Of a stretch of 64,000 nt of DNA, positions 1 through 64,000 are shown piece after piece. The notes under the pieces are model-generated. The model saw only the letters and a list, made by a program, of their open reading frames with translations, had not been told where the DNA came from and searched no databases. Where the stretch lies: NCBI RefSeq assembly GCF_010093045.1, contig NZ_CP048115.1, forward strand, positions 2,728,001 to 2,792,000, given 5' to 3'. Numbering within the stretch: the stretch's first letter is position 1; each line of letters starts with the position of its first letter. Made by a program: the position numbers and the translations under genes. Source of the stretch: Mucilaginibacter sp. 14171R-50. Lineage in GTDB: Bacteria; Bacteroidota; Bacteroidia; Sphingobacteriales; Sphingobacteriaceae.

Positions 1-977
1 TTGGATTCGATTTCGCGGTATATAAATCAAACGCCACCAGGCAGCTGCTGAACTTACCAATGGATAACTTAAGCGGTTATTCGTTTAAAAAGATCAACGC
101 GGGCGATATCGAAAATAAAGGTTTGGAGCTGATGGTTGATGGCAAGATACTGCAAAGCAGCACCGGCTTTAACTGGAATGCCATGGTTAACTTTTCTATC
201 AACAGGAACAGGGTTAAGTACCTTACCGATGAAGTAACCCGTTACGGACTCGGTGGCTTCGACGATGTATCGGTTATTGCCGAAACAGGCCAGCTTTTTG
301 GTGAGATCTATGGATCACGTTTCCTGCGGGTAAAAGATGCAAGCAGCGAATATAATGGAAAATTAATTTTAGATGCTACCGGTTTACCGCAGGTAGATCC
401 TGAAAAAGCCCGCTTGGGTAACCAGCAGGCTACCAGCTTACTGGGTGTTACCAACTCGTTCTCGTACAAAAACTTCGACTTCTCGTTCCTGATCGACGCA
501 CGTTTTGGCGGGCAGGTGTTTTCTGGTACCATAGCTAATATGGAGCAATACGGTACATCAAACAAAACCGTTGTAAATGGGTCGAGGGATAATATGTTGG
601 TTGACGGTGTAGTATTAAATACAACAACCAACAAATACGAACCAAACAAAGTAGAAACCAGCGCGCAAAATTACTGGGGCGTAGTAGCCGGCCATGGTAA
701 CATAGGTATAACAGAGGCAAACCTTTACGATGCTTCTAACGTACGTGTTAGAAACGTACAGTTAGGTTATAACCTGCCAAAAAGCCTGCTATCAGGCTCA
801 GGTATCCAAAGGGCAAAAATAGGGGTGTCGGCAAATAACTTATGGTTAATATCAAGCCACATGAACGGTATGGACCCTGAATCTGTTTACGCAACCGGTA
901 CCAATGCAACCGGTTTTGAAAGCGGAAGCTCGCCTACCACACGTACATTTTTACTAAACTTAACTATAGGCTTCTAA
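1..977 (+). CDS. SusC-type TonB-dependent outer-membrane receptor, C-terminal part only
   Basis: The reading frame is open from base 3 with no start, so the gene is cut by the window edge and the ATG at 60 is internal. The product is the last ~325 residues of a SusC/RagA-type TonB-dependent transporter, the outer-membrane beta-barrel that imports oligosaccharides or peptides together with a SusD lipoprotein. Alternating aromatic/polar beta-strand text (for example SFSYKNFDFSFLIDARFGG) and the terminal LLNLTIGF ending in Phe are typical of the barrel C-terminus. The SusD gene follows 26 bp downstream on the same strand, which fixes the family. The substrate cannot be read from this fragment. 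Confidence 0.93.
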   Translation, partial: GFDFAVYKSNATRQLLNLPMDNLSGYSFKKINAGDIENKGLELMVDGKILQSSTGFNWNAMVNFSINRNRVKYLTDEVTRYGLGGFDDVSVIAETGQLFGEIYGSRFLRVKDASSEYNGKLILDATGLPQVDPEKARLGNQQATSLLGVTNSFSYKNFDFSFLIDARFGGQVFSGTIANMEQYGTSNKTVVNGSRDNMLVDGVVLNTTTNKYEPNKVETSAQNYWGVVAGHGNIGITEANLYDASNVRVRNVQLGYNLPKSLLSGSGIQRAKIGVSANNLWLISSHMNGMDPESVYATGTNATGFESGSSPTTRTFLLNLTIGF

Positions 978-1003
978 TTATAAAAAGACTAATTCATAAG
1001 AAT

Positions 1004-2923
1004 ATGAAAACGATATTTAAAAAATCATGCCTGCTGCTTACCGGTGTTTTGCTGGTAGCATCGTGCAAAAAATTCGACGAGATCAATAACGATCCGCTTA
1101 AAGCGAACGGAGACCAGGTACAAACGGAGTACTTTATCAATAACGCGATAGTTGGCGCGCAGCAAGACCCGGGATTATCTGAAAGGGTATTTATCCTTTA
1201 CTGGGTTGTTGGCGGGCATACCCTGCAGGACGAGGATGGCGAAACCTTTTCTCGCGGCAGCTACGACGACGGCTGGACCTCGGAATACTACAGGCAGTCA
1301 TCACAATGGCTGAATGCAGCCAACAGTGCTATTGAGGTAGGTACAGACCAAATTAAAAAAGGCACCTCAAAAGCATACACCAATAACCTTATACAGGTGG
1401 CCAGGATATGGAGGGCGTATTTAATGAGCGAGTTTTCGGATAGCTTCGGGCCTATGCCTATTGATGGTTTCCAGGGTAAAAACCCCGATTTTAAGGACGT
1501 AAAAACAGTTTACTATTATTTGCTGGATGAGTTGAAAGATGCATCTTCTAAATTAGACCTGAGCGTTGTAAACCCATCTGACCTTGCTAAAGAAGACCCG
1601 GCTTACGGATACAACTACGCCAAGTGGCGCAAATACGCAAACTCGATGCGTATGCGTTTGGCCATGAGGCTATCAGAGGTTGACCCTGAAAAAGCAAAAA
1701 GCGAGTTTGAGGCTGCAGCAGCAGGAAGCGATTTTATTACAGATGTTGCTACCGAAACCTTTAGCGTACAGGAAACCCCTAACAGCTACAATCCGCTTAG
1801 CAGCGTGTTCCGTAAGGAGTCGTCATGGATGGGGTTGCCGATATCTGCAACTTATAACAACCTTTCGGTAGGTTTAGGCAGCGTAAAATCTGCTGATCAG
1901 TTAGGTGCTGATTTTCAGTCGGCCATTAAACCAGCTGATTGGCTGGGCCAGAAATTCCCTGAGCAGTTTGCCACAAAAACAAACGATCCGGCGGCGGGAT
2001 ATTGGTTTAACGGTTTGCCTTATACCATAGATCCGCGCGCATATAAAATATTCAGCATCCCCGGCGATCTTACTAACCCCGTTTATCCGGGAATAGGGGA
2101 TACATTTAAAGCTGCCGAGCGCGACCTGAAGAAACCAGGCGGTGGTGTAGCGAAAACATTGACCTCAAAATATACCTGGAACGCTAAAGCAGATGGCAAC
2201 TGGGGGGCAAAATCAGCCTTGAACCAGGCTATTACAACTAACGGGTTTAAGCCGTTGTTAAACCTTAACTACCGTAACGGAAACAACAGAAGGGTATTTT
2301 TTGGCCCGTGGGAAACCTATTTCCTTTTAGCGGAAGCTTCGGTACGCGGCTGGGCTACCCCGGTTAGCGGCAAAACTGCTTACGAAACCGGTATCGCCAA
2401 AAGCTTTGAATACTTTGGCACCACAGCGTCTTTGAGCACTTACCTGGCATCTACCGAGTATAACCGTGTAGGTACATCTGTAAACTGGGACCACACCACC
2501 GAGCCCGGTGCAACGCATACCATGAAGTATGAAGACGGTATTACCGGCACAGCAGGCACCCAGGAAGTGGCCTATCCTAAAAACGACCTGTATAAAGCGG
2601 GTACCGTAAGAAACGACCTGTTAACAAAGATCATTACCCAGAAATTTATAGCGCAAACCCCGTGGTTGCCTTTAGAAACATGGAACGATCACCGCAGGTT
2701 AGGTTTGCCATTTTATGAAACGCCTGCGGTTGAGGATGTAATGCCCGACCTACCCGCGCTGAATAACACTAATTATAACACAAGCAACATAAAATTCTTT
2801 GCTCAGCGTATGAAATATCCTTCAAACCTAAGCAACAGTAATGTTAACGGTTACAACCAGGCTGTAGCAGCTTTGGGTGGGCCCGATGCCGTGTTAACAC
2901 CACTTTGGTGGGCAAAGCACTAA
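1004..2923 (+). CDS. SusD/RagB-family nutrient-binding outer-membrane lipoprotein
   Basis: This is the 639-residue partner of the SusC receptor. SusD-type lipoproteins sit over the SusC barrel on the cell surface and close on the captured ligand. A signal peptide ends in a lipobox with Cys21 (LVASC), followed by the usual KKFDEINNDP text of the SusD-like_2 group. The body is rich in Trp, Tyr and Asn, as expected for the TPR-type solenoid fold. It is slightly longer than the common 500-600 residues. The 26-bp spacing to the receptor argues for co-transcription, and a strong hairpin terminator follows. No glycoside hydrolase or peptidase lies beside the pair in this window, so the substrate is unknown. 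Confidence 0.93.
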   Translation: MKTIFKKSCLLLTGVLLVASCKKFDEINNDPLKANGDQVQTEYFINNAIVGAQQDPGLSERVFILYWVVGGHTLQDEDGETFSRGSYDDGWTSEYYRQSSQWLNAANSAIEVGTDQIKKGTSKAYTNNLIQVARIWRAYLMSEFSDSFGPMPIDGFQGKNPDFKDVKTVYYYLLDELKDASSKLDLSVVNPSDLAKEDPAYGYNYAKWRKYANSMRMRLAMRLSEVDPEKAKSEFEAAAAGSDFITDVATETFSVQETPNSYNPLSSVFRKESSWMGLPISATYNNLSVGLGSVKSADQLGADFQSAIKPADWLGQKFPEQFATKTNDPAAGYWFNGLPYTIDPRAYKIFSIPGDLTNPVYPGIGDTFKAAERDLKKPGGGVAKTLTSKYTWNAKADGNWGAKSALNQAITTNGFKPLLNLNYRNGNNRRVFFGPWETYFLLAEASVRGWATPVSGKTAYETGIAKSFEYFGTTASLSTYLASTEYNRVGTSVNWDHTTEPGATHTMKYEDGITGTAGTQEVAYPKNDLYKAGTVRNDLLTKIITQKFIAQTPWLPLETWNDHRRLGLPFYETPAVEDVMPDLPALNNTNYNTSNIKFFAQRMKYPSNLSNSNVNGYNQAVAALGGPDAVLTPLWWAKH

Positions 2924-2940
2924 CAGTTTTGTTCTGAATA

Positions 2941-2973
2941 AAAAAGAGAGGCGCTTGGCGCCTCTCTTTTTTT
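2941..2973. terminator. Bidirectional intrinsic terminator between susD and the exopolysaccharide operon
   Basis: A 9-bp GC-rich stem (gagaggcgc at 2946-2954 with gcgcctctc at 2958-2966, loop ttg) is extended by an A-run on the left and a T-run on the right, so it can terminate in both directions. It lies between the convergent ends of the SusD gene and the exosortase gene. Confidence 0.9.
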
Positions 2974-2991
2974 GTAAGTATTTTTATGATT

Positions 2992-3558
2992 TTATGCTTT
3001 GCGACGCAGCAGCGCCTTATCCTGGTACCGGGTGTAAAAATAAAGGCTTATGGCAATCAGTATATAAATTACAATATTGAAGATGGTGTGATGGTCTGAT
3101 ATATACACGGTTGTATACCGCCAGTAAAGCGATAGCAATATAAATCGCGCCAGGTTAATCAACTGGATGCCTATTAAACCCGCTATAAGAAAGTAAAACT
3201 TAACCCTTAACTGCCCGGGGTAAGCAATTACAAACGCGGTGAAAAAACACATCACCCCAAAACCTAAACAATCATATCCCACATGTATAAGGTTATGGCC
3301 AACTACCAGCATTTGGTCGGCATTGGTTTTGGTTTGATAGCCAAGCAAATTCAAAATAGCCGAGCTGCTTTGTATCAGTACGTACCGCAGCCAGTCGATG
3401 AAATTCAGGTGCTTATCTAAAAACGGGGAATACAATTTCCCCGTGTGCGATGTAATGCCGAGGTATGCAAAGTAAAAGCCATAAAGTAAGCCAAACGCAA
3501 CCGGCAGCGTAACAGCAAACTTTAACGCGGGGTTTATTCCGGCCTTATTCGGCTTCAT
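2992..3558 (-). CDS. Exosortase/archaeosortase-family transpeptidase (XrtY-like)
   Basis: This 188-residue polytopic membrane protein has the three conserved active-site positions of exosortases: Cys97 in YDCLGF, Arg138 in NLARF and His156/157 in DHHTIF, each at the edge of a predicted membrane helix. Exosortases cleave and re-anchor proteins carrying a C-terminal sorting tail, in genomes that couple this to exopolysaccharide production. It is the last gene of the operon; its start overlaps the preceding glycosyltransferase by 14 bp. Its position beside a Wzy-like polymerase and a GT4 enzyme resembles, from memory, the exosortase Y set described for Sphingobacteriaceae; I cannot check that here. 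No PEP-CTERM-like target is encoded in the window. Confidence 0.82.
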   Translation of the reverse strand: MKPNKAGINPALKFAVTLPVAFGLLYGFYFAYLGITSHTGKLYSPFLDKHLNFIDWLRYVLIQSSSAILNLLGYQTKTNADQMLVVGHNLIHVGYDCLGFGVMCFFTAFVIAYPGQLRVKFYFLIAGLIGIQLINLARFILLSLYWRYTTVYISDHHTIFNIVIYILIAISLYFYTRYQDKALLRRKA

Positions 3559-4411
3559 TTTTTCGTTGTTTTAAAAGTTCGTCTATTTTGATATCAACTA
3601 CCAGCCTAAACCAAAAGCCTTGCATAAAATGGAAAATGATACCCGTACGGCCATCAAGGATGCCAAGCTTAAAAATAAGGCGATAGCCGAAGTATAGCGC
3701 CGGCCGTAAGTAGCGGGGCAGTTTCCACCAGCGTTGCTTAAGCCAGGCGGTACGTTCATTTGGCGGACCCCAAAAATATGCCTTAACCGTTTGTTGCCTT
3801 AAACTAAGCAGGCGTTCCATTTCTTCAAAAGCCAGCAGGTCGCTGTATTTATTATGCTTCTCTATCCAAAAACTTATCTTGTTTTCCTTTAGGTTTTCTT
3901 CCAGTATATGGCCGTTCTTCCAGGTAATGGTTTTGCCCGGAACAACTAAACGGTGGTCCATATTCTCGTTAGTGTCCGAAAATCCGGTGCCGTATCGTAT
4001 CATTTTTAACAGGTAGAACGGGTAGTAACCGCCATGTTTTATCCACCGGCCCTTAAAAAAATTTTTCCGGTTAAAATATATCCCGTTAATATCCTTGTGT
4101 TCATCCTCGCTAAAGTTTTTCAATAGCGTAAACAGTTCAGGTGTTACTATCTGGTCGGCATCCAGGCAAATCACCCATGGGGTTTTTACCTCGAAGGTCG
4201 TCAGGGCGAAATCCCACTGTTTGGGATGGTTTTCAAACGAGTGGTACAATATAGTTGCCCCCGCTGCTTCGGCAATACAAAGAGTTGCATCAGTACTGCC
4301 CGAATCAAGTATAAACGTTTCGGCATTTAACCCCGCTATCGAGGCCAGCAGCCTGGGCAGGTGCATCTCTTCGTTATAGGTAAGTATGATGAATGAATAC
4401 CGCGGGTCCAA
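3545..4411 (-). CDS. Glycosyltransferase family 2, WaaE/KdtX-like
   Basis: The 288-residue protein is a GT-A enzyme with the N-terminal nucleotide-binding strand SFIILTYNEE, the DSGSTD segment and the metal-binding Asp84-Ala-Asp86. The text resembles the WaaE/KdtX branch that adds hexoses to lipopolysaccharide core or related glycans. The C-terminal third is basic and aromatic (residues ~215-280), suggesting membrane association. It is the second-to-last gene of the exopolysaccharide operon and overlaps the exosortase start. Donor and acceptor cannot be deduced. Confidence 0.85.
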   Translation of the reverse strand: MDPRYSFIILTYNEEMHLPRLLASIAGLNAETFILDSGSTDATLCIAEAAGATILYHSFENHPKQWDFALTTFEVKTPWVICLDADQIVTPELFTLLKNFSEDEHKDINGIYFNRKNFFKGRWIKHGGYYPFYLLKMIRYGTGFSDTNENMDHRLVVPGKTITWKNGHILEENLKENKISFWIEKHNKYSDLLAFEEMERLLSLRQQTVKAYFWGPPNERTAWLKQRWWKLPRYLRPALYFGYRLIFKLGILDGRTGIIFHFMQGFWFRLVVDIKIDELLKQRKNEAE

Positions 4412-4472
4412 TTTAATATCGCTTTAGTAAAATATATTTGAAAGTATAAGTTATTAGCCTGTTAAAAAAGTT

Positions 4473-5624
4473 TTATGATTGCGGCTTATGGGTTTTGATA
4501 TTTTGGTACAGCCGGATGTATTGCTGCAGCAGCTCGTTACCGGTAAAGTCAGTCCGAACGCTCCGCGGCGCGGTTTCCCGTATCCTGGCTAAATCGGCGC
4601 CGTAATTGGTGGCTATTATATTTATCATCGCGCTTACCGAGTCCGCGCTTGTTTTACATATCCAGCCCAGCTTATTGTCCGCAACGTAATCTGCAAGGCC
4701 CACTTGCCCGCTTATCAGCACTGCTGTACCAACACTCAGGCTTTCAATTACCACATTTCCAAAGTTCTCGTCGTGCGAGGGCAGAACCAGCAGGTCGTGC
4801 CTCTGCAGCAGGTCAAATTTGTTGTCGCCGTAAAAACCAGCCCATGTTATTTTAGCGGCTATCTCGGGGTTGGTTACCGATGCCTTTAACCGCGCGATAT
4901 AAGCTTCTTCGCCGGTACCCGCAATGGTAAGGCTAAAAGGCACTTTAACGTTGTTAAGTGCTTCAAGTAAAATATCGAGCCCTTTTTTTTCCTCGATGCG
5001 CGAAAAAAACAGCAGCTTCAAAACCTCGGGGCTATCGCGGTGATCCGCGGCAATAGCGGCATCCAGCTTTACGTAATTGGGTATGGTGGTGATGGTTAAA
5101 GGCTTCGCGAGTTTAAGTATGGCCGTGCTTTCGTTTGCCGAGGTAACGTGGATATGGCATTTAGATAAAAGCCGTTTGCCTAACAGATCATGAATAAGCT
5201 TTTTTTTGCCGGAGTTTTTATTGGTGAAAGCATAATTACTTAAGGTACCCCTGGGCGACAATACAACCGGTACGCCTTTTTTTAAAGCGATAAGACACGA
5301 AAATATCGATACCAGGTTCCACCAGGCGTGTATATGTATCACATCAAACTCGTCGGCACGTTTCCACACGGCTTTTAATAATGCCGGCGAAAAATGCGTA
5401 TGGTCTTTGGTAAGGCGTGTAAAATAGGTTACGGGTACTCCGTCAACAGCGGCTGGCTTGTTAGCTTCAACGGGCAATTCGGCAGGCCCGTTTGCAGTAG
5501 TAGCAAATACCTCGGCATTTACACCCGATTTAACCAGGGCCTCGCACAGCATAGCCACCGACATGGTAGGGCCCCCGTAAATATAGGCTGGTTTATACGC
5601 GGCAATAATGTGCAGTACTTTCAA
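4473..5624 (-). CDS. Glycosyltransferase family 4 (possible exosortase-Y-associated type)
   Basis: This is a GT-B retaining enzyme of about 383 residues. The N-terminal strand KVLHIIAAYKP, the glycine-rich IYGGP segment, a SPRGTLS motif and the donor-binding region HDENFGNVVIESL (near residue 300) are GT4 signatures. The frame is open to an ATG at 5732, but that would overlap the polymerase gene by 112 bp. I chose a TTG at 5624: it overlaps the upstream TGA by 4 bp, a coupling seen throughout this operon, and places the first strand at residue 2. A 61-bp gap, one of the two largest in the operon, separates it from the next gene. Confidence 0.82.
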   Translation of the reverse strand: MKVLHIIAAYKPAYIYGGPTMSVAMLCEALVKSGVNAEVFATTANGPAELPVEANKPAAVDGVPVTYFTRLTKDHTHFSPALLKAVWKRADEFDVIHIHAWWNLVSIFSCLIALKKGVPVVLSPRGTLSNYAFTNKNSGKKKLIHDLLGKRLLSKCHIHVTSANESTAILKLAKPLTITTIPNYVKLDAAIAADHRDSPEVLKLLFFSRIEEKKGLDILLEALNNVKVPFSLTIAGTGEEAYIARLKASVTNPEIAAKITWAGFYGDNKFDLLQRHDLLVLPSHDENFGNVVIESLSVGTAVLISGQVGLADYVADNKLGWICKTSADSVSAMINIIATNYGADLARIRETAPRSVRTDFTGNELLQQYIRLYQNIKTHKPQS

Positions 5625-7015
5625 AACCGTTTTAAAATATTGATGCGCAATAAAACTTTTTGAATGATGAACATGGTTACATAACTCCAGAATACCGAGT
5701 TTATTAAAAACTCGAAGCTTAACCCGCGCCATAATATTTGAAACAGCCCGCTGAATATTAATGCCGTACCTAAAATATACCCGCCAAAAAGCCGCTCGGC
5801 TTTTATAGAAATTAGCTGCGATATTGCCCCGTAGGCAAATAAAAACAAAAATATACCAGTTGCCCCGCCTGATAAATACGCGTCGACAATAAAAGCGGGC
5901 TTGGCAGATACAGTGGAAAGGGGGTTAACCACGCCGGCAGCATATACCCGTTCCATCACCAGTTCTTCGGTAATTGGTTTGCCCGGCCAAAACACACGCG
6001 GAACGATCACAATAGCGGATTGCTTTAACAGTTTTGTGCCGTAAAAGTCGATATTTTTGGGAGTGGACTGTACAAAGGTGGTGAACATGTCAATTTCGCT
6101 TAAGCGGAATGCAAAGAACGACCAATTGGAGTTGTCGGTATTATTCAAGGCCGCATCAATTGCTATTTGCGACGACTCTTCGGCATCGGCCTCGCCCGAC
6201 CAGGCATTTTCGCGAAAGTTATTTACATAGGCCGGCAAAAAAATGAAAGAAATAAATAACGCCGGGACAAACACCGCGATGACAATTTTTTTATAGTTGG
6301 GGTATAAAAAGATAGCCAGCACCAGGATGCTGATAATAATAGGTTCTTTGAAACCCGAAAGAAACGCCTGATAAAGGTTAAAGAGGTATAGCACCGAACA
6401 AATGATGGTGTTCAGCGATTTTTTTAACGGGATGGCAAAGGCCAATGCCAGTGTGCCTGCAATAAAACTTAACGAGCTGAATTGAAAATAAAACTGAGAT
6501 AAGCCCGGCACCTTAGTAAAGATGATGGAAACCGGAAAACTTACCAAAGCGATTTTAAGCAGTAAGTTAGCCAGCGTGTTTTTTTCAATGTAATACCTGT
6601 TTTCATCGGGATATTTCATGAAACTGAGGATGCCTGTAACGAAAGCGGCATGGCCCAGGCTGTAGTACCGCTGGCATTGCGCCGTTAACATTAGCCTGTC
6701 CTGATCGATGAGCAAATGGGTATTTGTTTTTTGGAAATCTGTATAACCCAACACATCCATAAAGTAAAATATGGAGGTACAGCACATAAACCCGGCAAAT
6801 ATAATTTGCTGAATAAACAGCGGGCGCATAAGCTGCTCGCCAAAGCGCCTGTCGTCGGGGATTGGCTTTACCCAGCCGGTTAAGGTGATGAAAAATATCA
6901 AAAACGAACCTGACCAGGCTATCAGGTATGATAACACCGGGTCCGACTGGAATAACAAAGCCAGTAACCAGGGTAAATACAACACCAGATACCTTTCAAG
7001 CCCTTTTTTATTCAT
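5621..7015 (-). CDS. Wzy-like polysaccharide polymerase (O-antigen polymerase type membrane protein)
   Basis: This 464-residue protein is strongly hydrophobic, with about ten to twelve membrane segments and a large non-membrane loop around residues 255-330 that contains NFRENAWSG and several acidic residues. Such a loop is usual for Wzy/O-antigen ligase-type enzymes, which join repeat units on the outer face of the inner membrane. Sequence conservation in this class is weak, so the call rests on topology and on its place among glycosyltransferases and an exosortase. The start overlaps the FkbM methyltransferase gene by 8 bp, and its stop overlaps the next gene by 4 bp. Confidence 0.75.
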   Translation of the reverse strand: MNKKGLERYLVLYLPWLLALLFQSDPVLSYLIAWSGSFLIFFITLTGWVKPIPDDRRFGEQLMRPLFIQQIIFAGFMCCTSIFYFMDVLGYTDFQKTNTHLLIDQDRLMLTAQCQRYYSLGHAAFVTGILSFMKYPDENRYYIEKNTLANLLLKIALVSFPVSIIFTKVPGLSQFYFQFSSLSFIAGTLALAFAIPLKKSLNTIICSVLYLFNLYQAFLSGFKEPIIISILVLAIFLYPNYKKIVIAVFVPALFISFIFLPAYVNNFRENAWSGEADAEESSQIAIDAALNNTDNSNWSFFAFRLSEIDMFTTFVQSTPKNIDFYGTKLLKQSAIVIVPRVFWPGKPITEELVMERVYAAGVVNPLSTVSAKPAFIVDAYLSGGATGIFLFLFAYGAISQLISIKAERLFGGYILGTALIFSGLFQILWRGLSFEFLINSVFWSYVTMFIIQKVLLRINILKRF

Positions 7016-7862
7016 CAGATAAACCGGGTATGCAAAATAAATTGCCGCTTACTATGGCGGCTGAATTGATCACCGGCTCGCAGCCTACAGGTGTTATTTG
7101 ATACAATTTATAATTAAGCGACTGTAAAAAGTTATAGCAATCATGAATGCTTTGCCCGGTGCCGGGCCAGTAGTTGCTGTCGTATTCAAAAATAATGCGG
7201 GGCCTGTGCTTTTTCAGGGTATTGGTTAATCCACGCAGAACGTGATATTCAAAGCCCTCTACATCAATTTTTATCAGGCTAACGTTTTGCAGGCCCATAA
7301 CCTCGGGGATGTTATCGCCAACTTTTACGGTTACAGCTTGTTTGGTATTGCCAAAGGTGTTGTTCAAACTAAAGGTGCCCTGGTTCCAGGCGCGGTCATC
7401 TATGCTGAATTCGGTCTCGCTTGCGGTATCAGATAACGCATAAGGGAAAACCGTTACATTACCGGCTTTATTTAGGGCCAGGTTTTTCTTTAATTTATGC
7501 TGCAGGTATTCCAGCGGTTCAAACGCATACACTGTGCCTTCAGCGCCCACACATTGCGACATGCGGACGCTTTGCAACCCAATGTTGGCGCCTATATCAA
7601 TTGCGGTATCGCCGGGCTTTAACGATATCCGTATCAGTTTGCCTGTTTCGGCTTCGTAAGTGCCCGTGCTTAAAATGGTCCACTCAATATAATTATCGGC
7701 GGTGGTATAAATGGCTATGTCTTCGGTGTTCAACCAAATAATACCATCCTTTATATTTTGTTTGAGATCGTTTGAAGGATTCAATAAATGCGACAGGCGT
7801 TCTTTACCGGGCAGGTTCCAGTTGCGTATAAAACTCAGTTTAATGCGGTCGCTTCTTTTCAT
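7008..7862 (-). CDS. FkbM-family SAM-dependent methyltransferase
   Basis: The 284-residue product has the class I methyltransferase core: motif I DTAIDIGANIGLQS (near residue 90), an acidic loop AFEPLEYLQ and the FkbM-type IKIDVEGFEYHVLRG segment followed by RIIFEYDSNYW. FkbM enzymes O-methylate sugars or small molecules. In this locus it most likely methylates a hydroxyl on the growing glycan; that is an inference from context. It is coupled to both neighbours by short overlaps (4 and 8 bp). Confidence 0.87.
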   Translation of the reverse strand: MKRSDRIKLSFIRNWNLPGKERLSHLLNPSNDLKQNIKDGIIWLNTEDIAIYTTADNYIEWTILSTGTYEAETGKLIRISLKPGDTAIDIGANIGLQSVRMSQCVGAEGTVYAFEPLEYLQHKLKKNLALNKAGNVTVFPYALSDTASETEFSIDDRAWNQGTFSLNNTFGNTKQAVTVKVGDNIPEVMGLQNVSLIKIDVEGFEYHVLRGLTNTLKKHRPRIIFEYDSNYWPGTGQSIHDCYNFLQSLNYKLYQITPVGCEPVINSAAIVSGNLFCIPGLSDE

Positions 7863-9010
7863 TCGGTTAATTTATTTTCGATGGCTTCGGCAATCTTTTT
7901 AAAGTTCCAATCTGCTATAATTTTACCGGAATTTTCTCCAAATTTTTCAAGAATTTTCTTTGATCTTGTAAGTTCGGTTAAACAAGTCAGCAAACTGTTT
8001 TCATCGCCGCTTTTAAATATGTATCCGTTGTAGCCCGGCTTTACCAAATCAATGGCGCAGCCAACTTTATCAGCTACTAAAACTGCCTTTCCGCCGGCCA
8101 TCGCCTCGTTCACTGCAAGTCCCCAGGTTTCGCCCGGCCCTTTTGATGGCAGGCAAAATAGGTTGCACGCCTGGTAAATAACGGGCATTTGCTGCTGGTT
8201 TTGAAAATCAATAAAATGAACGTGCTTGTTTCCAAAGGCTTTATCCTCCAGATACTGCTTCAGGTTTCCGCTGCCGGCAAATAGCAAATGTACATTACCA
8301 GGGGGTAAGTTTAAAAAAGCGTTTAACAATAACCCCGGCGACTTTTTTTCTTCCAGCTTACCGGCAAAAAGCACCAGTATATCATCGGCATCGATCCCAA
8401 GGTCATGCCTTAACTTTAGGGCCCCGGCCGTTCGGTTATCGGCAAATCGTTCGTTATCAACGGCATGCGGCGCAAAAGTAAGCCTGCTTAATTCAAAGCC
8501 ATACGCCTCAAAATATCGCCTGTTGTTAGTACCAACGTAGAAGGCATGGTCGGCATGTTTGTAAACCCATTTCAAAAAAAGCGACCTGATAGCGGATTTT
8601 AAACCGCTACGCTCATCAAGCAGGGTAGAGTCGCCCCTGAAATAAACCGGTAGTTTATTTTTGAAATGCCGCATAACCCCGAGGTGGCTGCTATAAGCCC
8701 ATCCGAAAACTAATAGGGCATCGGGTTGCCATGCAGCTACCTGGCTGTTAAGCGCGGGGTTTATAATACCCTTAAAATGGTGCGAACCGGGATCGGTTGA
8801 CGTATTTACGACCCACTCATAAGGGTAACCATCCAATAACGGGATATCCCACTCAATTATTCGGTTAAAACCGGGGTCGTGCTTTTGCATGGCTCCATCG
8901 CCCCAGGTATAAAACACCTTGACGCTTATATTGCCACGCTGATGCAACAGCCTGAAAACCGGCGCATAGTATTGTATGGGGTGAGTGGTTATAATGGCTA
9001 AGCGTTTCAT
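7859..9010 (-). CDS. Glycosyltransferase family 4
   Basis: The 383-residue protein has GT-B architecture. The N-terminal KRLAIITTHPIQYYAPVF text is typical of a GT4 group found in surface polysaccharide loci. The C-terminal donor site includes VLFAGKLEEKKSP and the E-x7-E region PGETWGLAVNEAMAGG. Its ends overlap neighbouring genes by 4 bp on both sides. Sugar specificity is not predictable. Confidence 0.88.
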   Translation of the reverse strand: MKRLAIITTHPIQYYAPVFRLLHQRGNISVKVFYTWGDGAMQKHDPGFNRIIEWDIPLLDGYPYEWVVNTSTDPGSHHFKGIINPALNSQVAAWQPDALLVFGWAYSSHLGVMRHFKNKLPVYFRGDSTLLDERSGLKSAIRSLFLKWVYKHADHAFYVGTNNRRYFEAYGFELSRLTFAPHAVDNERFADNRTAGALKLRHDLGIDADDILVLFAGKLEEKKSPGLLLNAFLNLPPGNVHLLFAGSGNLKQYLEDKAFGNKHVHFIDFQNQQQMPVIYQACNLFCLPSKGPGETWGLAVNEAMAGGKAVLVADKVGCAIDLVKPGYNGYIFKSGDENSLLTCLTELTRSKKILEKFGENSGKIIADWNFKKIAEAIENKLTE

Positions 9011-10290
9011 GTTAAGTGCTTGCTTATCACGCTGTCAAACACACGGCATTGGTTTAAGGTCATTTGCTCCGCCGAATATTTTTTGATGGCATTTGTATTG
9101 TAGTGCTGCAACAAAGGCTGATGACCGATCAGGTTTAAAAAAAAACCGTCGATGTCTTCATCGCGGATGTTTTGGTAATCATAAACATTGTGCACTCCGT
9201 ACTCCCGCAATACTGTAATGGCCGGGCTAAACGGGTTAAAAATGGCCAGCAAAGGCTTTTGAGTTAACAGATACGGGTATATTTTTGATGCCGTGTAATG
9301 CGGATCGTCAGAGCCCGGGATAAACAGGCCATCGGCACTTTGCAGGGTAGCGAGGGTGTGATAATAACTTATCCTGTCGGTTATTTCTACTACCTGGCTT
9401 TGTACATCATACTGTTCTGCAAGGGGCATTATGGTTGCCTTGCCTTTACCTGCCGAGGCGTAGCTTGTGCCTATGAAATATAGCCTCAGCTTGCCGTAAA
9501 GCTCAGGATTTTTGCCGACGCCTTGCCGCAAAACCTTAAAAACCGGCGCAATGGCCTCGTGCATATCTGCACCGCCCCGGCCTGCGTAAACTATATTGAT
9601 GCAGCCATCTTGTAAAAGGTTGCTGAATTTATGTTGATGATCCCGGGCGATGTCCAGATCTTTATCGAACGCGCCAAATGTAATGGTTTCGGCAGGCAGG
9701 TACCTGATTGATGGGTAACGTCCTTTAAGGGTGGAGATATAGGCATCCGAAACACTTATCAATCCATCCGCGTGTTTTATCGCCATCGGCTCAAGGTATT
9801 TGTTCAGGCGATACGAAAACCAGTATTTCGGCGGCCTTTGCGCCGCAGGCTTATCCCGGTAATAATCAGAATGCCATGGGTCTTGCATATCAATAACATA
9901 GGGGATGCCAAACCGCTTTTTCCAGTGCGGCCCTAAAATACAAACAGGGAACTGTGTGGTCGAGAAATAGATAAGGTCAAACCGCGATGTTTTAAGCAAC
10001 TGGTCAACTTTTTTGCGGTAAAACCAAAGCGAACGCAAAGCTATACTCCCTAAGCCTAATTTCGACGTCCATTTTTTTTTCAGCGCCTTTACTTTGTGGA
10101 TCTTTATTTCCTGAGGGACACTTTGCAGCAACAGATCATCTTTTGCCATATCCACATATCGCTCATCAACCGTTACCACCTCAGCGTCCCAGCCAAACGC
10201 AGCAAAATAGGGCAGGCTCATGCGCACGCGCTGCATATCCGCGGCGTTTACCGGGGGGAAATAAGGCGAAATAATAAGCACCCGTTTCAA
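9007..10290 (-). CDS. Glycosyltransferase, GT4-like GT-B fold
   Basis: The 427-residue protein begins KRVLIISPYFPPVNAADMQRVR, a common start for GT4-like enzymes with an acceptor-binding N-domain. The segment YVIDMQDPW and the donor domain with NIVYAGRGG support a GT-B transferase. The usual E-x7-E motif is weak (SKIYPYLLTQKPLLAIFN occupies its place), so it belongs to a divergent branch. It is linked to both neighbours by 4-bp overlaps. Confidence 0.8.
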   Translation of the reverse strand: MKRVLIISPYFPPVNAADMQRVRMSLPYFAAFGWDAEVVTVDERYVDMAKDDLLLQSVPQEIKIHKVKALKKKWTSKLGLGSIALRSLWFYRKKVDQLLKTSRFDLIYFSTTQFPVCILGPHWKKRFGIPYVIDMQDPWHSDYYRDKPAAQRPPKYWFSYRLNKYLEPMAIKHADGLISVSDAYISTLKGRYPSIRYLPAETITFGAFDKDLDIARDHQHKFSNLLQDGCINIVYAGRGGADMHEAIAPVFKVLRQGVGKNPELYGKLRLYFIGTSYASAGKGKATIMPLAEQYDVQSQVVEITDRISYYHTLATLQSADGLFIPGSDDPHYTASKIYPYLLTQKPLLAIFNPFSPAITVLREYGVHNVYDYQNIRDEDIDGFFLNLIGHQPLLQHYNTNAIKKYSAEQMTLNQCRVFDSVISKHLT

Positions 10291-11495
10291 GCGGTTATGG
10301 TTTTTTTTATGATCGTTAAAAATTTTTTGCTTTCCGTTTCCCAGTTAAGGTATTCATGGGCAGCCCCTATCGAAGCTTTTTTTGCCTCTTTAAGCGCTTG
10401 CCGGTTTTGTTGATAAAATAAAAGCACATCGGCCAAAGATCGGGGGGCGGTATTTTGATACAGTTTACCAACAGCAGGATAGGTGCTCAATAACGCGGTT
10501 TGGGCAGTAGTATCACTGGCAACCACTGCAAGCCCCGCCTGCATATAGGTAAATATTTTGTTAGTTAGACAAATATCGCGGTTGTATGGCGTGCTGGTTT
10601 CGGTTGCCAGCCCTATGTCAAATTGCGATGCAAAAAAAGGCAGTTCATCCGGGTGAACGGGCGCATGAAAATGCAAATAGCCGGGATCGCGCAATTGCTG
10701 TTTAAACCGGTTATCGCAATAACCTAACAGATGCAGCTCGAAACCGCCATCAAGCATAGATAACGATTCTATAACATTTTCTAAACCACGGCCGGGGCCA
10801 ACCGTTTGCGAAAACCAAAATAGCTTGATCGGGGTGGCATCATTTTTATCATTGCCTGCTGTTAAAGTCATTTTATTGAACACATTTAACAACGTTTGGG
10901 GCTTGGATAAAGGATAAAGCTGCCGGTAAGCAGCGGCGATCTGCGGGCTGCCCGCGGTTAAATAATTTACCTGGGGGATGTACCTATCTTCTACCCAGGT
11001 TTTTAAAATAACATCCGCATCGGTCTCGTCATCGGTAACTTCTTTACGATGAAAATCCTCTGCATCAAACCCGCAGGGCTTTTGATGTTTTTTAGCTGCC
11101 TTTACTGTAGCGGGCAAAGCGCCCAGGTTATGCCCGATATATAGATCGGCGTGGTGCTTTTTGGCCTCGGCCTGCAAAAAATAACTTGCGCGCGCAACGG
11201 CGGCATCGGCAAAGTACCTTAACCTGAATTTTTTTGCCAGCGCGGCGGCCACCCTGAATATAACGCGACTTATAAAATAAGTGACAGCATTTTGGTCGGG
11301 ATGCCCGGCGGCCCTTACGGCTTTCCATTTTTTTGAAGCAAGCAACTGCTCATCTGTTTTGGTAGCCCAGTGGTTCCAGTAAGCATAAATTACCAGCACA
11401 TCATACCCGTGTTGGGTGAGTGTATCAGCTTCTTTAACCAGCCGGGGGTTTAACGAGGGCTGTCCCGATGTTATGATAACTATCTTAGCGGCCAA
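10287..11495 (-). CDS. Glycosyltransferase, GT-B fold (divergent GT4-like)
   Basis: This 402-residue protein has an N-terminal Rossmann start KIVIITSGQPSLNPRLVKEAD, an internal GHNLGALPATVKAAKKH acceptor-domain helix and a donor-domain text IKLFWFSQTVGPGRGLENVIE. The C-terminus keeps TNKIFTYMQAGLAVVAS, equivalent to the donor-binding loop of GT4 enzymes, although the second catalytic Glu is not obvious. The start overlaps the upstream gene by 11 bp. The reaction is unknown beyond glycosyl transfer. Confidence 0.77.
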   Translation of the reverse strand: MAAKIVIITSGQPSLNPRLVKEADTLTQHGYDVLVIYAYWNHWATKTDEQLLASKKWKAVRAAGHPDQNAVTYFISRVIFRVAAALAKKFRLRYFADAAVARASYFLQAEAKKHHADLYIGHNLGALPATVKAAKKHQKPCGFDAEDFHRKEVTDDETDADVILKTWVEDRYIPQVNYLTAGSPQIAAAYRQLYPLSKPQTLLNVFNKMTLTAGNDKNDATPIKLFWFSQTVGPGRGLENVIESLSMLDGGFELHLLGYCDNRFKQQLRDPGYLHFHAPVHPDELPFFASQFDIGLATETSTPYNRDICLTNKIFTYMQAGLAVVASDTTAQTALLSTYPAVGKLYQNTAPRSLADVLLFYQQNRQALKEAKKASIGAAHEYLNWETESKKFLTIIKKTITA

Positions 11496-12519
11496 TATTA
11501 TTTGCAGTTAATTCAAGATAAGTTTTGGCTATCCTGCCGATATTGAACTTATCCCTGGCGTGTTCACGGCATGCCGTGCGATTTATTGTGCTGAGTTTAC
11601 CAACAGCTTCGATCATTTGATTTTTGGTAGTTCCCACATTACCGGTAACCTCCTCGTCTACAACCTCGGGCACGGCGCCGCGATCGAATCCGATAACGGG
11701 CGTACCGCAGGCCATTGCTTCTATCATTACAATACCAAATGGCTCGTCCCACTCAATGGGGAATAAAAGCGCCTTCGCTTTTCCCAGGTAATTGTCTTTT
11801 TGCCGGTCATTTAGTTCGCCAAGGTATATTATCTGTATATTATCTATCTGCGGTTCAATTATTTCTTTGTAATAGGCATAATTATCAGCGGTAGCTGGGA
11901 TGTTGCCACCTATCCATAGTTTTGACGACGTGGCCTTAGCAACCTCGATAGCGGTATGCAGGCCTTTAATTTTGTCCAGCCGCCCCAAAAACATAAGGGG
12001 GGCGTGTTCATCAAATTCTTCGGTTAATTTGTATTCCGAAAAATTGACGGCGTTATAAACGGTGGCCCATTTACCGCTTACGTTACCTGTTGATACGCAA
12101 TAGTTGCTGCACCCGGTGAACACTAAATTTTTGGCCGGCAGCGAAGTTATCAGTTTTATCCCCTTCACCGATACCTCGCGCTGGTACGACATGATCTTAT
12201 GTGCCGGTTTGTTAATTACCGGCAAAAGATATATCAGCCGGCCAAAATTGTGGATAAGATCGAATTTTTGGTGGTTGCGCCACAAAAACTTCCAAACAAA
12301 TAAAATTTCCTTATAGCCGGCAACTTTAGAGCGTTTTGTATTATCGGCCCCAAAAGTAATTGTAGTGCCGCTGCAATGCGAGCCTGTTCCGGCAAGTAGG
12401 GTAACCTGGTGCCCCTGTTTATGATACTCTTCGGCCAACAGGTAAACAATACGCTCGATCCCTCCATATAAAAGCGGGGGCACAGGTATTCCGGGATTCA
12501 TGATCAGCAATATCCTCAT
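11485..12519 (-). CDS. Glycosyltransferase family 4
   Basis: The 344-residue product shows the GT4 pattern with the N-terminal glycine-rich PPLLYGGIERIVYLLAEE, the middle MFLGRLDKIKGLHTAIE segment and the donor-binding EWDEPFGIVMIEAMACGTPVI, which holds both conserved glutamates. It is relatively short for GT4 but appears complete. It is coupled to the upstream gene by a 4-bp overlap. Confidence 0.9.
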   Translation of the reverse strand: MRILLIMNPGIPVPPLLYGGIERIVYLLAEEYHKQGHQVTLLAGTGSHCSGTTITFGADNTKRSKVAGYKEILFVWKFLWRNHQKFDLIHNFGRLIYLLPVINKPAHKIMSYQREVSVKGIKLITSLPAKNLVFTGCSNYCVSTGNVSGKWATVYNAVNFSEYKLTEEFDEHAPLMFLGRLDKIKGLHTAIEVAKATSSKLWIGGNIPATADNYAYYKEIIEPQIDNIQIIYLGELNDRQKDNYLGKAKALLFPIEWDEPFGIVMIEAMACGTPVIGFDRGAVPEVVDEEVTGNVGTTKNQMIEAVGKLSTINRTACREHARDKFNIGRIAKTYLELTANNIGR

Positions 12520-13496
12520 TTCAGTTCGGCGGCCACAGTGTTATAAATGTCCAAATACTTCCGTGCACATCGCTCAAGCGTTAAATTTTCCAGAATATAA
12601 TCCCGTGGTTTAAAGTTTGATAGGCTGCCGAGAAAAATGCCCAGCTTTTCCTCAATATCGGCTGCGGAGGTGAATTTTACACCGCATCGTTCGTCCCAAT
12701 AAGGTACGGAACTTACGGGCGCAAATTTTACCTTATGCGGATAGTAATAAGGGTCCAGCCAGTAACCGGCCCGGTCCCAGGCTAATATCGGGGTGTTGGT
12801 GGCCAGTATTTGCTGATAGCCCAGTCCCTGGGTTTCGCTCTCTGACATAAATATAACTGCTTTGCAATTGTTCAGGCCCTGAAGAAGCTGTTGCTGCGTA
12901 TAACCGCCGTAGCGGATAATGGTAAAGCTTAAATTATTTTTACGGAGCAGGGCTAATGTTGGCTCAAGAATGGCGGTATTATGCCGCCCATGAGTTTTAT
13001 CGTAAATTAAAAAGTCGGTTCGTTTTTCGCCGGAAGAGGGCTTCCATAATTCGGTGTCTATTCCTGCCGGCCAGGCCAATACCTTTTGTTGATAGTACGG
13101 CTCAAACATTTTCCGCATCCACTCACCCGGTACCAGCACGTACCTGACGTTTGGATATCGCCCAAACAGATCGGGGCACTCTATGGGGTGCGAGTAAATA
13201 CCGGCGCCGAATATGATGGGGTTAAGCCACTTTTTTTCGAATAATATATGCGGCTTCCCAATAATACAGGCAATCTCTTCGGGGTGCTTTTTAATGTACC
13301 CATAATCGTTAAAACGGTAGGGGATACCCAGGCGTTTAAGCCCTTCCATCAGGTTTATGGCAACCATCGCTACCCCGCCGGGGCGTTGCTTACCGCGTAT
13401 AAGCCTGCGAATGGCCCTGCGTGGGTAACGGTCAAACGGTACCCAGCGGTCCGGGTCTGGTTCTTCATAAAAAATATTCAGGGGCTTTGTTTCCAT
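12516..13496 (-). CDS. Putative GT-B glycosyltransferase of an exopolysaccharide locus
   Basis: The 326-residue protein has a glycosyltransferase-like layout: an acceptor half with RPGGVAMVAINLMEGLKRLG, a central VPGEWMRKMFEPYYQQKVLAWPAGID segment and a donor-side SESETQGLGYQQILATNTPILAW. The last segment matches the spacing of the GT4 donor loop, with Gln where a Glu is usual. I do not recognise a named subfamily. It overlaps the upstream GT2 gene by 19 bp and the downstream gene by 4 bp. Confidence 0.72.
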   Translation of the reverse strand: METKPLNIFYEEPDPDRWVPFDRYPRRAIRRLIRGKQRPGGVAMVAINLMEGLKRLGIPYRFNDYGYIKKHPEEIACIIGKPHILFEKKWLNPIIFGAGIYSHPIECPDLFGRYPNVRYVLVPGEWMRKMFEPYYQQKVLAWPAGIDTELWKPSSGEKRTDFLIYDKTHGRHNTAILEPTLALLRKNNLSFTIIRYGGYTQQQLLQGLNNCKAVIFMSESETQGLGYQQILATNTPILAWDRAGYWLDPYYYPHKVKFAPVSSVPYWDERCGVKFTSAADIEEKLGIFLGSLSNFKPRDYILENLTLERCARKYLDIYNTVAAELK

Positions 13497-14422
13497 CCGT
13501 ATTTTATGATGCGCCTAACGCGCAAAAGCCCTTCGGTGATGTTGAACCCAAGTTTGCTGTACATCATTCCGAGAAGGCCGCGCTCAGGAATGTTAAATTC
13601 AGGATCAAGCTCATACAACCATTTTATCACACGGTTAGCCGCAGCTATATCGTATTTAGCTATCCAGTGTGCCAAAGGCCATAGCACTGTGCACGCTGCT
13701 TTCTTATACTCCGGTTTTAATTGGCCTTTGCTATCCAGTTCCGCTAATATTTTTTGATAGATACCTAAATGCTGCGCGTTTACTGCCTGCATGCGCGTGT
13801 GGTTATAATTACCCTGCATTTGTTGTTGATGTTGTACCCAATAGCCCGCGCATCCTTCCAAAACAGCCATTTCAGGCTTCAGTAAAGCAACTTCCAATAA
13901 AAACATCCGGTCTTCACGATAGGCAAAATCGGGCCGGCGCGGCACTTTTTCGACCAGGCTGCGATGAAATAACATTCCTAAGAAATGGCTGCCGTAGCCG
14001 TTTCCTAATTGTATCTCTAAGAAATCTTCCCAATCAGTAATTTCGGGTGCCTGGGTAATCGCTTTTAACGATTCATCGTAGTAATCAACCCGCGAACAAA
14101 TTAACTGGGCCTTTGTGGTTACCGCTTTATTAAACTGCCTGTCAATTGTATCCGCGCAAAGAAAGTCATCGCTGTCTAAAAAACGTATATACTCGCCTTT
14201 CGCAACCCGGAAACCATTATTTATTGCCCTGGTTTGCCCCTGGTTTTCCTGCCTTATGGCCACTATATCTGTTTGATCTTTTAACCATTCCCAGGTACCA
14301 TCGGTACTGCCGTCGTCTACCACAATGATTTCTGTTTGGCATTTTGTATGCCGGCAACTGTTAATAGCGCGCGGCAGGCACCATAGCCTGTTATATGCGG
14401 GTATAATTACGCTTACGTCCAT
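13478..14422 (-). CDS. Glycosyltransferase family 2
   Basis: This 314-residue GT-A enzyme carries VSVIIPAYNR at the N-terminus, VVDDGSTDGTW as the first nucleotide-sugar motif and FLDSDD as the DxD metal site near residue 82. The C-terminal 110 residues are helical and may bind acceptor. The stop of the preceding gene and this ATG share one base, consistent with tight translational coupling. Confidence 0.92.
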   Translation of the reverse strand: MDVSVIIPAYNRLWCLPRAINSCRHTKCQTEIIVVDDGSTDGTWEWLKDQTDIVAIRQENQGQTRAINNGFRVAKGEYIRFLDSDDFLCADTIDRQFNKAVTTKAQLICSRVDYYDESLKAITQAPEITDWEDFLEIQLGNGYGSHFLGMLFHRSLVEKVPRRPDFAYREDRMFLLEVALLKPEMAVLEGCAGYWVQHQQQMQGNYNHTRMQAVNAQHLGIYQKILAELDSKGQLKPEYKKAACTVLWPLAHWIAKYDIAAANRVIKWLYELDPEFNIPERGLLGMMYSKLGFNITEGLLRVRRIIKYGWKQSP

Positions 14423-15390
14423 TAAACTATCCTATCCGAGGGTTTAACCCCGCGGGTGCCAAACAGTGCCCTGTAAACCGGTCTGAATAGATCTTTAATA
14501 CTATTTTTTAATTGAGCAGGATATTGGATGCCTATTAATGCAACCATCTCCGATATAAGGTTTAGCTTATTTAACGACGCTTTAGCCAAACGGTAAGCTT
14601 CCCGTTTATAAGGATAATGCTGGGTATAATATCCCAGAAAATGCACAATTGCCGGCGAAACTTTTTCAAACGGATACCAGCTTTGGTGCAACGGGTTTGG
14701 CAGTTGCGGATTTACAAGCTCGCGGCTTCCGCTAATCACATCTATCTGGTATCCGCCGGGGCAGGCCTGCGGGTCGCTCATGATCGTTCCATCGTCGGTT
14801 AGGGGCATTTGTCCGTGCAGTTGCATGGCAAGGGCCATAATAACCTCGTCATTAGGGCTGTTTCGTAATCTTACAAAGCCAATCTCGTCATACGCCTTCT
14901 CCAATTTGCGGGCTTCGGTGTAAACTGTCGTTGCTTTGTCGCCTTTTTCGATATAGTATAAGCCGCCGTTAAACTTCGGTATATGCGGTACGTTAAACTG
15001 CCTGCAAATGTCCTCTATATCGCCAAACCACTCTCCATGTGATATGTATGAACCTGCTACAGATACCGCACGCCCTTCAAAACGACTGAACAATGGCGTC
15101 AACTCCTCAAATATGAGGCAGTCGCTGTCTACAAATAGGGTTTGGCCTTCGGGCGCTAACTTGTCCAGATGCAGCTTTGCCGAAAAGGCCGGCCCCAGTT
15201 CGCCGGGAGTTACCTGTATCCGGTTGATCTTGTTTTTTACGTCTCCCGGAATTAAATCGGGCAGGTCTGTAACAAGGTGAAATTTTATATCAGACGCCGG
15301 GTGCCAGTGTAAAAACGAGCGCGCGAGATTTACAGCCATATCTACAAAAAGGGGCTTACCGGTGGCTATGGTTAAAACGTTTTTATTCAC
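14422..15390 (-). CDS. GT8-like nucleotide-diphospho-sugar transferase
   Basis: The 322-residue protein has a GT-A/GT8-type fold: N-terminal NVLTIATGKPLFVDMAVNLARS, a DSD metal site in LFVDSDCLIF and the FNGGLYYIEKG motif that in GT8 enzymes lines the donor pocket. A SPNDEVIMALAM segment matches the helix after that pocket. Its role is probably to add one sugar to the glycan. It directly abuts the upstream gene. Confidence 0.75.
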   Translation of the reverse strand: MNKNVLTIATGKPLFVDMAVNLARSFLHWHPASDIKFHLVTDLPDLIPGDVKNKINRIQVTPGELGPAFSAKLHLDKLAPEGQTLFVDSDCLIFEELTPLFSRFEGRAVSVAGSYISHGEWFGDIEDICRQFNVPHIPKFNGGLYYIEKGDKATTVYTEARKLEKAYDEIGFVRLRNSPNDEVIMALAMQLHGQMPLTDDGTIMSDPQACPGGYQIDVISGSRELVNPQLPNPLHQSWYPFEKVSPAIVHFLGYYTQHYPYKREAYRLAKASLNKLNLISEMVALIGIQYPAQLKNSIKDLFRPVYRALFGTRGVKPSDRIV

Positions 15391-16194
15391 TTACAAGCTT
15401 GCATCTATCTTATATAACGCTTTTACCTGGTCACGATAGGCTTGTTTTGCCGGATGATCAAAACTGATCTCACCGACGTAAAAGCCGGAGCTGTTATGCG
15501 GTATGATCACCGGCTCTTCCTGATCGAACCTTTTGTATACATCGTGCACTAAAATATCAGGGAAGTGCTTGTGATATATTTTTTTCAAAAACTCCTGATC
15601 TATCGCGTACCTGTTGCTTTTTGTAAAGCGTAGCATTTTGCTTTTGAAGTTTTGACTGATGTTTTTTGTTTCTAACGCCCACATACCGGCCATTATCAAT
15701 TCCGTGTGAAAAGGATGGTCCCTGATGATATGCATTTTTTTCCCGGACGAGATCCAGTCGCCGGTCATTTGCTTTTCCCGGTCCGAGGCTACTGAATCTA
15801 TATCCCTGATCAGCGCTCGTGATACATTCGGATCATCTAATACCAAAAAGCGCCAAAAGGTATGCCGGAAATCAAAACCACCGCTTTGCATCACAAACAG
15901 CTCGCAGTTGTACCGCTTTATTTTTTCGAGGATATCCGCAGGAATGTCATACGCCGCATAAACCCGCAGCACCCAATTGTCGAAGTGCTGTATATAACTC
16001 GCTAAACAGGCATCTACATTATTCAGGTAGTTAGCATTGCTGCCAAATAAGCAGAAGGAGATAACGTTTTTCGGATGATCTTGATACCCGTAAACACTAT
16101 CTATTTTAAATAAAGTAAAGTTGGACACCAGGCTCGAAAAGAAGTTATTAACCCTTCGTGTAACTGCCTTAGCGTATCGTTTAATGGTGAACAT
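15391..16194 (-). CDS. Putative GT-A-type glycosyltransferase
   Basis: This 267-residue protein has no family I can name with confidence. It shows ISFCLFGSNANYLNNVDACLASY, a start seen in polysaccharide-locus transferases, and a RDIDSVASDRE segment in which DID could be a DxD-type metal site. The following MHIIRDHPFHTELIMAGMWA text recurs in uncharacterised glycosyltransferase-like proteins. Position between two GT genes with a 3-bp gap supports a transfer role, but this remains an inference. Confidence 0.6.
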   Translation of the reverse strand: MFTIKRYAKAVTRRVNNFFSSLVSNFTLFKIDSVYGYQDHPKNVISFCLFGSNANYLNNVDACLASYIQHFDNWVLRVYAAYDIPADILEKIKRYNCELFVMQSGGFDFRHTFWRFLVLDDPNVSRALIRDIDSVASDREKQMTGDWISSGKKMHIIRDHPFHTELIMAGMWALETKNISQNFKSKMLRFTKSNRYAIDQEFLKKIYHKHFPDILVHDVYKRFDQEEPVIIPHNSSGFYVGEISFDHPAKQAYRDQVKALYKIDASL

Positions 16195-16197
16195 TGC

Positions 16198-17223
16198 TTA
16201 GCCGCGGTGCCTGATGTAACTTATAAGCTTGGCAAAGCGCCAGCCTAACACTTTGCTCAGTAACATGCTGAATTTTCCTGAAACATATTTTGGGCCCGTG
16301 TAGCCAAATTTCTTTGCCCGTTTGATGGCTTTATTTGAGATGGCCATGTGCGCAGGGTAACTGGCCACGCCCAATTCCCAATAATGTCTTGCAAAAATCC
16401 TGTCCAGCAGTTCGTTATCGAAGCGTGCTTTTAAATAGCTATACTTCAGGTCGATAGCTAAAAATGTATTTTCAAAAGCCTCCGCAGTTTTTTGCGCAGA
16501 TAATGAGGTGCCTTTGATATATTTACGATAGTAATTTATACCCGCAGGGCTGTACTTTACGCCCTGCGAAGCTAAAATAACCCTGCAAAAAAATTCACCG
16601 TCATCGTCGGGGCATTTAAATTCGTTCCAGTAACCGGCTTTTTTGATAAGGGCAGCAGCCGTTAACCAGGCATTTGGCTGAATCATCCCGCCGTAGCCGG
16701 GCATTACTTCGGGGCCCGTATAAAGCTTCAATAAAAAGTCGACAGGGTCATCCCAATTGGCATTATACCACTCCCTGGTTGGATGTGAACGGTAAGGGTC
16801 TGTACCATCCATAAAATGAACGGTATTGCAAACTGCTATAAATTCATCGCTACTGTTCATTAAGGCTACCTGCGCAGCAATCTTATCGCTGCTTAAAAGG
16901 TCGTCGGCGTCCAGAAACTGGATGTATTTTCCGCCCGCCTGTTTAAGGCCAAAGTTACGCGCCGCGCTTGCCCCCTTGTTGGCTTGCTGATAAATTTTGA
17001 TACGGGTATCCGTAAATGTTTTTGCAATGCCCACACTGCTATCTGTAGAACCGTCATCCACAATAATTACCTCGATATTTTGCCACGATTGGTTTAATGC
17101 CGATTGAATGGTGTCCGCAATGTGCCTTTCGGCATTATAAACCGGGGTAATTATCGATACTAATGGTGCTGCGGCCTTATTTAACGGGTCTTTTAAGTTC
17201 ACCTTACAGTCGCCGGTTTCCAA
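16198..17223 (-). CDS. Glycosyltransferase family 2
   Basis: The 341-residue GT-A enzyme has PLVSIITPVYNAERH, VIIVDDGSTDSS and the DxD site FLDADD near residue 107. A CPDDDGEFFCRVI segment corresponds to the acceptor-side ED motif. Two starts are possible: ATG at 17223 (25-bp overlap with the upstream gene) or GTG at 17202, which would give a 4-bp GTGA overlap like many others in this operon. I give the longer form. Confidence 0.9.
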   Translation of the reverse strand: METGDCKVNLKDPLNKAAAPLVSIITPVYNAERHIADTIQSALNQSWQNIEVIIVDDGSTDSSVGIAKTFTDTRIKIYQQANKGASAARNFGLKQAGGKYIQFLDADDLLSSDKIAAQVALMNSSDEFIAVCNTVHFMDGTDPYRSHPTREWYNANWDDPVDFLLKLYTGPEVMPGYGGMIQPNAWLTAAALIKKAGYWNEFKCPDDDGEFFCRVILASQGVKYSPAGINYYRKYIKGTSLSAQKTAEAFENTFLAIDLKYSYLKARFDNELLDRIFARHYWELGVASYPAHMAISNKAIKRAKKFGYTGPKYVSGKFSMLLSKVLGWRFAKLISYIRHRG

Positions 17224-18173
17224 AGGCTTTTATAAAGCATCTGTATGTAGCGGTTAAAATAGTATATGACCGAGCGGGCTGCCGGCGGCTTACCATGTAG
17301 CTTCTCTATGTTCATATCGTCTTCACGCCATTTGTCTTTCCACTTTGCATCGCCCGACTTTGAATCGCCATAAAGCCGCACAGTACCAATAGGGTAACGT
17401 ACATGCTTTTTGCTCTGCCCTTTTACCAGCCTTATCCATAACTCTCCATCAACATTGCAGTTCATAGCTTCCCAAATGGGTTTATTTGCAGATGCCTTCC
17501 AAAACGCGGAATGGGAGGCAATGAGGCCGCCAAATCTTAAAAATGCATCTTTCACCATATAAGCCTTCCAGTAACGCTGAACCACGCTGTTTTTATTCAC
17601 CTGCAGCGCATCGCCATAATAGAACGACCTGCCCGAACGTATGATAGCTGTCGCTAATACAAACAGGCCCTTAAAGTTGTAAAAATCATCGCTGTTTAAC
17701 CATCCGTAATAATCGCCGCCGGCAATGCTAAAACCCATGTTTATGGCTTGCCCCTGGCCGCCATCGGGATGGCTTTGCCAATGACTTATCCACGGCGAAT
17801 AAGTTTCTAATATGGCCTTGGTATCATCGTTACTGCCGCCATCCATTACTATAAGTTCAAGGTTGGGATAGTTTTGCAGCAGCACAGAGCGTATGGCTTC
17901 CTCGATATATATACCCTGATTATACGATGGGATGACGATGGTGAGCTTCGGCCAGCGTACCTGGGTACTATATATGCCGCTATCTACCTCGGTTTGCCAG
18001 GGCCAGCCCGTTTTATCGTCTATCCGCGGTAATACGGCCAGCAGTCCTTCGTGCGGATTGGGTACCGTGGCCAAGGGCAGTTTTACGCCTTTAGCCACCA
18101 ACCTTTCGCGGTGGGCCGGTAGTACCGCTGCCAGCTCTTTTTCTATTTTTAACTTGTAATGGCTATCCTGCAT
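17199..18173 (-). CDS. Glycosyltransferase family 2
   Basis: The 324-residue protein has a GT2 core that begins unusually late, near residue 74 (KLTIVIPSYNQG), with VMDGGSNDDT and the DxD-type WLNSDD. The ~70-residue N-terminal extension is charged and contains no recognisable domain. The INMGFSIAGGDYYGWLNSDD text is typical of GT2 enzymes acting in exopolysaccharide assembly. It overlaps the upstream GT61 gene by 11 bp. Confidence 0.9.
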   Translation of the reverse strand: MQDSHYKLKIEKELAAVLPAHRERLVAKGVKLPLATVPNPHEGLLAVLPRIDDKTGWPWQTEVDSGIYSTQVRWPKLTIVIPSYNQGIYIEEAIRSVLLQNYPNLELIVMDGGSNDDTKAILETYSPWISHWQSHPDGGQGQAINMGFSIAGGDYYGWLNSDDFYNFKGLFVLATAIIRSGRSFYYGDALQVNKNSVVQRYWKAYMVKDAFLRFGGLIASHSAFWKASANKPIWEAMNCNVDGELWIRLVKGQSKKHVRYPIGTVRLYGDSKSGDAKWKDKWREDDMNIEKLHGKPPAARSVIYYFNRYIQMLYKSLWKPATVR

Positions 18174-19302
18174 GTGCTATTTCCAATTTTGCAAACAGAT
18201 TTTTTAACCTGGTTACGTTTACCCTGATATCTGCCCTTTTACCTTTACCGCCTCTCTTTATGCGCTCGCCTTCAAGGTAGCCGTATCTCAGATCAAGATG
18301 CTCCGCAATTATCCAGTAGCAGGGGTTTACCCACTCGGCCGAGAAAAGGTCAATGATGGTTGTGCCCGGCTTGCAAAATACAATGTTTGTTAAACCTGCG
18401 CCGTGCGCACCTATTACCATATTTGCGCGGGCAAAAAGCGCCGCCTGTTGTGCCACCGAAAGTTTTTCGGGGTGTATAATTTCCACTTTAAACGGGGTCA
18501 AAAAGGCGAGGACTTCGTCCTCGTTCACTATCTTTCTGCCGTGCGGTCTTTGTATGTAAAGGGTTAATGGTGCCCCGCCATTATTCATCTCTTTTGCATA
18601 CAATTCTCTCAGGTATACGCATGCCCGCAACGACGGCCTGTTATTGGCCGATGCCAGCGACGGCACCAACAGCTTTTTTGCCCGCACATGAAAACCCCAG
18701 TGATCGTTTGACGCGATGACCTTTGAATCGTCAATACCCGCGCGGGCCAAAGTTTCGTTTTGGTAGTTATTTGGAAGGTAATTGATAATAAATTTATCGA
18801 TGGCGCTCAGATTGACAGCTTTTTTTAAAATGGCTATCCTTGGCAAAATATCAAACATCCAATGGTAGTAAACAAAGCTGCCCGAGGTTGCTAATACTGC
18901 GCAATACTCATCAACCTGGCTCGGAGGTGTCAGTTTAAACTGGTTAAAAATAGAATGAGTACGGTTATCGAACTCACGCGATACATCTTCAAATAAATAA
19001 TGATCGTCGGTGATCACCGCGCCCTGGTTACCCCACACATACCAGCCGATGCCTTGCATAACAAAAGTTTGCCGGGGCGGCTCATGCAGGTTTCTTTTGA
19101 AGGCTTTATGAAGCCCGCCAATGGTTACCGGCGGTTTGCGCGTATAACCTTCTACTGTATCCTTATATAAAACCTCGTGATCCAGTTTTAACCTGTCGAA
19201 GCTTATCCTGCCTGCTGGCAAATACGAGGAACCGCTGTTGCTGTTAAGCAACTTTGCAATCCCTATCAGCAGTCTTTTAATAAATAGTTTCAGCGCCGTC
19301 AC
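18163..19302 (-). CDS. Glycosyltransferase family 61
   Basis: The 379-residue product matches the GT61 (DUF563) family. It has the central YYHWMFDILPRIAILK segment (residues ~145-160), LYIQRPHGRKIVNE, and the diagnostic MVIGAHGAGLTNIVFCKPGT motif near residue 305. Bacterial GT61 members act in capsule or lipopolysaccharide assembly. A single base separates it from the preceding gene. Confidence 0.9.
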   Translation of the reverse strand: MTALKLFIKRLLIGIAKLLNSNSGSSYLPAGRISFDRLKLDHEVLYKDTVEGYTRKPPVTIGGLHKAFKRNLHEPPRQTFVMQGIGWYVWGNQGAVITDDHYLFEDVSREFDNRTHSIFNQFKLTPPSQVDEYCAVLATSGSFVYYHWMFDILPRIAILKKAVNLSAIDKFIINYLPNNYQNETLARAGIDDSKVIASNDHWGFHVRAKKLLVPSLASANNRPSLRACVYLRELYAKEMNNGGAPLTLYIQRPHGRKIVNEDEVLAFLTPFKVEIIHPEKLSVAQQAALFARANMVIGAHGAGLTNIVFCKPGTTIIDLFSAEWVNPCYWIIAEHLDLRYGYLEGERIKRGGKGKRADIRVNVTRLKNLFAKLEIAHAG

Positions 19303-19303
19303 G

Positions 19304-20173
19304 TTATGGGAGGATAGCGAATAACACTTTTTTGAATTTTTGCATCAGCCTGCTGCCAACATACTTTTCTTTAAAATACATAAGCAGATCGCCAAACCTG
19401 TCGTACTGATGAATTACATGGTAGGTTTCGCCCCGGTTGTTCACTATGTCGCCGTTGGCAAGCTGTTTAAACGTGCTGCAAGCCCCAAGTGTTAAAACCA
19501 ACGCCTGTGTATTGGGTATTACCATTGCATTTGAATTGGCCTGTGTGTATATGTACGCGTTGTGTATGCCCTGGTCAATTCCCCAATGCAGGTCCGCCCG
19601 GAACTTTAACCGGGTTTGTATATATTTTAAATAACTTATAATGTGTATGCCACTGCCTGCAACAACACCGGCGCAACTTACATTCTCGTTGATCATTTTA
19701 TTGGTAACATCCGGCCCGTTGGCAAGCAAGCTCCAGTTGTAATTTAGCTTTGATGTACGGAATATCTCTGAGGCGTCTTCAAGGAAGAAGTATATCTTGT
19801 CAGGAGCTATGCCGTCGAAAATGTTTTTTTGAAACACTACGTCCCGGATGTCAGTCAGCATTATATTTCCATATTTACCGGGGTTATCCTGCAGGTATTT
19901 TAAGTAAAAAAGGAAACGGTAGTTGTTGAGGGTTATTTCGGGCGAAATATCCTCAAAAACTGCTGTATAACTGTCATTGAAAGGATAGGTAGTATCAAAT
20001 TCAATTAATATTGCCCCTTGTTTTGCCAACGATCTTTTTGTGGCTTTTGAAGTACTTGCAGATACAAATATCACCAGGTCGCCATCGTACCGGGTTGCTT
20101 TTAACGACCTGATGAACGGCTCCACCACCGGGTAACTGTATTGATGAAGAACAGTAAGGATAAGGTTTTTCAT
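19304..20173 (-). CDS. Putative GT-A glycosyltransferase of uncharacterised family
   Basis: This 289-residue protein starts KNLILTVLHQYSYPVVEPFIRSL and contains LTDIRDVVFQKNIF, a DxRD-type motif seen in several putative sugar transferases where the Asp pair is thought to bind metal-nucleotide sugar. The rest, including HWGIDQGIHNAYIYTQAN, matches hypothetical proteins of polysaccharide loci as I remember them. No signal peptide or membrane segment is visible. It is joined to the upstream GT4 gene by a 4-bp overlap. Confidence 0.6.
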   Translation of the reverse strand: MKNLILTVLHQYSYPVVEPFIRSLKATRYDGDLVIFVSASTSKATKRSLAKQGAILIEFDTTYPFNDSYTAVFEDISPEITLNNYRFLFYLKYLQDNPGKYGNIMLTDIRDVVFQKNIFDGIAPDKIYFFLEDASEIFRTSKLNYNWSLLANGPDVTNKMINENVSCAGVVAGSGIHIISYLKYIQTRLKFRADLHWGIDQGIHNAYIYTQANSNAMVIPNTQALVLTLGACSTFKQLANGDIVNNRGETYHVIHQYDRFGDLLMYFKEKYVGSRLMQKFKKVLFAILP

Positions 20174-21234
20174 CGTAAAGTGTTAAAAAGCCCCGTTGTT
20201 TTATGGGCAATAAGTTGCCAGCTAAAGTTATCCACTGCTTTTTCACGCGCTTTTAAGGCCATGCGTTGTAATAGGGTAGGGTTATTGTACAAGGTGTTTA
20301 TGGCGTCGCACATATCGTCGGCGTTTTGGCTGCGGCACAGTACTGATACAGCGCTGTCAAGATACGTGTGTATGGCCGGCAGATCTGTAGCTATAACCGG
20401 TAACCCGCAGGCAAGCGCCTCCAGAACCGCGTTATTTGCCGTACAATCAAGCAGGGGGATAAGGCAGCAATCGGCCTGCTGATACAAACTTAAAAGCTGA
20501 TGTTCTGATATCCCGGAGTACCAGTCCACATTAGGCAGGGCCATCATTTCGATAAGATGCCGCTCTGTTACGCTTGCCTTATCCAGGTACACAATATCAA
20601 ACCGGATGTTTAGTGACGATGCCGAAAGCTTTTTAACTACAGTGGCCAGGGTAACTGTATCGCGTAAGTAACGGCCGGCAAATATTACTTTGAATGGCCT
20701 GTCTTTATCAATCGTTTTTAATGGTTTGTAAAAGACCGTATCAACACCATGCGGGATGCAAACAGCCTTGCCGGTATTAACGCTGTTAAAGTGGTCCCGG
20801 TCATATTCAGATAGGGTAATAACCTTATCGGCACACGCATGCCTGTTATAGAGCACTTTATTAGTTTCCCACCAGGATACAGGCTGGTGATTGGTGACCA
20901 CAACAGGAGAACTGATCAATTTTTTGACCGACGCACCCAACCCAAAGTAAGGCTCGCCATACGTATAATGAATAATATCATAGTTTTTGCTGACAGACTT
21001 TAGCAGCAGTTTAGACTCGACTTCTACCGATTGAGCGTTGTAAAAACCCGACTTGCCGATAAGCTTTGCGGTAGCAGCCAGCAGCCGGCCCACACCGCGC
21101 GGATACATTTTTTTAAAATTGCAGTATACAGAATCGACAGTGGCCATAGGTGACATATGATGATAAAGGGCATCATAGCCGCTGTACACACTCATGTGCT
21201 CAAATTTTTCGCGCAGGGCTAAAATTTTAACCAT
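20170..21234 (-). CDS. Glycosyltransferase family 4
   Basis: The 354-residue GT-B enzyme has the mid-protein VIFAGRYLRDTVTLATVVKKL donor-domain start and the donor loop DCTANNAVLEALACGLPVIAT with the second conserved Glu. The acceptor domain carries DIIHYTYGEPYFG and VVTNHQPVSWW. The first Glu of the classical E-x7-E is replaced in LLDCTANNAVLEAL, a common variation. It overlaps the upstream gene by 16 bp. Confidence 0.87.
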   Translation of the reverse strand: MVKILALREKFEHMSVYSGYDALYHHMSPMATVDSVYCNFKKMYPRGVGRLLAATAKLIGKSGFYNAQSVEVESKLLLKSVSKNYDIIHYTYGEPYFGLGASVKKLISSPVVVTNHQPVSWWETNKVLYNRHACADKVITLSEYDRDHFNSVNTGKAVCIPHGVDTVFYKPLKTIDKDRPFKVIFAGRYLRDTVTLATVVKKLSASSLNIRFDIVYLDKASVTERHLIEMMALPNVDWYSGISEHQLLSLYQQADCCLIPLLDCTANNAVLEALACGLPVIATDLPAIHTYLDSAVSVLCRSQNADDMCDAINTLYNNPTLLQRMALKAREKAVDNFSWQLIAHKTTGLFNTLR

Positions 21235-22163
21235 CTGTAAAGCACGCCGCCTAAACGGGTGCGGCGCAAATGAAATAATGTTATCTCTTTCAACGAACCG
21301 CCTTTCGTTTCAAAAGTGTCGTTAAACTGTTTTGATATGCGCCTGATCTCGGCGAAGCTTAGTCTGCCATTTATATAACCCAGGTTTTCAAAAAACCAGG
21401 GCCGGGCTAATTGTAAAAGCGCCATTTTTTGCGAGGGGTACTTTTTAACAATATATTTTACGAAAAGCAGCAAAGCCAATGCCTTTGAGCAGGCAAATTC
21501 TTTTGCCGAACTGATGTTAACACCGCTTGCCCGCCATGATACAGTTTCGTGGCGGATGGTATAAATTGGTATTTCGCCGGTAAATGTTATCCACGAAGCA
21601 TCGTCTGAGCAATAGGCTTTCGGGAAATTCACAAAACCGTTGTTTAATTTGAAAGCGTCTTTCCTGAAGATATATTCAACCGCAGCGCTTAACGACCTGG
21701 ATTGAAGCCTCCTTTGTAAAAAGTCGAAACCGCTTTCCAATTCGGGGTGAGGGTCTTTAACGCAAATTACCCGGCCATCAGCATCGATCATTTCTATATT
21801 AAAACGGTATATGTTATGGCGTTCATTAGTGGCCTTTAAAGCATCAAAAAACGCCTGAACACACCCGGGCGACATGATATCATCATCCGAAAAGAGCCAT
21901 ATCCATTCTTCGGTCGCCAGTTCAACGCTGCGGTTCCAGTGTTTAACCAGGTCGTAACTGCCGGCATTGTCCTCAAAGCGATGGTATTCAATATCCAGCC
22001 GCCCGACGTACTTTTCGGCCACCGCTTTAATGTCTTCCTTGCTGCCATCGTCGCTGATATAAACTTTAAAATTCTTATTGCTTTGATTGGTTACAGACGC
22101 CAGCGCCGCGTCAAAAAACTTGATCTTATATGCAGGTATAACTATGGCAAGCCGGGTATTCAT
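21219..22163 (-). CDS. Glycosyltransferase family 2
   Basis: The 314-residue protein has a GT-A fold with RLAIVIPAYKIKF, ISDDGSKED and the metal site WLFSDDD near residue 91. The C-terminal 100 residues are basic and helical. Short overlaps with both neighbours (4 and 16 bp) place it firmly in the operon. Confidence 0.9.
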   Translation of the reverse strand: MNTRLAIVIPAYKIKFFDAALASVTNQSNKNFKVYISDDGSKEDIKAVAEKYVGRLDIEYHRFEDNAGSYDLVKHWNRSVELATEEWIWLFSDDDIMSPGCVQAFFDALKATNERHNIYRFNIEMIDADGRVICVKDPHPELESGFDFLQRRLQSRSLSAAVEYIFRKDAFKLNNGFVNFPKAYCSDDASWITFTGEIPIYTIRHETVSWRASGVNISSAKEFACSKALALLLFVKYIVKKYPSQKMALLQLARPWFFENLGYINGRLSFAEIRRISKQFNDTFETKGGSLKEITLFHLRRTRLGGVLYRWLKF

Positions 22164-23329
22164 TTGCTGCCTGCTATAACATCGCTTATCAAAGTAAATA
22201 TTTGCGGCGCTATAATATTCACATCGTATTTTTTCACCATATCGGCCGCGTTTTTGCCGGCCTGCGCAGCTTTTTCAGGTTGCCGGTATGTTTCAATAAT
22301 GGCATTTGCCATGGCATCAATATCACCGTAATCAAAGGTTTGGCCTGTATCGGGCGTAACAATTTCGGGGATTCCGCCGGTGCCCTTAAAACAAAAAATG
22401 GGTTTTTGTAATGCCGCCGCTTCCAGGCAAACCAGCGGGAAAGGGTCCTCGCGCGAGGTAAGCACAAACAGGTTAAACAGTTGGTAATAGTTTTGCGGGA
22501 CCGCCTTGCGGCCTGTAAAGATGATCTTGTTTTTCAGGCCAAGCTTATCCGTTTCGTAGACAGCCTGCGCCCTTGCTTCCTTTGACTGATGGCCAACCCA
22601 AACAAATTTTATATTGCCATCAGGCAGCTTTTTGTTTACCAGCCGCGCAAGCTGCAAAAAAATATCAGTGCCTTTGCGCCAGCCGGCAATGCCCGATGCC
22701 CCTACAACAAATTCATCATTTAAAGCAAGTTCGGCTTTTGCCTCTGCAGGGGTAAGGGCAGGGCGCGATATCTCGTCGATAGCGATAAATTCGTTTAACA
22801 CCGATACCTTTTGCGCCGGCACCTGGATGTTATTAACCATATTATCGTAAACGCTTTTGCTGGCTGCTATATAATGATCTGTTACGGCTGTATTAACTTT
22901 ATTGAAGGCATCCGGAAAATAAGCGTTTATAGAATACGAAAGCTCATGAATATGTGCAATCACCGGGCACTTGTATAAGTTTTTCAACAAAGGCGCCATG
23001 TGCATGGTATCGGCAGTGTTGAGATAAACAAGATCGAACTTTTGTTGCTTTAACCTTTTTGGGAACGGGATGAACAAGCCGCGCTTACCGCTTAGTTTTA
23101 ATAACATGGAAACAAAACGCCTGCCAACAGATGAGGAGAGCCGGCCCGGTTGCCATACGTTGGTTTGGCCCAGGTTTTCAAAGCCGGGCTGTAAAGGGCC
23201 GCCATCCTTAAGCAATACGTAGACGTTTACGTCGGTATTATTTTTAAGCCATTTTACAAGATGCAGCAGCACCATTGGCGCTCCCATCAGGGCGGCATCG
23301 TTAGAAACAAAAAGGATGTTTTTTTTCAA
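22160..23329 (-). CDS. Glycosyltransferase family 4
   Basis: This 389-residue GT-B enzyme has [23 protein letters not shown], the VVGASGIAGWRKGTDIFLQLA donor-domain entry and the donor-binding SREDPFPLVCLEAAALQKPIF with two Glu. The acceptor domain includes PVIAHIHELSYSI. The start overlaps the upstream GT2 gene by 29 bp, the longest overlap in the operon; no shorter start keeps the first beta-strand. Confidence 0.9.
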   Translation of the reverse strand: MKKNILFVSNDAALMGAPMVLLHLVKWLKNNTDVNVYVLLKDGGPLQPGFENLGQTNVWQPGRLSSSVGRRFVSMLLKLSGKRGLFIPFPKRLKQQKFDLVYLNTADTMHMAPLLKNLYKCPVIAHIHELSYSINAYFPDAFNKVNTAVTDHYIAASKSVYDNMVNNIQVPAQKVSVLNEFIAIDEISRPALTPAEAKAELALNDEFVVGASGIAGWRKGTDIFLQLARLVNKKLPDGNIKFVWVGHQSKEARAQAVYETDKLGLKNKIIFTGRKAVPQNYYQLFNLFVLTSREDPFPLVCLEAAALQKPIFCFKGTGGIPEIVTPDTGQTFDYGDIDAMANAIIETYRQPEKAAQAGKNAADMVKKYDVNIIAPQIFTLISDVIAGSK

Positions 23330-24062
23330 ATGATCGGTTATAAATTTTTCTGCCCAGGTATTTTAACACCTGTGGCTGATAAAAATAGCTGTATAAAAAA
23401 CCCCGCTGAACCTTTTTTAGCCATTTCTTGGCATTACCTGCATCTGCCGATTTATTACGCCCATCAAAATAAAAGATGCCCGAAACAAAATTTATCTTTA
23501 AAACTTTCGCCTTCAAAAACGCCCGCAGTAAAAACCAATAATCCATACTGTAATGGTTTTTTACCGGAAACAGGCCTGCCTTGAGCTGCAAACTTTTTTT
23601 ATACGCGTACGAAACAGGGTTAAGCGGAAAAACGGGCGGCCAGTAATTTAACACCTGCTTAAGGGTTGTTGCCGGGCTGTTAACCGTTTTAACGCCCGAG
23701 TGGTCAATCTCAAGGTCGCAAATAACCATATCTGCATCGGGATTGCTTGCAAAAGCTTCTGCTATAGTTTGTAAGGCATGGGGTTTTAACTCGTCATCGG
23801 CATTCAGGTACATGATAATGTCGCCACACGATAACTTAAAAGCTTTATTCATGGCATCAGATTGCCCTTTATCCGGGGCGGATACCCATTTTAAATGAGG
23901 GTATTGTTTCAATATATCAATCGTACCATCCTGCGAAGCGCCGTCCACTATAATGTGTTCCCAGTTCTTATAGTCTTGTGTCAGCACGCTGTTGATGGCA
24001 CGGCCGATATATTTACCGCTGTTGTATGATGGCGTGAGTATCGAAAACTTCAGATTATGCAA
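23301..24062 (-). CDS. Glycosyltransferase family 2
   Basis: The 253-residue product is a compact GT2 enzyme: [27 protein letters not shown] and the metal site YLNADDE near residue 88. Proteins with this VDGASxDGT signature are common in colanic-acid-like and capsule loci. The start overlaps the DegT aminotransferase gene by 8 bp. Confidence 0.92.
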
Positions 24063-25152
24063 AGCTGTTTATGCAGTCGGCCACATAACTTATCTGCTGC
24101 GGCGTATGGCAGTAAGATATGGGCAGGCTTAAGGTTGTGGCGTGGATCTGTTCGGATAAGGGGAAGTCCTGACCCTTAAAAAGATGCTTGTACGCCTGCT
24201 GTTTATGCGGGGGTATGGGGTAATGTATCTCCGTAAGTATCCCTTTATCCTTTAAAAAAGCGCTGAGCCGGTCGCGCATATCGCAGCGTATGTTATATAT
24301 ATGGAACACATCTTTGTTCTCCGCTTCAATAATTGGTTTTATAAACCTGTCCTTTAACTTATCGAAATAGATACTTGCAAGCTCGTTCTTGTGCCTGTTA
24401 ATATCGTTCAGCTTAACCAGCTTTTTGCGTAAAAATGCCGCCTGTAACTCGTCCAGCCTCGAGTTATAGCCAATATGGTCGTTATGGTATTTTACTTTTG
24501 AGCCGTAATTTCTCAGGCTCCGTAGTTTTTCGGCCAGTTCATCATCACTGGTAGTTATGGCGCCGCCATCGCCCAGCGCGCCCAGATTTTTTGTGGGGTA
24601 AAAGCTAAAGGCACCCGTAATACCCCAGTTACCGGCTTTCTTTCCAAAGTGTTCAGCGCCATGGGCCTGGGCGCAATCTTCAATTACCTGCAACCCATAG
24701 TTTTGTGCAATACGGGTTATGGCGGTCATATTACACATTTTGCCGTATAAGTGTACCGCCAGTATGGCCTTGGTTTTGCCGGTAATTGCGGCTTCTATTT
24801 TATGCGGATCGATGTTATAGCTGCTGATATCCGGTTCAACCAAAACCGGTTTACAGCCTGCATTTATAATACCCAATATGCAGGCGATATATGCATTTGA
24901 AGGTACAATAACCTCGGCGCCGGCAGGGAGGTCCAAAACTCTAAGAGATAAGGTGATGGCATCAAGTCCCGAGGCAAGGCCAATGCAATGCTTTGTGCCG
25001 CAGTAGTCAGCAAACTCCTTTTCGAAACAGGATACCTGTTCGCCTAAAATATACCAGCCAGCCTTTAATACCTCGTTATACGCATCCCGGTAATCATCTT
25101 CAAAAAATGAATTTACCTTGCTTAAAGATTCGTACTCGATGAGGTTATTCAT
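24055..25152 (-). CDS. DegT/DnrJ/EryC1/StrS-family sugar aminotransferase (FdtB-like)
   Basis: The enzyme is a PLP-dependent aminotransferase that converts a keto-deoxy nucleotide sugar to the amino sugar. The fold is shown by [39 protein letters not shown] and the PLP lysine in [16 protein letters not shown]. The frame opens at 25182, but ATG 25152 gives an 8-bp overlap with the upstream FdtA-like gene and a standard start, so I chose it (~365 residues). With the adjacent 3,4-ketoisomerase it probably makes a dTDP-3-amino-3,6-dideoxyhexose. The dTDP-glucose enzymes and an N-acyltransferase are not in the window. Confidence 0.9.
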
Positions 25153-25510
25153 AGGGTTGATAAATGTAGTCCTGCGGATCAAAAAACGTTGATGCGAATA
25201 CCATTAAAATGGCATCAGCCGAAAAATTATACATCTTATGCCAGTCTTCGGGATGTAGTATCAGGCATTTGGAAGGCGAATTCAGCACGAACTCTTCCTC
25301 TTTGACACTATCATTATTATAAATGGTGCAGGTGCCCTGCAGGCAAACGGCCGCTTGCACAGTGGTATGGTGCCTGTGCCCGCCCCTTACAGATTCGTCC
25401 ACCCCGTATATGTAAAATATCCGTTTAATATCAAAAGGGATAACCCGTTCCAGAACAGTAAGGTTGCCCCTTGTATCGGTATGGGTTACCAGGTCAATCA
25501 GTTGGGCCAT
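25145..25510 (-). CDS. WxcM/FdtA-type dTDP-sugar 3,4-ketoisomerase (cupin)
   Basis: The 121-residue protein is a single cupin domain. The conserved [20 protein letters not shown] holds the catalytic His pair, and [15 protein letters not shown] is the second cupin motif. The FdtA branch isomerises dTDP-4-keto-6-deoxyglucose to the 3-keto sugar. The aminotransferase gene immediately downstream is the expected next step. The family is stated from the motifs; fucose versus quinovose stereochemistry cannot be resolved by eye. Confidence 0.88.
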
Positions 25511-26534
25511 ATAGTGATCTTAGCGCACGTTTAATTTTTGTAAATCTACGATGCGGGTTTACATGCACAATAACATAGTTGTTATAAAACCAATAACCTT
25601 GCGGGCTCTTTAACTTTTGTGAAAAACTGCTGTTTAAATGGTTGTTATATCTAAGCGTATTAAAATCGGTATTTGCCTTGTCGGTAAATGACTTTAGCGC
25701 TTTAAGGTAGATATGGTAGATACGTTTTAAGCCCCTGGTGTTGTTTTTTACCCCATAATGCTCTAACCCGTTAAAGGCGAAGTTTTTATTGAACACCCTT
25801 AAATGGTGAAAGTGATAATAAATCAGCGGCTGTTGATCAACCGTTATTTCACCGTCAACTATTTTGAAATCGTGATTGTCGATATTCCAGGGCGCAAGGC
25901 CCGCACCCGGGGTTTTAATTTCGGCAACCTTGTCAAATTCCGCCGGCCAGGTGTCCAGGTATTTCTGGTCTGCAAAGCGGTTGTTCGCTTCGTCGTAAGT
26001 ATCATAACACCAGTTAAAGCATTGTTGCCGCCAATGGTTTAGGCAGCTTAGGCCGGCTTCGTCTTTTTTAAAGGATTGAAAGCTTACATTATATTTCCCA
26101 TGTATGGCCAGATGCTGCAGGTTTTTGCTGAAATTATGCGGCGTTATCAGTATAGACGCCTCGCTGTACTGCTCAAAAATAATGGCCGGGTCGTCAAAAA
26201 AATAGATATCGGCATCTACCGTGGTTACCTGGCTAACGTTTGCCACTTTGTTAAGGATATACAAGGGCAAATAGGGGCTAAGAGTAAAGTAATATTCAAT
26301 TATTGACCGGTTACTCTTGGCCTGCTGCAACTCGGGGAAGTAAGCTTCGATCGCGGCAAGCGGGATAACCGAAATACCATCGGTTTTATTTTCATTAAAG
26401 TAACCGACAACGATTTCATCAAGCGCCAAAATGTGCAGGATAAATGGCCGCGACGAATGCCTTTTTAGCGAATCAAATAAGGCTAAGCCTCTTGATAAAT
26501 AATTAATGTCGAAATAAGTAGCGAAATGAAGCAC
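25494..26534 (-). CDS. GT-A-type glycosyltransferase (GT8-like, uncharacterised)
   Basis: The 346-residue protein starts HFATYFDINYLSRGLALFDSL, with a DAD metal site in TTVDADIYFFDDP (near residue 110) and a KYNVSFQSF segment. These are features of GT8-like transferases that handle nucleotide sugars with Mn2+. The ADQKYLDTWP text matches a conserved acceptor-side motif in this group. It abuts the upstream methyltransferase gene and overlaps the downstream cupin gene by 17 bp. Confidence 0.75.
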   Translation of the reverse strand: MLHFATYFDINYLSRGLALFDSLKRHSSRPFILHILALDEIVVGYFNENKTDGISVIPLAAIEAYFPELQQAKSNRSIIEYYFTLSPYLPLYILNKVANVSQVTTVDADIYFFDDPAIIFEQYSEASILITPHNFSKNLQHLAIHGKYNVSFQSFKKDEAGLSCLNHWRQQCFNWCYDTYDEANNRFADQKYLDTWPAEFDKVAEIKTPGAGLAPWNIDNHDFKIVDGEITVDQQPLIYYHFHHLRVFNKNFAFNGLEHYGVKNNTRGLKRIYHIYLKALKSFTDKANTDFNTLRYNNHLNSSFSQKLKSPQGYWFYNNYVIVHVNPHRRFTKIKRALRSLYGPTD

Positions 26535-27368
26535 TTAGTTGCGGTGTTTCAATACATACCCTTTCCAGTACATCTTCAGCCCATCGTCGCTCGTTTGGGC
26601 GGGGTCGGCAAAGCTGTCAAAATCAACTTCAATACGGTAGGTTCCCGAAAATGCATCTAAAAATTCCTGCTCGTTAAAAAACCAGCAGGGATAACTGGCC
26701 TCATAAATTTCAGGCGGAACGTTCTGTACTGTTATCCGGCTTACAGCGGGTGATTGTATAAAGCTTGTCCTGTCAATTATAATATCGGGGATATTTAAAG
26801 CGATCAGCTTTTTTATCCATAGGTAGGGTTCTGGTAAATATTGCAGCACGCTGCTCAATAATAATGCATCTGGCTTTTGCTCTTGCATACATTCTTCAAC
26901 AGAGGCATAGAACTTTAACTGCCCGCTTGCAAAATATTCTTTTCCGCATTCCACAAAATGGCCTTGCTCTACAATACACCATTGCAGGTTTTCAGCATGT
27001 TTAAGATGCCCTGCATTTTGAAAGTATGTGCTGCCTAAGCTGCCGCCGAAGTCCAGCACGCATAGCTTGCCATTTGCTGAGGCAATGTTTTGTAAAGCTG
27101 CAATCAGCGGCTCACTGTATTGCACCTCATCAAAAACAACGCTGTCGCGCTCATAAGCCGCTTCGCCATTTTTAACCTGGAGCAGTGCATTTTTGCACTT
27201 TTCTAAAATTAATTTATCGTCGTAACCATCACATAAAGCCGCCGCCTGCTGCCACGACGGGTAATTGCCATGCCACATGCCCGTATGCGGGCTGTTTTTG
27301 CGGCCGCGATATATTTTTAAGATAGCGGGTGGGGTTATACTTCTGATCAGATCTTTTAATGATGGCAT
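26535..27368 (-). CDS. Methyltransferase of the TIGR04325 type
   Basis: The 277-residue protein matches a methyltransferase group found in polysaccharide loci, with HGNYPSWQQAAALCDGYDDKLIL near residues 32-54, ERDSVVFDE and the SAM-binding VLDFGGSLGSTYFQN. The open frame reaches 27506, but ATG 27368 lies one base after the upstream stop and excludes a basic leader overlapping the previous gene, so I use it. It lies directly after the kinase-methyltransferase fusion, so two methyltransferases follow the ABC exporter. A role in modifying the glycan end or side groups is inferred. Confidence 0.82.
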   Translation of the reverse strand: MPSLKDLIRSITPPAILKIYRGRKNSPHTGMWHGNYPSWQQAAALCDGYDDKLILEKCKNALLQVKNGEAAYERDSVVFDEVQYSEPLIAALQNIASANGKLCVLDFGGSLGSTYFQNAGHLKHAENLQWCIVEQGHFVECGKEYFASGQLKFYASVEECMQEQKPDALLLSSVLQYLPEPYLWIKKLIALNIPDIIIDRTSFIQSPAVSRITVQNVPPEIYEASYPCWFFNEQEFLDAFSGTYRIEVDFDSFADPAQTSDDGLKMYWKGYVLKHRN

Positions 27369-27369
27369 A

Positions 27370-28713
27370 TTATTTCTTCGTGCCAATGTATAATACCCTG
27401 TTTTCTTCGATATGGCTGATGTCGACAATTGAAAAATGTTTTTCAAAAGCCGCTGTAAACCAATCCTGCGTATAAAAATCGGGTATAGGCGGCGCGGCAT
27501 ATCCATCCCATAAACCCAGGGGCATGAATTCTATGAACACATACTCGGATGAATATTCGGCTATCTTTTTGAAAATAACATTCACATCGTACTTATAGGT
27601 TAATATCAGGTGATGGGTAACGGCGAGCGCTAAAACCGCCTGTGACCGGAACCTGGCGGATGGCCGCCCCGAGTTGTACAGTTCTATAGGTTTTATGAAA
27701 TCAAGCAGCGCCGGCGAAAGCCGTTCAGCATGTCCGGACCGCTTAAAATAGTTGTACATTTTATTTACCGCGTTTTCGTCATAGTCGGTGCAGTTAACGT
27801 GCTTTACACCCGTGTTTTCCAGGATCAAAAACGACAGCAGTCCCCAGTTACCAGCCAGTTCTGTTATCGTATCTATTTGTAGTTCGTTTATCTTATCGAT
27901 TACGAATTTGAACCTGTCGGTACAGGCAATGTCATTATCTGTTATATAGTCATCATGGTAATTGCCCCACTGCGTGGCAACTTTATTTCGCGTCAATTCG
28001 GCCAGTTCTGTTTTATACAGGGCTAATTTTTCGTTCAGGGTTTTGGCTTTGGCTTCGCGCAGCCTTAGTTTGTTTTTTATCCTTTCTATCAGCGAACGGG
28101 CCTTTACCTCGTATTTAGACTTTGAAAGCTGTAGTAGTTTGTGGTACTCGGCCGATGTAATGCTGCTCAGGTCTTCGCTGTAAATGCGCCGTGCCATTTT
28201 ATGGCTCACGTTGTTCCAAAGTTCGAGCGGGTATTTAAAATAACCCCAAAATTCTTCAATAGGGTGCCAGTGGTCAGGGCTATCTGCGGGCTTAAGGCTG
28301 CCCAGGTCAATAAACACCGGGTTACAACCTTTAAACAAAACATTGTACGGGTGCGCGTCAATCGTATGGTAGCCATATTTCGCGGCTATAATATTTACAT
28401 CTAAAATGCAGTTGCCTGCGGCCTTTATCATATCAAACGGCCACTCATACACAAAACTGGCGGGACTTATCTTTTCATGCTCGATAATGACATCGAAATA
28501 CTGCGAGCTTAAAGGAGTTAACGTAGTTTTTGGGAAAAGCGCCCTTTCTTCAAGCTCAGTAAGTAATCCTGTTTCTCTCAGTTTGTGCAGCTCGGCATGT
28601 GCCGTTTGTGAAAGGCCGCGGTAAACCCTGTCCTGCCAAAAAAACACCCGGCCGTAGGGGTCTAAGATCGAATAATCCGAGTATTTTATTTCATTTTCGG
28701 GGATGAAGCTCAT
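27370..28713 (-). CDS. Kinase-like/methyltransferase fusion protein, candidate glycan chain terminator
   Basis: This 447-residue protein has three parts. Residues ~70-150 hold a protein-kinase-type catalytic loop: Asp119-AHPY-Asn124, then IDLG with Asp136 at the Mg-binding position. Residues ~200-245 are highly charged and helical, likely coiled coil. Residues ~260-447 form a class I methyltransferase, with ITELAGNWGLLSF as motif I and CTDYD as the acidic loop. It directly follows Wzt (4-bp overlap). In E. coli O8/O9a, WbdD uses a methyltransferase, a kinase and a coiled coil to cap the chain for Wzt recognition; here the order is kinase-coil-methyltransferase. The capping function is an inference. 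The kinase N-lobe is not clear by eye. Confidence 0.7.
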   Translation of the reverse strand: MSFIPENEIKYSDYSILDPYGRVFFWQDRVYRGLSQTAHAELHKLRETGLLTELEERALFPKTTLTPLSSQYFDVIIEHEKISPASFVYEWPFDMIKAAGNCILDVNIIAAKYGYHTIDAHPYNVLFKGCNPVFIDLGSLKPADSPDHWHPIEEFWGYFKYPLELWNNVSHKMARRIYSEDLSSITSAEYHKLLQLSKSKYEVKARSLIERIKNKLRLREAKAKTLNEKLALYKTELAELTRNKVATQWGNYHDDYITDNDIACTDRFKFVIDKINELQIDTITELAGNWGLLSFLILENTGVKHVNCTDYDENAVNKMYNYFKRSGHAERLSPALLDFIKPIELYNSGRPSARFRSQAVLALAVTHHLILTYKYDVNVIFKKIAEYSSEYVFIEFMPLGLWDGYAAPPIPDFYTQDWFTAAFEKHFSIVDISHIEENRVLYIGTKK

Positions 28714-29984
28714 ATACTGTCAGTGATCTGCCAAAATTGTTTAGGGATAAACATATACTGACCGGCCGGTAGCTTGCCGTTTCCTAAAAAATCATCCTCC
28801 ACTATGGTGAAATGATAAGCGTTTTGAACATAATCGCTTATTGCGGCATGATTAAACAAGGCAATGTTGATCATATACGTACCTGCGGTTAAGGCCTGAT
28901 AGTTTGGTATATCTATCGTTACCTTCCCCTTTCCGGGCAACTTTGACGGGAAATCGGGAATGGTGTCGCTGTCTAAAAACATAACGGCCGCGCCCAGCTC
29001 ATTATATATGCCGATGTATATTTTGCCGTAATAGACAGGTAATAATGAAGTATAGGTTAAGGTAATGCATAAACCCTCGGTATTACCAATATTGCAACCC
29101 GACAAATTATCATTGATATCGATATCTGTAACCCTTATTTCGCCGCTGCCAGATCTGTCCGTCCGTTCGTTGATATGGCTTACGCTGCTGCTTACAATAC
29201 TTTGATGGTATTGCCTTATTACAGCATTTGTATTCCCTTTTACCATCAGTTCGCCATTACTCAGGAAGATGCTTTTTTCGCAAAGCGAGCTGATGGTGGT
29301 CATGTTATGGCTTACAAATAAAACCGTACGGCCTTCGCCTTTGCTTACCTCGTCCATTTTACCGAGGCATTTTTTCTGGAACTCGGCATCGCCTACGGCC
29401 AATACTTCATCAACTATCAGTATTTCACTTTCCAGGTGTGCGGCAACTGCAAATGCCAGGCGCACATACATACCAGACGAGTAGCGCTTCACAGGAGTAT
29501 CGATATATCGCTCGACGCCCGAAAAATTTACTATTTCGTCAAACTTGCGCTTGATCTCGGCCTTGCGCATACCCAATATGGCGCCATTAAGGTATATGTT
29601 TTCCTTGCCGGTTAGTTCGGGATGAAAACCGGTGCCTACTTCAAGCAAACTGGCAATACGGCCTTTTATTTTTATTGAGCCCGTGGTGGGTGAGGTTACC
29701 CGGCTTAATAATTTTAGCAATGTGCTTTTCCCCGCCCCGTTGCGCCCAATAATGCCTACCGCCTCGCCCTGCTCTATGTCAAAGTTTATATCCTTAAGGC
29801 TCCAAACCACATCGCTGTTACTTTTTACCGTACGGTCGTTTGCTTGACCAATTTTCAGGAACGGATCTTCCTTACCGCGAAACCTGGCCCAAAAACGTTC
29901 AAAGTCGCGCGTTATGGTGCCGGTACCAAAGTCGCCCAACTGGTAAGCTTTCGACAGGTTCTCTACTTTGATCACTTTAGCCAT
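28710..29984 (-). CDS. wzt: Polysaccharide ABC exporter ATPase with C-terminal glycan-binding-type domain (Wzt-like)
   Basis: The 424-residue ATPase powers export of a finished polysaccharide across the inner membrane. It shows Walker A GRNGAGKST (80-88), signature YSSGM (168-172), Walker B EILIVDEVLAVGD (~187-199) and the switch histidine in VSHN. Residues ~275-424 form an extra beta-rich domain. In Wzt of the E. coli O8/O9a type this domain reads the modified non-reducing end, so export waits for chain termination. The permease gene overlaps by one base, and the candidate terminator gene follows. Confidence 0.9.
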   Translation of the reverse strand: MAKVIKVENLSKAYQLGDFGTGTITRDFERFWARFRGKEDPFLKIGQANDRTVKSNSDVVWSLKDINFDIEQGEAVGIIGRNGAGKSTLLKLLSRVTSPTTGSIKIKGRIASLLEVGTGFHPELTGKENIYLNGAILGMRKAEIKRKFDEIVNFSGVERYIDTPVKRYSSGMYVRLAFAVAAHLESEILIVDEVLAVGDAEFQKKCLGKMDEVSKGEGRTVLFVSHNMTTISSLCEKSIFLSNGELMVKGNTNAVIRQYHQSIVSSSVSHINERTDRSGSGEIRVTDIDINDNLSGCNIGNTEGLCITLTYTSLLPVYYGKIYIGIYNELGAAVMFLDSDTIPDFPSKLPGKGKVTIDIPNYQALTAGTYMINIALFNHAAISDYVQNAYHFTIVEDDFLGNGKLPAGQYMFIPKQFWQITDSI

Positions 29985-30844
29985 TATACCGTGTCGACAA
30001 ACGTTTTTTCAACCTTATTAAAAGTCACTATTCCTACAATAAGCAAAATAAAGGTAACTGCTGTACAATAACCCAGTAATTCGTAGCTAAAGCTGCCTTT
30101 GCCAAAAAAGCCATATCTGAAAGTTTCTATGATGCCTGTAATAGGGTTTAACTTTATGATCCAGCTGTACTGGTGAAATTTTGCTTCGGCCTGCGAAAGC
30201 GGATAGATAACCGTTGTGGCATACATGAGCAGCGGAACGCCAAAACCTACTACGAATGCAAAGTCGCGGTATTTGGTGGTAACTGCAGATATAAGCATAC
30301 CCAAACCCAGGCCTTGTGCCGCTATCAGCGCAATAAGGACCGGCAGCAGCAGCGCATAAGCATTTAAACCTACAGGTGTGCCTTTGAGGGAATAAAATAA
30401 AAGCAATGCAAAAAACAGGGTTATCTGCACCCCAAACCGGATAAGGTTTGAGGCGATGATACTCAAAGGCATAATCAGGCGCGGAAAGTACACCTTGCTC
30501 ATGATGCCGCCATGGTCCCTGAACACGGTTGATGTTTTAACAAGGCAGTCTGAAAAGTAATTCCATAATATGGTACCGGCCAGGTAAAATAACGGTTTGG
30601 GGACGCCGTCAGTAGGTATCCCGGCCAGGTTGCCAAAAACAAATGAATAAAAAATGATGGTAATAATAGGCTGCACAAAAAACCACAGGGGGCCAAGTAT
30701 GGTTTGCTTGTAAAACGATACAAAATCGCGCCGTACAAATAGCAGCAGCAGATCGCGATACTGCCATACATCCCGCAGCTTTAAATCAAACAAACTGCTG
30801 GTGGGGGTAATTTCCAGGTCCCAGTGTTCTTCCGGTTCAGTCAT
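29984..30844 (-). CDS. wzm: Polysaccharide ABC exporter permease (Wzm-like, ABC-2 family)
   Basis: The 286-residue membrane protein has about six membrane helices and the ABC-2 type N-terminus: LKLRDVWQYRDLLLLFVRRDFVSFYKQTILGPLWF. A WNYFSDCLVKTSTVF segment and the LNPITGIIETFRYGFFG loop are typical of Wzm/TagG permeases. It forms the channel with the ATPase encoded immediately downstream. The start overlaps the preceding GT4 gene by 8 bp. Confidence 0.92.
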   Translation of the reverse strand: MTEPEEHWDLEITPTSSLFDLKLRDVWQYRDLLLLFVRRDFVSFYKQTILGPLWFFVQPIITIIFYSFVFGNLAGIPTDGVPKPLFYLAGTILWNYFSDCLVKTSTVFRDHGGIMSKVYFPRLIMPLSIIASNLIRFGVQITLFFALLLFYSLKGTPVGLNAYALLLPVLIALIAAQGLGLGMLISAVTTKYRDFAFVVGFGVPLLMYATTVIYPLSQAEAKFHQYSWIIKLNPITGIIETFRYGFFGKGSFSYELLGYCTAVTFILLIVGIVTFNKVEKTFVDTV

Positions 30845-31958
30845 TAATTAACATTTTTTGCAGCGCGCTGATATAAGTTTGTTCGGTAAAATAGTGTAAG
30901 CACACGCTTTTTAAGTGCTTTCGCCTGGCTAACGTTAAAGGTTGCGCTAAATGTTCGGCAATGCTTTTTTCAAGTTCAGCATCGTTATCGGGATTTATTG
31001 CAGTGCCCAGTTCGCCATTGCGTATGGCATCAATGCTTCCGTCGGCATTGCCGCAAATAACCGGAAGGCCGCAGGCCAGGGCCTCTATAAAAACAATTCC
31101 AAAGCCTTCTTTTTTACTTGGCAGTACAAATAAATCGGCCATTAAAAAATGAGCGGCCAGTTCATCTTCTTTTATAAATCCGGGTAATATTACGTGTTCT
31201 GCTACACCTAAACGGTTAATAAGTTGTTTAACACGCACGCCCTCTTCGTTGTCGTATTTTCCGGCCAGTACATATCTGATTTCCGGAAACGTATTTTTAA
31301 GCCCTGCAATAGCCCTGATAACCCGGTCGTGCCCTTTGTAGTGCTCTGTTGATGCAAGCCTTGTCAACGTAAAAACTACCGGCCCTTTATTTACAAGGCC
31401 ATACCTTTTAAGCAGTGTTTCGGGTTTGTCAAAATTAAGGGGCAGCTCCATAAACGGATCCAGTACATTGTTTATCACAACACATTTGGCGGCGCTTATT
31501 TTATGCCAATGCTGCATCTGGCTTTTGGTAAAAGCACTTACGCAGATAATATTGTCACACTTGGTAAGCAGCAGGGCTTTGTGGAACGGTAATGGCCTCC
31601 AAACTTCAATACCATGTGCTATAACCCACATTTTTGTTTTGGGACGGATGGCTTTTATAAGTAAACCAATAACCGCCAGGTTAATATGGCTTAATATAAT
31701 GGTATGGTTTTTTTTTGCGTTGAACAGGGCCGCGAATATAAATCGCAAACGCCTGTTGCTAAACCCGCTAAAATTTTGTTTCGGCAGATACTGCGGCATC
31801 AGGTCGGCATCTGCATCATATAACGACGATAGCTTAAACTGCCAGCCGTTACTTAAGCAAATATTATAAAGCGAATGCGCCAGGGTGCGGGTCATTTTTT
31901 GAATGCCCCCCGTGGTACTGAAAGTTTGCAATGAAAATAGCGTGATGTTTTTAAACAT
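30837..31958 (-). CDS. Glycosyltransferase family 4
   Basis: This GT-B enzyme of ~373 residues has FSTTGGIQKMTRTLAHSL near the start, HTIILSHINLA, VFTLTRLASTEHYKGHDRVIRAI and the donor loop KKEGFGIVFIEALACGLPVICG with both glutamates. The frame is open to 32015, which would overlap asnB by 65 bp; the ATG at 31958 gives an 8-bp overlap and begins MFKNITLFSLQTF, the expected first strand, so I prefer it. Confidence 0.88.
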   Translation of the reverse strand: MFKNITLFSLQTFSTTGGIQKMTRTLAHSLYNICLSNGWQFKLSSLYDADADLMPQYLPKQNFSGFSNRRLRFIFAALFNAKKNHTIILSHINLAVIGLLIKAIRPKTKMWVIAHGIEVWRPLPFHKALLLTKCDNIICVSAFTKSQMQHWHKISAAKCVVINNVLDPFMELPLNFDKPETLLKRYGLVNKGPVVFTLTRLASTEHYKGHDRVIRAIAGLKNTFPEIRYVLAGKYDNEEGVRVKQLINRLGVAEHVILPGFIKEDELAAHFLMADLFVLPSKKEGFGIVFIEALACGLPVICGNADGSIDAIRNGELGTAINPDNDAELEKSIAEHLAQPLTLARRKHLKSVCLHYFTEQTYISALQKMLIND

Positions 31959-33732
31959 GCCCTTGTACCTGGTATAGCGCATAAGCCCTTGACCAATGCA
32001 TTTGGCCCCTGCCAAACTTATGTATCACAGATTTTGCTGCTTCGCCTTTGTATATGCTAATATCATTAATTTGCGCGGTATCTTTCATCCATTGCTGCAG
32101 GGGGAAAGTGAACCCCATTTTTGGCCTGTCCCATATCATTTTTGGTATAAGCCCCCCAAAGCTATCTATTAATATTTTTTTTGCGGGATGTTTTTGAAAC
32201 CGTACAGATGGTTTTATTTGCGATACATGCTGCTGAAGATCTTCATTTAAATAAGGTACCCTTACCTCCAGGCCGTGGCACATGCTCATTACATCAGTGT
32301 CGTGCAGTAACTGGTTTTGCATGTAAAGGTTGGTCTCAAACCAGGCGGCTTGCAGTTTGTGATGAGTTTCAAGTTCGGGCAGTTTCAGGGTGTTAAACAA
32401 TATACTGTTAACACCGGCCTCGTGCATGCCGGTTAGTTTGGCAATATCCAAAGGCGCAAACAACCCGCGTAAAAATAAGTAATCGGCTACCGGATTGTTA
32501 AAGGCCAGGTAAGCCAGTTTCCGGTAGTTGTCTTTATTGAGTTTCGCCGATGTGCGGAAAACTGACGGCGGCAACATTTTCAGGTAGCGCAGGTATGCCA
32601 TTCTGTTGAAGGAAGGGTACCCCCCAAATAACTCATCGGCGCCTATGCCCGACAAAACAGTTTTCAAGCCATCCTCGTGAGCGTATTTGCTGATGAACCA
32701 ACTATTAATGCCATCGGTTGTTGGCATATCCATAGCGTTAAGTATGCAAGGTAAATTCGCTTCAAAATCGGCTTGCTTTACAAGGTGTGTGAAGTTATCG
32801 CCGCTTATCTTATCTAAAACAGCGTTTTGATACTTTCGCTCATCGTAATCGGCCTCGTTAAAATATATCGATACGGTTTTCAGTTGCCCGCGCTCGTGGT
32901 TAGCCAACAGCGTCAGCAAACTTGAATCGATACCCCCGCTTAAAAAAACACCTATGGGTGCATCGGCTATCAGCTGCCTTTTTACGGCTTTTGTAAGATG
33001 CCGGCTTATACCTTCCCGCGCCGTCTGCGCATCGGTTATATAATTTCCCCGCGCCGTTTGCTGGTAGCTTGTAAGCGTATGCCTACCCCGTTTATCGCAG
33101 CATAAAAAATGCCCCGGGGGCAGGCTCAACACATTTTTTAATGTGGTGTAAGGTTCCGGTATATGGCCAAATGCCAACAGCCAAACCGGCCATCGGTTAT
33201 CAGATGCCGTTGCTATACCAGCGGCCTTTAATGCCCTTATTTCTGATGCGAAAGCTATCCGGCCATCTTCGGCATAGTAATATAATGGCTTAATGCCGGT
33301 TGTATCCCGCACCAAATAAACATCACCCCCCGCAACATCATACAGCGCGAAAGCGAACATACCCCTTAACTTGCTGAACGAACCTGTCCCCCAGTAAAGG
33401 TAAGCCTGGATAATCACTTCGGTATCGGTGCCGGTAGTAAATACAGCCCCCAGCTTTTGCAGATCAGCCTTTAATTCGCGGTAGTTGTATATTTCGCCAT
33501 TAAAGGTTATCCAGGCTTTGCGGCTGTTATCGGCCATTGGCTGATGGCCGGCCCTGCTAAGGTCAATGATGGCTAACCGCCTGTTACCAAAGGTTACCCT
33601 TGCATCCTCGCTGCAATATACGCCCGCGTCATCCGGCCCGCCGTGTTGTAAGGCATCGCATATTATGCCCACTGTTGCTTTCGCTTGTTCGGCTTGTAAA
33701 CGGTTTGTAACCAGTCCGGCAATCCTGCACAT
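31951..33732 (-). CDS. asnB: Asparagine synthase (glutamine-hydrolysing) type amidotransferase
   Basis: The 593-residue protein has a class II glutamine amidotransferase domain with the N-terminal nucleophile Cys2 (MCRIAG), GNRRLAIIDLS and FNGEIYNYRELK. The C-terminal synthetase domain has the ATP-pyrophosphatase loop FLSGGIDSSLL and a GIGADELFGGYPSF segment. AsnB-like enzymes inside polysaccharide loci often amidate sugar carboxylates (uronamides) rather than supply asparagine. Here that is an inference from position. A 117-bp gap with inverted repeats lies upstream, the largest in the operon. Confidence 0.9.
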   Translation of the reverse strand: MCRIAGLVTNRLQAEQAKATVGIICDALQHGGPDDAGVYCSEDARVTFGNRRLAIIDLSRAGHQPMADNSRKAWITFNGEIYNYRELKADLQKLGAVFTTGTDTEVIIQAYLYWGTGSFSKLRGMFAFALYDVAGGDVYLVRDTTGIKPLYYYAEDGRIAFASEIRALKAAGIATASDNRWPVWLLAFGHIPEPYTTLKNVLSLPPGHFLCCDKRGRHTLTSYQQTARGNYITDAQTAREGISRHLTKAVKRQLIADAPIGVFLSGGIDSSLLTLLANHERGQLKTVSIYFNEADYDERKYQNAVLDKISGDNFTHLVKQADFEANLPCILNAMDMPTTDGINSWFISKYAHEDGLKTVLSGIGADELFGGYPSFNRMAYLRYLKMLPPSVFRTSAKLNKDNYRKLAYLAFNNPVADYLFLRGLFAPLDIAKLTGMHEAGVNSILFNTLKLPELETHHKLQAAWFETNLYMQNQLLHDTDVMSMCHGLEVRVPYLNEDLQQHVSQIKPSVRFQKHPAKKILIDSFGGLIPKMIWDRPKMGFTFPLQQWMKDTAQINDISIYKGEAAKSVIHKFGRGQMHWSRAYALYQVQGHV

Positions 33733-33849
33733 TCTATCCCAATCTATATAGCTTCGCCCGGTAAGTTACAGGATGAATTTGTAACTTATTAATTGTCAGC
33801 ATTTTATAAAATGCCGTTTATTGGGGCCGTTTAGCTTGTTCGTATAAAG
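33733..33849 (-). promoter_or_regulatory. Intergenic segment with three inverted repeats between the antiterminator gene and asnB
   Basis: This is the only sizeable gap in the operon after the antiterminator gene. It holds a 9-bp stem (taagttaca 33762-33770 with tgtaactta 33780-33788), the palindrome gcattttataaaatgc (33799-33814) and a stem that reaches back into the end of the preceding gene (tttagctt 33830-33837 with aagctaaa 33847-33854). None is followed by a U-run on the minus strand, so these are not standard intrinsic terminators. Processing sites or an antiterminator response region are possible. Confidence 0.5.
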
Positions 33850-34365
33850 CTAAAGCCTGTTAATTAATGATGCTGCAACGTTTACGATTATTGAGCACCC
33901 CAGGTTCTCTAACCGTAATAATAACTGTTTTTGAGAGCGATACGCTATCATTTCGCCGGTAATGCCCTTCAAGGGGCCCGCCTTTATTTTAATCTTTTCT
34001 CCGGGAAGCAAATTTTCTTCGGTTATTTCAAGTTCAAGGGCGCTGGCCATCAGCAATCTAAGCTCGTCTATCTGCCTGTCGGGCATGGAGGTTACCCTGC
34101 CCGAAAAATATATGAAACGGGCTATCCCTTTGGTCATCAACACCTCGGCCTGGGCGCTATCGGCGATCCGCACAAATAAATATGATTTTATCAGTGGTTC
34201 TTCTACCCATTTTTTTCTGTCGCTCCACTGCTTTAAACGACGGTGCAGGGGCAGGTAGGCTTCAACACCTTTACTTACTAAAGCGCTGTAGGCTTTTTTT
34301 TCGGCGCGTGGGTGGGTATAAACAGGGTACCATTTAAGGCTGCTATTAGTTAACGGTAAAGCCAT
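33850..34365 (-). CDS. UpxY-type NusG-like transcription antiterminator
   Basis: The 171-residue protein has a NusG N-terminal domain: LKWYPVYTHPRAEKKAYSAL, the EAYLPLHRRLKQWSDRKKWVEEPL stretch and SYLFVRI. A C-terminal KOW-like segment GEKIKIKAGPLKGITGEMIAY follows. UpxY-type NusG paralogues ride with RNA polymerase and prevent premature termination in long capsule or exopolysaccharide operons. As second gene of a ~34-kb unit it probably serves this operon. A 17-bp gap separates it from the Wzc-like gene. Confidence 0.9.
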   Translation of the reverse strand: MALPLTNSSLKWYPVYTHPRAEKKAYSALVSKGVEAYLPLHRRLKQWSDRKKWVEEPLIKSYLFVRIADSAQAEVLMTKGIARFIYFSGRVTSMPDRQIDELRLLMASALELEITEENLLPGEKIKIKAGPLKGITGEMIAYRSQKQLLLRLENLGCSIIVNVAASLINRL

Positions 34366-34382
34366 ATCGTAAACAACACTAA

Positions 34383-36803
34383 TTATTTAAACCAACGGCT
34401 AAAATTCCACCACTTCTTTTTATCATTTTCGACATAATAGCCGGAGCTTTCATATCCGCTATAATCAGAGTAATAATAGTACTTACCATAGTTATCGCCA
34501 GTGAACCTGGTTGTGTAATATCTTGAATGTAAAAGGTCCTCAGCAAACGCGTTCAGTACTATTACGGTATTATCCAAATGGTATTCCTGCGCGATGCGTT
34601 GCGGAATTGTGGCCGCGTAATATTTAGATTTGCCTGACCGTATAACAAAAATGTTGATATCGCTGACACGTATCAGCGGGATAGCATCCGATACCAGACC
34701 TATAGGGGCGGTGTCTATCATGATCACATCGTATTTGTTTTTCAGATCGGTTATCAGTTCGCTCATCCGCTGGCTATGCAAAAGCTCCGACGGATTTGGG
34801 GGCACGGGGCCTGATATGATAATATCCAGGTTTTTTTGGCTGGTTTGCAGTATGATATCGCTTAACTGCGACTGGCGGGAAAGATAGGTGCTTAACCCGG
34901 TATCGTTTGGTACATTGAATGTTTTATGAAGCTTGGAGCGACGCAGATCAGCCCCAACAAGCACCACTTTTTTATCGATGAGGGACAGCGTGCTGGAAAG
35001 GTTTACAGCTACAAATGATTTTCCTTCGCCGGCTACCTCAGAAGTTATGCAAATTACCTTGCTCTCTTTTTCTGATGCCAGGAAATTCAGGTTGGTTCGT
35101 ACTGACCTTACCGATTCGGCAAACATGGTTTTAGGCTTGCTTAATGCCAGTATCTGCGCATTGTCTTCGTCTATCTTCTCCGGGAATTTCCTGATCACAC
35201 CCAAAATAGGTACCGATGTAAGGCTCTCTACGGTTTCTTTATCATAGATATAAGGGTTTAACAGCCTGATGAGTATTATTAAACCCAGCCCGGTAATTAT
35301 ACCCAAAATTATAGCCGAGCGGTGGATGCCGCGTTCGTCAGGCGACACGGGCGAAAAGTTTGTTTGGGCTTGTTCTATAATGGTTGCGCCCGGTAAAATA
35401 CCCGCGCGGCTTATTTGTGCCGAAAGCTTCCGCTCAGATAAAAAAGATAAAACCTTTTCGTTAACTTCATAAGGGCGGTTCAGGGCTATCAGGTCGCGTT
35501 CGGCAACCGGGAATACCGATATCTGCTTATTTACCGTTGCCAGCTGCGAATTTAAATAGTCTAAATTTGTTTTTACGCTTTTATAGGTAGCATTAATGCT
35601 GTTTAACGCGTTGTTTTTTATTTGCAGGATAGACCGGTTGATATCCTGTATGGGCTGCGAGTTGTAGTTATACGTTTTTAATAACTCGTAGCGCTGGTTA
35701 AGCAAGTTGTCCAGTTTATCTATTAAACCGTTTAATGCAGGGTCTACGCCGTTGCCTGCGTTAAAATTGAGGTTAACGTTATTCTTTTCTTTGTCAATTT
35801 GTTCCTTTAGCTGGTCAATAGCTATCAGTTGTAATTTTAACACCGCTTGTTGCGATTCTATCTCCTTGGCTTTACCTAAGGCGGCCTCGGCTGATGAGCT
35901 GACTTCCATCAGCTTGTTTTTTTGCTTAAACTCTAAAATAGACTTTTCGGAACCCTTCACTTTATCAGACAGGTATTGCAGCTGGTCGTCAATAAAGTTT
36001 ATCATTTGTGTAGCCGATTGTGTTTTGCGGTCGCGGTCGTATATCAAATACTCCTTCATAATCGCGTTCAGCACATCGGCGGCAAATTGCGGGTTGGCAT
36101 CTGTTTGCTGTAACAGCAAAACGTTAGAATATTTGGCAAGTTCGCTGGTACGCAAACCGCCCCGTACCCGGCCAATAAAATCTTCGGGGATGTTAAATTT
36201 AAACAGGTACACCGTGTTTTTACCAATGCCCGCAGCAGGTGGCCGGATGATAAAAGTAGTTGGCCCGACAGTTATAGGGCTGTTATATGAATAGTTTTTG
36301 GAAATTTCCTTTTCGCCTGCCTGGTACGATAAGTTAAAGCTGGTTTTATCGATAGCCCTGAAATTGACGAGCCCCCGGTAAAAGTTTAAGCTGTCAAACT
36401 GCAGGGTTTGTATCTCAAGCGGCTTTTGCGGATAAATTTCGCTTGTACGAACACGGCCCTGTATATAAAAGCTTATAGGGTAGTTAAGGTCTTTAATAGC
36501 CGCTAAAATAACCGTGGGGCTTTGTATAACAGATGTTTCGCTTTGTATTTTTGACGGCCCCCTGTCTGAGCTGCCTATCACATTCACCAGATCGGATATT
36601 TCTGATTTCTTTTCCTCGAGCTTCATGGTGCCCGATGTGGCATACGTTTTTGGCGTGTACCACAAATAAACATACGAACCGAGAATAAACAGAATAAGGG
36701 AACCTGCTATCCAGTACCAACGGCTTAGCAGTATCTTGCCTATCTTAAAATAGTCAATTTCCTGGTTTGGCAGTTTTTTTATGATCTTATTGCTTTCTTC
36801 CAT
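34383..36803 (-). CDS. Wzc-like polysaccharide co-polymerase with BY-kinase domain
   Basis: The 806-residue inner-membrane protein controls chain length and export. Two membrane segments (~30-52 and ~495-515) flank a periplasmic domain with long helices (~260-460). The C-terminal tyrosine kinase has Walker A SEVAGEGKS (~588-596), Walker A' VVLVGADLRR (~613-622) and Walker B DVIMIDTAP (~692-700). The tail (~762-790) carries eleven tyrosines, the autophosphorylation cluster. The first Asp of the usual DxD in Walker A' is Gly here (GAD), which may affect Mg binding. It is the first gene of the operon. Confidence 0.93.
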   Translation of the reverse strand: MEESNKIIKKLPNQEIDYFKIGKILLSRWYWIAGSLILFILGSYVYLWYTPKTYATSGTMKLEEKKSEISDLVNVIGSSDRGPSKIQSETSVIQSPTVILAAIKDLNYPISFYIQGRVRTSEIYPQKPLEIQTLQFDSLNFYRGLVNFRAIDKTSFNLSYQAGEKEISKNYSYNSPITVGPTTFIIRPPAAGIGKNTVYLFKFNIPEDFIGRVRGGLRTSELAKYSNVLLLQQTDANPQFAADVLNAIMKEYLIYDRDRKTQSATQMINFIDDQLQYLSDKVKGSEKSILEFKQKNKLMEVSSSAEAALGKAKEIESQQAVLKLQLIAIDQLKEQIDKEKNNVNLNFNAGNGVDPALNGLIDKLDNLLNQRYELLKTYNYNSQPIQDINRSILQIKNNALNSINATYKSVKTNLDYLNSQLATVNKQISVFPVAERDLIALNRPYEVNEKVLSFLSERKLSAQISRAGILPGATIIEQAQTNFSPVSPDERGIHRSAIILGIITGLGLIILIRLLNPYIYDKETVESLTSVPILGVIRKFPEKIDEDNAQILALSKPKTMFAESVRSVRTNLNFLASEKESKVICITSEVAGEGKSFVAVNLSSTLSLIDKKVVLVGADLRRSKLHKTFNVPNDTGLSTYLSRQSQLSDIILQTSQKNLDIIISGPVPPNPSELLHSQRMSELITDLKNKYDVIMIDTAPIGLVSDAIPLIRVSDINIFVIRSGKSKYYAATIPQRIAQEYHLDNTVIVLNAFAEDLLHSRYYTTRFTGDNYGKYYYYSDYSGYESSGYYVENDKKKWWNFSRWFK

Positions 36804-36931
36804 TAATAATATCGCGGCTTACTAATATACATTTATTGTGCCTTATTGCAATACAGGCCTGCCGCGTTAGCTATTGGTTTAAATTAGGTGCCAAATCATC
36901 AACTCATAAATTTCCTGTTGCTTCGGCAATT

Positions 36932-36959
36932 CAAAATTACATATTTAGGCTTAAACAAA
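36932..36959 (-). promoter_or_regulatory. Candidate promoter of the exopolysaccharide operon
   Basis: On the minus strand TTTG (36959-36956) is followed after 16 bp by TAATTTTG (36939-36932), matching the Bacteroidota promoter form TTTG...TAnnTTTG, with slightly short spacing. It would give a ~125-base untranslated leader before the Wzc-like start at 36803. Confidence 0.5.
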
Positions 36960-37229
36960 GGTGCAGCCAAATGGCGCTTAGCGTCAATAAGTTATGGTGC
37001 AGCCCGCGCCGCCAAAACCGGTAATGTTGGCTTTCTGCACCACACACCACATCCTGCCCAAAAATTGCCGGCCATTTACTAACGCCAAACTGATATGCCC
37101 GGGCTGGCCGCTTTATTATTTATAGGCTGATGCAATATTTCCCTGAAAAGGGGTGATAGTTGTACAGCGTTTGGGGTGGCGCAATATCAAATTACAAAGC
37201 ATATAATTTTATTTAATAAATCAAAGTAC

Positions 37230-37259
37230 TTTGAAATTTAAAGTAAATTGATAGTTTTG
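37230..37259 (+). promoter_or_regulatory. Candidate promoter for the PmtA-like methyltransferase operon
   Basis: TTTG (37230-37233), an 18-bp spacer and TAGTTTTG (37252-37259) fit the Bacteroidota consensus well. The start codon at 37327 lies ~60 bases beyond the expected transcription start. Confidence 0.65.
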
Positions 37260-37326
37260 CATAGTACAAAATCTTGATTGGTTCTATACCAACCTGGTTG
37301 CTAAACGGCATATCAAATTACGATTG

Positions 37327-37917
37327 ATGAATACACGATCTGCTTTTTTTTACAATAAGTTTTCGGTTTTATACCCCTTGGTTGATATGGTACTAAAGCC
37401 GCAAAAGCGGGTTTTATTTAACCTTATCAATACTTTGCCCGAAGGCGATCTGCTTGAGATAGGGGTGGGCAACGGTTCGCATTTTAAGCTTTACACAAAA
37501 CACCGGGTAACAGGTATCGACACATCCGCGGCGATGCTGAAGGCAGCCTTAAAAAATAGTCGCCCCAATATTAAGGTAATGGAGATGGATGGCGAAGCGC
37601 TGCTTTTTGCCGACAGGACCTTCGATTATGTGGTGCTTTCGCATGTGATAGCTGTTACGGGTAATGCCGACCGGTTGCTGGAAGAAGTATGGAGGGTGTT
37701 GAAGCCGGGCGGACAAGTGTATATTCTTAATCATTTTACGCCGGATAACTGGCTGCGGCATGCAGATCATTTGTTTAAAAAGTTATCACATAAGCTTCAT
37801 TTTAAATCGGTTTTTTCTATCGATGAGGTAATCGCTATCAAAAAATTTAAGCTTTTAAAAGAAATTGGTTTTGGCCCGGGGCTTTATTTTAAACTATTAG
37901 TTTACCAGAAAAAGTGA
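37327..37917 (+). CDS. Class I SAM methyltransferase, phospholipid N-methyltransferase (PmtA)-like
   Basis: The 196-residue protein has FYNKFSVLYPLVDMVLKPQK, motif I DLLEIGVGNGSHF, acidic-loop GIDTSAAML and a VLSHVIAVTGNADRLLEEVWRVLKPGG segment. This pattern resembles bacterial phosphatidylethanolamine N-methyltransferases of the PmtA type and ubiE-like enzymes. A lipid substrate fits with the DgkA-type kinase two genes downstream. A TTG one codon earlier (37324) is possible, but the ATG is preferred. The next gene overlaps by 4 bp. Confidence 0.75.
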   Translation: MNTRSAFFYNKFSVLYPLVDMVLKPQKRVLFNLINTLPEGDLLEIGVGNGSHFKLYTKHRVTGIDTSAAMLKAALKNSRPNIKVMEMDGEALLFADRTFDYVVLSHVIAVTGNADRLLEEVWRVLKPGGQVYILNHFTPDNWLRHADHLFKKLSHKLHFKSVFSIDEVIAIKKFKLLKEIGFGPGLYFKLLVYQKK

Positions 37918-38417
37918 GGAAAAAATATCTTTTTATTTGCCTGGCGTTGCTGATCAGCTTGTTTATTTATTTGTTTTACAGAACCGACCGGACGGCCGTA
38001 AACGAGATAGTTATTAAGCTCATTTCGTTTAAAACATACGCAGGTTTAAAAGCATATATTGTTACGATGTTTCCCCTTAATAACGTTGCGATATACTCGT
38101 TACCCGAGGGGCTGTGGGTATTTTGCATTACGCTTACTTCCAAACCTTATTATATAACGTTAATTAACCGCCGTGTATACCTGGTGTTTATGCCGCTTTT
38201 AATTTGTATTGTGCTGGAGGTATTTCAGCTTTTTCATATCACCAACGGCAGGTTCGACTTCATGGATATCGGGGTTTCCGTTATTTTTTGGATATTAGGC
38301 AATTACGTATCGAAAGACGGTGATGAAAAACAGGATATCATGACCCGGCCCAACTTAAAAATGATAATTTGTTGGGCCAGTTATGGCATTGTTTATTTAG
38401 CACATGTTTTTAAATAA
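37914..38417 (+). CDS. Small integral membrane protein, possibly VanZ-like
   Basis: The 167-residue protein has four or five hydrophobic segments: ~5-22, ~45-70, ~85-105, ~115-130 and ~145-162. It begins with GTG inside the upstream stop (GTGA overlap), so translation is probably coupled. The segment LEVFQLFHITNGRFDFMDIGVSVIFWILGN resembles the terminal motif of VanZ-like proteins (E..Q.F, R.D..D...N..G). The match is partial and no function can be assigned. Confidence 0.65.
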   Translation: MRKKYLFICLALLISLFIYLFYRTDRTAVNEIVIKLISFKTYAGLKAYIVTMFPLNNVAIYSLPEGLWVFCITLTSKPYYITLINRRVYLVFMPLLICIVLEVFQLFHITNGRFDFMDIGVSVIFWILGNYVSKDGDEKQDIMTRPNLKMIICWASYGIVYLAHVFK

Positions 38418-38434
38418 AAGGGATTGATATTGGC

Positions 38435-38794
38435 ATGAACAGGATTAAACGACATATAAAAAGCTACAGCTATTCGGTAAACGGGATATGGCTGGCATTC
38501 AGGTACGAACATAACATGCTTTTTCACCTGGCCGGTGCCATTGCTGTTGTAATAACAAATACTTTGCTGAACGTTACCAAAACCGACTGGCTGATAACCC
38601 TGATACTCATCGGCGTAGTGTGGATGGCGGAGCTTTTTAACACCGCTATTGAAAAGCTGGCAGACCGCGTTACCAAAGATCAAGACCCCTTAATTGGCCA
38701 GGTGAAAGATATCGCATCAGGCGCGGTATTGATAGTATGCTGCTTTGCAGCCGTTTGCGCGGCGATAATTTACTGGCCTTATTTGGTGGGATGA
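38435..38794 (+). CDS. dgkA: Diacylglycerol/undecaprenol kinase family protein (DgkA type)
   Basis: The 119-residue protein has three membrane helices and the family signature AELFNTAIEKLADRV at residues ~67-81, with the conserved Glu, Asn and Glu that bind Mg-ATP. A second conserved segment VKDIASGAVL follows. In non-enteric bacteria these enzymes usually phosphorylate undecaprenol, recycling the glycan carrier lipid; in others diacylglycerol is the substrate. It ends the three-gene plus-strand unit. Confidence 0.88.
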   Translation: MNRIKRHIKSYSYSVNGIWLAFRYEHNMLFHLAGAIAVVITNTLLNVTKTDWLITLILIGVVWMAELFNTAIEKLADRVTKDQDPLIGQVKDIASGAVLIVCCFAAVCAAIIYWPYLVG

Positions 38795-38841
38795 TTGCGG
38801 CGGACTCGTAAAAAGTAACCCTGATTTATGAGCCCCAGCAA

Positions 38842-38885
38842 ACCACTAAAACCCCTCAAAAATAGCTTTTTTTGGGGGCAGTGGT
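38842..38885. terminator. Hairpin between convergent dgkA and the AAA module
   Basis: accact (38842-38847) pairs with agtggt (38880-38885) and accccwith-type C-run at 38851-38856 faces the G-run at 38874-38878, with A and T runs inside. It can fold from either strand and sits exactly between two convergent units, so a bidirectional terminator is likely. Confidence 0.55.
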
Positions 38886-38887
38886 AC

Positions 38888-39742
38888 TCATTGTTTAACA
38901 GGCTTAAATTTAGAGCACTTTGACAACCATTTATCTGCTTTTTCATGATTGTATACAATGTTAATATCCCAAGTAGGTTCTTTAACTGTTAGATTTTGAA
39001 AAGAATTATCAGTAGTGATTATCAAGCCGTCAATAATAATTTTTCTCTCATGGATGTCCCTTTTGTTTGTTGTGTAGTGTAATTTGACTTTCCCGCCTAA
39101 CTTTTTTAGTTCTTCTTTGGCATCATCAAAAAAATAGCTTCCTGAAGTTTTTAAAGTGTAGTAATGGATGAGTTTGCCTTTAAGACTAATCATGTAGTTG
39201 ACGTCAATTTCTCTGTTGATTATTACCACTTTATTTATAACCCGCGGAAGGGAGAATACATCCTTAAAAAAGTTACTTATTTCGTTATCGTTCTTAAAGT
39301 CTTGATAGCTTGTTTGATAAGTACCTTTTGTTAACAACGAATCAATTATTTTATACTTAGTACTAGTTGATTTAATCGTGCTAAAACCATTTTCATCTGA
39401 TTGTAAATAAACTATGTTATCACCAATTGACACCGGAAAAACATAAGGACTGCTGCACTTTTGATATAATGAAGAAAACTCTTGTTCTATGGTCACATCG
39501 GATGAAGTATTCTCTTTTTTAAGCCTGCTTTTATCGCTAAGTTCAACTATTAAGGCTTCGAAAATTTGCCTATCGGGGATAACCTGTTCTAAATGTTTGA
39601 TGTAGCGGTCTGAAAACAAGACTTCAATAGTATCATTATATATGATGTCGTAAAACTTCTTAACCTTGGTCTTTACAAGAGATTCAGTTTGATTAATCCT
39701 TAAGCATTCTATCAAACAGGTGCTGTCGAACAGTACAATCAT
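38888..39742 (-). CDS. Uncharacterised partner of the AAA ATPase, with degenerate HKD/PLD-like motif
   Basis: The 284-residue protein is of no family I can name. The first residues MIVLFDSTCLIECLR resemble the opening strand of PIN-type nucleases, but later PIN acidic residues are not evident. Residues 231-250 read H-x-R-x4-D-x8-S-x2-N, close to the phospholipase-D/HKD active-site pattern H-x-K-x4-D-x6-G-S-x-N but off by one in spacing. The stop of the ATPase gene shares its last base with this ATG, so the two are co-translated. Base composition is clearly more AT-rich than the flanks. A nuclease or effector role is conjecture. Confidence 0.6.
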   Translation of the reverse strand: MIVLFDSTCLIECLRINQTESLVKTKVKKFYDIIYNDTIEVLFSDRYIKHLEQVIPDRQIFEALIVELSDKSRLKKENTSSDVTIEQEFSSLYQKCSSPYVFPVSIGDNIVYLQSDENGFSTIKSTSTKYKIIDSLLTKGTYQTSYQDFKNDNEISNFFKDVFSLPRVINKVVIINREIDVNYMISLKGKLIHYYTLKTSGSYFFDDAKEELKKLGGKVKLHYTTNKRDIHERKIIIDGLIITTDNSFQNLTVKEPTWDINIVYNHEKADKWLSKCSKFKPVKQ

Positions 39743-41127
39743 TAAATTAACTCCTTTACAAGGTTATACGATGTATCGTAAAAGCCGGAAGGAAGGTTCG
39801 GAGTTAATTTACCGTAATCGTTTATGCTATGTGAAGTAATTGCAAACTGTAATGAATCACGTTTAAAGTAATGAATTGTTACGTCTTCAGGATTTAATCC
39901 AAATGTCTTATTTTTTATCAATACCTGAAGCTTCCTTATAATGTGTTCACTGTGAGTCTCAATAAAATATGAATTTTTAGAACCAAGACCAATTAAAGTT
40001 TCTATGAATTTGGCTTGTAAATTTGGGTGTAAGTGCACTTCTGGCTGTTCAATTAGCAATGTTTCGCCATTTTCGGAATAGTTTTCAGAAAGGATTGCTT
40101 GAAATAATATGGGAAGCTGTAAGGAAACACCGTAGCCTACATCAGTGATATTAGACCAATAGTCTTTAGTTTTGACGTTCAGTGCCAATACTGGTATATT
40201 CTTTTCAGCTGCAATTTCAACTTCTTCTGCTATCCCAAATTCTTTGATAGTTTTGTTTAGCAGTGAAAGAGCGTTGTTGTAATTATTTTTGCTATGCGAT
40301 GAGTTGCTTAAGATGTTTATAAGCTTCTCTATATCAATTAACTTATAAGAATTTTTTTTGTCTTCTTTGAAGTAAAATCTTTTGGGGGAACTACCTATTG
40401 GATTAACAAATTCTATTTTTTCAAATTCTTTTTTAATATAATTTTGAGTTACTAATAAATATGCTAACTGAAAATAAATGGTTCGTCCGTCACTTTCTCC
40501 AAAGTTATCAATGCATTTTTTTTTGAGGTCTTGGTCGATTATCGTTAAAAAACCTTCTTTATAAGCTGTGCAATTTTCAATTAATACGGATTGCTTTTTA
40601 AAAGTAAATTTTAGGTCGGCATATACTTCTTTTGTAGATAACCCATCCGTCGCGGGTTTTATGATAAATTCGAGCTTGCCGATTTTCGTATTTTTTATAG
40701 TGGTTTTTATTGATGTATGTTCATCAAGTCGGGAGTCAAACTCAAATCTAATTTGATTTGAAAAATTCCTATACGTTTGTATAAGTTTTAGGTTAGAAAT
40801 TATTTGGTTAGATGCTCGACTTATCACGTCCAACCATTCTTTAATAAAAAAATCATTGTATTCTGCTTTGAAGTCAAACTCGATAGTGATTTTTTTAGAC
40901 TTTTTTTTATAATATATTACTTCTTGGAAGTTACCTAAATCCACATAGTCGCCAGACAACTTTAAGTTGCTCTCCGAAGGATTATCTAAAGTTTGCTTTA
41001 AGGCAAGTAGCAGTTTTAATAGTGAACTTTTTCCGCCACTGTTCTCACCAATTAAAATATTGATTCGTGAAAACTTAAACTCTTGATTTAAAAAACTCCT
41101 AAAATTGTTTACTTTTAAGTTGAACAT
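39742..41127 (-). CDS. AAA-family ATPase, ABC/OLD-like with DUF3696-type C-terminus
   Basis: The 461-residue protein is an SMC/ABC-type ATPase. Walker A is GENSGGKSS (27-35), the signature-like region is DVGYGVSLQLP, Walker B is TLLIEQPEVHLHP (~367-379), and the switch His lies in IETHSEHIIRKLQ. This layout is common in OLD-like and DUF3696 ATPases of phage-defence modules. No TOPRIM domain is fused. It is AT-rich and paired with a one-base overlap to the downstream gene. A 248-bp gap upstream holds the inverted repeat ataacaatatgttat (41181-41195), a possible operator. Confidence 0.87.
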   Translation of the reverse strand: MFNLKVNNFRSFLNQEFKFSRINILIGENSGGKSSLLKLLLALKQTLDNPSESNLKLSGDYVDLGNFQEVIYYKKKSKKITIEFDFKAEYNDFFIKEWLDVISRASNQIISNLKLIQTYRNFSNQIRFEFDSRLDEHTSIKTTIKNTKIGKLEFIIKPATDGLSTKEVYADLKFTFKKQSVLIENCTAYKEGFLTIIDQDLKKKCIDNFGESDGRTIYFQLAYLLVTQNYIKKEFEKIEFVNPIGSSPKRFYFKEDKKNSYKLIDIEKLINILSNSSHSKNNYNNALSLLNKTIKEFGIAEEVEIAAEKNIPVLALNVKTKDYWSNITDVGYGVSLQLPILFQAILSENYSENGETLLIEQPEVHLHPNLQAKFIETLIGLGSKNSYFIETHSEHIIRKLQVLIKNKTFGLNPEDVTIHYFKRDSLQFAITSHSINDYGKLTPNLPSGFYDTSYNLVKELI

Positions 41128-41180
41128 TTGTTACTATATGCTTAAAGTGGATATTTTCTCGGTGTAAATAGAATTTAAAT

Positions 41181-41195
41181 ATAACAATATGTTAT
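41181..41195. repeat. 15-bp palindrome upstream of the AAA ATPase gene
   Basis: ataac-aatat-gttat is a perfect inverted repeat 54 bp upstream of the ATPase start at 41127. It could be an operator. The remaining intergenic DNA (41128-41375) has no clear promoter box or gene. Confidence 0.4.
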
Positions 41196-41375
41196 CGCCT
41201 TACAAGGTGTATATAAGAACAGTCCTAAAATAAGGTTTAGCTATTTGTGACTGAAAATGTCACCTCCCGTAAATTTGAGGCTTTTAGAAACACCATATTC
41301 ACGTATCAAGATTGACATGCCACTAACTTTCGCATTCGCAGGATCTCCGCAGGCAACCCTAAGAGTTGAAACAAC

Positions 41376-42056
41376 TTACGCAATTACTTTATACTCTTTA
41401 TTGGTAATTATACTTTCTATCTGGTTCAGTTGGGCTGCGGTTAGGTGTTTTAAGTTTTCCTGGCTTAAAATGGTATTATTTATTTGCAAGTAGTTGTTCT
41501 GCTCGTTTATAACGGTGCCGGTGCGTTGCTTACTTGCCGCGCCTACCACTTCCAGGTAAAGCCTGGCGGCTTTCATATCGCCGTTGAGCGCGCTGTTAAA
41601 AACACTGGTGAGTACGTTGGGAGCCATAAATTTAAACTGCTCCATCTCTGCGGTAAAATCGGGGTGGCGCTGGTATTCCTTTAAATGTTTGGCAACGGTT
41701 TGCCGGCTCAGTCCGGTTTTCTCGGCTATCGCTTTTTTACCGGGAATGGTACCATACTGGCGCATTAGCGTAGTTATAGCGTTGTTAATGATGGTATGGT
41801 TATAGTCCCAGATGTCGCTCTTTGTTTCGGGCGTGATAACAGGGCCTATCTTCGCTAAAAAATTATCGCGTTCGGCATCCTTTAGTTTTGCTAAAATGTC
41901 TGTACAGGCTTGTGAAAGGTATTGGCGCTCGGGCCCGGTTAAACATTCAAAATCCCGGTTAGTGATGGTGTCTTGTTTTAACAGGTCTTCAATTTTTTGG
42001 GCGGCCCCGGTAAAGTTTGCCGCAGCCGGCGTTTTGGATTTAGGGGTAATATCCAT
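41376..42056 (-). CDS. Helix-turn-helix protein resembling phage terminase small subunits
   Basis: The 226-residue protein has a central YGTIPGKKAIAEKTGLSRQTVAKHLKEYQRHP helix-turn-helix (~90-122), then FKFMAPNVLTSVFNSALNGDMKAARLYLEVVG. This HTH plus 'cell-and-size' tail is typical of terminase small subunits of the phBC6A51 type. No other phage gene is nearby. The open frame reaches 42170, but I chose ATG 42056 because a promoter (TTG 42119-42117, N20, TATATTTG 42096-42089) lies inside the longer version. DNA binding is likely; the biological role is unknown. Confidence 0.72.
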   Translation of the reverse strand: MDITPKSKTPAAANFTGAAQKIEDLLKQDTITNRDFECLTGPERQYLSQACTDILAKLKDAERDNFLAKIGPVITPETKSDIWDYNHTIINNAITTLMRQYGTIPGKKAIAEKTGLSRQTVAKHLKEYQRHPDFTAEMEQFKFMAPNVLTSVFNSALNGDMKAARLYLEVVGAASKQRTGTVINEQNNYLQINNTILSQENLKHLTAAQLNQIESIITNKEYKVIA

Positions 42057-42088
42057 AGTGGTATTGAAAATTGATTTAGGTGTACTTA

Positions 42089-42119
42089 CAAATATACTAA
42101 TATTTTTAGTAAAATACAA
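42089..42119 (-). promoter_or_regulatory. Candidate promoter of the HTH protein gene
   Basis: TTG (42119-42117), a 20-bp spacer and TATATTTG (42096-42089) on the minus strand match the Bacteroidota consensus. The expected transcript starts ~25 bases before ATG 42056, which decides the start choice for that gene. Confidence 0.65.
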
Positions 42120-42274
42120 CAGCTGATCATGGCTAACACGGTTTTTATTTAAATTACTTATAATCAACACTTTAACTACATAAACAGCTAAATTGTGTTA
42201 ACCATGTTAACCATGATTTGGGTTGCGGTGAGCAGTTGGAGACCCCATTACGGAACCCGGCCGTAGTGCGGTAA

Positions 42275-42311
42275 AGCAAAAAACCCTGTCCGCTATTCGC
42301 GGGCAGGGTTT
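42275..42311 (-). terminator. Intrinsic terminator of the tmRNA gene
   Basis: A 13-bp stem (aaaccctgtccgc 42281-42293 with gcgggcagggttt 42299-42311, one G-U wobble, loop tattc) is followed on the minus strand by a run of T. It lies 8 bases beyond the tmRNA 3' end. Confidence 0.88.
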
Positions 42312-42318
42312 AATTTCG

Positions 42319-42685
42319 TGGAGCCGGAGGGATTCGAACCCTCGTCCAAACATGGTATAAGTAAAGCTTTCTACATGTTTAGCTGTTATTTAATTGTCGG
42401 GGTTATGGAAGGTTAATCGCTTACCTGTACCGTAACCCTTAGGTGCTTTGTTTCGCTTGCTTACCACACCTTAAGCAGGCTATTCTCATTTTTCGATGCC
42501 CCGTTTGCCGATCCAATGAGAAGGAAAACCGGCGGGACAAAAGCTATGCTAATTCTAAATTAGGCAGCTAAGGCGTAGTTATTTTCGCCATTTGTAAGTT
42601 TGAGCGTTCAGATTTAAGCGCTAATTCACACAACGCGCTACATGCTTACTTCATTATCTCCATCCTGTCAATTCCGGTCGACCCC
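42319..42685 (-). ncRNA. ssrA: Transfer-messenger RNA (tmRNA)
   Basis: The tRNA-like ends are clear on the minus strand: 5' GGGGTCG at 42685-42679 pairs over seven positions (two wobbles) with CGGCTCC before the discriminator A at 42319. The T-loop text GGTTCGAATCCC lies between. The tag reading frame at 42589-42560 encodes GENNYALAA then TAA, the tag type usual in Bacteroidota. CCA is not encoded (CGA follows), so it must be added. Together with SmpB it rescues stalled ribosomes. Length is about 367 nt. Confidence 0.96.
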
Positions 42686-42693
42686 ATTTGTTT

Positions 42694-42724
42694 GAGTTCG
42701 CAGTTGGCTGTTGCCAGTTTTCAG
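42694..42724. repeat. Short-word degenerate repeat (agttngcagttngc type)
   Basis: The stretch repeats a word near agttngc/tgccag several times (agttcgcagttggctgttgc and onwards). It lies between the tmRNA 5' end and its candidate promoter. A related copy occurs at 42785-42820. Confidence 0.6.
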
Positions 42725-42736
42725 ATGAATCAAGTA

Positions 42737-42744
42737 CAAATATA
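42737..42744 (-). promoter_or_regulatory. Candidate -7 box for the tmRNA gene
   Basis: TATATTTG on the minus strand matches the Bacteroidota -7 element. Transcription from here would give a ~45-base 5' precursor removed by RNase P. A clear upstream TTG at the right distance is not seen. Confidence 0.5.
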
Positions 42745-42784
42745 CTTAAAATATGTTTATGATGGACGATCTACCGTTTGCCGA

Positions 42785-42820
42785 ATGTCAAAAGTGCCAA
42801 CTGCTAACTGCCCGCTGTTC
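42785..42820. repeat. Short-word repeat overlapping the 3' end of the aminotransferase gene
   Basis: gccaactgctaactgcc (42796-42812) and flanks are the same repeat type as at 42694-42724, in inverted relation. The aminotransferase stop codon (42806-42804) lies inside it, so the repeat supplies the last residues (TAGS) and stop. Confidence 0.6.
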
Positions 42821-44009
42821 TTCCGGGATAGGACTTTAACCCCTCGGCCAAGCAAACCATGGCTTTATTAAGATCGGCGTTATTAAGTACATAAGCCATC
42901 CTTACCTCGTTTGTACCGGCGCCTTTAGTGCTGTAAAAGCCGGTTGCAGGGGCCATCATCACGGTTGCATTGTCGTAACTGAAGCTTTCCAGCATCCACT
43001 GGCAAAATTTGTCGGCGTTATCTATCGGGAATTTTGCTACCACGTAAAACGCACCGCCCGGGTTGGGGCAGTAAACACCTTCAATTTTATTAAGAGCGCT
43101 TACTAATGTATCGCGGCGTTGGGTGTATTCCTTATTTACAGCGGCAAAGTATTCGTCGGGGGTATCAACAGCTGCCTCGCCCGCAATTTGTTCAACCATA
43201 CCGGCCGATAGCCTTGCCTGGGCAAATTTTAATCCGGCTGCCAGCACCGCTTTGTTTTTGGTGATCAGGCACCCTAAACGTGCGCCGCAGGCGCTGTAAC
43301 GCTTGCTTACGGTATCCATCACTATCACATTGTCGTCCAAACCGCTCAGGTGCATAGGCGATATAAACCGGCGTCCGTCATAACAAAACTCACGGTACGC
43401 CTCGTCGCTAAACAGGTAAAGGTCATATTTTAAGGCAAGTTCTTTTAACGCGTCAAGTTCCTGCTGCGAGTATAAATAACCGGTAGGGTTGTTGGGGTTG
43501 CAAATAATGATCGCTTTTGTCTTATCGGTTATCAATTTTTCAAACTCGCTTATAGCGGGCAGTGCAAAACCATTATCAATGTACGATAGGATGGGTTTTA
43601 CCACCACATCGCTTTGGTTGGCAAAGCCATTGTAATTGGCGTAAAACGGCTCGGGGATAATCACCTCGTCGCCGGGGTCAAGGCAGGCCATCATGCCAAT
43701 GGTAATGGCCTCAGAGCCGCCTGTGGTAACAATTATATTTTCGGGCGTTATGTTATATCCCAGCTTGTTATAATATTCTGTAAGCTTTTTACGATAGCTT
43801 AAGGTGCCCTCAGATGGGGTATAAGCCCATACTTTAAAGTCGATGTTTTTGATAGCGTTAAGCATACCTTCCGGGGTTTCAATATCCGGCTGACCGATGT
43901 TAAGGTGGTATACTTTTTTACCGTCAAGTTTAGCTTTATCGGCAAATGGCGTTAGTTTACGTATTGGAGATGCAGGCATGCGCTGCCCTTTTTGCGAAAT
44001 TTTTGGCAT
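42804..44009 (-). CDS. Class I PLP-dependent aminotransferase (aspartate aminotransferase family)
   Basis: The ~401-residue enzyme transfers amino groups between amino and 2-oxo acids. It has HLNIGQPDIETP, TTGGSEAITIGMMA, the cofactor-binding CNPNNPTGYLYS, SDEAYREFCYDG and the PLP lysine in DTVSKRYSACGARLG, with Arg in the C-terminal EVRMAYVLN. ATG 44009 is chosen; a TTG two codons earlier is possible. The C-terminal four residues come from a short-word repeat. A TAATTTTG box ends only 4 bases before the ATG, suggesting a leaderless or nearly leaderless mRNA. Confidence 0.9.
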   Translation of the reverse strand: MPKISQKGQRMPASPIRKLTPFADKAKLDGKKVYHLNIGQPDIETPEGMLNAIKNIDFKVWAYTPSEGTLSYRKKLTEYYNKLGYNITPENIIVTTGGSEAITIGMMACLDPGDEVIIPEPFYANYNGFANQSDVVVKPILSYIDNGFALPAISEFEKLITDKTKAIIICNPNNPTGYLYSQQELDALKELALKYDLYLFSDEAYREFCYDGRRFISPMHLSGLDDNVIVMDTVSKRYSACGARLGCLITKNKAVLAAGLKFAQARLSAGMVEQIAGEAAVDTPDEYFAAVNKEYTQRRDTLVSALNKIEGVYCPNPGGAFYVVAKFPIDNADKFCQWMLESFSYDNATVMMAPATGFYSTKGAGTNEVRMAYVLNNADLNKAMVCLAEGLKSYPGRTAGS

Positions 44010-44012
44010 ATG

Positions 44013-44020
44013 CAAAATTA
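44013..44020 (-). promoter_or_regulatory. Candidate -7 box adjacent to the aminotransferase start
   Basis: TAATTTTG (44020-44013, minus strand) matches TAnnTTTG. The ATG at 44009 begins 3 bases after it, so the transcript would start at or next to the start codon. No clear TTG is seen at -33. Confidence 0.4.
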
Positions 44021-44114
44021 ATAAAAAAAACCGCGCGCACTAAATGTCCCTCTATAAGGGAGCCTTGTAAATATCTTTTTAATCTGCTTCTCCAAGGGAG
44101 ATGTTTGGCGTGAG

Positions 44115-44143
44115 GAAAAAAAAAAGCACCGATTTATCGGTGC
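44115..44143 (-). terminator. Intrinsic terminator of the DUF1573 gene
   Basis: gcaccga (44126-44132) pairs with tcggtgc (44137-44143) around a 4-base loop; on the minus strand a run of ten T residues follows. It is 48 bp beyond the stop of the DUF1573 gene. Confidence 0.88.
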
Positions 44144-44190
44144 CTTTAAATTTTATGTCCCTCTTATTAGCGAAGAGGGGGGCGATGTTC

Positions 44191-44592
44191 TTACCTGCTG
44201 CTTACCGCCGGCTTAGCAACAACCTCGCCTACAATGCTTAAGTATTTGGTTGGCGTTTTAGCGTTTGACGTTACTACAATAGTTTTGTTAAAGCCCGAAA
44301 GCGCTGCCGCATTATAGGTGATCGTAATAGTGCCTTTAGCGCCCGACATAACAGGCGTTTTTGTATAGTCGGCAATAGTACAGCCACAGGTTGGTTTAAC
44401 TTCGGTTAAGATCAATGGCGCTTTGCCAACGTTGGTAAATTCAAATACGGTTGTAACGGGGGTGCCCTGTGGTATCTTACCAAAATCGTGCTTTTCCTCG
44501 TTAAATTTAAACTCGGGTTGCGATGCGGTTTGGGCAGAGGCGTTAAAGGCAAAGCCTAAAACAACTGCGCATATTAATAATAGTTTTTTCAT
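44191..44592 (-). CDS. Secreted DUF1573 protein
   Basis: The 133-residue protein has a cleavable signal peptide (FAFNASAQ, cleavage near residue 21) and one Ig-like DUF1573 domain: FNEEKHDFGKIPQGTPVTTVFEFTNVGKAPL, with a TCGCT motif that is highly conserved in the family. Such proteins are frequent in Bacteroidota and their role is unknown. It has its own promoter (44613-44641) and terminator, so it is monocistronic. Confidence 0.92.
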   Translation of the reverse strand: MKKLLLICAVVLGFAFNASAQTASQPEFKFNEEKHDFGKIPQGTPVTTVFEFTNVGKAPLILTEVKPTCGCTIADYTKTPVMSGAKGTITITYNAAALSGFNKTIVVTSNAKTPTKYLSIVGEVVAKPAVSSR

Positions 44593-44612
44593 GGTTATCT
44601 GTTTGATAATTA

Positions 44613-44641
44613 CAAATATAAAAGGTTTAACCTTAATACAA
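44613..44641 (-). promoter_or_regulatory. Promoter of the DUF1573 gene
   Basis: TTG (44641-44639), an 18-bp spacer and TATATTTG (44620-44613) on the minus strand fit the Bacteroidota consensus. The expected leader is ~15 bases. Confidence 0.65.
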
Positions 44642-44729
44642 AACTATTGTAAAAACTATATGTTTTACATAAACCAATATAAATAACAGAATAGAATTTC
44701 CTAATTTTACCGCCTAAACAAAATTTTAT

Positions 44730-47162
44730 ATGCCCGAAACTGGAATACACACAGGCAATAGTACTAACGCTGCCGAACTCAGTTTTGACGATTTTAGAAA
44801 AATTGTTATTGATGATTACCGCATTGGTTTTGAGAGCCGCCAGGCCAGTATTATTGGCCGGCGCGAGGTTTTAACCGGCAAGGCTAAGTTTGGTATTTTT
44901 GGCGACGGTAAAGAAGTTGCCCAATTGGCTATGGCCAAGGTTTTCCGTAAGGGCGACTGGCGCGCAGGCTATTACCGCGACCAGACATTTATGTTTGCCA
45001 CCGGCATGAGCAATCTTAAAGAGTTTTTTGCCCAGTTATACGCCAATCCTGATATCGAAAAGGATCCTGCATCTGCAGGCCGCCAAATGAACTGTCATTA
45101 TGCAACCCGCTATGTAAACGCTGATGGCAGCTGGACCAACCAGGCCGAAACCATGAACTGCGCCGCCGATATTTCAACCACCGGTGGCCACATGCCGCGC
45201 TTATTAGGTTTAGCATACGCTTCAAAATTATACCGCCAGAATAAAGAGTTGGAATACCTTAAACAGTTTTCTGTAAATGGTAACGAGGTGGCATTTGGCA
45301 CTATAGGTAACGGCTCTACATCCGAAGGCTTGTTTTTTGAAGCTTTTAACGCGGCGGGCGTGTTACAGGTACCAATGGCTATTTCTGTTTGGGATGATGC
45401 CTACGCTATATCTGTGCCGGCAAAGCTGCAAACCACAAAAGAAGATATATCTGAGATATTAAAAGGTTTCCAGCGGGATAACAATACCAACGGGTACGAG
45501 ATATTTAAAGTGCGCGGCTGGGATTACGTTGCTCTTTGCGAAACTTACGAACGCGCTGTTAAAGTGTGCCGGGAAGAGCACGTGCCTGTTTTAATACACG
45601 TTGTCGAGATGACTCAGCCGCAGGGGCATTCTACATCCGGCAGCCACGAACGTTATAAATCAAAGGACAGGCTGAGCTGGGAGGAAGAGCACGACTGCCT
45701 TTTGCAAATGCGCAAATGGATGATACAATCGGCTATTATTAGTGCCGAAGAAATTGATGAACTGGAAGCAGAAGCCAAAAAGCATGTACGTAACTGCCAG
45801 CGCGAAGCATGGAGCGAGCTGGAAAGCGAGATAAAGGCAGAAATGGCCGAGGCTGTTGAACTGATAGACCGTATTGCCCAACAATCCCCTCAACGCGACG
45901 AATTACTCAATTTAATGTCGTCGCTGCAAACCTGTATCGATCCGGGCCGCAGGGATACCATTGCCTGCGTGCGTAAAGTGCTGCGGTTAACCGTTAAAGA
46001 AAACAGCGATGCAAGACAAAACCTGGTAAACTGGCTTAATGCCGAAAACGTGAAGAACGTTGAGCGTTTCAATTCAAAGTTGTTTACAGATACGCCAAGG
46101 TCGCCATTATATGTGCCTGTTGTTGCGCCGCAGTATGCTGACGATGCAAAAGCCATTGACGGCCGCGAGGTATTAAATGCTTGTTTCGACGCAAATTTTG
46201 AACGGGATAAAGCTATTGTTGCCTTTGGCGAAGATGTTGGTTCTATCGGCGACGTTAACCAGGGTTTTGCCGGGTTGCAAACTAAATATACCGATTTGCG
46301 CATTACGGATACCGGTATCCGCGAAGCAACAATTATAGGGCAGGGCATGGGCCTGGCCATGCGTGGTTTCAGGCCTATCGCCGAGATACAATATCTTGAT
46401 TACCTGCTTTATTCTATCACGGTATTGAGCGACGATCTGGCAAGCTTAAGCTACCGCACCCGCGGCGGGCAGCGCGCACCGCTGATCGTGCGCACACGCG
46501 GCCATCGTTTAGAGGGTATCTGGCACTCCGGCTCGCCGCTTGGGTTAATTTTAAACGCTATGCGCGGCATGCACATCTGCGTGCCCCGCGATATGACACA
46601 GGCCGCGGGAATGTATAATACCTTGCTGCGTGGTGACGAGCCTGCCTTGGTTATAGAATGTTTGAACGGCTACCGGCTTAAGGAACGGTTACCCGCCAAC
46701 GTCGGCGAATTTACCGTGCCGCTGGGCAAGGCCGAGGTGATCAAACAAGGCACTGATGTTACGGTTATCACTTATGGTTCAACCCTGCGTATTGTGATGG
46801 AAGCGGCCGAGGAACTGGAGAAAATGGGTATCAATATCGAAGTGATAGACCCTCAAACCTTATATCCTTTTGATACCGATAATGCTTGCGGCAAATCTCT
46901 CCAAAAAACCAATAAGCTGTTGGTGATTGATGAGGATCTGCCGGGCGGTGGGTCGGCTTATATCCTGCAAAAGGTTATTGAGGCGCAAAACGGGTATTAC
47001 CTGCTTGATGCACAGCCAAAAACACTTTGCGGCGCCGAGCACAGGCCACCGTACGGGTCAGACGGCGACTACTTTAGCAAACCATCCCATGATGATGTTA
47101 TTGAAGCTGTTTACAAAATCATGAATGAAGCAAACCCGGCTAAGTATCCGGCGATATTTTAA
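44730..47162 (+). CDS. 2-oxoacid dehydrogenase E1, alpha and beta subunits fused
   Basis: The 810-residue protein is a thiamine-diphosphate decarboxylase, the E1 part of a branched-chain or pyruvate dehydrogenase complex. Residues ~20-400 are the alpha part with YYRDQTFMFATG, GSHE (phosphorylation-loop type) and the TPP motif GNGSTSEG...WDDAYAIS. Residues ~480-810 are the beta part with VAFGEDVG, GGQRAPLIVRTRG and DLPGGGSAYILQ. In typical E1 alpha the motif is GDG...NN; here Asp and Asn are replaced by Asn and Asp. The fused form is common in Bacteroidota. No E2 or E3 lies nearby. Confidence 0.92.
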   Translation: MPETGIHTGNSTNAAELSFDDFRKIVIDDYRIGFESRQASIIGRREVLTGKAKFGIFGDGKEVAQLAMAKVFRKGDWRAGYYRDQTFMFATGMSNLKEFFAQLYANPDIEKDPASAGRQMNCHYATRYVNADGSWTNQAETMNCAADISTTGGHMPRLLGLAYASKLYRQNKELEYLKQFSVNGNEVAFGTIGNGSTSEGLFFEAFNAAGVLQVPMAISVWDDAYAISVPAKLQTTKEDISEILKGFQRDNNTNGYEIFKVRGWDYVALCETYERAVKVCREEHVPVLIHVVEMTQPQGHSTSGSHERYKSKDRLSWEEEHDCLLQMRKWMIQSAIISAEEIDELEAEAKKHVRNCQREAWSELESEIKAEMAEAVELIDRIAQQSPQRDELLNLMSSLQTCIDPGRRDTIACVRKVLRLTVKENSDARQNLVNWLNAENVKNVERFNSKLFTDTPRSPLYVPVVAPQYADDAKAIDGREVLNACFDANFERDKAIVAFGEDVGSIGDVNQGFAGLQTKYTDLRITDTGIREATIIGQGMGLAMRGFRPIAEIQYLDYLLYSITVLSDDLASLSYRTRGGQRAPLIVRTRGHRLEGIWHSGSPLGLILNAMRGMHICVPRDMTQAAGMYNTLLRGDEPALVIECLNGYRLKERLPANVGEFTVPLGKAEVIKQGTDVTVITYGSTLRIVMEAAEELEKMGINIEVIDPQTLYPFDTDNACGKSLQKTNKLLVIDEDLPGGGSAYILQKVIEAQNGYYLLDAQPKTLCGAEHRPPYGSDGDYFSKPSHDDVIEAVYKIMNEANPAKYPAIF

Positions 47163-47177
47163 AATGTTTAGCAATTA

Positions 47178-47717
47178 ATGCTTAATAAAGCTCTAGTTTT
47201 CTTATTCCTAAACATCTTGTCTGTTGTTTGTTTTGGTCAACAGATTGATTTTATGTTAGAAAGAAGGTCATTAAGTGTAATTGATTCGTTAGAAAATAAA
47301 GTGGGGGGTGCAGTCTTTAATTATAATTATAAAATAAGTTTAGCTAAAGATTATGTATTAGGTGTAGATAGTTTTCAATTGGCTAATCCTAAAGTATATA
47401 CCAGAGATTTTAAACCTTTTAATGGTAGTGTTAGTTACTTTTTTTCTTTACCGGATAGTACTGTACGCCTCGTAGAATATAATTGGGACGGAGAAAAAGA
47501 GAACGAGAAGGAACTTCGAGAACTATTTATTAAGAACAAACAGTTGATAGCGGAAAAAATTCAGGACCAGCAACCGAAATTTAAGGAAACTAATACAGGA
47601 CAAGATGATTGGGTTGGGCTACAACAGTATTGGGAAACAGATAAGATTTATATAACACAGTTTATAATCTTAGGGGCCGGCACGTACCGTGTTCGTGTAA
47701 ATATAAGCTGGAAATGA
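47178..47717 (+). CDS. Hypothetical exported protein
   Basis: The 179-residue protein begins with a signal peptide (LVFLFLNILSVVCFGQ, cleavage near residue 21). The rest is hydrophilic, with many aromatic residues and beta-type text (VRLVEYNWDGEKENEKEL), and I recognise no domain. It starts 16 bp after the E1 gene and may be co-transcribed. Its DNA is noticeably more AT-rich than the flanking genes, which hints at recent acquisition or relaxed constraint. Confidence 0.7.
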   Translation: MLNKALVFLFLNILSVVCFGQQIDFMLERRSLSVIDSLENKVGGAVFNYNYKISLAKDYVLGVDSFQLANPKVYTRDFKPFNGSVSYFFSLPDSTVRLVEYNWDGEKENEKELRELFIKNKQLIAEKIQDQQPKFKETNTGQDDWVGLQQYWETDKIYITQFIILGAGTYRVRVNISWK

Positions 47718-47757
47718 CTTATTACGCCAAAAACTACCAGCCAATACAGCCTGTGGT

Positions 47758-47771
47758 CGGTGATATCACCG
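47758..47771. terminator. Perfect 14-bp palindrome between convergent genes
   Basis: cggtgatatcaccg lies in the 82-bp gap between the convergent hypothetical gene and the symporter gene. It is extended by weak flanking pairing (ggt...acc). It has no T-run, so a terminator role is possible but weak; a protein-binding site is the alternative. Confidence 0.35.
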
Positions 47772-47799
47772 CACCACTTCCGGCCACTGTGGGGTTATG

Positions 47800-49005
47800 T
47801 CACCTTTTTTCCGCGAACCTATTAATAACCATTGCGGCGGCGGTATCGCCGGTGGCGTTTAAAAGTGTGGCCACGGGGTCTATTAATGTGCCGATGATAA
47901 TGGCCGGGGGCAGGGCCTCGGGTGGGAAACCGTAAGCAGATATAAACAGTAGCTCGCCGATGTAGCCGCCATTGGGGATCCCGCCTTCAACAATACTTAC
48001 CAAAACCGTCATGCCAAGCGCAAGTATAATTACTTCGGCGCTGTCAAAGCCCCGGCCAAACATGGCAAAAACCGCCGACATTTTAAGGATGGAAGATATG
48101 CTTGAACCATCCTTATGCAACGTGCCCAACAGGGGTATAGTTATGCCTGCAACTGCATCGGTAATACCCATTTTTTTGGCAGCGTATAAATTGGCAGGTA
48201 TGGTGGCAATGCTGCTGCAGGTCCCTACAGCAGTAGCCGATGGGATGATGTTATTTTCCCAGTATCGCTTAATGCCTTTTACACCACCTGCTATAAAAGC
48301 ATACAGGCTGTAAAACACCGCGTAATAAAACAAGCTTACGCCATAACCTATGCCCAGCACATGGGCATAGGTGCCAAACAACGATGGGCCGAAAACAGCC
48401 ACCTGGTAAGCAAAATAAGCGCCCAACCCGAGCGGGCCGGCTTTCATGATAATGCCGAAAACGTGTTGAAATACCTCGTTCCCTGCATTTAAAACCTGAA
48501 CAAAGGCCTTACCTTTTTCGCCGGCGCTGCGCGCGCCAAAACCAACCAGTATGGCAAAAATTATCATGGCCAGCATGTTCTTGCGCGACAGGAGGTTGAA
48601 AAATTCGCTGGTGGTAAATAATTGGGTTACCTGGTCGCCAGATAGGTTTTTGCTGGTTTCTACGGGCGCGGCACCGGCCGCCGCAAATGAAGTTTGCCCT
48701 ATAGGGAACAGCCAAAGTGCAACAATAGTAAGCAGGGCGGCCATAATAAGCGTACCTAAAAACACCGCCGACATTACACCCATTATTCGCCCTATTTTTT
48801 GCGAACCTTCTAAATTGGCAATCGCCGACGAAATGGCGAAAAATACAAGTGGTATTACGGCAACAAACAGCAGGTTCAGGAATATATCGCCTATAGGTTT
48901 TAATACTTCGGCCCTGGTGCCCAGTACACTGCCTGCAACGCTGCCTGCAATAATACCGGCTATAAGCCAAATCATCCCGCTATAATTTTTTATCCAGTTA
49001 CCCAT
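47800..49005 (-). CDS. Dicarboxylate/amino acid:cation symporter (DAACS family)
   Basis: The 401-residue inner-membrane protein imports dicarboxylates or acidic amino acids with Na+ or H+. It has about eight helices and two re-entrant loops. Family signatures include FLNLLFVAVIPLVFFAISSAIANL, the serine-rich TAVGTCSSIATIPANLYAAKK (re-entrant loop 1) and GTLHKDGSSISSILK. The typical NMDGT of glutamate transporters is replaced by HKDGS, so the substrate may differ. It is the only gene on its strand between two plus-strand units. Confidence 0.92.
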   Translation of the reverse strand: MGNWIKNYSGMIWLIAGIIAGSVAGSVLGTRAEVLKPIGDIFLNLLFVAVIPLVFFAISSAIANLEGSQKIGRIMGVMSAVFLGTLIMAALLTIVALWLFPIGQTSFAAAGAAPVETSKNLSGDQVTQLFTTSEFFNLLSRKNMLAMIIFAILVGFGARSAGEKGKAFVQVLNAGNEVFQHVFGIIMKAGPLGLGAYFAYQVAVFGPSLFGTYAHVLGIGYGVSLFYYAVFYSLYAFIAGGVKGIKRYWENNIIPSATAVGTCSSIATIPANLYAAKKMGITDAVAGITIPLLGTLHKDGSSISSILKMSAVFAMFGRGFDSAEVIILALGMTVLVSIVEGGIPNGGYIGELLFISAYGFPPEALPPAIIIGTLIDPVATLLNATGDTAAAMVINRFAEKR

Positions 49006-49089
49006 TGTTCCTGTTGTTTTGATAAGTTAATCGCTTCGAAAGGTAAATAATATCCCTCTTAAAATGTTTACTCATGTAACTTATTTCTC

Positions 49090-49097
49090 TATTTTTG
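49090..49097 (+). promoter_or_regulatory. Candidate -7 box of the nitroreductase gene
   Basis: TATTTTTG matches TAnnTTTG and lies 33 bases before the chosen ATG at 49131. The -33 TTG is not evident. It overlaps a possible earlier start, which supports the shorter protein. Confidence 0.4.
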
Positions 49098-49130
49098 CTG
49101 ACGCTTGCATCAGGCTTATATATAAAAACT

Positions 49131-49709
49131 ATGGATACTACTTTTTCTGCAATAGCAAATAACATTAAGGCCCGCCGTACTATAAAACCGTCAACCATGA
49201 ACGGTAATAAGATCCCTAACGGACATATCGCTTCTATACTGGAACTTGCCGACTGGGCACCTACGCACGGCAACACCGAGCCATGGCGCTTTATTGTTTT
49301 TGAAGAACCTGCGGTTTATTGCGCGCAGCACGCCGAATTGTATAAAGCGGCTAATCCGGGCGAAAGCTTTAACCCAACCGCTTATGCAAATTTTCAAAAT
49401 CAGGCCAACAATGCATCGCACGTTATTATTGCCTATCAAAAACGTGGCGATCTGCCCAAGATCCCGCAATTCGAGGAGATAATTGCTACATCATGTGCGG
49501 TACAAAACCTGTTATTGGGCGCTACAGCCTTAAACATCGGTGCGTTCTGGAGCACCGGCGGTATGGTATTGAAACCTGCTTACGCCGAGCACTTTGGTTT
49601 AGGTGCGGAAGACAGCGTTTTGGGCGTATTGTTTTTGGGTTATACCGATAACCATCCCGAAGGCAAGCGCAAAACGCCGATCGAAGAAAAGATTACCTGG
49701 AATAAATAA
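49131..49709 (+). CDS. Nitroreductase-family FMN oxidoreductase
   Basis: The ~192-residue protein is a flavin enzyme of the nitroreductase fold, with IKARRTIKPS (FMN phosphate contact), ADWAPTHGNTEPWRFIVF and ATALNIGAFWSTGG near the C-terminus. Members reduce nitro groups, quinones or other electron-poor substrates with NAD(P)H. The frame opens at 49095, but ATG 49131 begins MDTTFSAIANNIKARR, the usual start, and follows a -7 box. A strong terminator follows. Confidence 0.9.
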   Translation: MDTTFSAIANNIKARRTIKPSTMNGNKIPNGHIASILELADWAPTHGNTEPWRFIVFEEPAVYCAQHAELYKAANPGESFNPTAYANFQNQANNASHVIIAYQKRGDLPKIPQFEEIIATSCAVQNLLLGATALNIGAFWSTGGMVLKPAYAEHFGLGAEDSVLGVLFLGYTDNHPEGKRKTPIEEKITWNK

Positions 49710-49731
49710 GGTATTTACATATTTGCTTTAT

Positions 49732-49764
49732 AAAAAGGTTGCTACTATATAGCAGCCTTTTTTG
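49732..49764 (+). terminator. Intrinsic terminator of the nitroreductase gene
   Basis: aaaaaggttgct (49732-49743) pairs with agcagcctttttt (49751-49763) with one G-U wobble and is followed by T residues. Confidence 0.85.
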
Positions 49765-49851
49765 TTTAGCTTGTTTTGGCTTTGCTATACAAATTCCGCA
49801 AAGCTGTTACAAACCGGGTGCTACTTAGTCTAATGGATAATACTATAACTT

Positions 49852-51141
49852 ATGGTACACTATTTTATAAGGTTTTGGTTACTTACGGCATTAATATGCA
49901 GTACTCAAATTTTACAAGCCCAGCAACTTTCTCCGGATACGTTGCTGCAGCATAAACAATTTTTCACCCTGAAGGATGTAATCGATAAACCAGGCAATGC
50001 ATTACCTGGTTTAGAGCGAACGTACTTTACCGCCTTTACCGACAACTTTTTTAACAAACCGGTACAATCAAATAGGGATATTGCGCTGTTACAAACAAAA
50101 TATGGCCGTAAGCTTTCTGTAAAAAAGCAAATAGAGCTGTTGAAATTGCAGCAGGATAATGATGTTAAACTTTTTGATTATGCCGCCGCCTACAAACATA
50201 CCCGGCAATTATTAAATCTTTACGGTACACAATTAAACCAATACGATAAAGAAGATGCCGAAAATTCCATCATTATATGGAAGAACCTGGTGGCAGTACA
50301 AAAGCAGCAGGTGCTCGTCCGGCATGATACCCGCGTTGCCACTACCCGTGATATAGCAGGATTGATGACCCTGCCCGTTACCTTTGGCAGCTACAAGGAC
50401 GCTTACATATTTGATACCGGGGCAAACATTTCGGTAATCACCGAAAGCAATGCCGAAAAAGCCGCTATACAATTTGTAGGGGATACCTTTCAGGTAGATG
50501 CCATTACAGGGATAAAAATTAAAGCGCGCACCGGTGTATGCCCCGAATTTAAAATAGGCGACCTTACGGTACGTAACGCGGTGTTCCTGGTATTCCCCGA
50601 CAGCGCCTTAAGCTTTGCCGATGGCAAATATACTATTCAGGGCATTATAGGATTCCCGGTTATCGCCGGGATGAAAGAGGTGCGTATTAACAAAGCGGGC
50701 TATATGGATATCCCGGCCAACAGCACCGCCATGCCTGTACACAACTTTGGCCTGGATGGCCTTACACCTGTGGTGAACGTTGAACATAATGGTACCATGC
50801 TGCCGTTTACCTTTGATACCGGCGCTCAGGTTACCCATCTGAACAAAAGCTTCTACGACCTATATCAGCAGGATATACAAACCCGGGGCATAGCCGCCGA
50901 TTTTAAGGTGGGCGGTGCAGGGGGCGCAAATGCTTTAAAAGGATACAAAATGCCGGCAATATCGCTCAGGTTATATGATAAAGCTATAGATCTTGTCAAT
51001 ATCAATGTTAAAACGTTAGCTGCATTGCCAAAAGACAATTATTATTTTGGTAACCTTGGTCAGGACGCGTTTCGTAAATTTGATGAATTACTGATCAATT
51101 TTGAGCATATGTATGTAATGCTTATAAATACTAACAAATAA
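49852..51141 (+). CDS. Secreted retropepsin-like aspartic protease with two DTG repeats
   Basis: The 429-residue protein has a signal peptide (ALICSTQILQAQ). A helical N-terminal region (~30-165) precedes two aspartic-protease repeats: DTGANISVI with Asp188 and DTGAQVTHL with Asp322, each followed by a G-F/G-N-LGQD type flap and hydrophobic-hydrophobic-Gly motif (IIGFPV; NLGQDAF). A pepsin/retropepsin active site needs two Asp-Thr-Gly motifs, here both in one chain as in duplicated Asp_protease_2 domains. The natural substrate is unknown. It is monocistronic by position. Confidence 0.85.
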   Translation: MVHYFIRFWLLTALICSTQILQAQQLSPDTLLQHKQFFTLKDVIDKPGNALPGLERTYFTAFTDNFFNKPVQSNRDIALLQTKYGRKLSVKKQIELLKLQQDNDVKLFDYAAAYKHTRQLLNLYGTQLNQYDKEDAENSIIIWKNLVAVQKQQVLVRHDTRVATTRDIAGLMTLPVTFGSYKDAYIFDTGANISVITESNAEKAAIQFVGDTFQVDAITGIKIKARTGVCPEFKIGDLTVRNAVFLVFPDSALSFADGKYTIQGIIGFPVIAGMKEVRINKAGYMDIPANSTAMPVHNFGLDGLTPVVNVEHNGTMLPFTFDTGAQVTHLNKSFYDLYQQDIQTRGIAADFKVGGAGGANALKGYKMPAISLRLYDKAIDLVNINVKTLAALPKDNYYFGNLGQDAFRKFDELLINFEHMYVMLINTNK

Positions 51142-51240
51142 ATTTTTAAGATTTGACATTGGATTTTTAACTTTGTCGATACTAAATTTCATTAAAAGAT
51201 ATCATTAGACTGGTGTGACAATATCTTTACGATTTTGACG

Positions 51241-51248
51241 TATATTTG
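51241..51248 (+). promoter_or_regulatory. Candidate -7 box of the L,D-transpeptidase gene
   Basis: TATATTTG lies 75 bases before ATG 51324 in the 182-bp gap after the protease gene. No clear -33 TTG at proper spacing is seen. A second box, TAACTTTG (51168-51175), is present upstream. Confidence 0.45.
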
Positions 51249-51323
51249 TAATAACAATTTCAACTAATAATATATCATTAGGGAAATTATACCAATTAAT
51301 TTAACAGATTAAAACCCAATTTT

Positions 51324-52109
51324 ATGAGAAAACACTTGTGGTGGATCATTGGCGCTTTATTGTTATTTTCTATTACGGTTATCAGTTGGACACCGTCAAG
51401 CGCGATCAAGACAAATAAAATTAGTGACGCTAAAACATTAGGTGCTAAAGAACTTTTTGCACAATACGTTGCTGATATATACAACACAGCCAACTTGCAG
51501 CAAACAGGCATGAATATGGCTGTGCTGCAAAAAGCAGTTACAGGGTATCTTAACCTTAAGCTTGCTAATAAGCTGCATGATAACAGCAATATCATTACTG
51601 TAATTGACTTTACAAGATCAAGCCGCGAAAAGCGTATGTGGATCATTGATATCCTGAATAAATCGTTGATATTAAACACATGGGTTGCGCACGGTCAGGG
51701 CAGCGGCGATGACATGGCCAGCCGTTTTTCTAACAGTAACGAGTCGCACCAAAGCAGCCTGGGATTTTACCTGGCAAGCGAAGTTTATTTTGGTAAACAC
51801 GGCCGTTCGTTAAAGCTTGATGGCCTTGATGCCGGTATAAACAGCGCGGCGCGTGCACGCGGTATTGTTGTACATGCTGCCGACTACGTATCGCAGGGAA
51901 CTATTAACCAGTTAGGGCGTTTAGGCCGCAGCTTTGGTTGTCCTGCCGTATCAACAGCGGTATCTGATAAGGTTATCAACACCATTAAAGGGGGCAGCGT
52001 TTTATATATCAACGGTAACGATACTAAATATACATCTAAGTTATTAGACGAAAACGCGGCGGCCAATTTTTTTGGGCCGGATAATGCCGCAGCTATAGCT
52101 AAACTATAA
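51324..52109 (+). CDS. Murein L,D-transpeptidase catalytic-domain protein (YkuD_2 type)
   Basis: The 261-residue exported protein has an N-terminal hydrophobic anchor (residues ~5-22). The catalytic region has VVHAADYV with His184 and GRSFGCPAVS with Cys206, the His/Cys pair of L,D-transpeptidase-like enzymes. These act on peptidoglycan stem peptides. The family (DUF/PF13645 type) is stated from motif memory. It is convergent with another L,D-transpeptidase gene. Confidence 0.88.
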   Translation: MRKHLWWIIGALLLFSITVISWTPSSAIKTNKISDAKTLGAKELFAQYVADIYNTANLQQTGMNMAVLQKAVTGYLNLKLANKLHDNSNIITVIDFTRSSREKRMWIIDILNKSLILNTWVAHGQGSGDDMASRFSNSNESHQSSLGFYLASEVYFGKHGRSLKLDGLDAGINSAARARGIVVHAADYVSQGTINQLGRLGRSFGCPAVSTAVSDKVINTIKGGSVLYINGNDTKYTSKLLDENAAANFFGPDNAAAIAKL

Positions 52110-52124
52110 ACAAAAATAAATATA

Positions 52125-52160
52125 ACGAAGCCCGCCCGCAGAAATGCGCGCGGGCTTCGT
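52125..52160. terminator. Hairpin between convergent L,D-transpeptidase genes
   Basis: acgaagcccgc (52125-52135) pairs perfectly with gcgggcttcgt (52150-52160), an 11-bp stem with a 14-base loop. It sits in the 85-bp gap between two convergent genes. The T-run after it is short (gtttt), but the stem is strong. Confidence 0.7.
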
Positions 52161-52194
52161 GTTTTATGTCCGGGCAACCGGCCAGATACAGTTG

Positions 52195-53754
52195 TTATAG
52201 CGCGGCTATCTGCTCTGGTTTAGCTAAAAACTTTTGAAGGTGCCCGTACAACACGATATCCAGTCCGTACACATCCGGGCGGTACTGCAATGTGCCTGTT
52301 TCATCAACCCAGCAGGTAACATAAGTTATATACACCGGCATTTTCTTCGGTAGCGCGATGGTGGTAGGGTCTGGCTTGTCTTCGCTCATGTCTTTAACAA
52401 TTTTCTGATAAGTAGGGCCATCTCCAAACACTGCTTTTGCCAACGCTTGCGGGTCGCCAAGCCTAACACAGCCATGGCTCAATGCACGCACGTTTTGGCT
52501 GAAGGCAGTTTTCGCGGGTGTATCGTGCAGGTAAACGCTGCTATTATTTTTAAACAGGAATTTGATTTTGCCCAATGAGTTGTCATCGCCGGGCCGTTGT
52601 TTAAATTCATATTTATCTTTTGGGGCGTTTGCCCAGTCGATAGTTTCCGGGTTTTCTATCTTTTTGCCGCCTTCAAACACATCTATACCTTTATTATCAA
52701 GGTAGTAAGGGTCTTTTGCGGCTTCTACCATTATCTCTTTGCTGGCTATGCTTTGGGGGATGTTCCATACCGGGTTAACCTGTACGCTGTGTATCATGCT
52801 ATTCAACTGCGGTGTTTCGCGACTGAACGGACGGTCTATTTTATCACTTTCATCATACTCAACCAAGCTGTTGGTGTTATCCACGTTGCGGCCCTCGCCA
52901 ACAACAACCTTCATATTTAGGATAGAGTGACCGTTTTCCATCACGTCTAAACGGTAATCCGGAATATTTACAATAACGTATTTTGATTGTGTGGGTTTGT
53001 TCTTCCACCTCAGGCGTTCCATATTTACCACCAGGTACCGGTTGGTTTCTTCCTGGGTCATTCCCTTGGCCGCACCGCCGGCTATCAGCGCTTTTTGCAT
53101 CATTAAGTACTGCGGATTCTTTGGCTGTATGCTATCCAGGTATGCTTTAAGGTTATTTGCATGAAGCGTTTTAAGCATCGATGCACTGTCCGGGCGTTTG
53201 GTTTCAGTAAAGTACCGGGCATATATCTTACGCGGGCTAACCATACCATATTCCAACGCATTTGAGTAATTGATAAGCGAATTTGCTGTCAGTATCTCTA
53301 ACTCGGCGATATCATGGTACGCTTCATCTAAATTTTTGATAGCCTTTTTATCTTTGAATTTTGCTACCAGTTCTTTTATCTGGTTAGCCTTAAACATACT
53401 GGGGTCAAGGCCGTGCTGGCCTGCTTTTTCAAAATAGGTTGCAGTAATATCTACGTCGCCGTTAAATATATGGTCCATTACAAAAACCGGGTCGTAGCCG
53501 TTTTCCTCGTAAAAGGCTGTTATCAGGTTAGGGTTGGCAACTTTAGACCTTTCGTCGGCAAGCATTTTTTTAAAAACCTGGGCAAGTCCCTCCGGTGTGG
53601 CATCTTTAAAAACCTTATTATGGGTTTTTTTATAAAGCTCCTTACCAAGGTCCGACCGGCTTTTTTTACAGCTTTGCAGGGTTAAAGTTGATAGAACAAG
53701 TAGTGCGAGTACCAGCGGCGCCGCCGATTTTTTGATAGTATTTATAAGGATCAT
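52195..53754 (-). CDS. Lipoprotein L,D-transpeptidase (YkuD) with scaffold domain
   Basis: The ~519-residue protein has a lipoprotein signal (LVLSTLTLQSC). The N-terminal half is a helical scaffold region; the C-terminal YkuD domain begins near SKYVIVNIPDYRLDVMENG and holds the catalytic ALSHGCVRLGDP. This is the WcfB/YcbB-like arrangement seen in large L,D-transpeptidases that make 3-3 peptidoglycan crosslinks. The frame is open to 53781, but the ATG at 53754 (MILINTIKKS) places a normal basic start before the hydrophobic core. Confidence 0.9.
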   Translation of the reverse strand: MILINTIKKSAAPLVLALLVLSTLTLQSCKKSRSDLGKELYKKTHNKVFKDATPEGLAQVFKKMLADERSKVANPNLITAFYEENGYDPVFVMDHIFNGDVDITATYFEKAGQHGLDPSMFKANQIKELVAKFKDKKAIKNLDEAYHDIAELEILTANSLINYSNALEYGMVSPRKIYARYFTETKRPDSASMLKTLHANNLKAYLDSIQPKNPQYLMMQKALIAGGAAKGMTQEETNRYLVVNMERLRWKNKPTQSKYVIVNIPDYRLDVMENGHSILNMKVVVGEGRNVDNTNSLVEYDESDKIDRPFSRETPQLNSMIHSVQVNPVWNIPQSIASKEIMVEAAKDPYYLDNKGIDVFEGGKKIENPETIDWANAPKDKYEFKQRPGDDNSLGKIKFLFKNNSSVYLHDTPAKTAFSQNVRALSHGCVRLGDPQALAKAVFGDGPTYQKIVKDMSEDKPDPTTIALPKKMPVYITYVTCWVDETGTLQYRPDVYGLDIVLYGHLQKFLAKPEQIAAL

Positions 53755-53841
53755 CTTAAATGTATTTACAGTTATATGCACTGGTACGCAATTGCCATAC
53801 CATAAAGCTGTGCAAACATGTATTTGCTGTAATTGGCGATA

Positions 53842-53870
53842 TTGTTAAGGCGCGTGTTTGTTTATATTTG
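53842..53870 (+). promoter_or_regulatory. Promoter of the DinB-like gene, giving a nearly leaderless mRNA
   Basis: TTG (53842-53844), an 18-bp spacer and TATATTTG (53863-53870) match the consensus fully. The gene's ATG at 53875 starts 4 bases later, where transcription itself should begin. Confidence 0.65.
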
Positions 53871-53874
53871 ATGC

Positions 53875-54390
53875 ATGGCAAATGATGATCTCCCCGAAGT
53901 TTGGCTGCGCGGGCCATTGCCCGGAATACCCGCTTTACTACAGCCCGTTGCACATGCGCTGCTACAGGCGCGAGATGAATTACGCCTGATAATGAGCAAT
54001 TTCCCGGAGGAATTATTATGGGAAAAAGTTGCAGGCATGGCGTCTCCGGGTTTTCATCTGCAGCATTTAACCGGTGTACTTGACAGACTATTTACTTACG
54101 CACGGGGCGAAAATTTAACCCGGCAACAGCTCGATTACTTATCCGCGGAAGGTAAAACGACCACTTTTACATACACTGTTGCACAATTAGTAGAAAATTT
54201 TAACTATCAAGTTAATCAGGCTATCGATCAATTGAGCAGTGCAGATGAAGCCAGTCTGTGTGATTTTAGGGGAGTAGGGCGCGCGCAATTGCCTTCGACA
54301 GTAATAGGACTTTATACGCATAGCGCCGAGCACACCATGCGGCATTTAGGGCAATTGCTTGTAACGGTTGCCGTGTTGAAAGCGCTTTAA
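53875..54390 (+). CDS. DinB/YfiT-superfamily protein
   Basis: The 171-residue protein is a four-helix DinB-like fold: LLQARDELRLIMSN, the first metal-ligand region MASPGFHLQHLTGVLDRL and the C-terminal HSAEHTMRHLGQLLV, giving three His ligands as in metal-dependent thiol-transferase-like DinB proteins. Some bacillithiol S-transferases and mycothiol enzymes belong here; the substrate is unknown. The ATG lies immediately after a promoter box, and no other in-frame Met occurs for ~40 codons, so the mRNA is probably leaderless. Confidence 0.82.
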   Translation: MANDDLPEVWLRGPLPGIPALLQPVAHALLQARDELRLIMSNFPEELLWEKVAGMASPGFHLQHLTGVLDRLFTYARGENLTRQQLDYLSAEGKTTTFTYTVAQLVENFNYQVNQAIDQLSSADEASLCDFRGVGRAQLPSTVIGLYTHSAEHTMRHLGQLLVTVAVLKAL

Positions 54391-54431
54391 GAATATCATC
54401 AGCTGGCTTATAGTACTACCAAATTGACGTT

Positions 54432-55061
54432 TTATTTCAACACTATCTCTGCAACATCCGAATAGTCTTTGGCGCGGTGGGTCACACCCTCGTTTGTGTG
54501 CTTGTCTTCCGGGTCGAACAGGAAGGTATCAATCCCCAGTTCAATCGCGGCTTTTATTTCTGAATTGGGGTCGTCGCCAATAACCAGTATCTCCTGCTCA
54601 GCGTAGCCATACTCTTCAATTATTTTTTGGAAAACATCTTTTTTAGTTTGGTTGGATAACTCCGGATCTACCACGTAAATATTTTTAAAATCAGCGGCGA
54701 TGTTTAGCCGGTGTACCTTGCTCATTTGCAATTTGGTAAAACCAGTAGTCACCAAAAACTTATCAATTGGTATTGCCCTCAGATCATTATAGTGCTCAAA
54801 CGGATACATCGGCTCTTCGAATGTACAATTGCGCAATATTTCCATCCCTTGCTCTTTCAATTCAGCGCTGAAGCCAAATTCATCTGCTACGTGTTGGTAG
54901 GGGCGGCGCGTAAGCTCGTCTTTAGCTTTGTCGGCAGCGGCTTTGTTGTCCCTGCCCAGATCTTCATCTATAAGTTTAAATAGTTTGTCGAAAAGCTGAT
55001 GAGCTATCGAACTTACAGGATATATGGTGTTATCAAGGTCTAAAAATAAAGCGCGTTTCAT
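54432..55061 (-). CDS. HAD-superfamily hydrolase
   Basis: The 209-residue phosphatase-fold protein has motif I LFLDLDNTIYP with the nucleophile Asp, motif II LVTTGFTK, the motif III lysine near QTKKDVFQ and motif IV LVIGDDPNSEIKAA. The cap text resembles pyrimidine 5'-nucleotidase/phosphoglycolate-like members, but substrate cannot be fixed. It lies 130 bp downstream of aroC on the same strand; that gap shows nothing I can identify. Confidence 0.88.
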   Translation of the reverse strand: MKRALFLDLDNTIYPVSSIAHQLFDKLFKLIDEDLGRDNKAAADKAKDELTRRPYQHVADEFGFSAELKEQGMEILRNCTFEEPMYPFEHYNDLRAIPIDKFLVTTGFTKLQMSKVHRLNIAADFKNIYVVDPELSNQTKKDVFQKIIEEYGYAEQEILVIGDDPNSEIKAAIELGIDTFLFDPEDKHTNEGVTHRAKDYSDVAEIVLK

Positions 55062-55191
55062 TGTGTGAGTGTTATAGTTGTCGCGGGCAGGCCGATATCG
55101 TCGATTTTAACAGCTTAAAGCGTTTTTTGTTATATTATATACGGCAAATAACTGTGCTTTTTGGGTGTAAATCAAATCAGTATCAGCATAT

Positions 55192-56283
55192 CTACAGCTT
55201 CGAGTTCCTGTTTCGCAGCCAGTGGTCGGCCAGCACCAAAGCAGCCATAGCCTCTACAATAGGTACAGCACGCGGCACCACACAAGGGTCGTGGCGACCT
55301 TTGCCCGATATTTGGGCGGCATTACCGTGCCCGTCGATGGTTTGCTGGCTTTGCATGATGGTTGCAACCGGTTTAAAGGCAACCTTAAATTCGATAGGCA
55401 TACCATTGCTTATACCGCCCTGTATGCCACCCGAAAAGTTAGTACGGGTGCCGATGCTGCCATCGGTGTTTTTTATAAAAATATCGTTATGCTCTGAGCC
55501 GCGCATTTCGCTGCCGCTAAAACCTGACCCAAACTCGAAACCGTGTACCGCATTGATGCTGAGCATAGCTTTGCCCAGGTCGGCGTGCAGTTTGTCAAAT
55601 ACCGGGTCGCCCAGGCCAACAGGGGCGCCGATGATGTGACAGCTCACCTTGCCGCCAACCGTATCGCCCTGTTTGCGTATGCTGTCTATATATTCTACCA
55701 TCTCGGCGGCAGTGGCCGGGTCAGCGCAGCGCACGATGTTTGCCTCCCTAACTTCTAAAAATTCGGCTGCGGTATCTATAAAAATATTCGGTGCGTTAAT
55801 GGTGCCTACGCTGCTTACGTGTGCCAGTACCTCTATCCCCTGTGTCTTTAATAAAAGTTTGGCTAAGGCCCCTGCAGCCACCCGTGCCGCTGTTTCGCGT
55901 GCCGATGACCGGCCGCCGCCGCGATGATCGCGTATCCCATATTTAGTGGCATAGGTATAATCGGCATGACTGGGGCGAAATACATCCACATTATGGCCGT
56001 AATCTTTTGAGCGCTGATCTTCGTTTGGGATGATCATGGCGATTGGGGTACCGGTGGTTTTACCTTCAAACATACCGGATAGTATCTTTACAGTATCACT
56101 CTCTTTACGTTGTGTTGTAATTTTGGATTGCCCCGGTTTACGTTTATCCAGTTCGGCCTGTATATAATCCAAATCAACATCAAGCCCGGCGGGGCAACCA
56201 TCGATTATTACGCCGATAGCTTCGCCATGTGATTCGCCGAAAGTTGTTATCCTGAATGATTGACCAAATGAATTACCTGCCAT
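55192..56283 (-). CDS. aroC: Chorismate synthase
   Basis: The 363-residue enzyme converts EPSP to chorismate, the final shikimate step, using reduced FMN. Signatures are [23 protein letters not shown] at the start, [26 protein letters not shown] and the C-terminal [26 protein letters not shown]. Length is normal. It follows aroA on the same strand but is separated by 162 bp of repeat DNA, which could split or attenuate the operon. Confidence 0.97.
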
Positions 56284-56290
56284 GTTATTT

Positions 56291-56324
56291 TAGATGTGAG
56301 ATATTAGATTTAAGATATGAGATT
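56291..56324. repeat. Short-word degenerate repeat (gagatattagat type)
   Basis: The stretch repeats gatgtgagat / attagattt / aagatatgagat with small changes. It lies directly upstream of aroC next to the palindromic element and belongs to the same style of repeats as those at 57488, 57834, 59010 and 62397. Confidence 0.55.
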
Positions 56325-56338
56325 ATTTCTCCACCCGT

Positions 56339-56435
56339 CGTCATTGCGAGGTACGAAGCAATCTCTTTAGGACGAGTATACACCCTTCATAAGGGAATGG
56401 CGTAAAGAGATTGCCGCGCCTTGCTCGCAATGACG
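56339..56435. repeat. 97-bp palindromic element with 12-bp perfect terminal inverted repeats (MITE/REP-like)
   Basis: The ends cgtcattgcgag (56339-56350) and ctcgcaatgacg (56424-56435) are exact inverted repeats, and a second pair (gcaatctctt / aagagattgc) lies inside. The centre folds as ccctt-cat-aaggg. The gtcattgcgag...gcaatct sequence is, as I recall, widely dispersed in many bacterial genomes as an intergenic palindrome. It lies between aroA and aroC and encodes no protein. Confidence 0.8.
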
Positions 56436-56445
56436 CGCAGAGTAT

Positions 56446-57729
56446 TTATTTTGCCGGGTTAACTTCAAACGACACCTTTTCCAGATCCTTCCAGAACGCC
56501 GGATACGATTTTTCGACCACGTCGGCGTCTTCCACTTCCAGTTCGGGTATCAGCGTGGCCAGCGGCGCAAAGGCCATTGCCATACGGTGATCGTCGTAAG
56601 TGTTTACAAACATACGTTGCGGAATTTGTTTTTCGCTGCAATCCAGTTTGTAAACCTGCCCTTTTTCGATCAGTTTTACGCCAATCTTTGCCAGTTCGGT
56701 TTGCAGGGCTAATATACGGTCGGTTTCTTTAATTTTTAGAGTTTCCAGCCCGGTAAAAGTAGCTTCGTGTCCAAGCGCCGCGCACACCACTATAACGGTT
56801 TGCGCAAGGTCCGGACATTCCTTCAGGTCGAATATCTTACGGAAGATCGGCTTTGGTTCTTTGGTTAAGTATACGCCGCTATCCTTAAATACCGAAGTGA
56901 TACCAAAGTTGGCCATCAGCTCGGTGATCACACTATCACCCTGCAGGCTATAAGATGTTAACCCTGGCAAGAAAAGTTCGGCTTCATCGCTCAAAGCGGC
57001 TATAGCGTACCAATATGAAGCCGCGCTCCAATCGGGTTCTACATGCAGCGCTGTTTCTGCAAACGGCTGATTTTCTATAGTAATAACATTATCCTGCCAC
57101 GTATGCTGTATGCCCGCCTGCTTAAGCATGGCTAAGGTCATTTCTACGTACGGGCGGGATGTTAGGTCACCCTCAATCTGCATGGATAGCCCTTTGGGCA
57201 GGCTCGATGCGATAAGCAGCAACGCGGTAATATACTGACTGCTTATATCTCCTTTTATGCTGATGCGGTTTGCCTGCTGCTGAAATCCACCGTAAATTTT
57301 GATGGGCGGATAACCCTCATTATTTACATAATCAATCCTGGCGCCCAGTTTACGCATGGCATCTACCAGTATCCCGATAGGGCGCTGCTGCATCCGCTCT
57401 GAGCCGGTAAGTGTTACTTCGTTGCCTTGCAAAGGCAGGTATGCGGTTAAAAAACGCATAGCCGTACCTGCGGGACCTATGTTTACAAGCCTCAAGTCCT
57501 CAGTATTAAGTTCTGAGTCTTCCTGACTTTCGACTTCAAACTGCTGACTTAAGACTTCTTTCAAGGTAACCGCGTCCGCGGCATCCGACATGTTTTCGAC
57601 CTTTACCTTGCCACCGCTTAATGCCTGGATGATGAGGGCTCGGTTACACTCACTTTTTGATCCTGTCAGGTGTATCGTGCCTTTCGCCGAATTGCCTTTT
57701 TTTGTAAGAATGATATTTTGTTTTGCCAT
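56446..57729 (-). CDS. aroA: 3-phosphoshikimate 1-carboxyvinyltransferase (EPSP synthase)
   Basis: The ~427-residue enzyme joins phosphoenolpyruvate to shikimate-3-phosphate. It has LTGSKSECNRALI (phosphate and shikimate contact), NIGPAGTAMRFLTAYL, GSERMQQRPIGILVDAM and YDDHRMAMAFAPL. The frame is open to 57756, but ATG 57729 (MAKQNIILTKKG) matches the family start. Residues ~50-75 (QQFEVESQEDSEL) are acidic and are encoded by a short-word repeat inserted in frame just before the NIGPAGT loop; I know no counterpart in other EPSP synthases. Confidence 0.95.
   Translation of the reverse strand: MAKQNIILTKKGNSAKGTIHLTGSKSECNRALIIQALSGGKVKVENMSDAADAVTLKEVLSQQFEVESQEDSELNTEDLRLVNIGPAGTAMRFLTAYLPLQGNEVTLTGSERMQQRPIGILVDAMRKLGARIDYVNNEGYPPIKIYGGFQQQANRISIKGDISSQYITALLLIASSLPKGLSMQIEGDLTSRPYVEMTLAMLKQAGIQHTWQDNVITIENQPFAETALHVEPDWSAASYWYAIAALSDEAELFLPGLTSYSLQGDSVITELMANFGITSVFKDSGVYLTKEPKPIFRKIFDLKECPDLAQTVIVVCAALGHEATFTGLETLKIKETDRILALQTELAKIGVKLIEKGQVYKLDCSEKQIPQRMFVNTYDDHRMAMAFAPLATLIPELEVEDADVVEKSYPAFWKDLEKVSFEVNPAK
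57488..57559. repeat. Short-word repeat inside the aroA coding region
   Basis: The DNA consists of variants of the word gactt/aagtc (cctcaagtcctcag, ctgagtcttcctgactttcg, acttcaaactgctgactta) with a small hairpin ctcag-aacttaata-ctgag. It keeps the aroA frame open and adds roughly ten or more residues. Confidence 0.6.
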
Positions 57730-57833
57730 TATTGCACCGGTTAGTTTATTGGTCACATTTATGATGATAGTTAGCGGCGGTGAGGACAGCCTTAGGTAAA
57801 ATTACCGCCTTAGGAATGATTTAATATCCTAAA

Positions 57834-57865
57834 CTAATCTCTAATCAACCAATCACTAATCACTA
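57834..57865. repeat. Short-word repeat (ctaatcac type) between aroA and the DAHP synthase gene
   Basis: The word ctaatc/caatcac is repeated about five times immediately downstream of the DAHP synthase-chorismate mutase stop. Beside it ttagga...tcctaa (57811-57831) can form a small hairpin. Confidence 0.5.
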
Positions 57866-57866
57866 T

Positions 57867-58997
57867 TTACGCGTGTGTCAATTTTTCTGCCGGGGCCGAT
57901 TCCTGTCCCTGGTTCATGATCTCGGTTTGCTTACGGATAGATTCGCTGTGCATCAGTTCCAGCAATTTCTCGGTAAATTCGGTACTCAATTTTAATGCTT
58001 TGGCATAACCGGTACGTTTCTGTAATATTTCGTCCCAACGGTTTACCTGCAAAATAGTGATATTATTATCCTTTTTGTAGTTACCAATCTTCTCAACAAT
58101 TTTCATACGCTCGGCCATCTTCTGAATAACCAGGTCATCAATTTTATCAATCTGGTTGCGTAGTTCGGCAAGTTTGTCATTCAGCTCGGCACCTTTAACT
58201 TCCGGTTTACGTAAGGCCAGGTGATCTATAATTTCAGATAGCGCGGCAGGGGTAACCTGTTGTGCGGCATCTGTCCAGGCAACAGTAGGGTCAATGTGTG
58301 ACTCGATCATCAGGCCCTGCATATCAAGGTCTAACGCTTTCTGCGAAATGTAACCTATCAGGTCGCGGTTGCCGGTAATGTGGCTTGGGTCGTTGATGAT
58401 AGGCAGGTTTGGTACCAGCGTTTTTAAAGCTATCGCGATGTCCCACATAGGTTCGTTACGAAAAGCCGATTTTTCATATGACGAGAACCCGCGGTGAATA
58501 GCCGCCAGTTTAGTGATGCCGGCATTGTTAATACGCTCTAACGCGCCTACCCATAACGAAAGATCGGGGTTAACAGGGTTTTTAACCATAACCGGTACAT
58601 CAACACCGCGCAAAGCATCAGCAATTTCCTGTACGGTGAAAGGGTTAACAGTACTGCGTGCACCAACCCAAAGGATATCTACACCGGCGTTTAAGGCCTC
58701 TTCAACGTGTTTAGCGGTAGCTACCTCTACAGCGGTTGGCAGGCCGGTCTCTTCTTTAGCGCGTTTTAACCACTCTAAACCAATGCTGCCAATGCCTTCA
58801 AACTCGCCCGGGCGGGTACGGGGTTTCCAGATACCTGCACGCAGGGCGCTGATTTTACCGGTTTTTGCTAATAAATGCGCGGTCGCAACCAACTGATCTT
58901 CAGTTTCGGCGCTGCACGGGCCTGCAATTACAAGAGGCTCTTTGCCCGATTTATTGATCCACGAATTAAGGGGCTGTATGTTTAAGTTATGTTTCAT
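57867..58997 (-). CDS. DAHP synthase (type I-beta/KDO8P-like) fused to chorismate mutase
   Basis: The 376-residue bifunctional enzyme makes DAHP from PEP and erythrose-4-phosphate and also converts chorismate to prephenate. Residues ~1-265 are the synthase: VIAGPCSAETEDQL, RAGIWKPRTRPGEFEG, PVMVKNPVNPD and IESHIDPT. Residues ~270-360 are an AroQ-type mutase: ELRNQIDKIDDLVIQKMAERMKIVEKIGNYKK. The C-terminal fusion is common in Bacteroidota. The mutase part may give Phe/Tyr feedback control. It follows pheA by 108 bp and lies in the same unit. Confidence 0.95.
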   Translation of the reverse strand: MKHNLNIQPLNSWINKSGKEPLVIAGPCSAETEDQLVATAHLLAKTGKISALRAGIWKPRTRPGEFEGIGSIGLEWLKRAKEETGLPTAVEVATAKHVEEALNAGVDILWVGARSTVNPFTVQEIADALRGVDVPVMVKNPVNPDLSLWVGALERINNAGITKLAAIHRGFSSYEKSAFRNEPMWDIAIALKTLVPNLPIINDPSHITGNRDLIGYISQKALDLDMQGLMIESHIDPTVAWTDAAQQVTPAALSEIIDHLALRKPEVKGAELNDKLAELRNQIDKIDDLVIQKMAERMKIVEKIGNYKKDNNITILQVNRWDEILQKRTGYAKALKLSTEFTEKLLELMHSESIRKQTEIMNQGQESAPAEKLTHA

Positions 58998-59009
58998 GTT
59001 CGTTTTTTT

Positions 59010-59141
59010 AGTCCGGAAGTCCGAAAGTCGGTTAAGTCCGGAAGATTATTGTTTATGTTTCTGTTATTTTTTTGTTATGTGTCACTTTCGGTAATCCGAC
59101 TTCTTCTATTCTTTCGGACTTTCCGACGGCGGACTTCCGAC
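59010..59141. repeat. Short-word repeat (gtccggaagtccg type) spanning the pheA 3' end
   Basis: Arms at 59010-59044 and 59085-59141 contain many copies of agtccg/cggact in inverted orientation. The right arm runs into the pheA coding sequence and encodes its last ~11 residues (VGSPPSESPKE) and stop codon. Confidence 0.65.
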
Positions 59142-60035
59142 TTTTTTTACACTGATGTATTTTTTTGTTTTTTCGGCTTTCAAGGGTTTAGGGGTGGTAT
59201 CGTCCTCAAACCGCTGATACTCGCCCAGTATGTTAAAATTGTGTGTGTATTTTAATATCTGCCTAATGGCGGCATCGTATTGTTTGCCTTCTTCCCACTC
59301 TATATCCACATAAAAATTATAGTCGTTTGGCTTGCCTAAAACAGGCATGCTCTGAATTTTGCTCATGTTCACGTTTTCCTGAGCGAAAATATTAAGCACT
59401 TTTGCCAGCGAGCCAACCTCGTTACTTACCTGGAAACATAGCGAAGCTTTGTTACCCCCGGTTTTCTTTTTAGCATTTTCATGCGTGGTAAGTATCAAAA
59501 AGCGCGTAAAATTCTTTTTGTTCGATTCTATCCGGCGCTCCAGAACATCTAAACCATATAATTGAGCCGCAAGCGTGTTGGCTATGGCTACGGTGTCAGT
59601 CAAATTTTCCTCGCGGATGCGTTTGGCACAAGCGGCCGTATCGCTGCTTTCTACTATTTTAAGATGAGGGTATTCGTCAAAAAAATCGATGCACTGGCGA
59701 ATAGCGATAGGATGGGAGGTTACGTATTTAATTTGCTCGAACCTTACACCCGGCAAAGCCATCAGGTGCAGTTGTATCGGGATGTAAACCTCGCCAACCA
59801 CCGGGAAGCTGTAACTCATCATGAGCGAATAGTTTGGCAATATGCTGCCTGCAATGCTGTTTTCAATAGCCATCACCACATAATCAGCTTCTTTTTTCTG
59901 CAAAGCTTCAAACGTTTGCTTAAAAGAGTTACACTCAATGGTTTCAATGTCCTGGCCAAAGTATTTAAAAGCCGCTTCTTCGTGAAACGAAGCGCGTGTA
60001 CCTTGTATAGCAACTCTTGGTTTTTCTGTTTTCAT
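59106..60035 (-). CDS. pheA: Prephenate dehydratase with ACT regulatory domain
   Basis: The 309-residue enzyme converts prephenate to phenylpyruvate. The catalytic domain has RVAIQGTRASFHEEAAFKYF, AIENSIAGSILPNY, HPIAIRQC, SSDTAACAKR and the NFTRFLIL active-site motif. The ACT domain (~190-270) has SLCFQVSNEVGSLAKVLNIFA and MSKIQSMPVLGKPNDYNFYVDIE, where phenylalanine binds in relatives. The C-terminal tail beyond residue ~280 is lysine/proline-rich, its last 11 residues coming from a repeat. The gene is preceded by an attenuator-type leader. Confidence 0.96.
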   Translation of the reverse strand: MKTEKPRVAIQGTRASFHEEAAFKYFGQDIETIECNSFKQTFEALQKKEADYVVMAIENSIAGSILPNYSLMMSYSFPVVGEVYIPIQLHLMALPGVRFEQIKYVTSHPIAIRQCIDFFDEYPHLKIVESSDTAACAKRIREENLTDTVAIANTLAAQLYGLDVLERRIESNKKNFTRFLILTTHENAKKKTGGNKASLCFQVSNEVGSLAKVLNIFAQENVNMSKIQSMPVLGKPNDYNFYVDIEWEEGKQYDAAIRQILKYTHNFNILGEYQRFEDDTTPKPLKAEKTKKYISVKKVGSPPSESPKE

Positions 60036-60050
60036 TATGCGTATAAAGCA

Positions 60051-60081
60051 AAAAGTCCCGGCTTTCTGGGCCGGGACTTTT
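60051..60081 (-). terminator. Leader terminator upstream of pheA (attenuator hairpin)
   Basis: On the minus strand AAAAGTCCCGGC (60081-60070) pairs over 12 bp with GCCGGGACTTTT (60062-60051) across a 7-base loop, followed by T. It lies between the leader peptide ORF and the pheA start, so it would block pheA unless disrupted. The 5' arm can instead pair with GCCGGGACT at 60121-60113. Confidence 0.85.
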
Positions 60082-60110
60082 CAGTGTTTTGTATGTTTTG
60101 TTAGTACATA

Positions 60111-60176
60111 TCAGTCCCGGCTCTTACTGGTAAAGTAAAAGTAGTAACCATAAAAATATGCACGTTGTGTTGTCAT
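60111..60176 (-). CDS. Phe/Tyr-rich leader peptide of the pheA operon
   Basis: A 21-codon ORF begins ATG at 60176 and ends TGA at 60113-60111. Residues 7-15 read YFYGYYFYF, eight aromatic out of nine, all Phe or Tyr. Its promoter is TTG-N19-TACATTTA just upstream. Codons 19-21 and the stop overlap the sequence GCCGGGACT (60121-60113), which can pair with the 5' arm of the terminator at 60070-60078. A ribosome stalled at the Phe/Tyr codons would leave that segment free and form the antiterminator; a ribosome reaching the stop would mask it and allow termination. This is the E. coli pheL logic, inferred from sequence. Confidence 0.85.
   Translation of the reverse strand: MTTQRAYFYGYYFYFTSKSRD
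60113..60121 (-). promoter_or_regulatory. Antiterminator segment of the pheA attenuator
   Basis: Minus-strand GCCGGGACT is an exact copy of the terminator 3' arm (60059-60054 region, GCCGGGACT) and is fully complementary to AGTCCCGGC in the 5' arm (60078-60070). It overlaps the last codons and stop of the leader ORF. Confidence 0.8.
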
Positions 60177-60190
60177 TGTTTGTTATGCCG

Positions 60191-60220
60191 TAAATGTACA
60201 AGTAAAAATTGTTTTGTCAA
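60191..60220 (-). promoter_or_regulatory. Promoter of the pheA leader transcript
   Basis: TTG (60220-60218), a 19-bp spacer and TACATTTA (60198-60191) match the Bacteroidota form except for the last base of the -7 box. Transcription would start about ten bases before the leader ATG. Confidence 0.65.
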
Positions 60221-60289
60221 TAGATAATTTTATTTTTTGTAAAATAATTAGCCCTAACAGAATTTTATTTGCCAAAATGCTGCTTAAAC

Positions 60290-60955
60290 TTATGTTGCAG
60301 GCTTTGCCGGTACCGGAACAAGCTTGGGTTGGGTAATGCCTTGTTTTTGATACACGTCCTTATTCATCTCAAAATGCATCTCCGACATTTGATTCTGATA
60401 CTCCTCTATGGCTTCTAAGCCCACCTGGTAGCGGCGCTGGTTTACATTGGCGCTATCGGCAAGCGGGCGCGGTATAGCCTGGCATAACTTGGTATTATAG
60501 GTCATTTGTGTGCCGTATACCTGTTTTTTACCTGTGTTCAGGTTCACCCGGTCTGTTAAATAAGCGAAATTTTTGGCGTCACCATTCTTTTTAAGCACCT
60601 CCGGCTTCATAGCCTCCAGCACTTGTTGTTGAAAAGCAGGCCATTTATCGCAGTGTTGTACCATAAGCCAAAAGTTGTTCGATCCTGTTTTTCCCACCTG
60701 ATCAAAACCCGGGTACCCGTACTTTTTAAAAATAGTTTCTAACAGTTGCTGGTGACTGGCAAATACGCTGTCTTTAAACTTGTCCCATTTTTCGCGTGGC
60801 CACTCTTTGTAAACACCTTCGGGTACTTTGGCTGCAATTTGGTCTACCACTACCCATTTGGCAAGGCTATCAGCCAGCGGTTGGTTAAATTTCTTTTGCT
60901 GGGCAAAGCTTACCAGCGTAATGCACATCAGCAATAATGTTAATTTACTTTTCAT
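60290..60955 (-). CDS. Exported DUF6624 protein
   Basis: The 221-residue protein has a signal peptide (LLLMCITLVSFAQ). The mature part has the DUF6624-like text KKYGYPGFDQVGKTGSNNFWLMVQHCDKWPAFQQQVL and AYLTDRVNLNTGKKQVYGTQM. The function of this family is unknown. It lies between aroB and the pheA leader on the same strand, with 91 bp to aroB. An association with aromatic metabolism is not implied by the sequence. Confidence 0.82.
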   Translation of the reverse strand: MKSKLTLLLMCITLVSFAQQKKFNQPLADSLAKWVVVDQIAAKVPEGVYKEWPREKWDKFKDSVFASHQQLLETIFKKYGYPGFDQVGKTGSNNFWLMVQHCDKWPAFQQQVLEAMKPEVLKKNGDAKNFAYLTDRVNLNTGKKQVYGTQMTYNTKLCQAIPRPLADSANVNQRRYQVGLEAIEEYQNQMSEMHFEMNKDVYQKQGITQPKLVPVPAKPAT

Positions 60956-61046
60956 GTATAGGCAAGATAAGAATAATATCCTGGTTTAATAAAACGCAGA
61001 CAAGCTTCGCTGTGTTATAATAGTGCCTTCTAAAAACAGTGGTATT

Positions 61047-62105
61047 TTAAACCGTGGCGTAATACCTTAAACTATCGTAAAGCTCGTCGGCATTGCAAAT
61101 GTTATCAATACTATACCGGCCAATATGCTTAAGCAGGGTGCAATTGATCTGGCCGTTCTGGTTCTTTTTATCCTTAAGCATATGTTCCAACAGGGTAGGG
61201 AAGATGCTTTCGTCAATTTTATATTTTGGATACAAGCCGTTTAACACCTGCGCTATTTCGGTCAGTTCATTATCGGGTAAGCCGATCTTTTTATTTGATA
61301 ACCAGGCCTCGCAGATCATGCCAATGGCAATAGCTTCGCCGTGAGATAGCGGGTCTTCATCGTTCATCAGCGACCAGGTTTCAACTGCGTGGCCAACGGT
61401 ATGGCCAAAATTCAGCGCCTTGCGGATGCCTTTTTCGTGCGGGTCCTCTATCACCACTTCGTTTTTGATCTCGACGGAGCGGTGAACCAGTTGCGCCGAT
61501 GGCTGGCTGAGGTCGCTGGTTTTTAGTTGATCCCAATATGCCGCATCTACAATAAGGCCATGCTTCAGCATTTCGGCAAGGCCCGATAATATCTGGCGGG
61601 CAGGAAGGGTTTTCAGGAAATCCGCATGCATAAACACCGCCTTAGGCTGCGTAAATGTGCCGATGATATTTTTTACGCCATCCAGATCAACCCCCGTTTT
61701 GCCTCCGACCGAGGCATCAACCTGCGATAGCAGGGTAGTGGGTACCTGCACAAAATCTATCCCCCTTTTATAAGTAGATGCAACAAAACCGCCCATATCG
61801 GTAATAACGCCGCCACCCAGGTTTATCATGAGGGCTTTGCGGTCGGCCCCAAAGTCGATCAGCATTTTCCAAATGCCCACGCAAAAATCAATGTTCTTGC
61901 TTTCCTCGCCCGCATTTACTTCAATAATATCAAAGTTATCAAACGCATCAAGCTGTTGCTTTACTATGGGGAGGCAATGTTCGCCTGTATTTTCATCGGT
62001 AAGTATAAACACCCTGGAGTAGTTGCCCTGCTTTACAAAGTTTGCCAGTTGAGTTATGCTATTATCAAAAAAGATAGGGTAGCTGTCGCTTTGGATGGTT
62101 TGCAT
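61047..62105 (-). CDS. aroB: 3-dehydroquinate synthase
   Basis: The 352-residue NAD- and Zn-dependent enzyme cyclises DAHP to dehydroquinate. It shows NLGGGVITDMGGFVASTYKRGI, PTTLLSQVDASVGGKTGVDLDGVKN, GLAEMLKHGLI and the metal ligands in NFGHTVGHAVE. Length is normal. It starts 2 bp after the S4-domain gene and precedes the DUF6624 gene, separated from the pheA cluster. Confidence 0.97.
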   Translation of the reverse strand: MQTIQSDSYPIFFDNSITQLANFVKQGNYSRVFILTDENTGEHCLPIVKQQLDAFDNFDIIEVNAGEESKNIDFCVGIWKMLIDFGADRKALMINLGGGVITDMGGFVASTYKRGIDFVQVPTTLLSQVDASVGGKTGVDLDGVKNIIGTFTQPKAVFMHADFLKTLPARQILSGLAEMLKHGLIVDAAYWDQLKTSDLSQPSAQLVHRSVEIKNEVVIEDPHEKGIRKALNFGHTVGHAVETWSLMNDEDPLSHGEAIAIGMICEAWLSNKKIGLPDNELTEIAQVLNGLYPKYKIDESIFPTLLEHMLKDKKNQNGQINCTLLKHIGRYSIDNICNADELYDSLRYYATV

Positions 62106-62106
62106 G

Positions 62107-62313
62107 TTATATAGCCTTTATCTTTTGGCCCCTGAATTCAACAATATCCCCAGGCTTTACCTTAAGGCGTTTGCGGTAGTCAACGGTGCCGTTGTATACC
62201 ACTTCACCGTGCTCTACAACTATCTGCGCTTCGCCCCCGGTTTGCACAAGGCCGGCTGCCTTAAGCAGTTGTATCATTGGGATATAGTCGCCTTCTACCT
62301 TAAATTCTGTCAT
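62107..62313 (-). CDS. Small S4-domain RNA-binding protein (YbcJ type)
   Basis: The ~68-residue protein is almost entirely one S4 domain: EGDYIPMIQLLKAAGLVQTGGEAQIVVEHGEVVYNG then KLKVKPGDIVEF. Such small proteins bind structured RNA, probably rRNA. The frame is open to 62370, but the ATG at 62313 starts MTEFKVEGDY as in relatives. A TATTTTTG box (62327-62320) ends 6 bases before this ATG, again suggesting a leaderless transcript. The aroB gene follows by one base. Confidence 0.88.
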   Translation of the reverse strand: MTEFKVEGDYIPMIQLLKAAGLVQTGGEAQIVVEHGEVVYNGTVDYRKRLKVKPGDIVEFRGQKIKAI

Positions 62314-62319
62314 GTGTGG

Positions 62320-62327
62320 CAAAAATA
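62320..62327 (-). promoter_or_regulatory. Candidate -7 box beside the S4-protein start
   Basis: TATTTTTG on the minus strand fits TAnnTTTG and lies 6 bases before ATG 62313. The -33 TTG is not clear. With it the S4-aroB-DUF6624 unit would start on a near-leaderless mRNA. Confidence 0.35.
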
Positions 62328-62359
62328 AACTATTCATGGAATAATGAGTTATCATTTTA

Positions 62360-62367
62360 TAATTTTG
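62360..62367 (+). promoter_or_regulatory. Candidate -7 box of the proline dehydrogenase gene
   Basis: TAATTTTG on the plus strand fits TAnnTTTG. It lies 93 bases before ATG 62460, and the leader would contain the inverted repeat at 62397-62451. Confidence 0.35.
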
Positions 62368-62396
62368 CACAATACTTTAAGGGGTTGATAGTTATT

Positions 62397-62451
62397 AGTT
62401 CATGGTTCATAGCAACACATGATGGCTACTATGAACTGTGATCCATGAACT
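62397..62451. repeat. Imperfect inverted repeat of the word gttcat upstream of proline dehydrogenase
   Basis: agttcatgg (62397-62405) pairs exactly with ccatgaact (62443-62451), and ttcatag (62406-62412) with ctatgaa (62429-62435). The arms are themselves repeats of gttcat. Style and placement match the other short-word repeats in the window. Confidence 0.65.
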
Positions 62452-62459
62452 GAAAACAA

Positions 62460-63638
62460 ATGAGTCCAAACGATAAATTATCCTTCGAAAATACCGAGAT
62501 CGCTTTCCGTCATTCATCAAACACCGACCTTAACCGTGCCTACTGGCTGTTCAAGGTCATCAATGTTAATTTTTTGGTTAATATAGGCCCGCCGATAACC
62601 AATTTTGCCGTAAAGATAGGGCTGCCCGTTAAAGGGCTCATAAAGGCCACCATATTTAAGCACTTTTGCGGCGGCGAAACCATTCAGGAATGCGCTAAAA
62701 CTACGCAAAACCTGGCCGACGGCGGCGTTGGGACCATATTGGACTACTCGGTTGAGGGTGAAGACGATGAGAAGGTGTTTGATGCCACCCGCGACGAGAT
62801 CATTCGCACCATTATCACGGCCTCAAAAAGCAAAAATATACCACTTACTGTTTTCAAGGTTACGGGTGTAGGCCGCTTTGGGTTGCTGGAAAAACTCGAC
62901 GAAGGGTTAAAGCTAAGTGTTGATGAACAATTAGAATGGCAAACCGTACAGGATAGAGTGCTGGCCATATGCGAAATGGCACACTCCGAAGGTGTGCCGG
63001 TAATGATAGATGCCGAAGAAAGCTGGATACAAAAAACCATTGATAACCTGGCTTTAAATATGATGCGCTTTTTTAATAAGGAAAAAGCCATTGTATATAA
63101 TACTTATCAATTATACCGCCACGATAAGCTGGCATCGCTGGTAGGCGACCATACGGTTGCCGAAAGCGAGGGATTTATTTTGGGCGCCAAGATAGTACGC
63201 GGCGCTTACATGGAAAAAGAACGCAAACGCGCTGAAGAAAGGGGTTATCCATCGCCCATACAACCTGATAAGGCCGCTACCGACCGAGATTACAACGACG
63301 CGCTGATATACTGCGTTGATAACGTTGCCAATGTTGCGTTTGTGGCCGGTACCCATAACGAAGACAGCTGCCGCCTGCTGGCCGACCTGCTGAACGAGAA
63401 AAAGATAGACCACAAGAACCCGCATGTGTATTTTTCGCAGCTGCTTGGTATGAGCGATAACCTGAGTTTCAACCTGGCCAACGCCAATTATAATGTAGCC
63501 AAATATGTGCCTTACGGGCCTATCAAAGCGGTATTGCCTTATCTTTTCCGTCGCGCGCAGGAGAACACCGCCATTGCCGGTCAGATGAGCAGGGAACTAA
63601 GCCTGATTGTAAAAGAGAAGAAGAGAAGGAACGCTTGA
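62460..63638 (+). CDS. Proline dehydrogenase family protein
   Basis: The 392-residue FAD enzyme oxidises proline to pyrroline-5-carboxylate. It shows TILDYSVEGEDD, VMIDAEESWIQ, GAKIVRGAYMEKERKRAEERGYPSPIQ, FVAGTHNEDS and LLGMSDNLSF, the usual (beta/alpha)8 barrel motifs with the RRAQEN C-terminal end (Arg pair binding proline). It is a stand-alone PRODH; the P5C dehydrogenase is not in the window. The stop codon abuts the convergent DinB stop (TGATCA), with no terminator between. Confidence 0.93.
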   Translation: MSPNDKLSFENTEIAFRHSSNTDLNRAYWLFKVINVNFLVNIGPPITNFAVKIGLPVKGLIKATIFKHFCGGETIQECAKTTQNLADGGVGTILDYSVEGEDDEKVFDATRDEIIRTIITASKSKNIPLTVFKVTGVGRFGLLEKLDEGLKLSVDEQLEWQTVQDRVLAICEMAHSEGVPVMIDAEESWIQKTIDNLALNMMRFFNKEKAIVYNTYQLYRHDKLASLVGDHTVAESEGFILGAKIVRGAYMEKERKRAEERGYPSPIQPDKAATDRDYNDALIYCVDNVANVAFVAGTHNEDSCRLLADLLNEKKIDHKNPHVYFSQLLGMSDNLSFNLANANYNVAKYVPYGPIKAVLPYLFRRAQENTAIAGQMSRELSLIVKEKKRRNA

Positions 63639-64000
63639 TCATTCCCTTATAATGTCGGTGTCTACAGGTGTATAACCAAGTTGCCGGCTCATGTTTATCA
63701 CCTGTCCTTTATGGTGAAATTCGTGTGTAATAACGTGCGTAAATACTTCAAAAGGCGAACGGGTAAGGGTGTTCCCGTCCGGGCGGGTAATAAACATCTG
63801 CTGCTCCGGCGAGTCTTTAAAAGCGTGCAAAAAATCGTTCGTTATCAGGTCTACCTGTTGGTAGGCGTTACGTACCGCCCTTAGGTCACGGTGTTCCTCT
63901 TCACCAAAATAAGGCCGTTGTTGCTGCAGTACACTGTTAGCCAGCCAAAACAGGTAACAATTGGCCACATGCATCAGTTGCGAAACCATGCTCTCATTAT
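63639..64000 (-). CDS. DinB-family protein, 5' end beyond the window
   Basis: At least 116 residues of a DinB-like four-helix protein are visible, with MVSQLMHVANCYLFWL, and the C-terminal ITHEFHHKGQVINMSRQLG holding two of the His ligands. The frame stays open upstream of the Met at 63989 (codons for Asn-Glu-Ser precede it), and family members usually have ~150 residues, so the gene is cut by the window edge. Function is unknown. Confidence 0.85.
   Translation of the reverse strand, partial: NESMVSQLMHVANCYLFWLANSVLQQQRPYFGEEEHRDLRAVRNAYQQVDLITNDFLHAFKDSPEQQMFITRPDGNTLTRSPFEVFTHVITHEFHHKGQVINMSRQLGYTPVDTDIIRE

Follow-up and report, generated by a model that had tools for sequence, protein, structure and literature searches.

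A conserved leader upstream of pheA in Bacteroidia with the features of an attenuator sensing phenylalanine and tyrosine

In Escherichia coli, pheA is controlled by an attenuator whose leader peptide, PheL, senses Phe only, and multivalent leaders of the ilv type sense several amino acids of their operon with a single leader. As of 2010, leader-peptide systems were said to have been demonstrated in Proteobacteria and Actinobacteria alone (PMC2965389), and the coupling of ribosome and polymerase is not general, Bacillus subtilis being considered largely uncoupled (PMC10953045). Within the Bacteroidota, a transcriptome study of Flavobacterium psychrophilum described a structured 5′ element ahead of pheA that is conserved in Flavobacteriaceae and found strong signs that amino-acid operons are attenuated through leader peptides (Guerin et al. 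2021, PMC9723704); the main-text passages on pheA offer no mechanism and no analysis of Phe/Tyr codons, and their scope is Flavobacteriaceae. The Bacteroid-trp RNA motif RF01692 is a candidate cis-regulatory RNA in Bacteroidetes (Weinberg et al. 2010, PMC2864571) that belongs, by its name, at trp genes, i.e., at an operon other than that of the pheA element. Here we describe an element located before pheA in Mucilaginibacter sp. 14171R-50 that is very probably a ribosome-mediated transcription attenuator of the trp/phe type, responding to charged tRNA-Phe and tRNA-Tyr.

Leader ORF and competing RNA arms before pheA

The window, by which we mean the whole 64,000-nt stretch of DNA that was analysed, carries the element on the minus strand at 60220-60036, with the following parts:

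60191-60220, minus strand: Bacteroidota-type promoter pattern, with TTG at 60220-60218, a 19-nt spacer and TACATTTA at 60198-60191, read from the sequence
60111-60176, minus strand: leader ORF of 21 codons, read from the sequence and kept in relatives, encoding the peptide MTTQRAYFYGYYFYFTSKSRD followed by a stop
60156-60163, minus strand: outer helix, 5′ strand, GUGCAUAU, pairing with AUAUGUAC at 60111-60104
60134-60141, minus strand: intra-ORF hairpin, 5′ strand, CUUUUACU, pairing with AGUAAGAG at 60128-60121
60121-60128, minus strand: intra-ORF hairpin, 3′ strand, AGUAAGAG, pairing with CUUUUACU
60113-60121, minus strand: segment 2, GCCGGGACU, at the ORF end, forming the 5′ arm of the antiterminator; pairing with segment 3 is 96.8% in Sphingobacteriaceae, with class-wide covariation
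60104-60111, minus strand: outer helix, 3′ strand, AUAUGUAC, of which UAUGU (60110-60106) additionally pairs with ACAUA (60096-60092) inside the antiterminator
60070-60078, minus strand: segment 3, AGUCCCGGC, terminator 5′ arm, pairing with segment 2 in the antiterminator or with segment 4 in the terminator
60054-60062, minus strand: segment 4, terminator 3′ arm, GCCGGGACU; 98.4% paired, with covariation
60050-60054, minus strand: U-run of the intrinsic terminator, whose full stem joins 60082-60070 with 60062-60050

The sensor codons of the leader ORF are Y7, F8, Y9, Y11, Y12, F13, Y14 and F15 (five Tyr and three Phe), so that eight of the nine codons in the run YFYGYYFYF specify Phe or Tyr; at the local F+Y frequency, the probability of at least eight aromatic codons among 20 is 3e-5. 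The initial annotation had listed a promoter-like TTG-N19 pattern, a 21-codon ORF with this run and a terminator before pheA, all of which are seen in the sequence. It had further described a 9-base segment at the ORF end that equals the terminator 3′ arm and complements the 5′ arm, and GCCGGGACT was indeed found twice, once where the ORF ends (60121-60113) and once in the terminator 3′ arm (60062-60054), with its complement AGTCCCGGC at 60078-60070. The placement of the ORF stop within this segment has to be amended, since the stop codon (60113-60111) shares a single base with segment 2 and thus abuts it. Both hairpins are more stable than expected, with z = -6.3 for the terminator and z = -5.3 for the antiterminator, and none of 200 shuffles was as good in either case. 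The locus combines, as do attenuators of the trp/phe type, a small ORF in which codons for the product amino acids abound, an intrinsic terminator separating that ORF from the first gene, and a mutually exclusive antiterminator that uses a segment at or after the sensor codons.

A ribosome covers about 12 nt beyond its A-site codon. The last Phe codon begins 13 nt ahead of segment 2 in the window and 9-17 nt ahead in most relatives, and this spacing, along with the abutting stop, fits such a footprint: in the window and in most relatives, segment 2 would be hidden by a ribosome that has reached the stop but left exposed by one stalled on the sensor codons. In a few distant loci (L127, L131 and L134) the stop lies about 30 nt beyond segment 2, too far for a ribosome halted there to cover the segment, which would have to be masked in passing.

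Two further helices were found in 52 aligned relatives, and together 5 of their 16 pairs have changed on both sides. The intra-ORF hairpin (98.6% of cells paired, both-side changes at two pairs) is probably the 1:2 or pause structure, judging from its likeness to trp and phe leaders. The outer helix (81.7% of cells paired, both-side changes at three pairs) is present in the minimum free energy fold, and because it would form a pseudoknot with the antiterminator, it should block the latter when the ribosome is absent.

We propose that a short transcript begins a little before the leader ORF. With ample Phe and Tyr, the ribosome would reach the stop and cover segment 2, segments 3 and 4 would pair and transcription would end before pheA. 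When either amino acid is scarce, the ribosome would stall in YFYGYYFYF and leave segment 2 free to pair with the emerging segment 3, and the resulting antiterminator would allow polymerase to enter pheA, the DAHP synthase-chorismate mutase gene and probably aroA and aroC. If no ribosome is present, segment 2 is probably sequestered by the outer helix formed around the ORF, and termination would be favored. The initial annotation had recognized the geometry of ribosome-mediated attenuation here, and that reading is supported by the conserved ORF, the promoter, the competing arms and their covariation; from these features of the sequence, together with the aromatic codons and the spacing, we infer that the ribosome translates the leader ORF, that its stalling governs readthrough and that the element responds to charged tRNA.

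Conservation and covariation

We compared pheA upstream regions in relatives, as the initial annotation had recommended. The lack of a conserved ORF or alternative pairing that it had named as grounds for rejection was not seen: relatives retain the leader with its aromatic run, the promoter and the alternative arms, and the arms covary across Bacteroidia. The Mucilaginibacter set comprised 80 loci retrieved by pheA, a few of them titled "Bacteroidetes bacterium" but equally close by PheA. The element was present in all 80, with 77 recovered by a simple ORF scan and three more added (L003, L032 and L061); in L032 and L061 a contig end falls inside the leader, and both were counted as carrying the element. 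It was also present in 40/40 other Sphingobacteriaceae genomes sampled and in 42 of 54 other Bacteroidia pheA loci, made up of 23/34 (with L146 counted by eye) and 19/20. In several Bacteroidia loci that lack the element (L136, L145 and L174), pheA lies directly behind another gene and is thus not first in its operon. The promoter pattern TTG-N18-21-TAnnTT[TG][GAC] was found at most 80 nt from the leader ATG in 79 of 83 Mucilaginibacter loci, where shuffles expect 0.5, and at the same distance in 39 of 40 other Sphingobacteriaceae loci, where shuffles expect 0.8.

Outside the class Bacteroidia, 4 of 20 loci carried the element (L187-L190), and these were the loci with the PheA closest to the Bacteroidia protein. 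All four belong to the same phylum but to other classes, and other sampled members of their families are without a Phe/Tyr leader. Horizontal transfer of pheA together with its attenuator is a possible explanation.

The key test of the antiterminator is a permutation of segment 2 against segment 3, because segment 2 lies in or beside coding sequence and its matching change falls in a non-coding arm. Across 45 distant loci, segment 2 scored a mean of 19.3 as a duplex with its own segment 3, a value reached by 0 of 20,000 partner permutations, the highest of which had a mean of 15.3. Support for 2-3 covariation comes from this deeper comparison, since the helix is nearly invariant inside the Sphingobacteriaceae, with one pair showing both-side changes. 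For segments 3 and 4 within the same family, 98.4% of cells were paired and 7 of 11 pairs had both-side changes, and 0 of 500 shuffles were as high. Individual matched changes between segments 2 and 3 were CCAGGAC/GTCCTGG in L105 (RNA CCAGGAC with GUCCUGG), which turns Arg into Gln in the peptide, and AGCTGGGACT/GGTCCCAGCT in L113 (RNA AGCUGGGACU with GGUCCCAGCU), which turns Arg into Trp. Others were GGAGGCGGGA/TCCCGCCTCC in L138, AGCGAGGCTTT/AAAGCCTCGTT in L171 (RNA AGCGAGGCUUU with AAAGCCUCGUU), ACGGGAGG with CCUCCCGU in L137 and GAGCGGGA with UCCCGCUC in L151.

These data bear on the suggestion that a plain terminator of an upstream transcript happens to follow a chance small ORF and an accidental repeat. 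Neither intrinsic terminators nor small AT-rich ORFs are rare, and terminator-like sites in the region barely exceed shuffles; however, conservation in about 160 loci, the permutation result, a promoter just before the ORF and aromatic codons in every case make this the least credible of the explanations considered, with next to no probability.

The peptide itself is a second candidate for the object of selection. An arrest peptide, in which nascent YFYGYYFYF..SKSRD would stall the ribosome on free Phe or Tyr rather than at empty A-sites, as TnaC does with Trp, would agree with the good conservation of the leader peptide within Sphingobacteriaceae. Between lineages, however, the order and identity of the aromatic residues are free (YWFGYFYYF, FGFGFYYFYF, YFNNFFFYFWY and YYFFFYFF), and a residue pattern fixed across the class is absent. 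Moreover, in L042, L074, L075 and L161 a one-base shift closes the ORF early, with peptides ending in FNK, FTK or FNR, so that the SKSRD tail is lost and the stop stands 5 nt ahead of an unaltered GCCGGGACT (RNA GAGCCGGGACU); the same frameshift-like layout occurs in other genera (L089, L095, L102 and L103). Because the frameshifts lose the peptide tail and spare segment 2, the segment appears to be selected as RNA and not as peptide, and we regard peptide arrest as very improbable. These layouts also indicate that the stop need only sit where a finishing ribosome covers segment 2.

Competing hairpins are equally the layout of a riboswitch, and both alternatives fold here, which would suit direct sensing of Phe or Tyr by a riboswitch or by a leader that binds a protein, the ORF being incidental. 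When the window and the leader were scanned against Rfam (gathering score, E-value), the leader matched no family, including Bacteroid-trp RF01692 and T-box, and its best sub-threshold match was Thr_leader at 30.3 bits versus the 55 required. Beyond the arms, the conserved part consists of the coding aromatic codons; the sequence between ORF and terminator is variable among relatives and an aptamer-like conserved core is absent. Direct sensing thus has a very low probability, comparable to that of peptide arrest.

The pheA start codon lies only 15 nt past the U-run, and this short distance would permit a mainly translational mechanism, either by reinitiation or by a terminator hairpin that occludes the pheA start, in place of transcription termination. 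However, nearly all relatives have a U-run after the stem, and in L003, L056, L069, L085, L093 and L095 the pheA start is far past the hairpin, so that occlusion would not be possible there. Translational control consequently seems improbable, if slightly less so than the preceding alternatives, and we retain transcription attenuation as our reading. In L003 (Mucilaginibacter aurantiaciroseus), a small gene is inserted between the attenuator terminator and pheA (L003:4430-5000) and would share control by the attenuator.

Downstream genes and the route to tyrosine

The genes downstream of the leader are as follows:

59106-60035, minus strand: pheA, prephenate dehydratase, the first controlled gene, with its ATG at 60035 (NF008865, 3.5e-61)
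57867-58997, minus strand: DAHP synthase-chorismate mutase fusion, the second gene (NF006421, 4e-51, plus chorismate mutase models)
56446-57756, minus strand: aroA (EPSP synthase), the probable third gene (TIGR01356, above cut-off)
55192-56283, minus strand: aroC (chorismate synthase), a possible fourth gene (TIGR00033, above cut-off)

Family models bear out the names that had been given to all four. A search of the gaps between these genes for the Bacteroidota promoter pattern found none. A weak terminator-like site (56430-56414) separates aroA and aroC, which makes aroC the least certain member of the operon, although its co-transcription with the pheA group is possible. Upstream of the leader, beyond the reach of the attenuator, lie aroB on the same strand (61047-62105, minus strand) and, between aroB and the leader, a 221-aa ORF (60290-60955). 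The window also holds a tmRNA gene (42316-42685, minus strand; RF00023, 129.8 bits).

The dual Phe and Tyr content claimed for the peptide extends to the leaders of relatives, as all 153 unique leaders (70 from Mucilaginibacter, 39 from other Sphingobacteriaceae and 44 others) contain both codons; Trp codons occur additionally in 37 of them. We therefore considered how tyrosine is made. Prephenate dehydrogenase (PF02153, tyrA) was not detected in the host genome, and all 14 control genomes match PF02153. The host has a two-part Biopterin_H match that corresponds to an aromatic amino acid hydroxylase of about 593 aa (NF010657, 727 bits against a cut-off of 346), which matches a solved 592-residue Phe-4-hydroxylase at 5.7e-154. 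Most Mucilaginibacter- and Pedobacter-like genomes sampled likewise lack PF02153 and have the NF010657 hydroxylase; about a dozen sampled genomes have neither by these models. Tyr may thus be made from Phe in the host and in similar genomes, in which case pheA would gate both amino acids and a dual sensor would fit. In genomes of the class with tyrA, this gene is often 1-2 kb downstream of pheA, so that one operon would serve Phe and Tyr there too.

The number of Tyr codons showed no clear relation to the Tyr route (tyrA or Phe hydroxylase), with means of 3.4-4.6 in all groups, and the idea that leader Tyr codons track the route was dropped. With no clear difference in Tyr content between routes, the link between the dual sensor and the origin of Tyr is a reading and not a proof.

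Related leaders and comparison with known systems

The host genome has other candidate leaders, at trpE and hisG, which lend support to the attenuation reading for pheA. A Trp-rich leader peptide, MKNTNLNTNWWHYVKTWQPDSF, is encoded upstream of trpE (L162:1294-1430), and a terminator (CCCGGCGAA..TTCGCCGGGTTTTTTT) comes after it; neither this leader nor that of pheA is matched by RF01692. Upstream of hisG (L164:1366-1430) is a His-rich ORF, MERFKLHHPHLHHHHPVMNR, where inspection by eye showed no clear strong terminator, and no leaders were seen at ilvD and leuA. In three genomes from two other families (G239, G157 and G391, with loci L213, L214 and L215), pheA is preceded by two consecutive Phe/Tyr leader ORFs, which are probably tandem attenuators. 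The case is clearest in L215, in which each of the two modules combines a matching segment with a terminator-like hairpin, the second hairpin having been identified by eye; L213 has a clear first module followed by one that scores lower, and L214 has plausible pairings and no terminators that pass the scan.

The pheA element of F. psychrophilum is very likely the same element, carried by other Bacteroidia loci as well, and our observation is accordingly not wholly new in Bacteroidota, where that element and leader-peptide attenuation were reported earlier (PMC9723704). The present comparison would add class-wide conservation, constant Phe and Tyr sensing and apparent tandem copies in some families, and an earlier prediction in the attenuation survey of Lopatovskaya et al. 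2010 is possible. A further addition would be a host genome with a Phe hydroxylase and no detectable tyrA. The leader provides a defined RNA family missing from Rfam, a model of one sensor governing Phe and Tyr where Tyr may derive from Phe and a ready reporter for a direct test of coupling in Bacteroidota.

The retention of a leader across Bacteroidia through matched RNA changes argues strongly, if indirectly, for functional coupling in a major phylum, and from this conservation we infer that in Bacteroidota the ribosome stays near enough to polymerase for attenuation. On balance, we favor the view that a class-wide Phe and Tyr attenuator, doubled in some families, reflects coupling tight enough for classical attenuation, although Bacteroidota mRNAs generally lack Shine-Dalgarno sites.

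Like the E. coli PheL system, the element joins a short aromatic leader ORF to alternative 2:3 and 3:4 helices and an intrinsic terminator before pheA. It differs in that every leader here has Phe and Tyr codons, some with Trp, that it gives no match at Rfam thresholds, and that it belongs to another phylum, with another type of promoter and an operon including DAHP synthase-chorismate mutase, aroA and aroC. In being multivalent it resembles the ilv-type leaders of E. coli, which sense branched-chain amino acids where the leader described here would sense aromatic ones.
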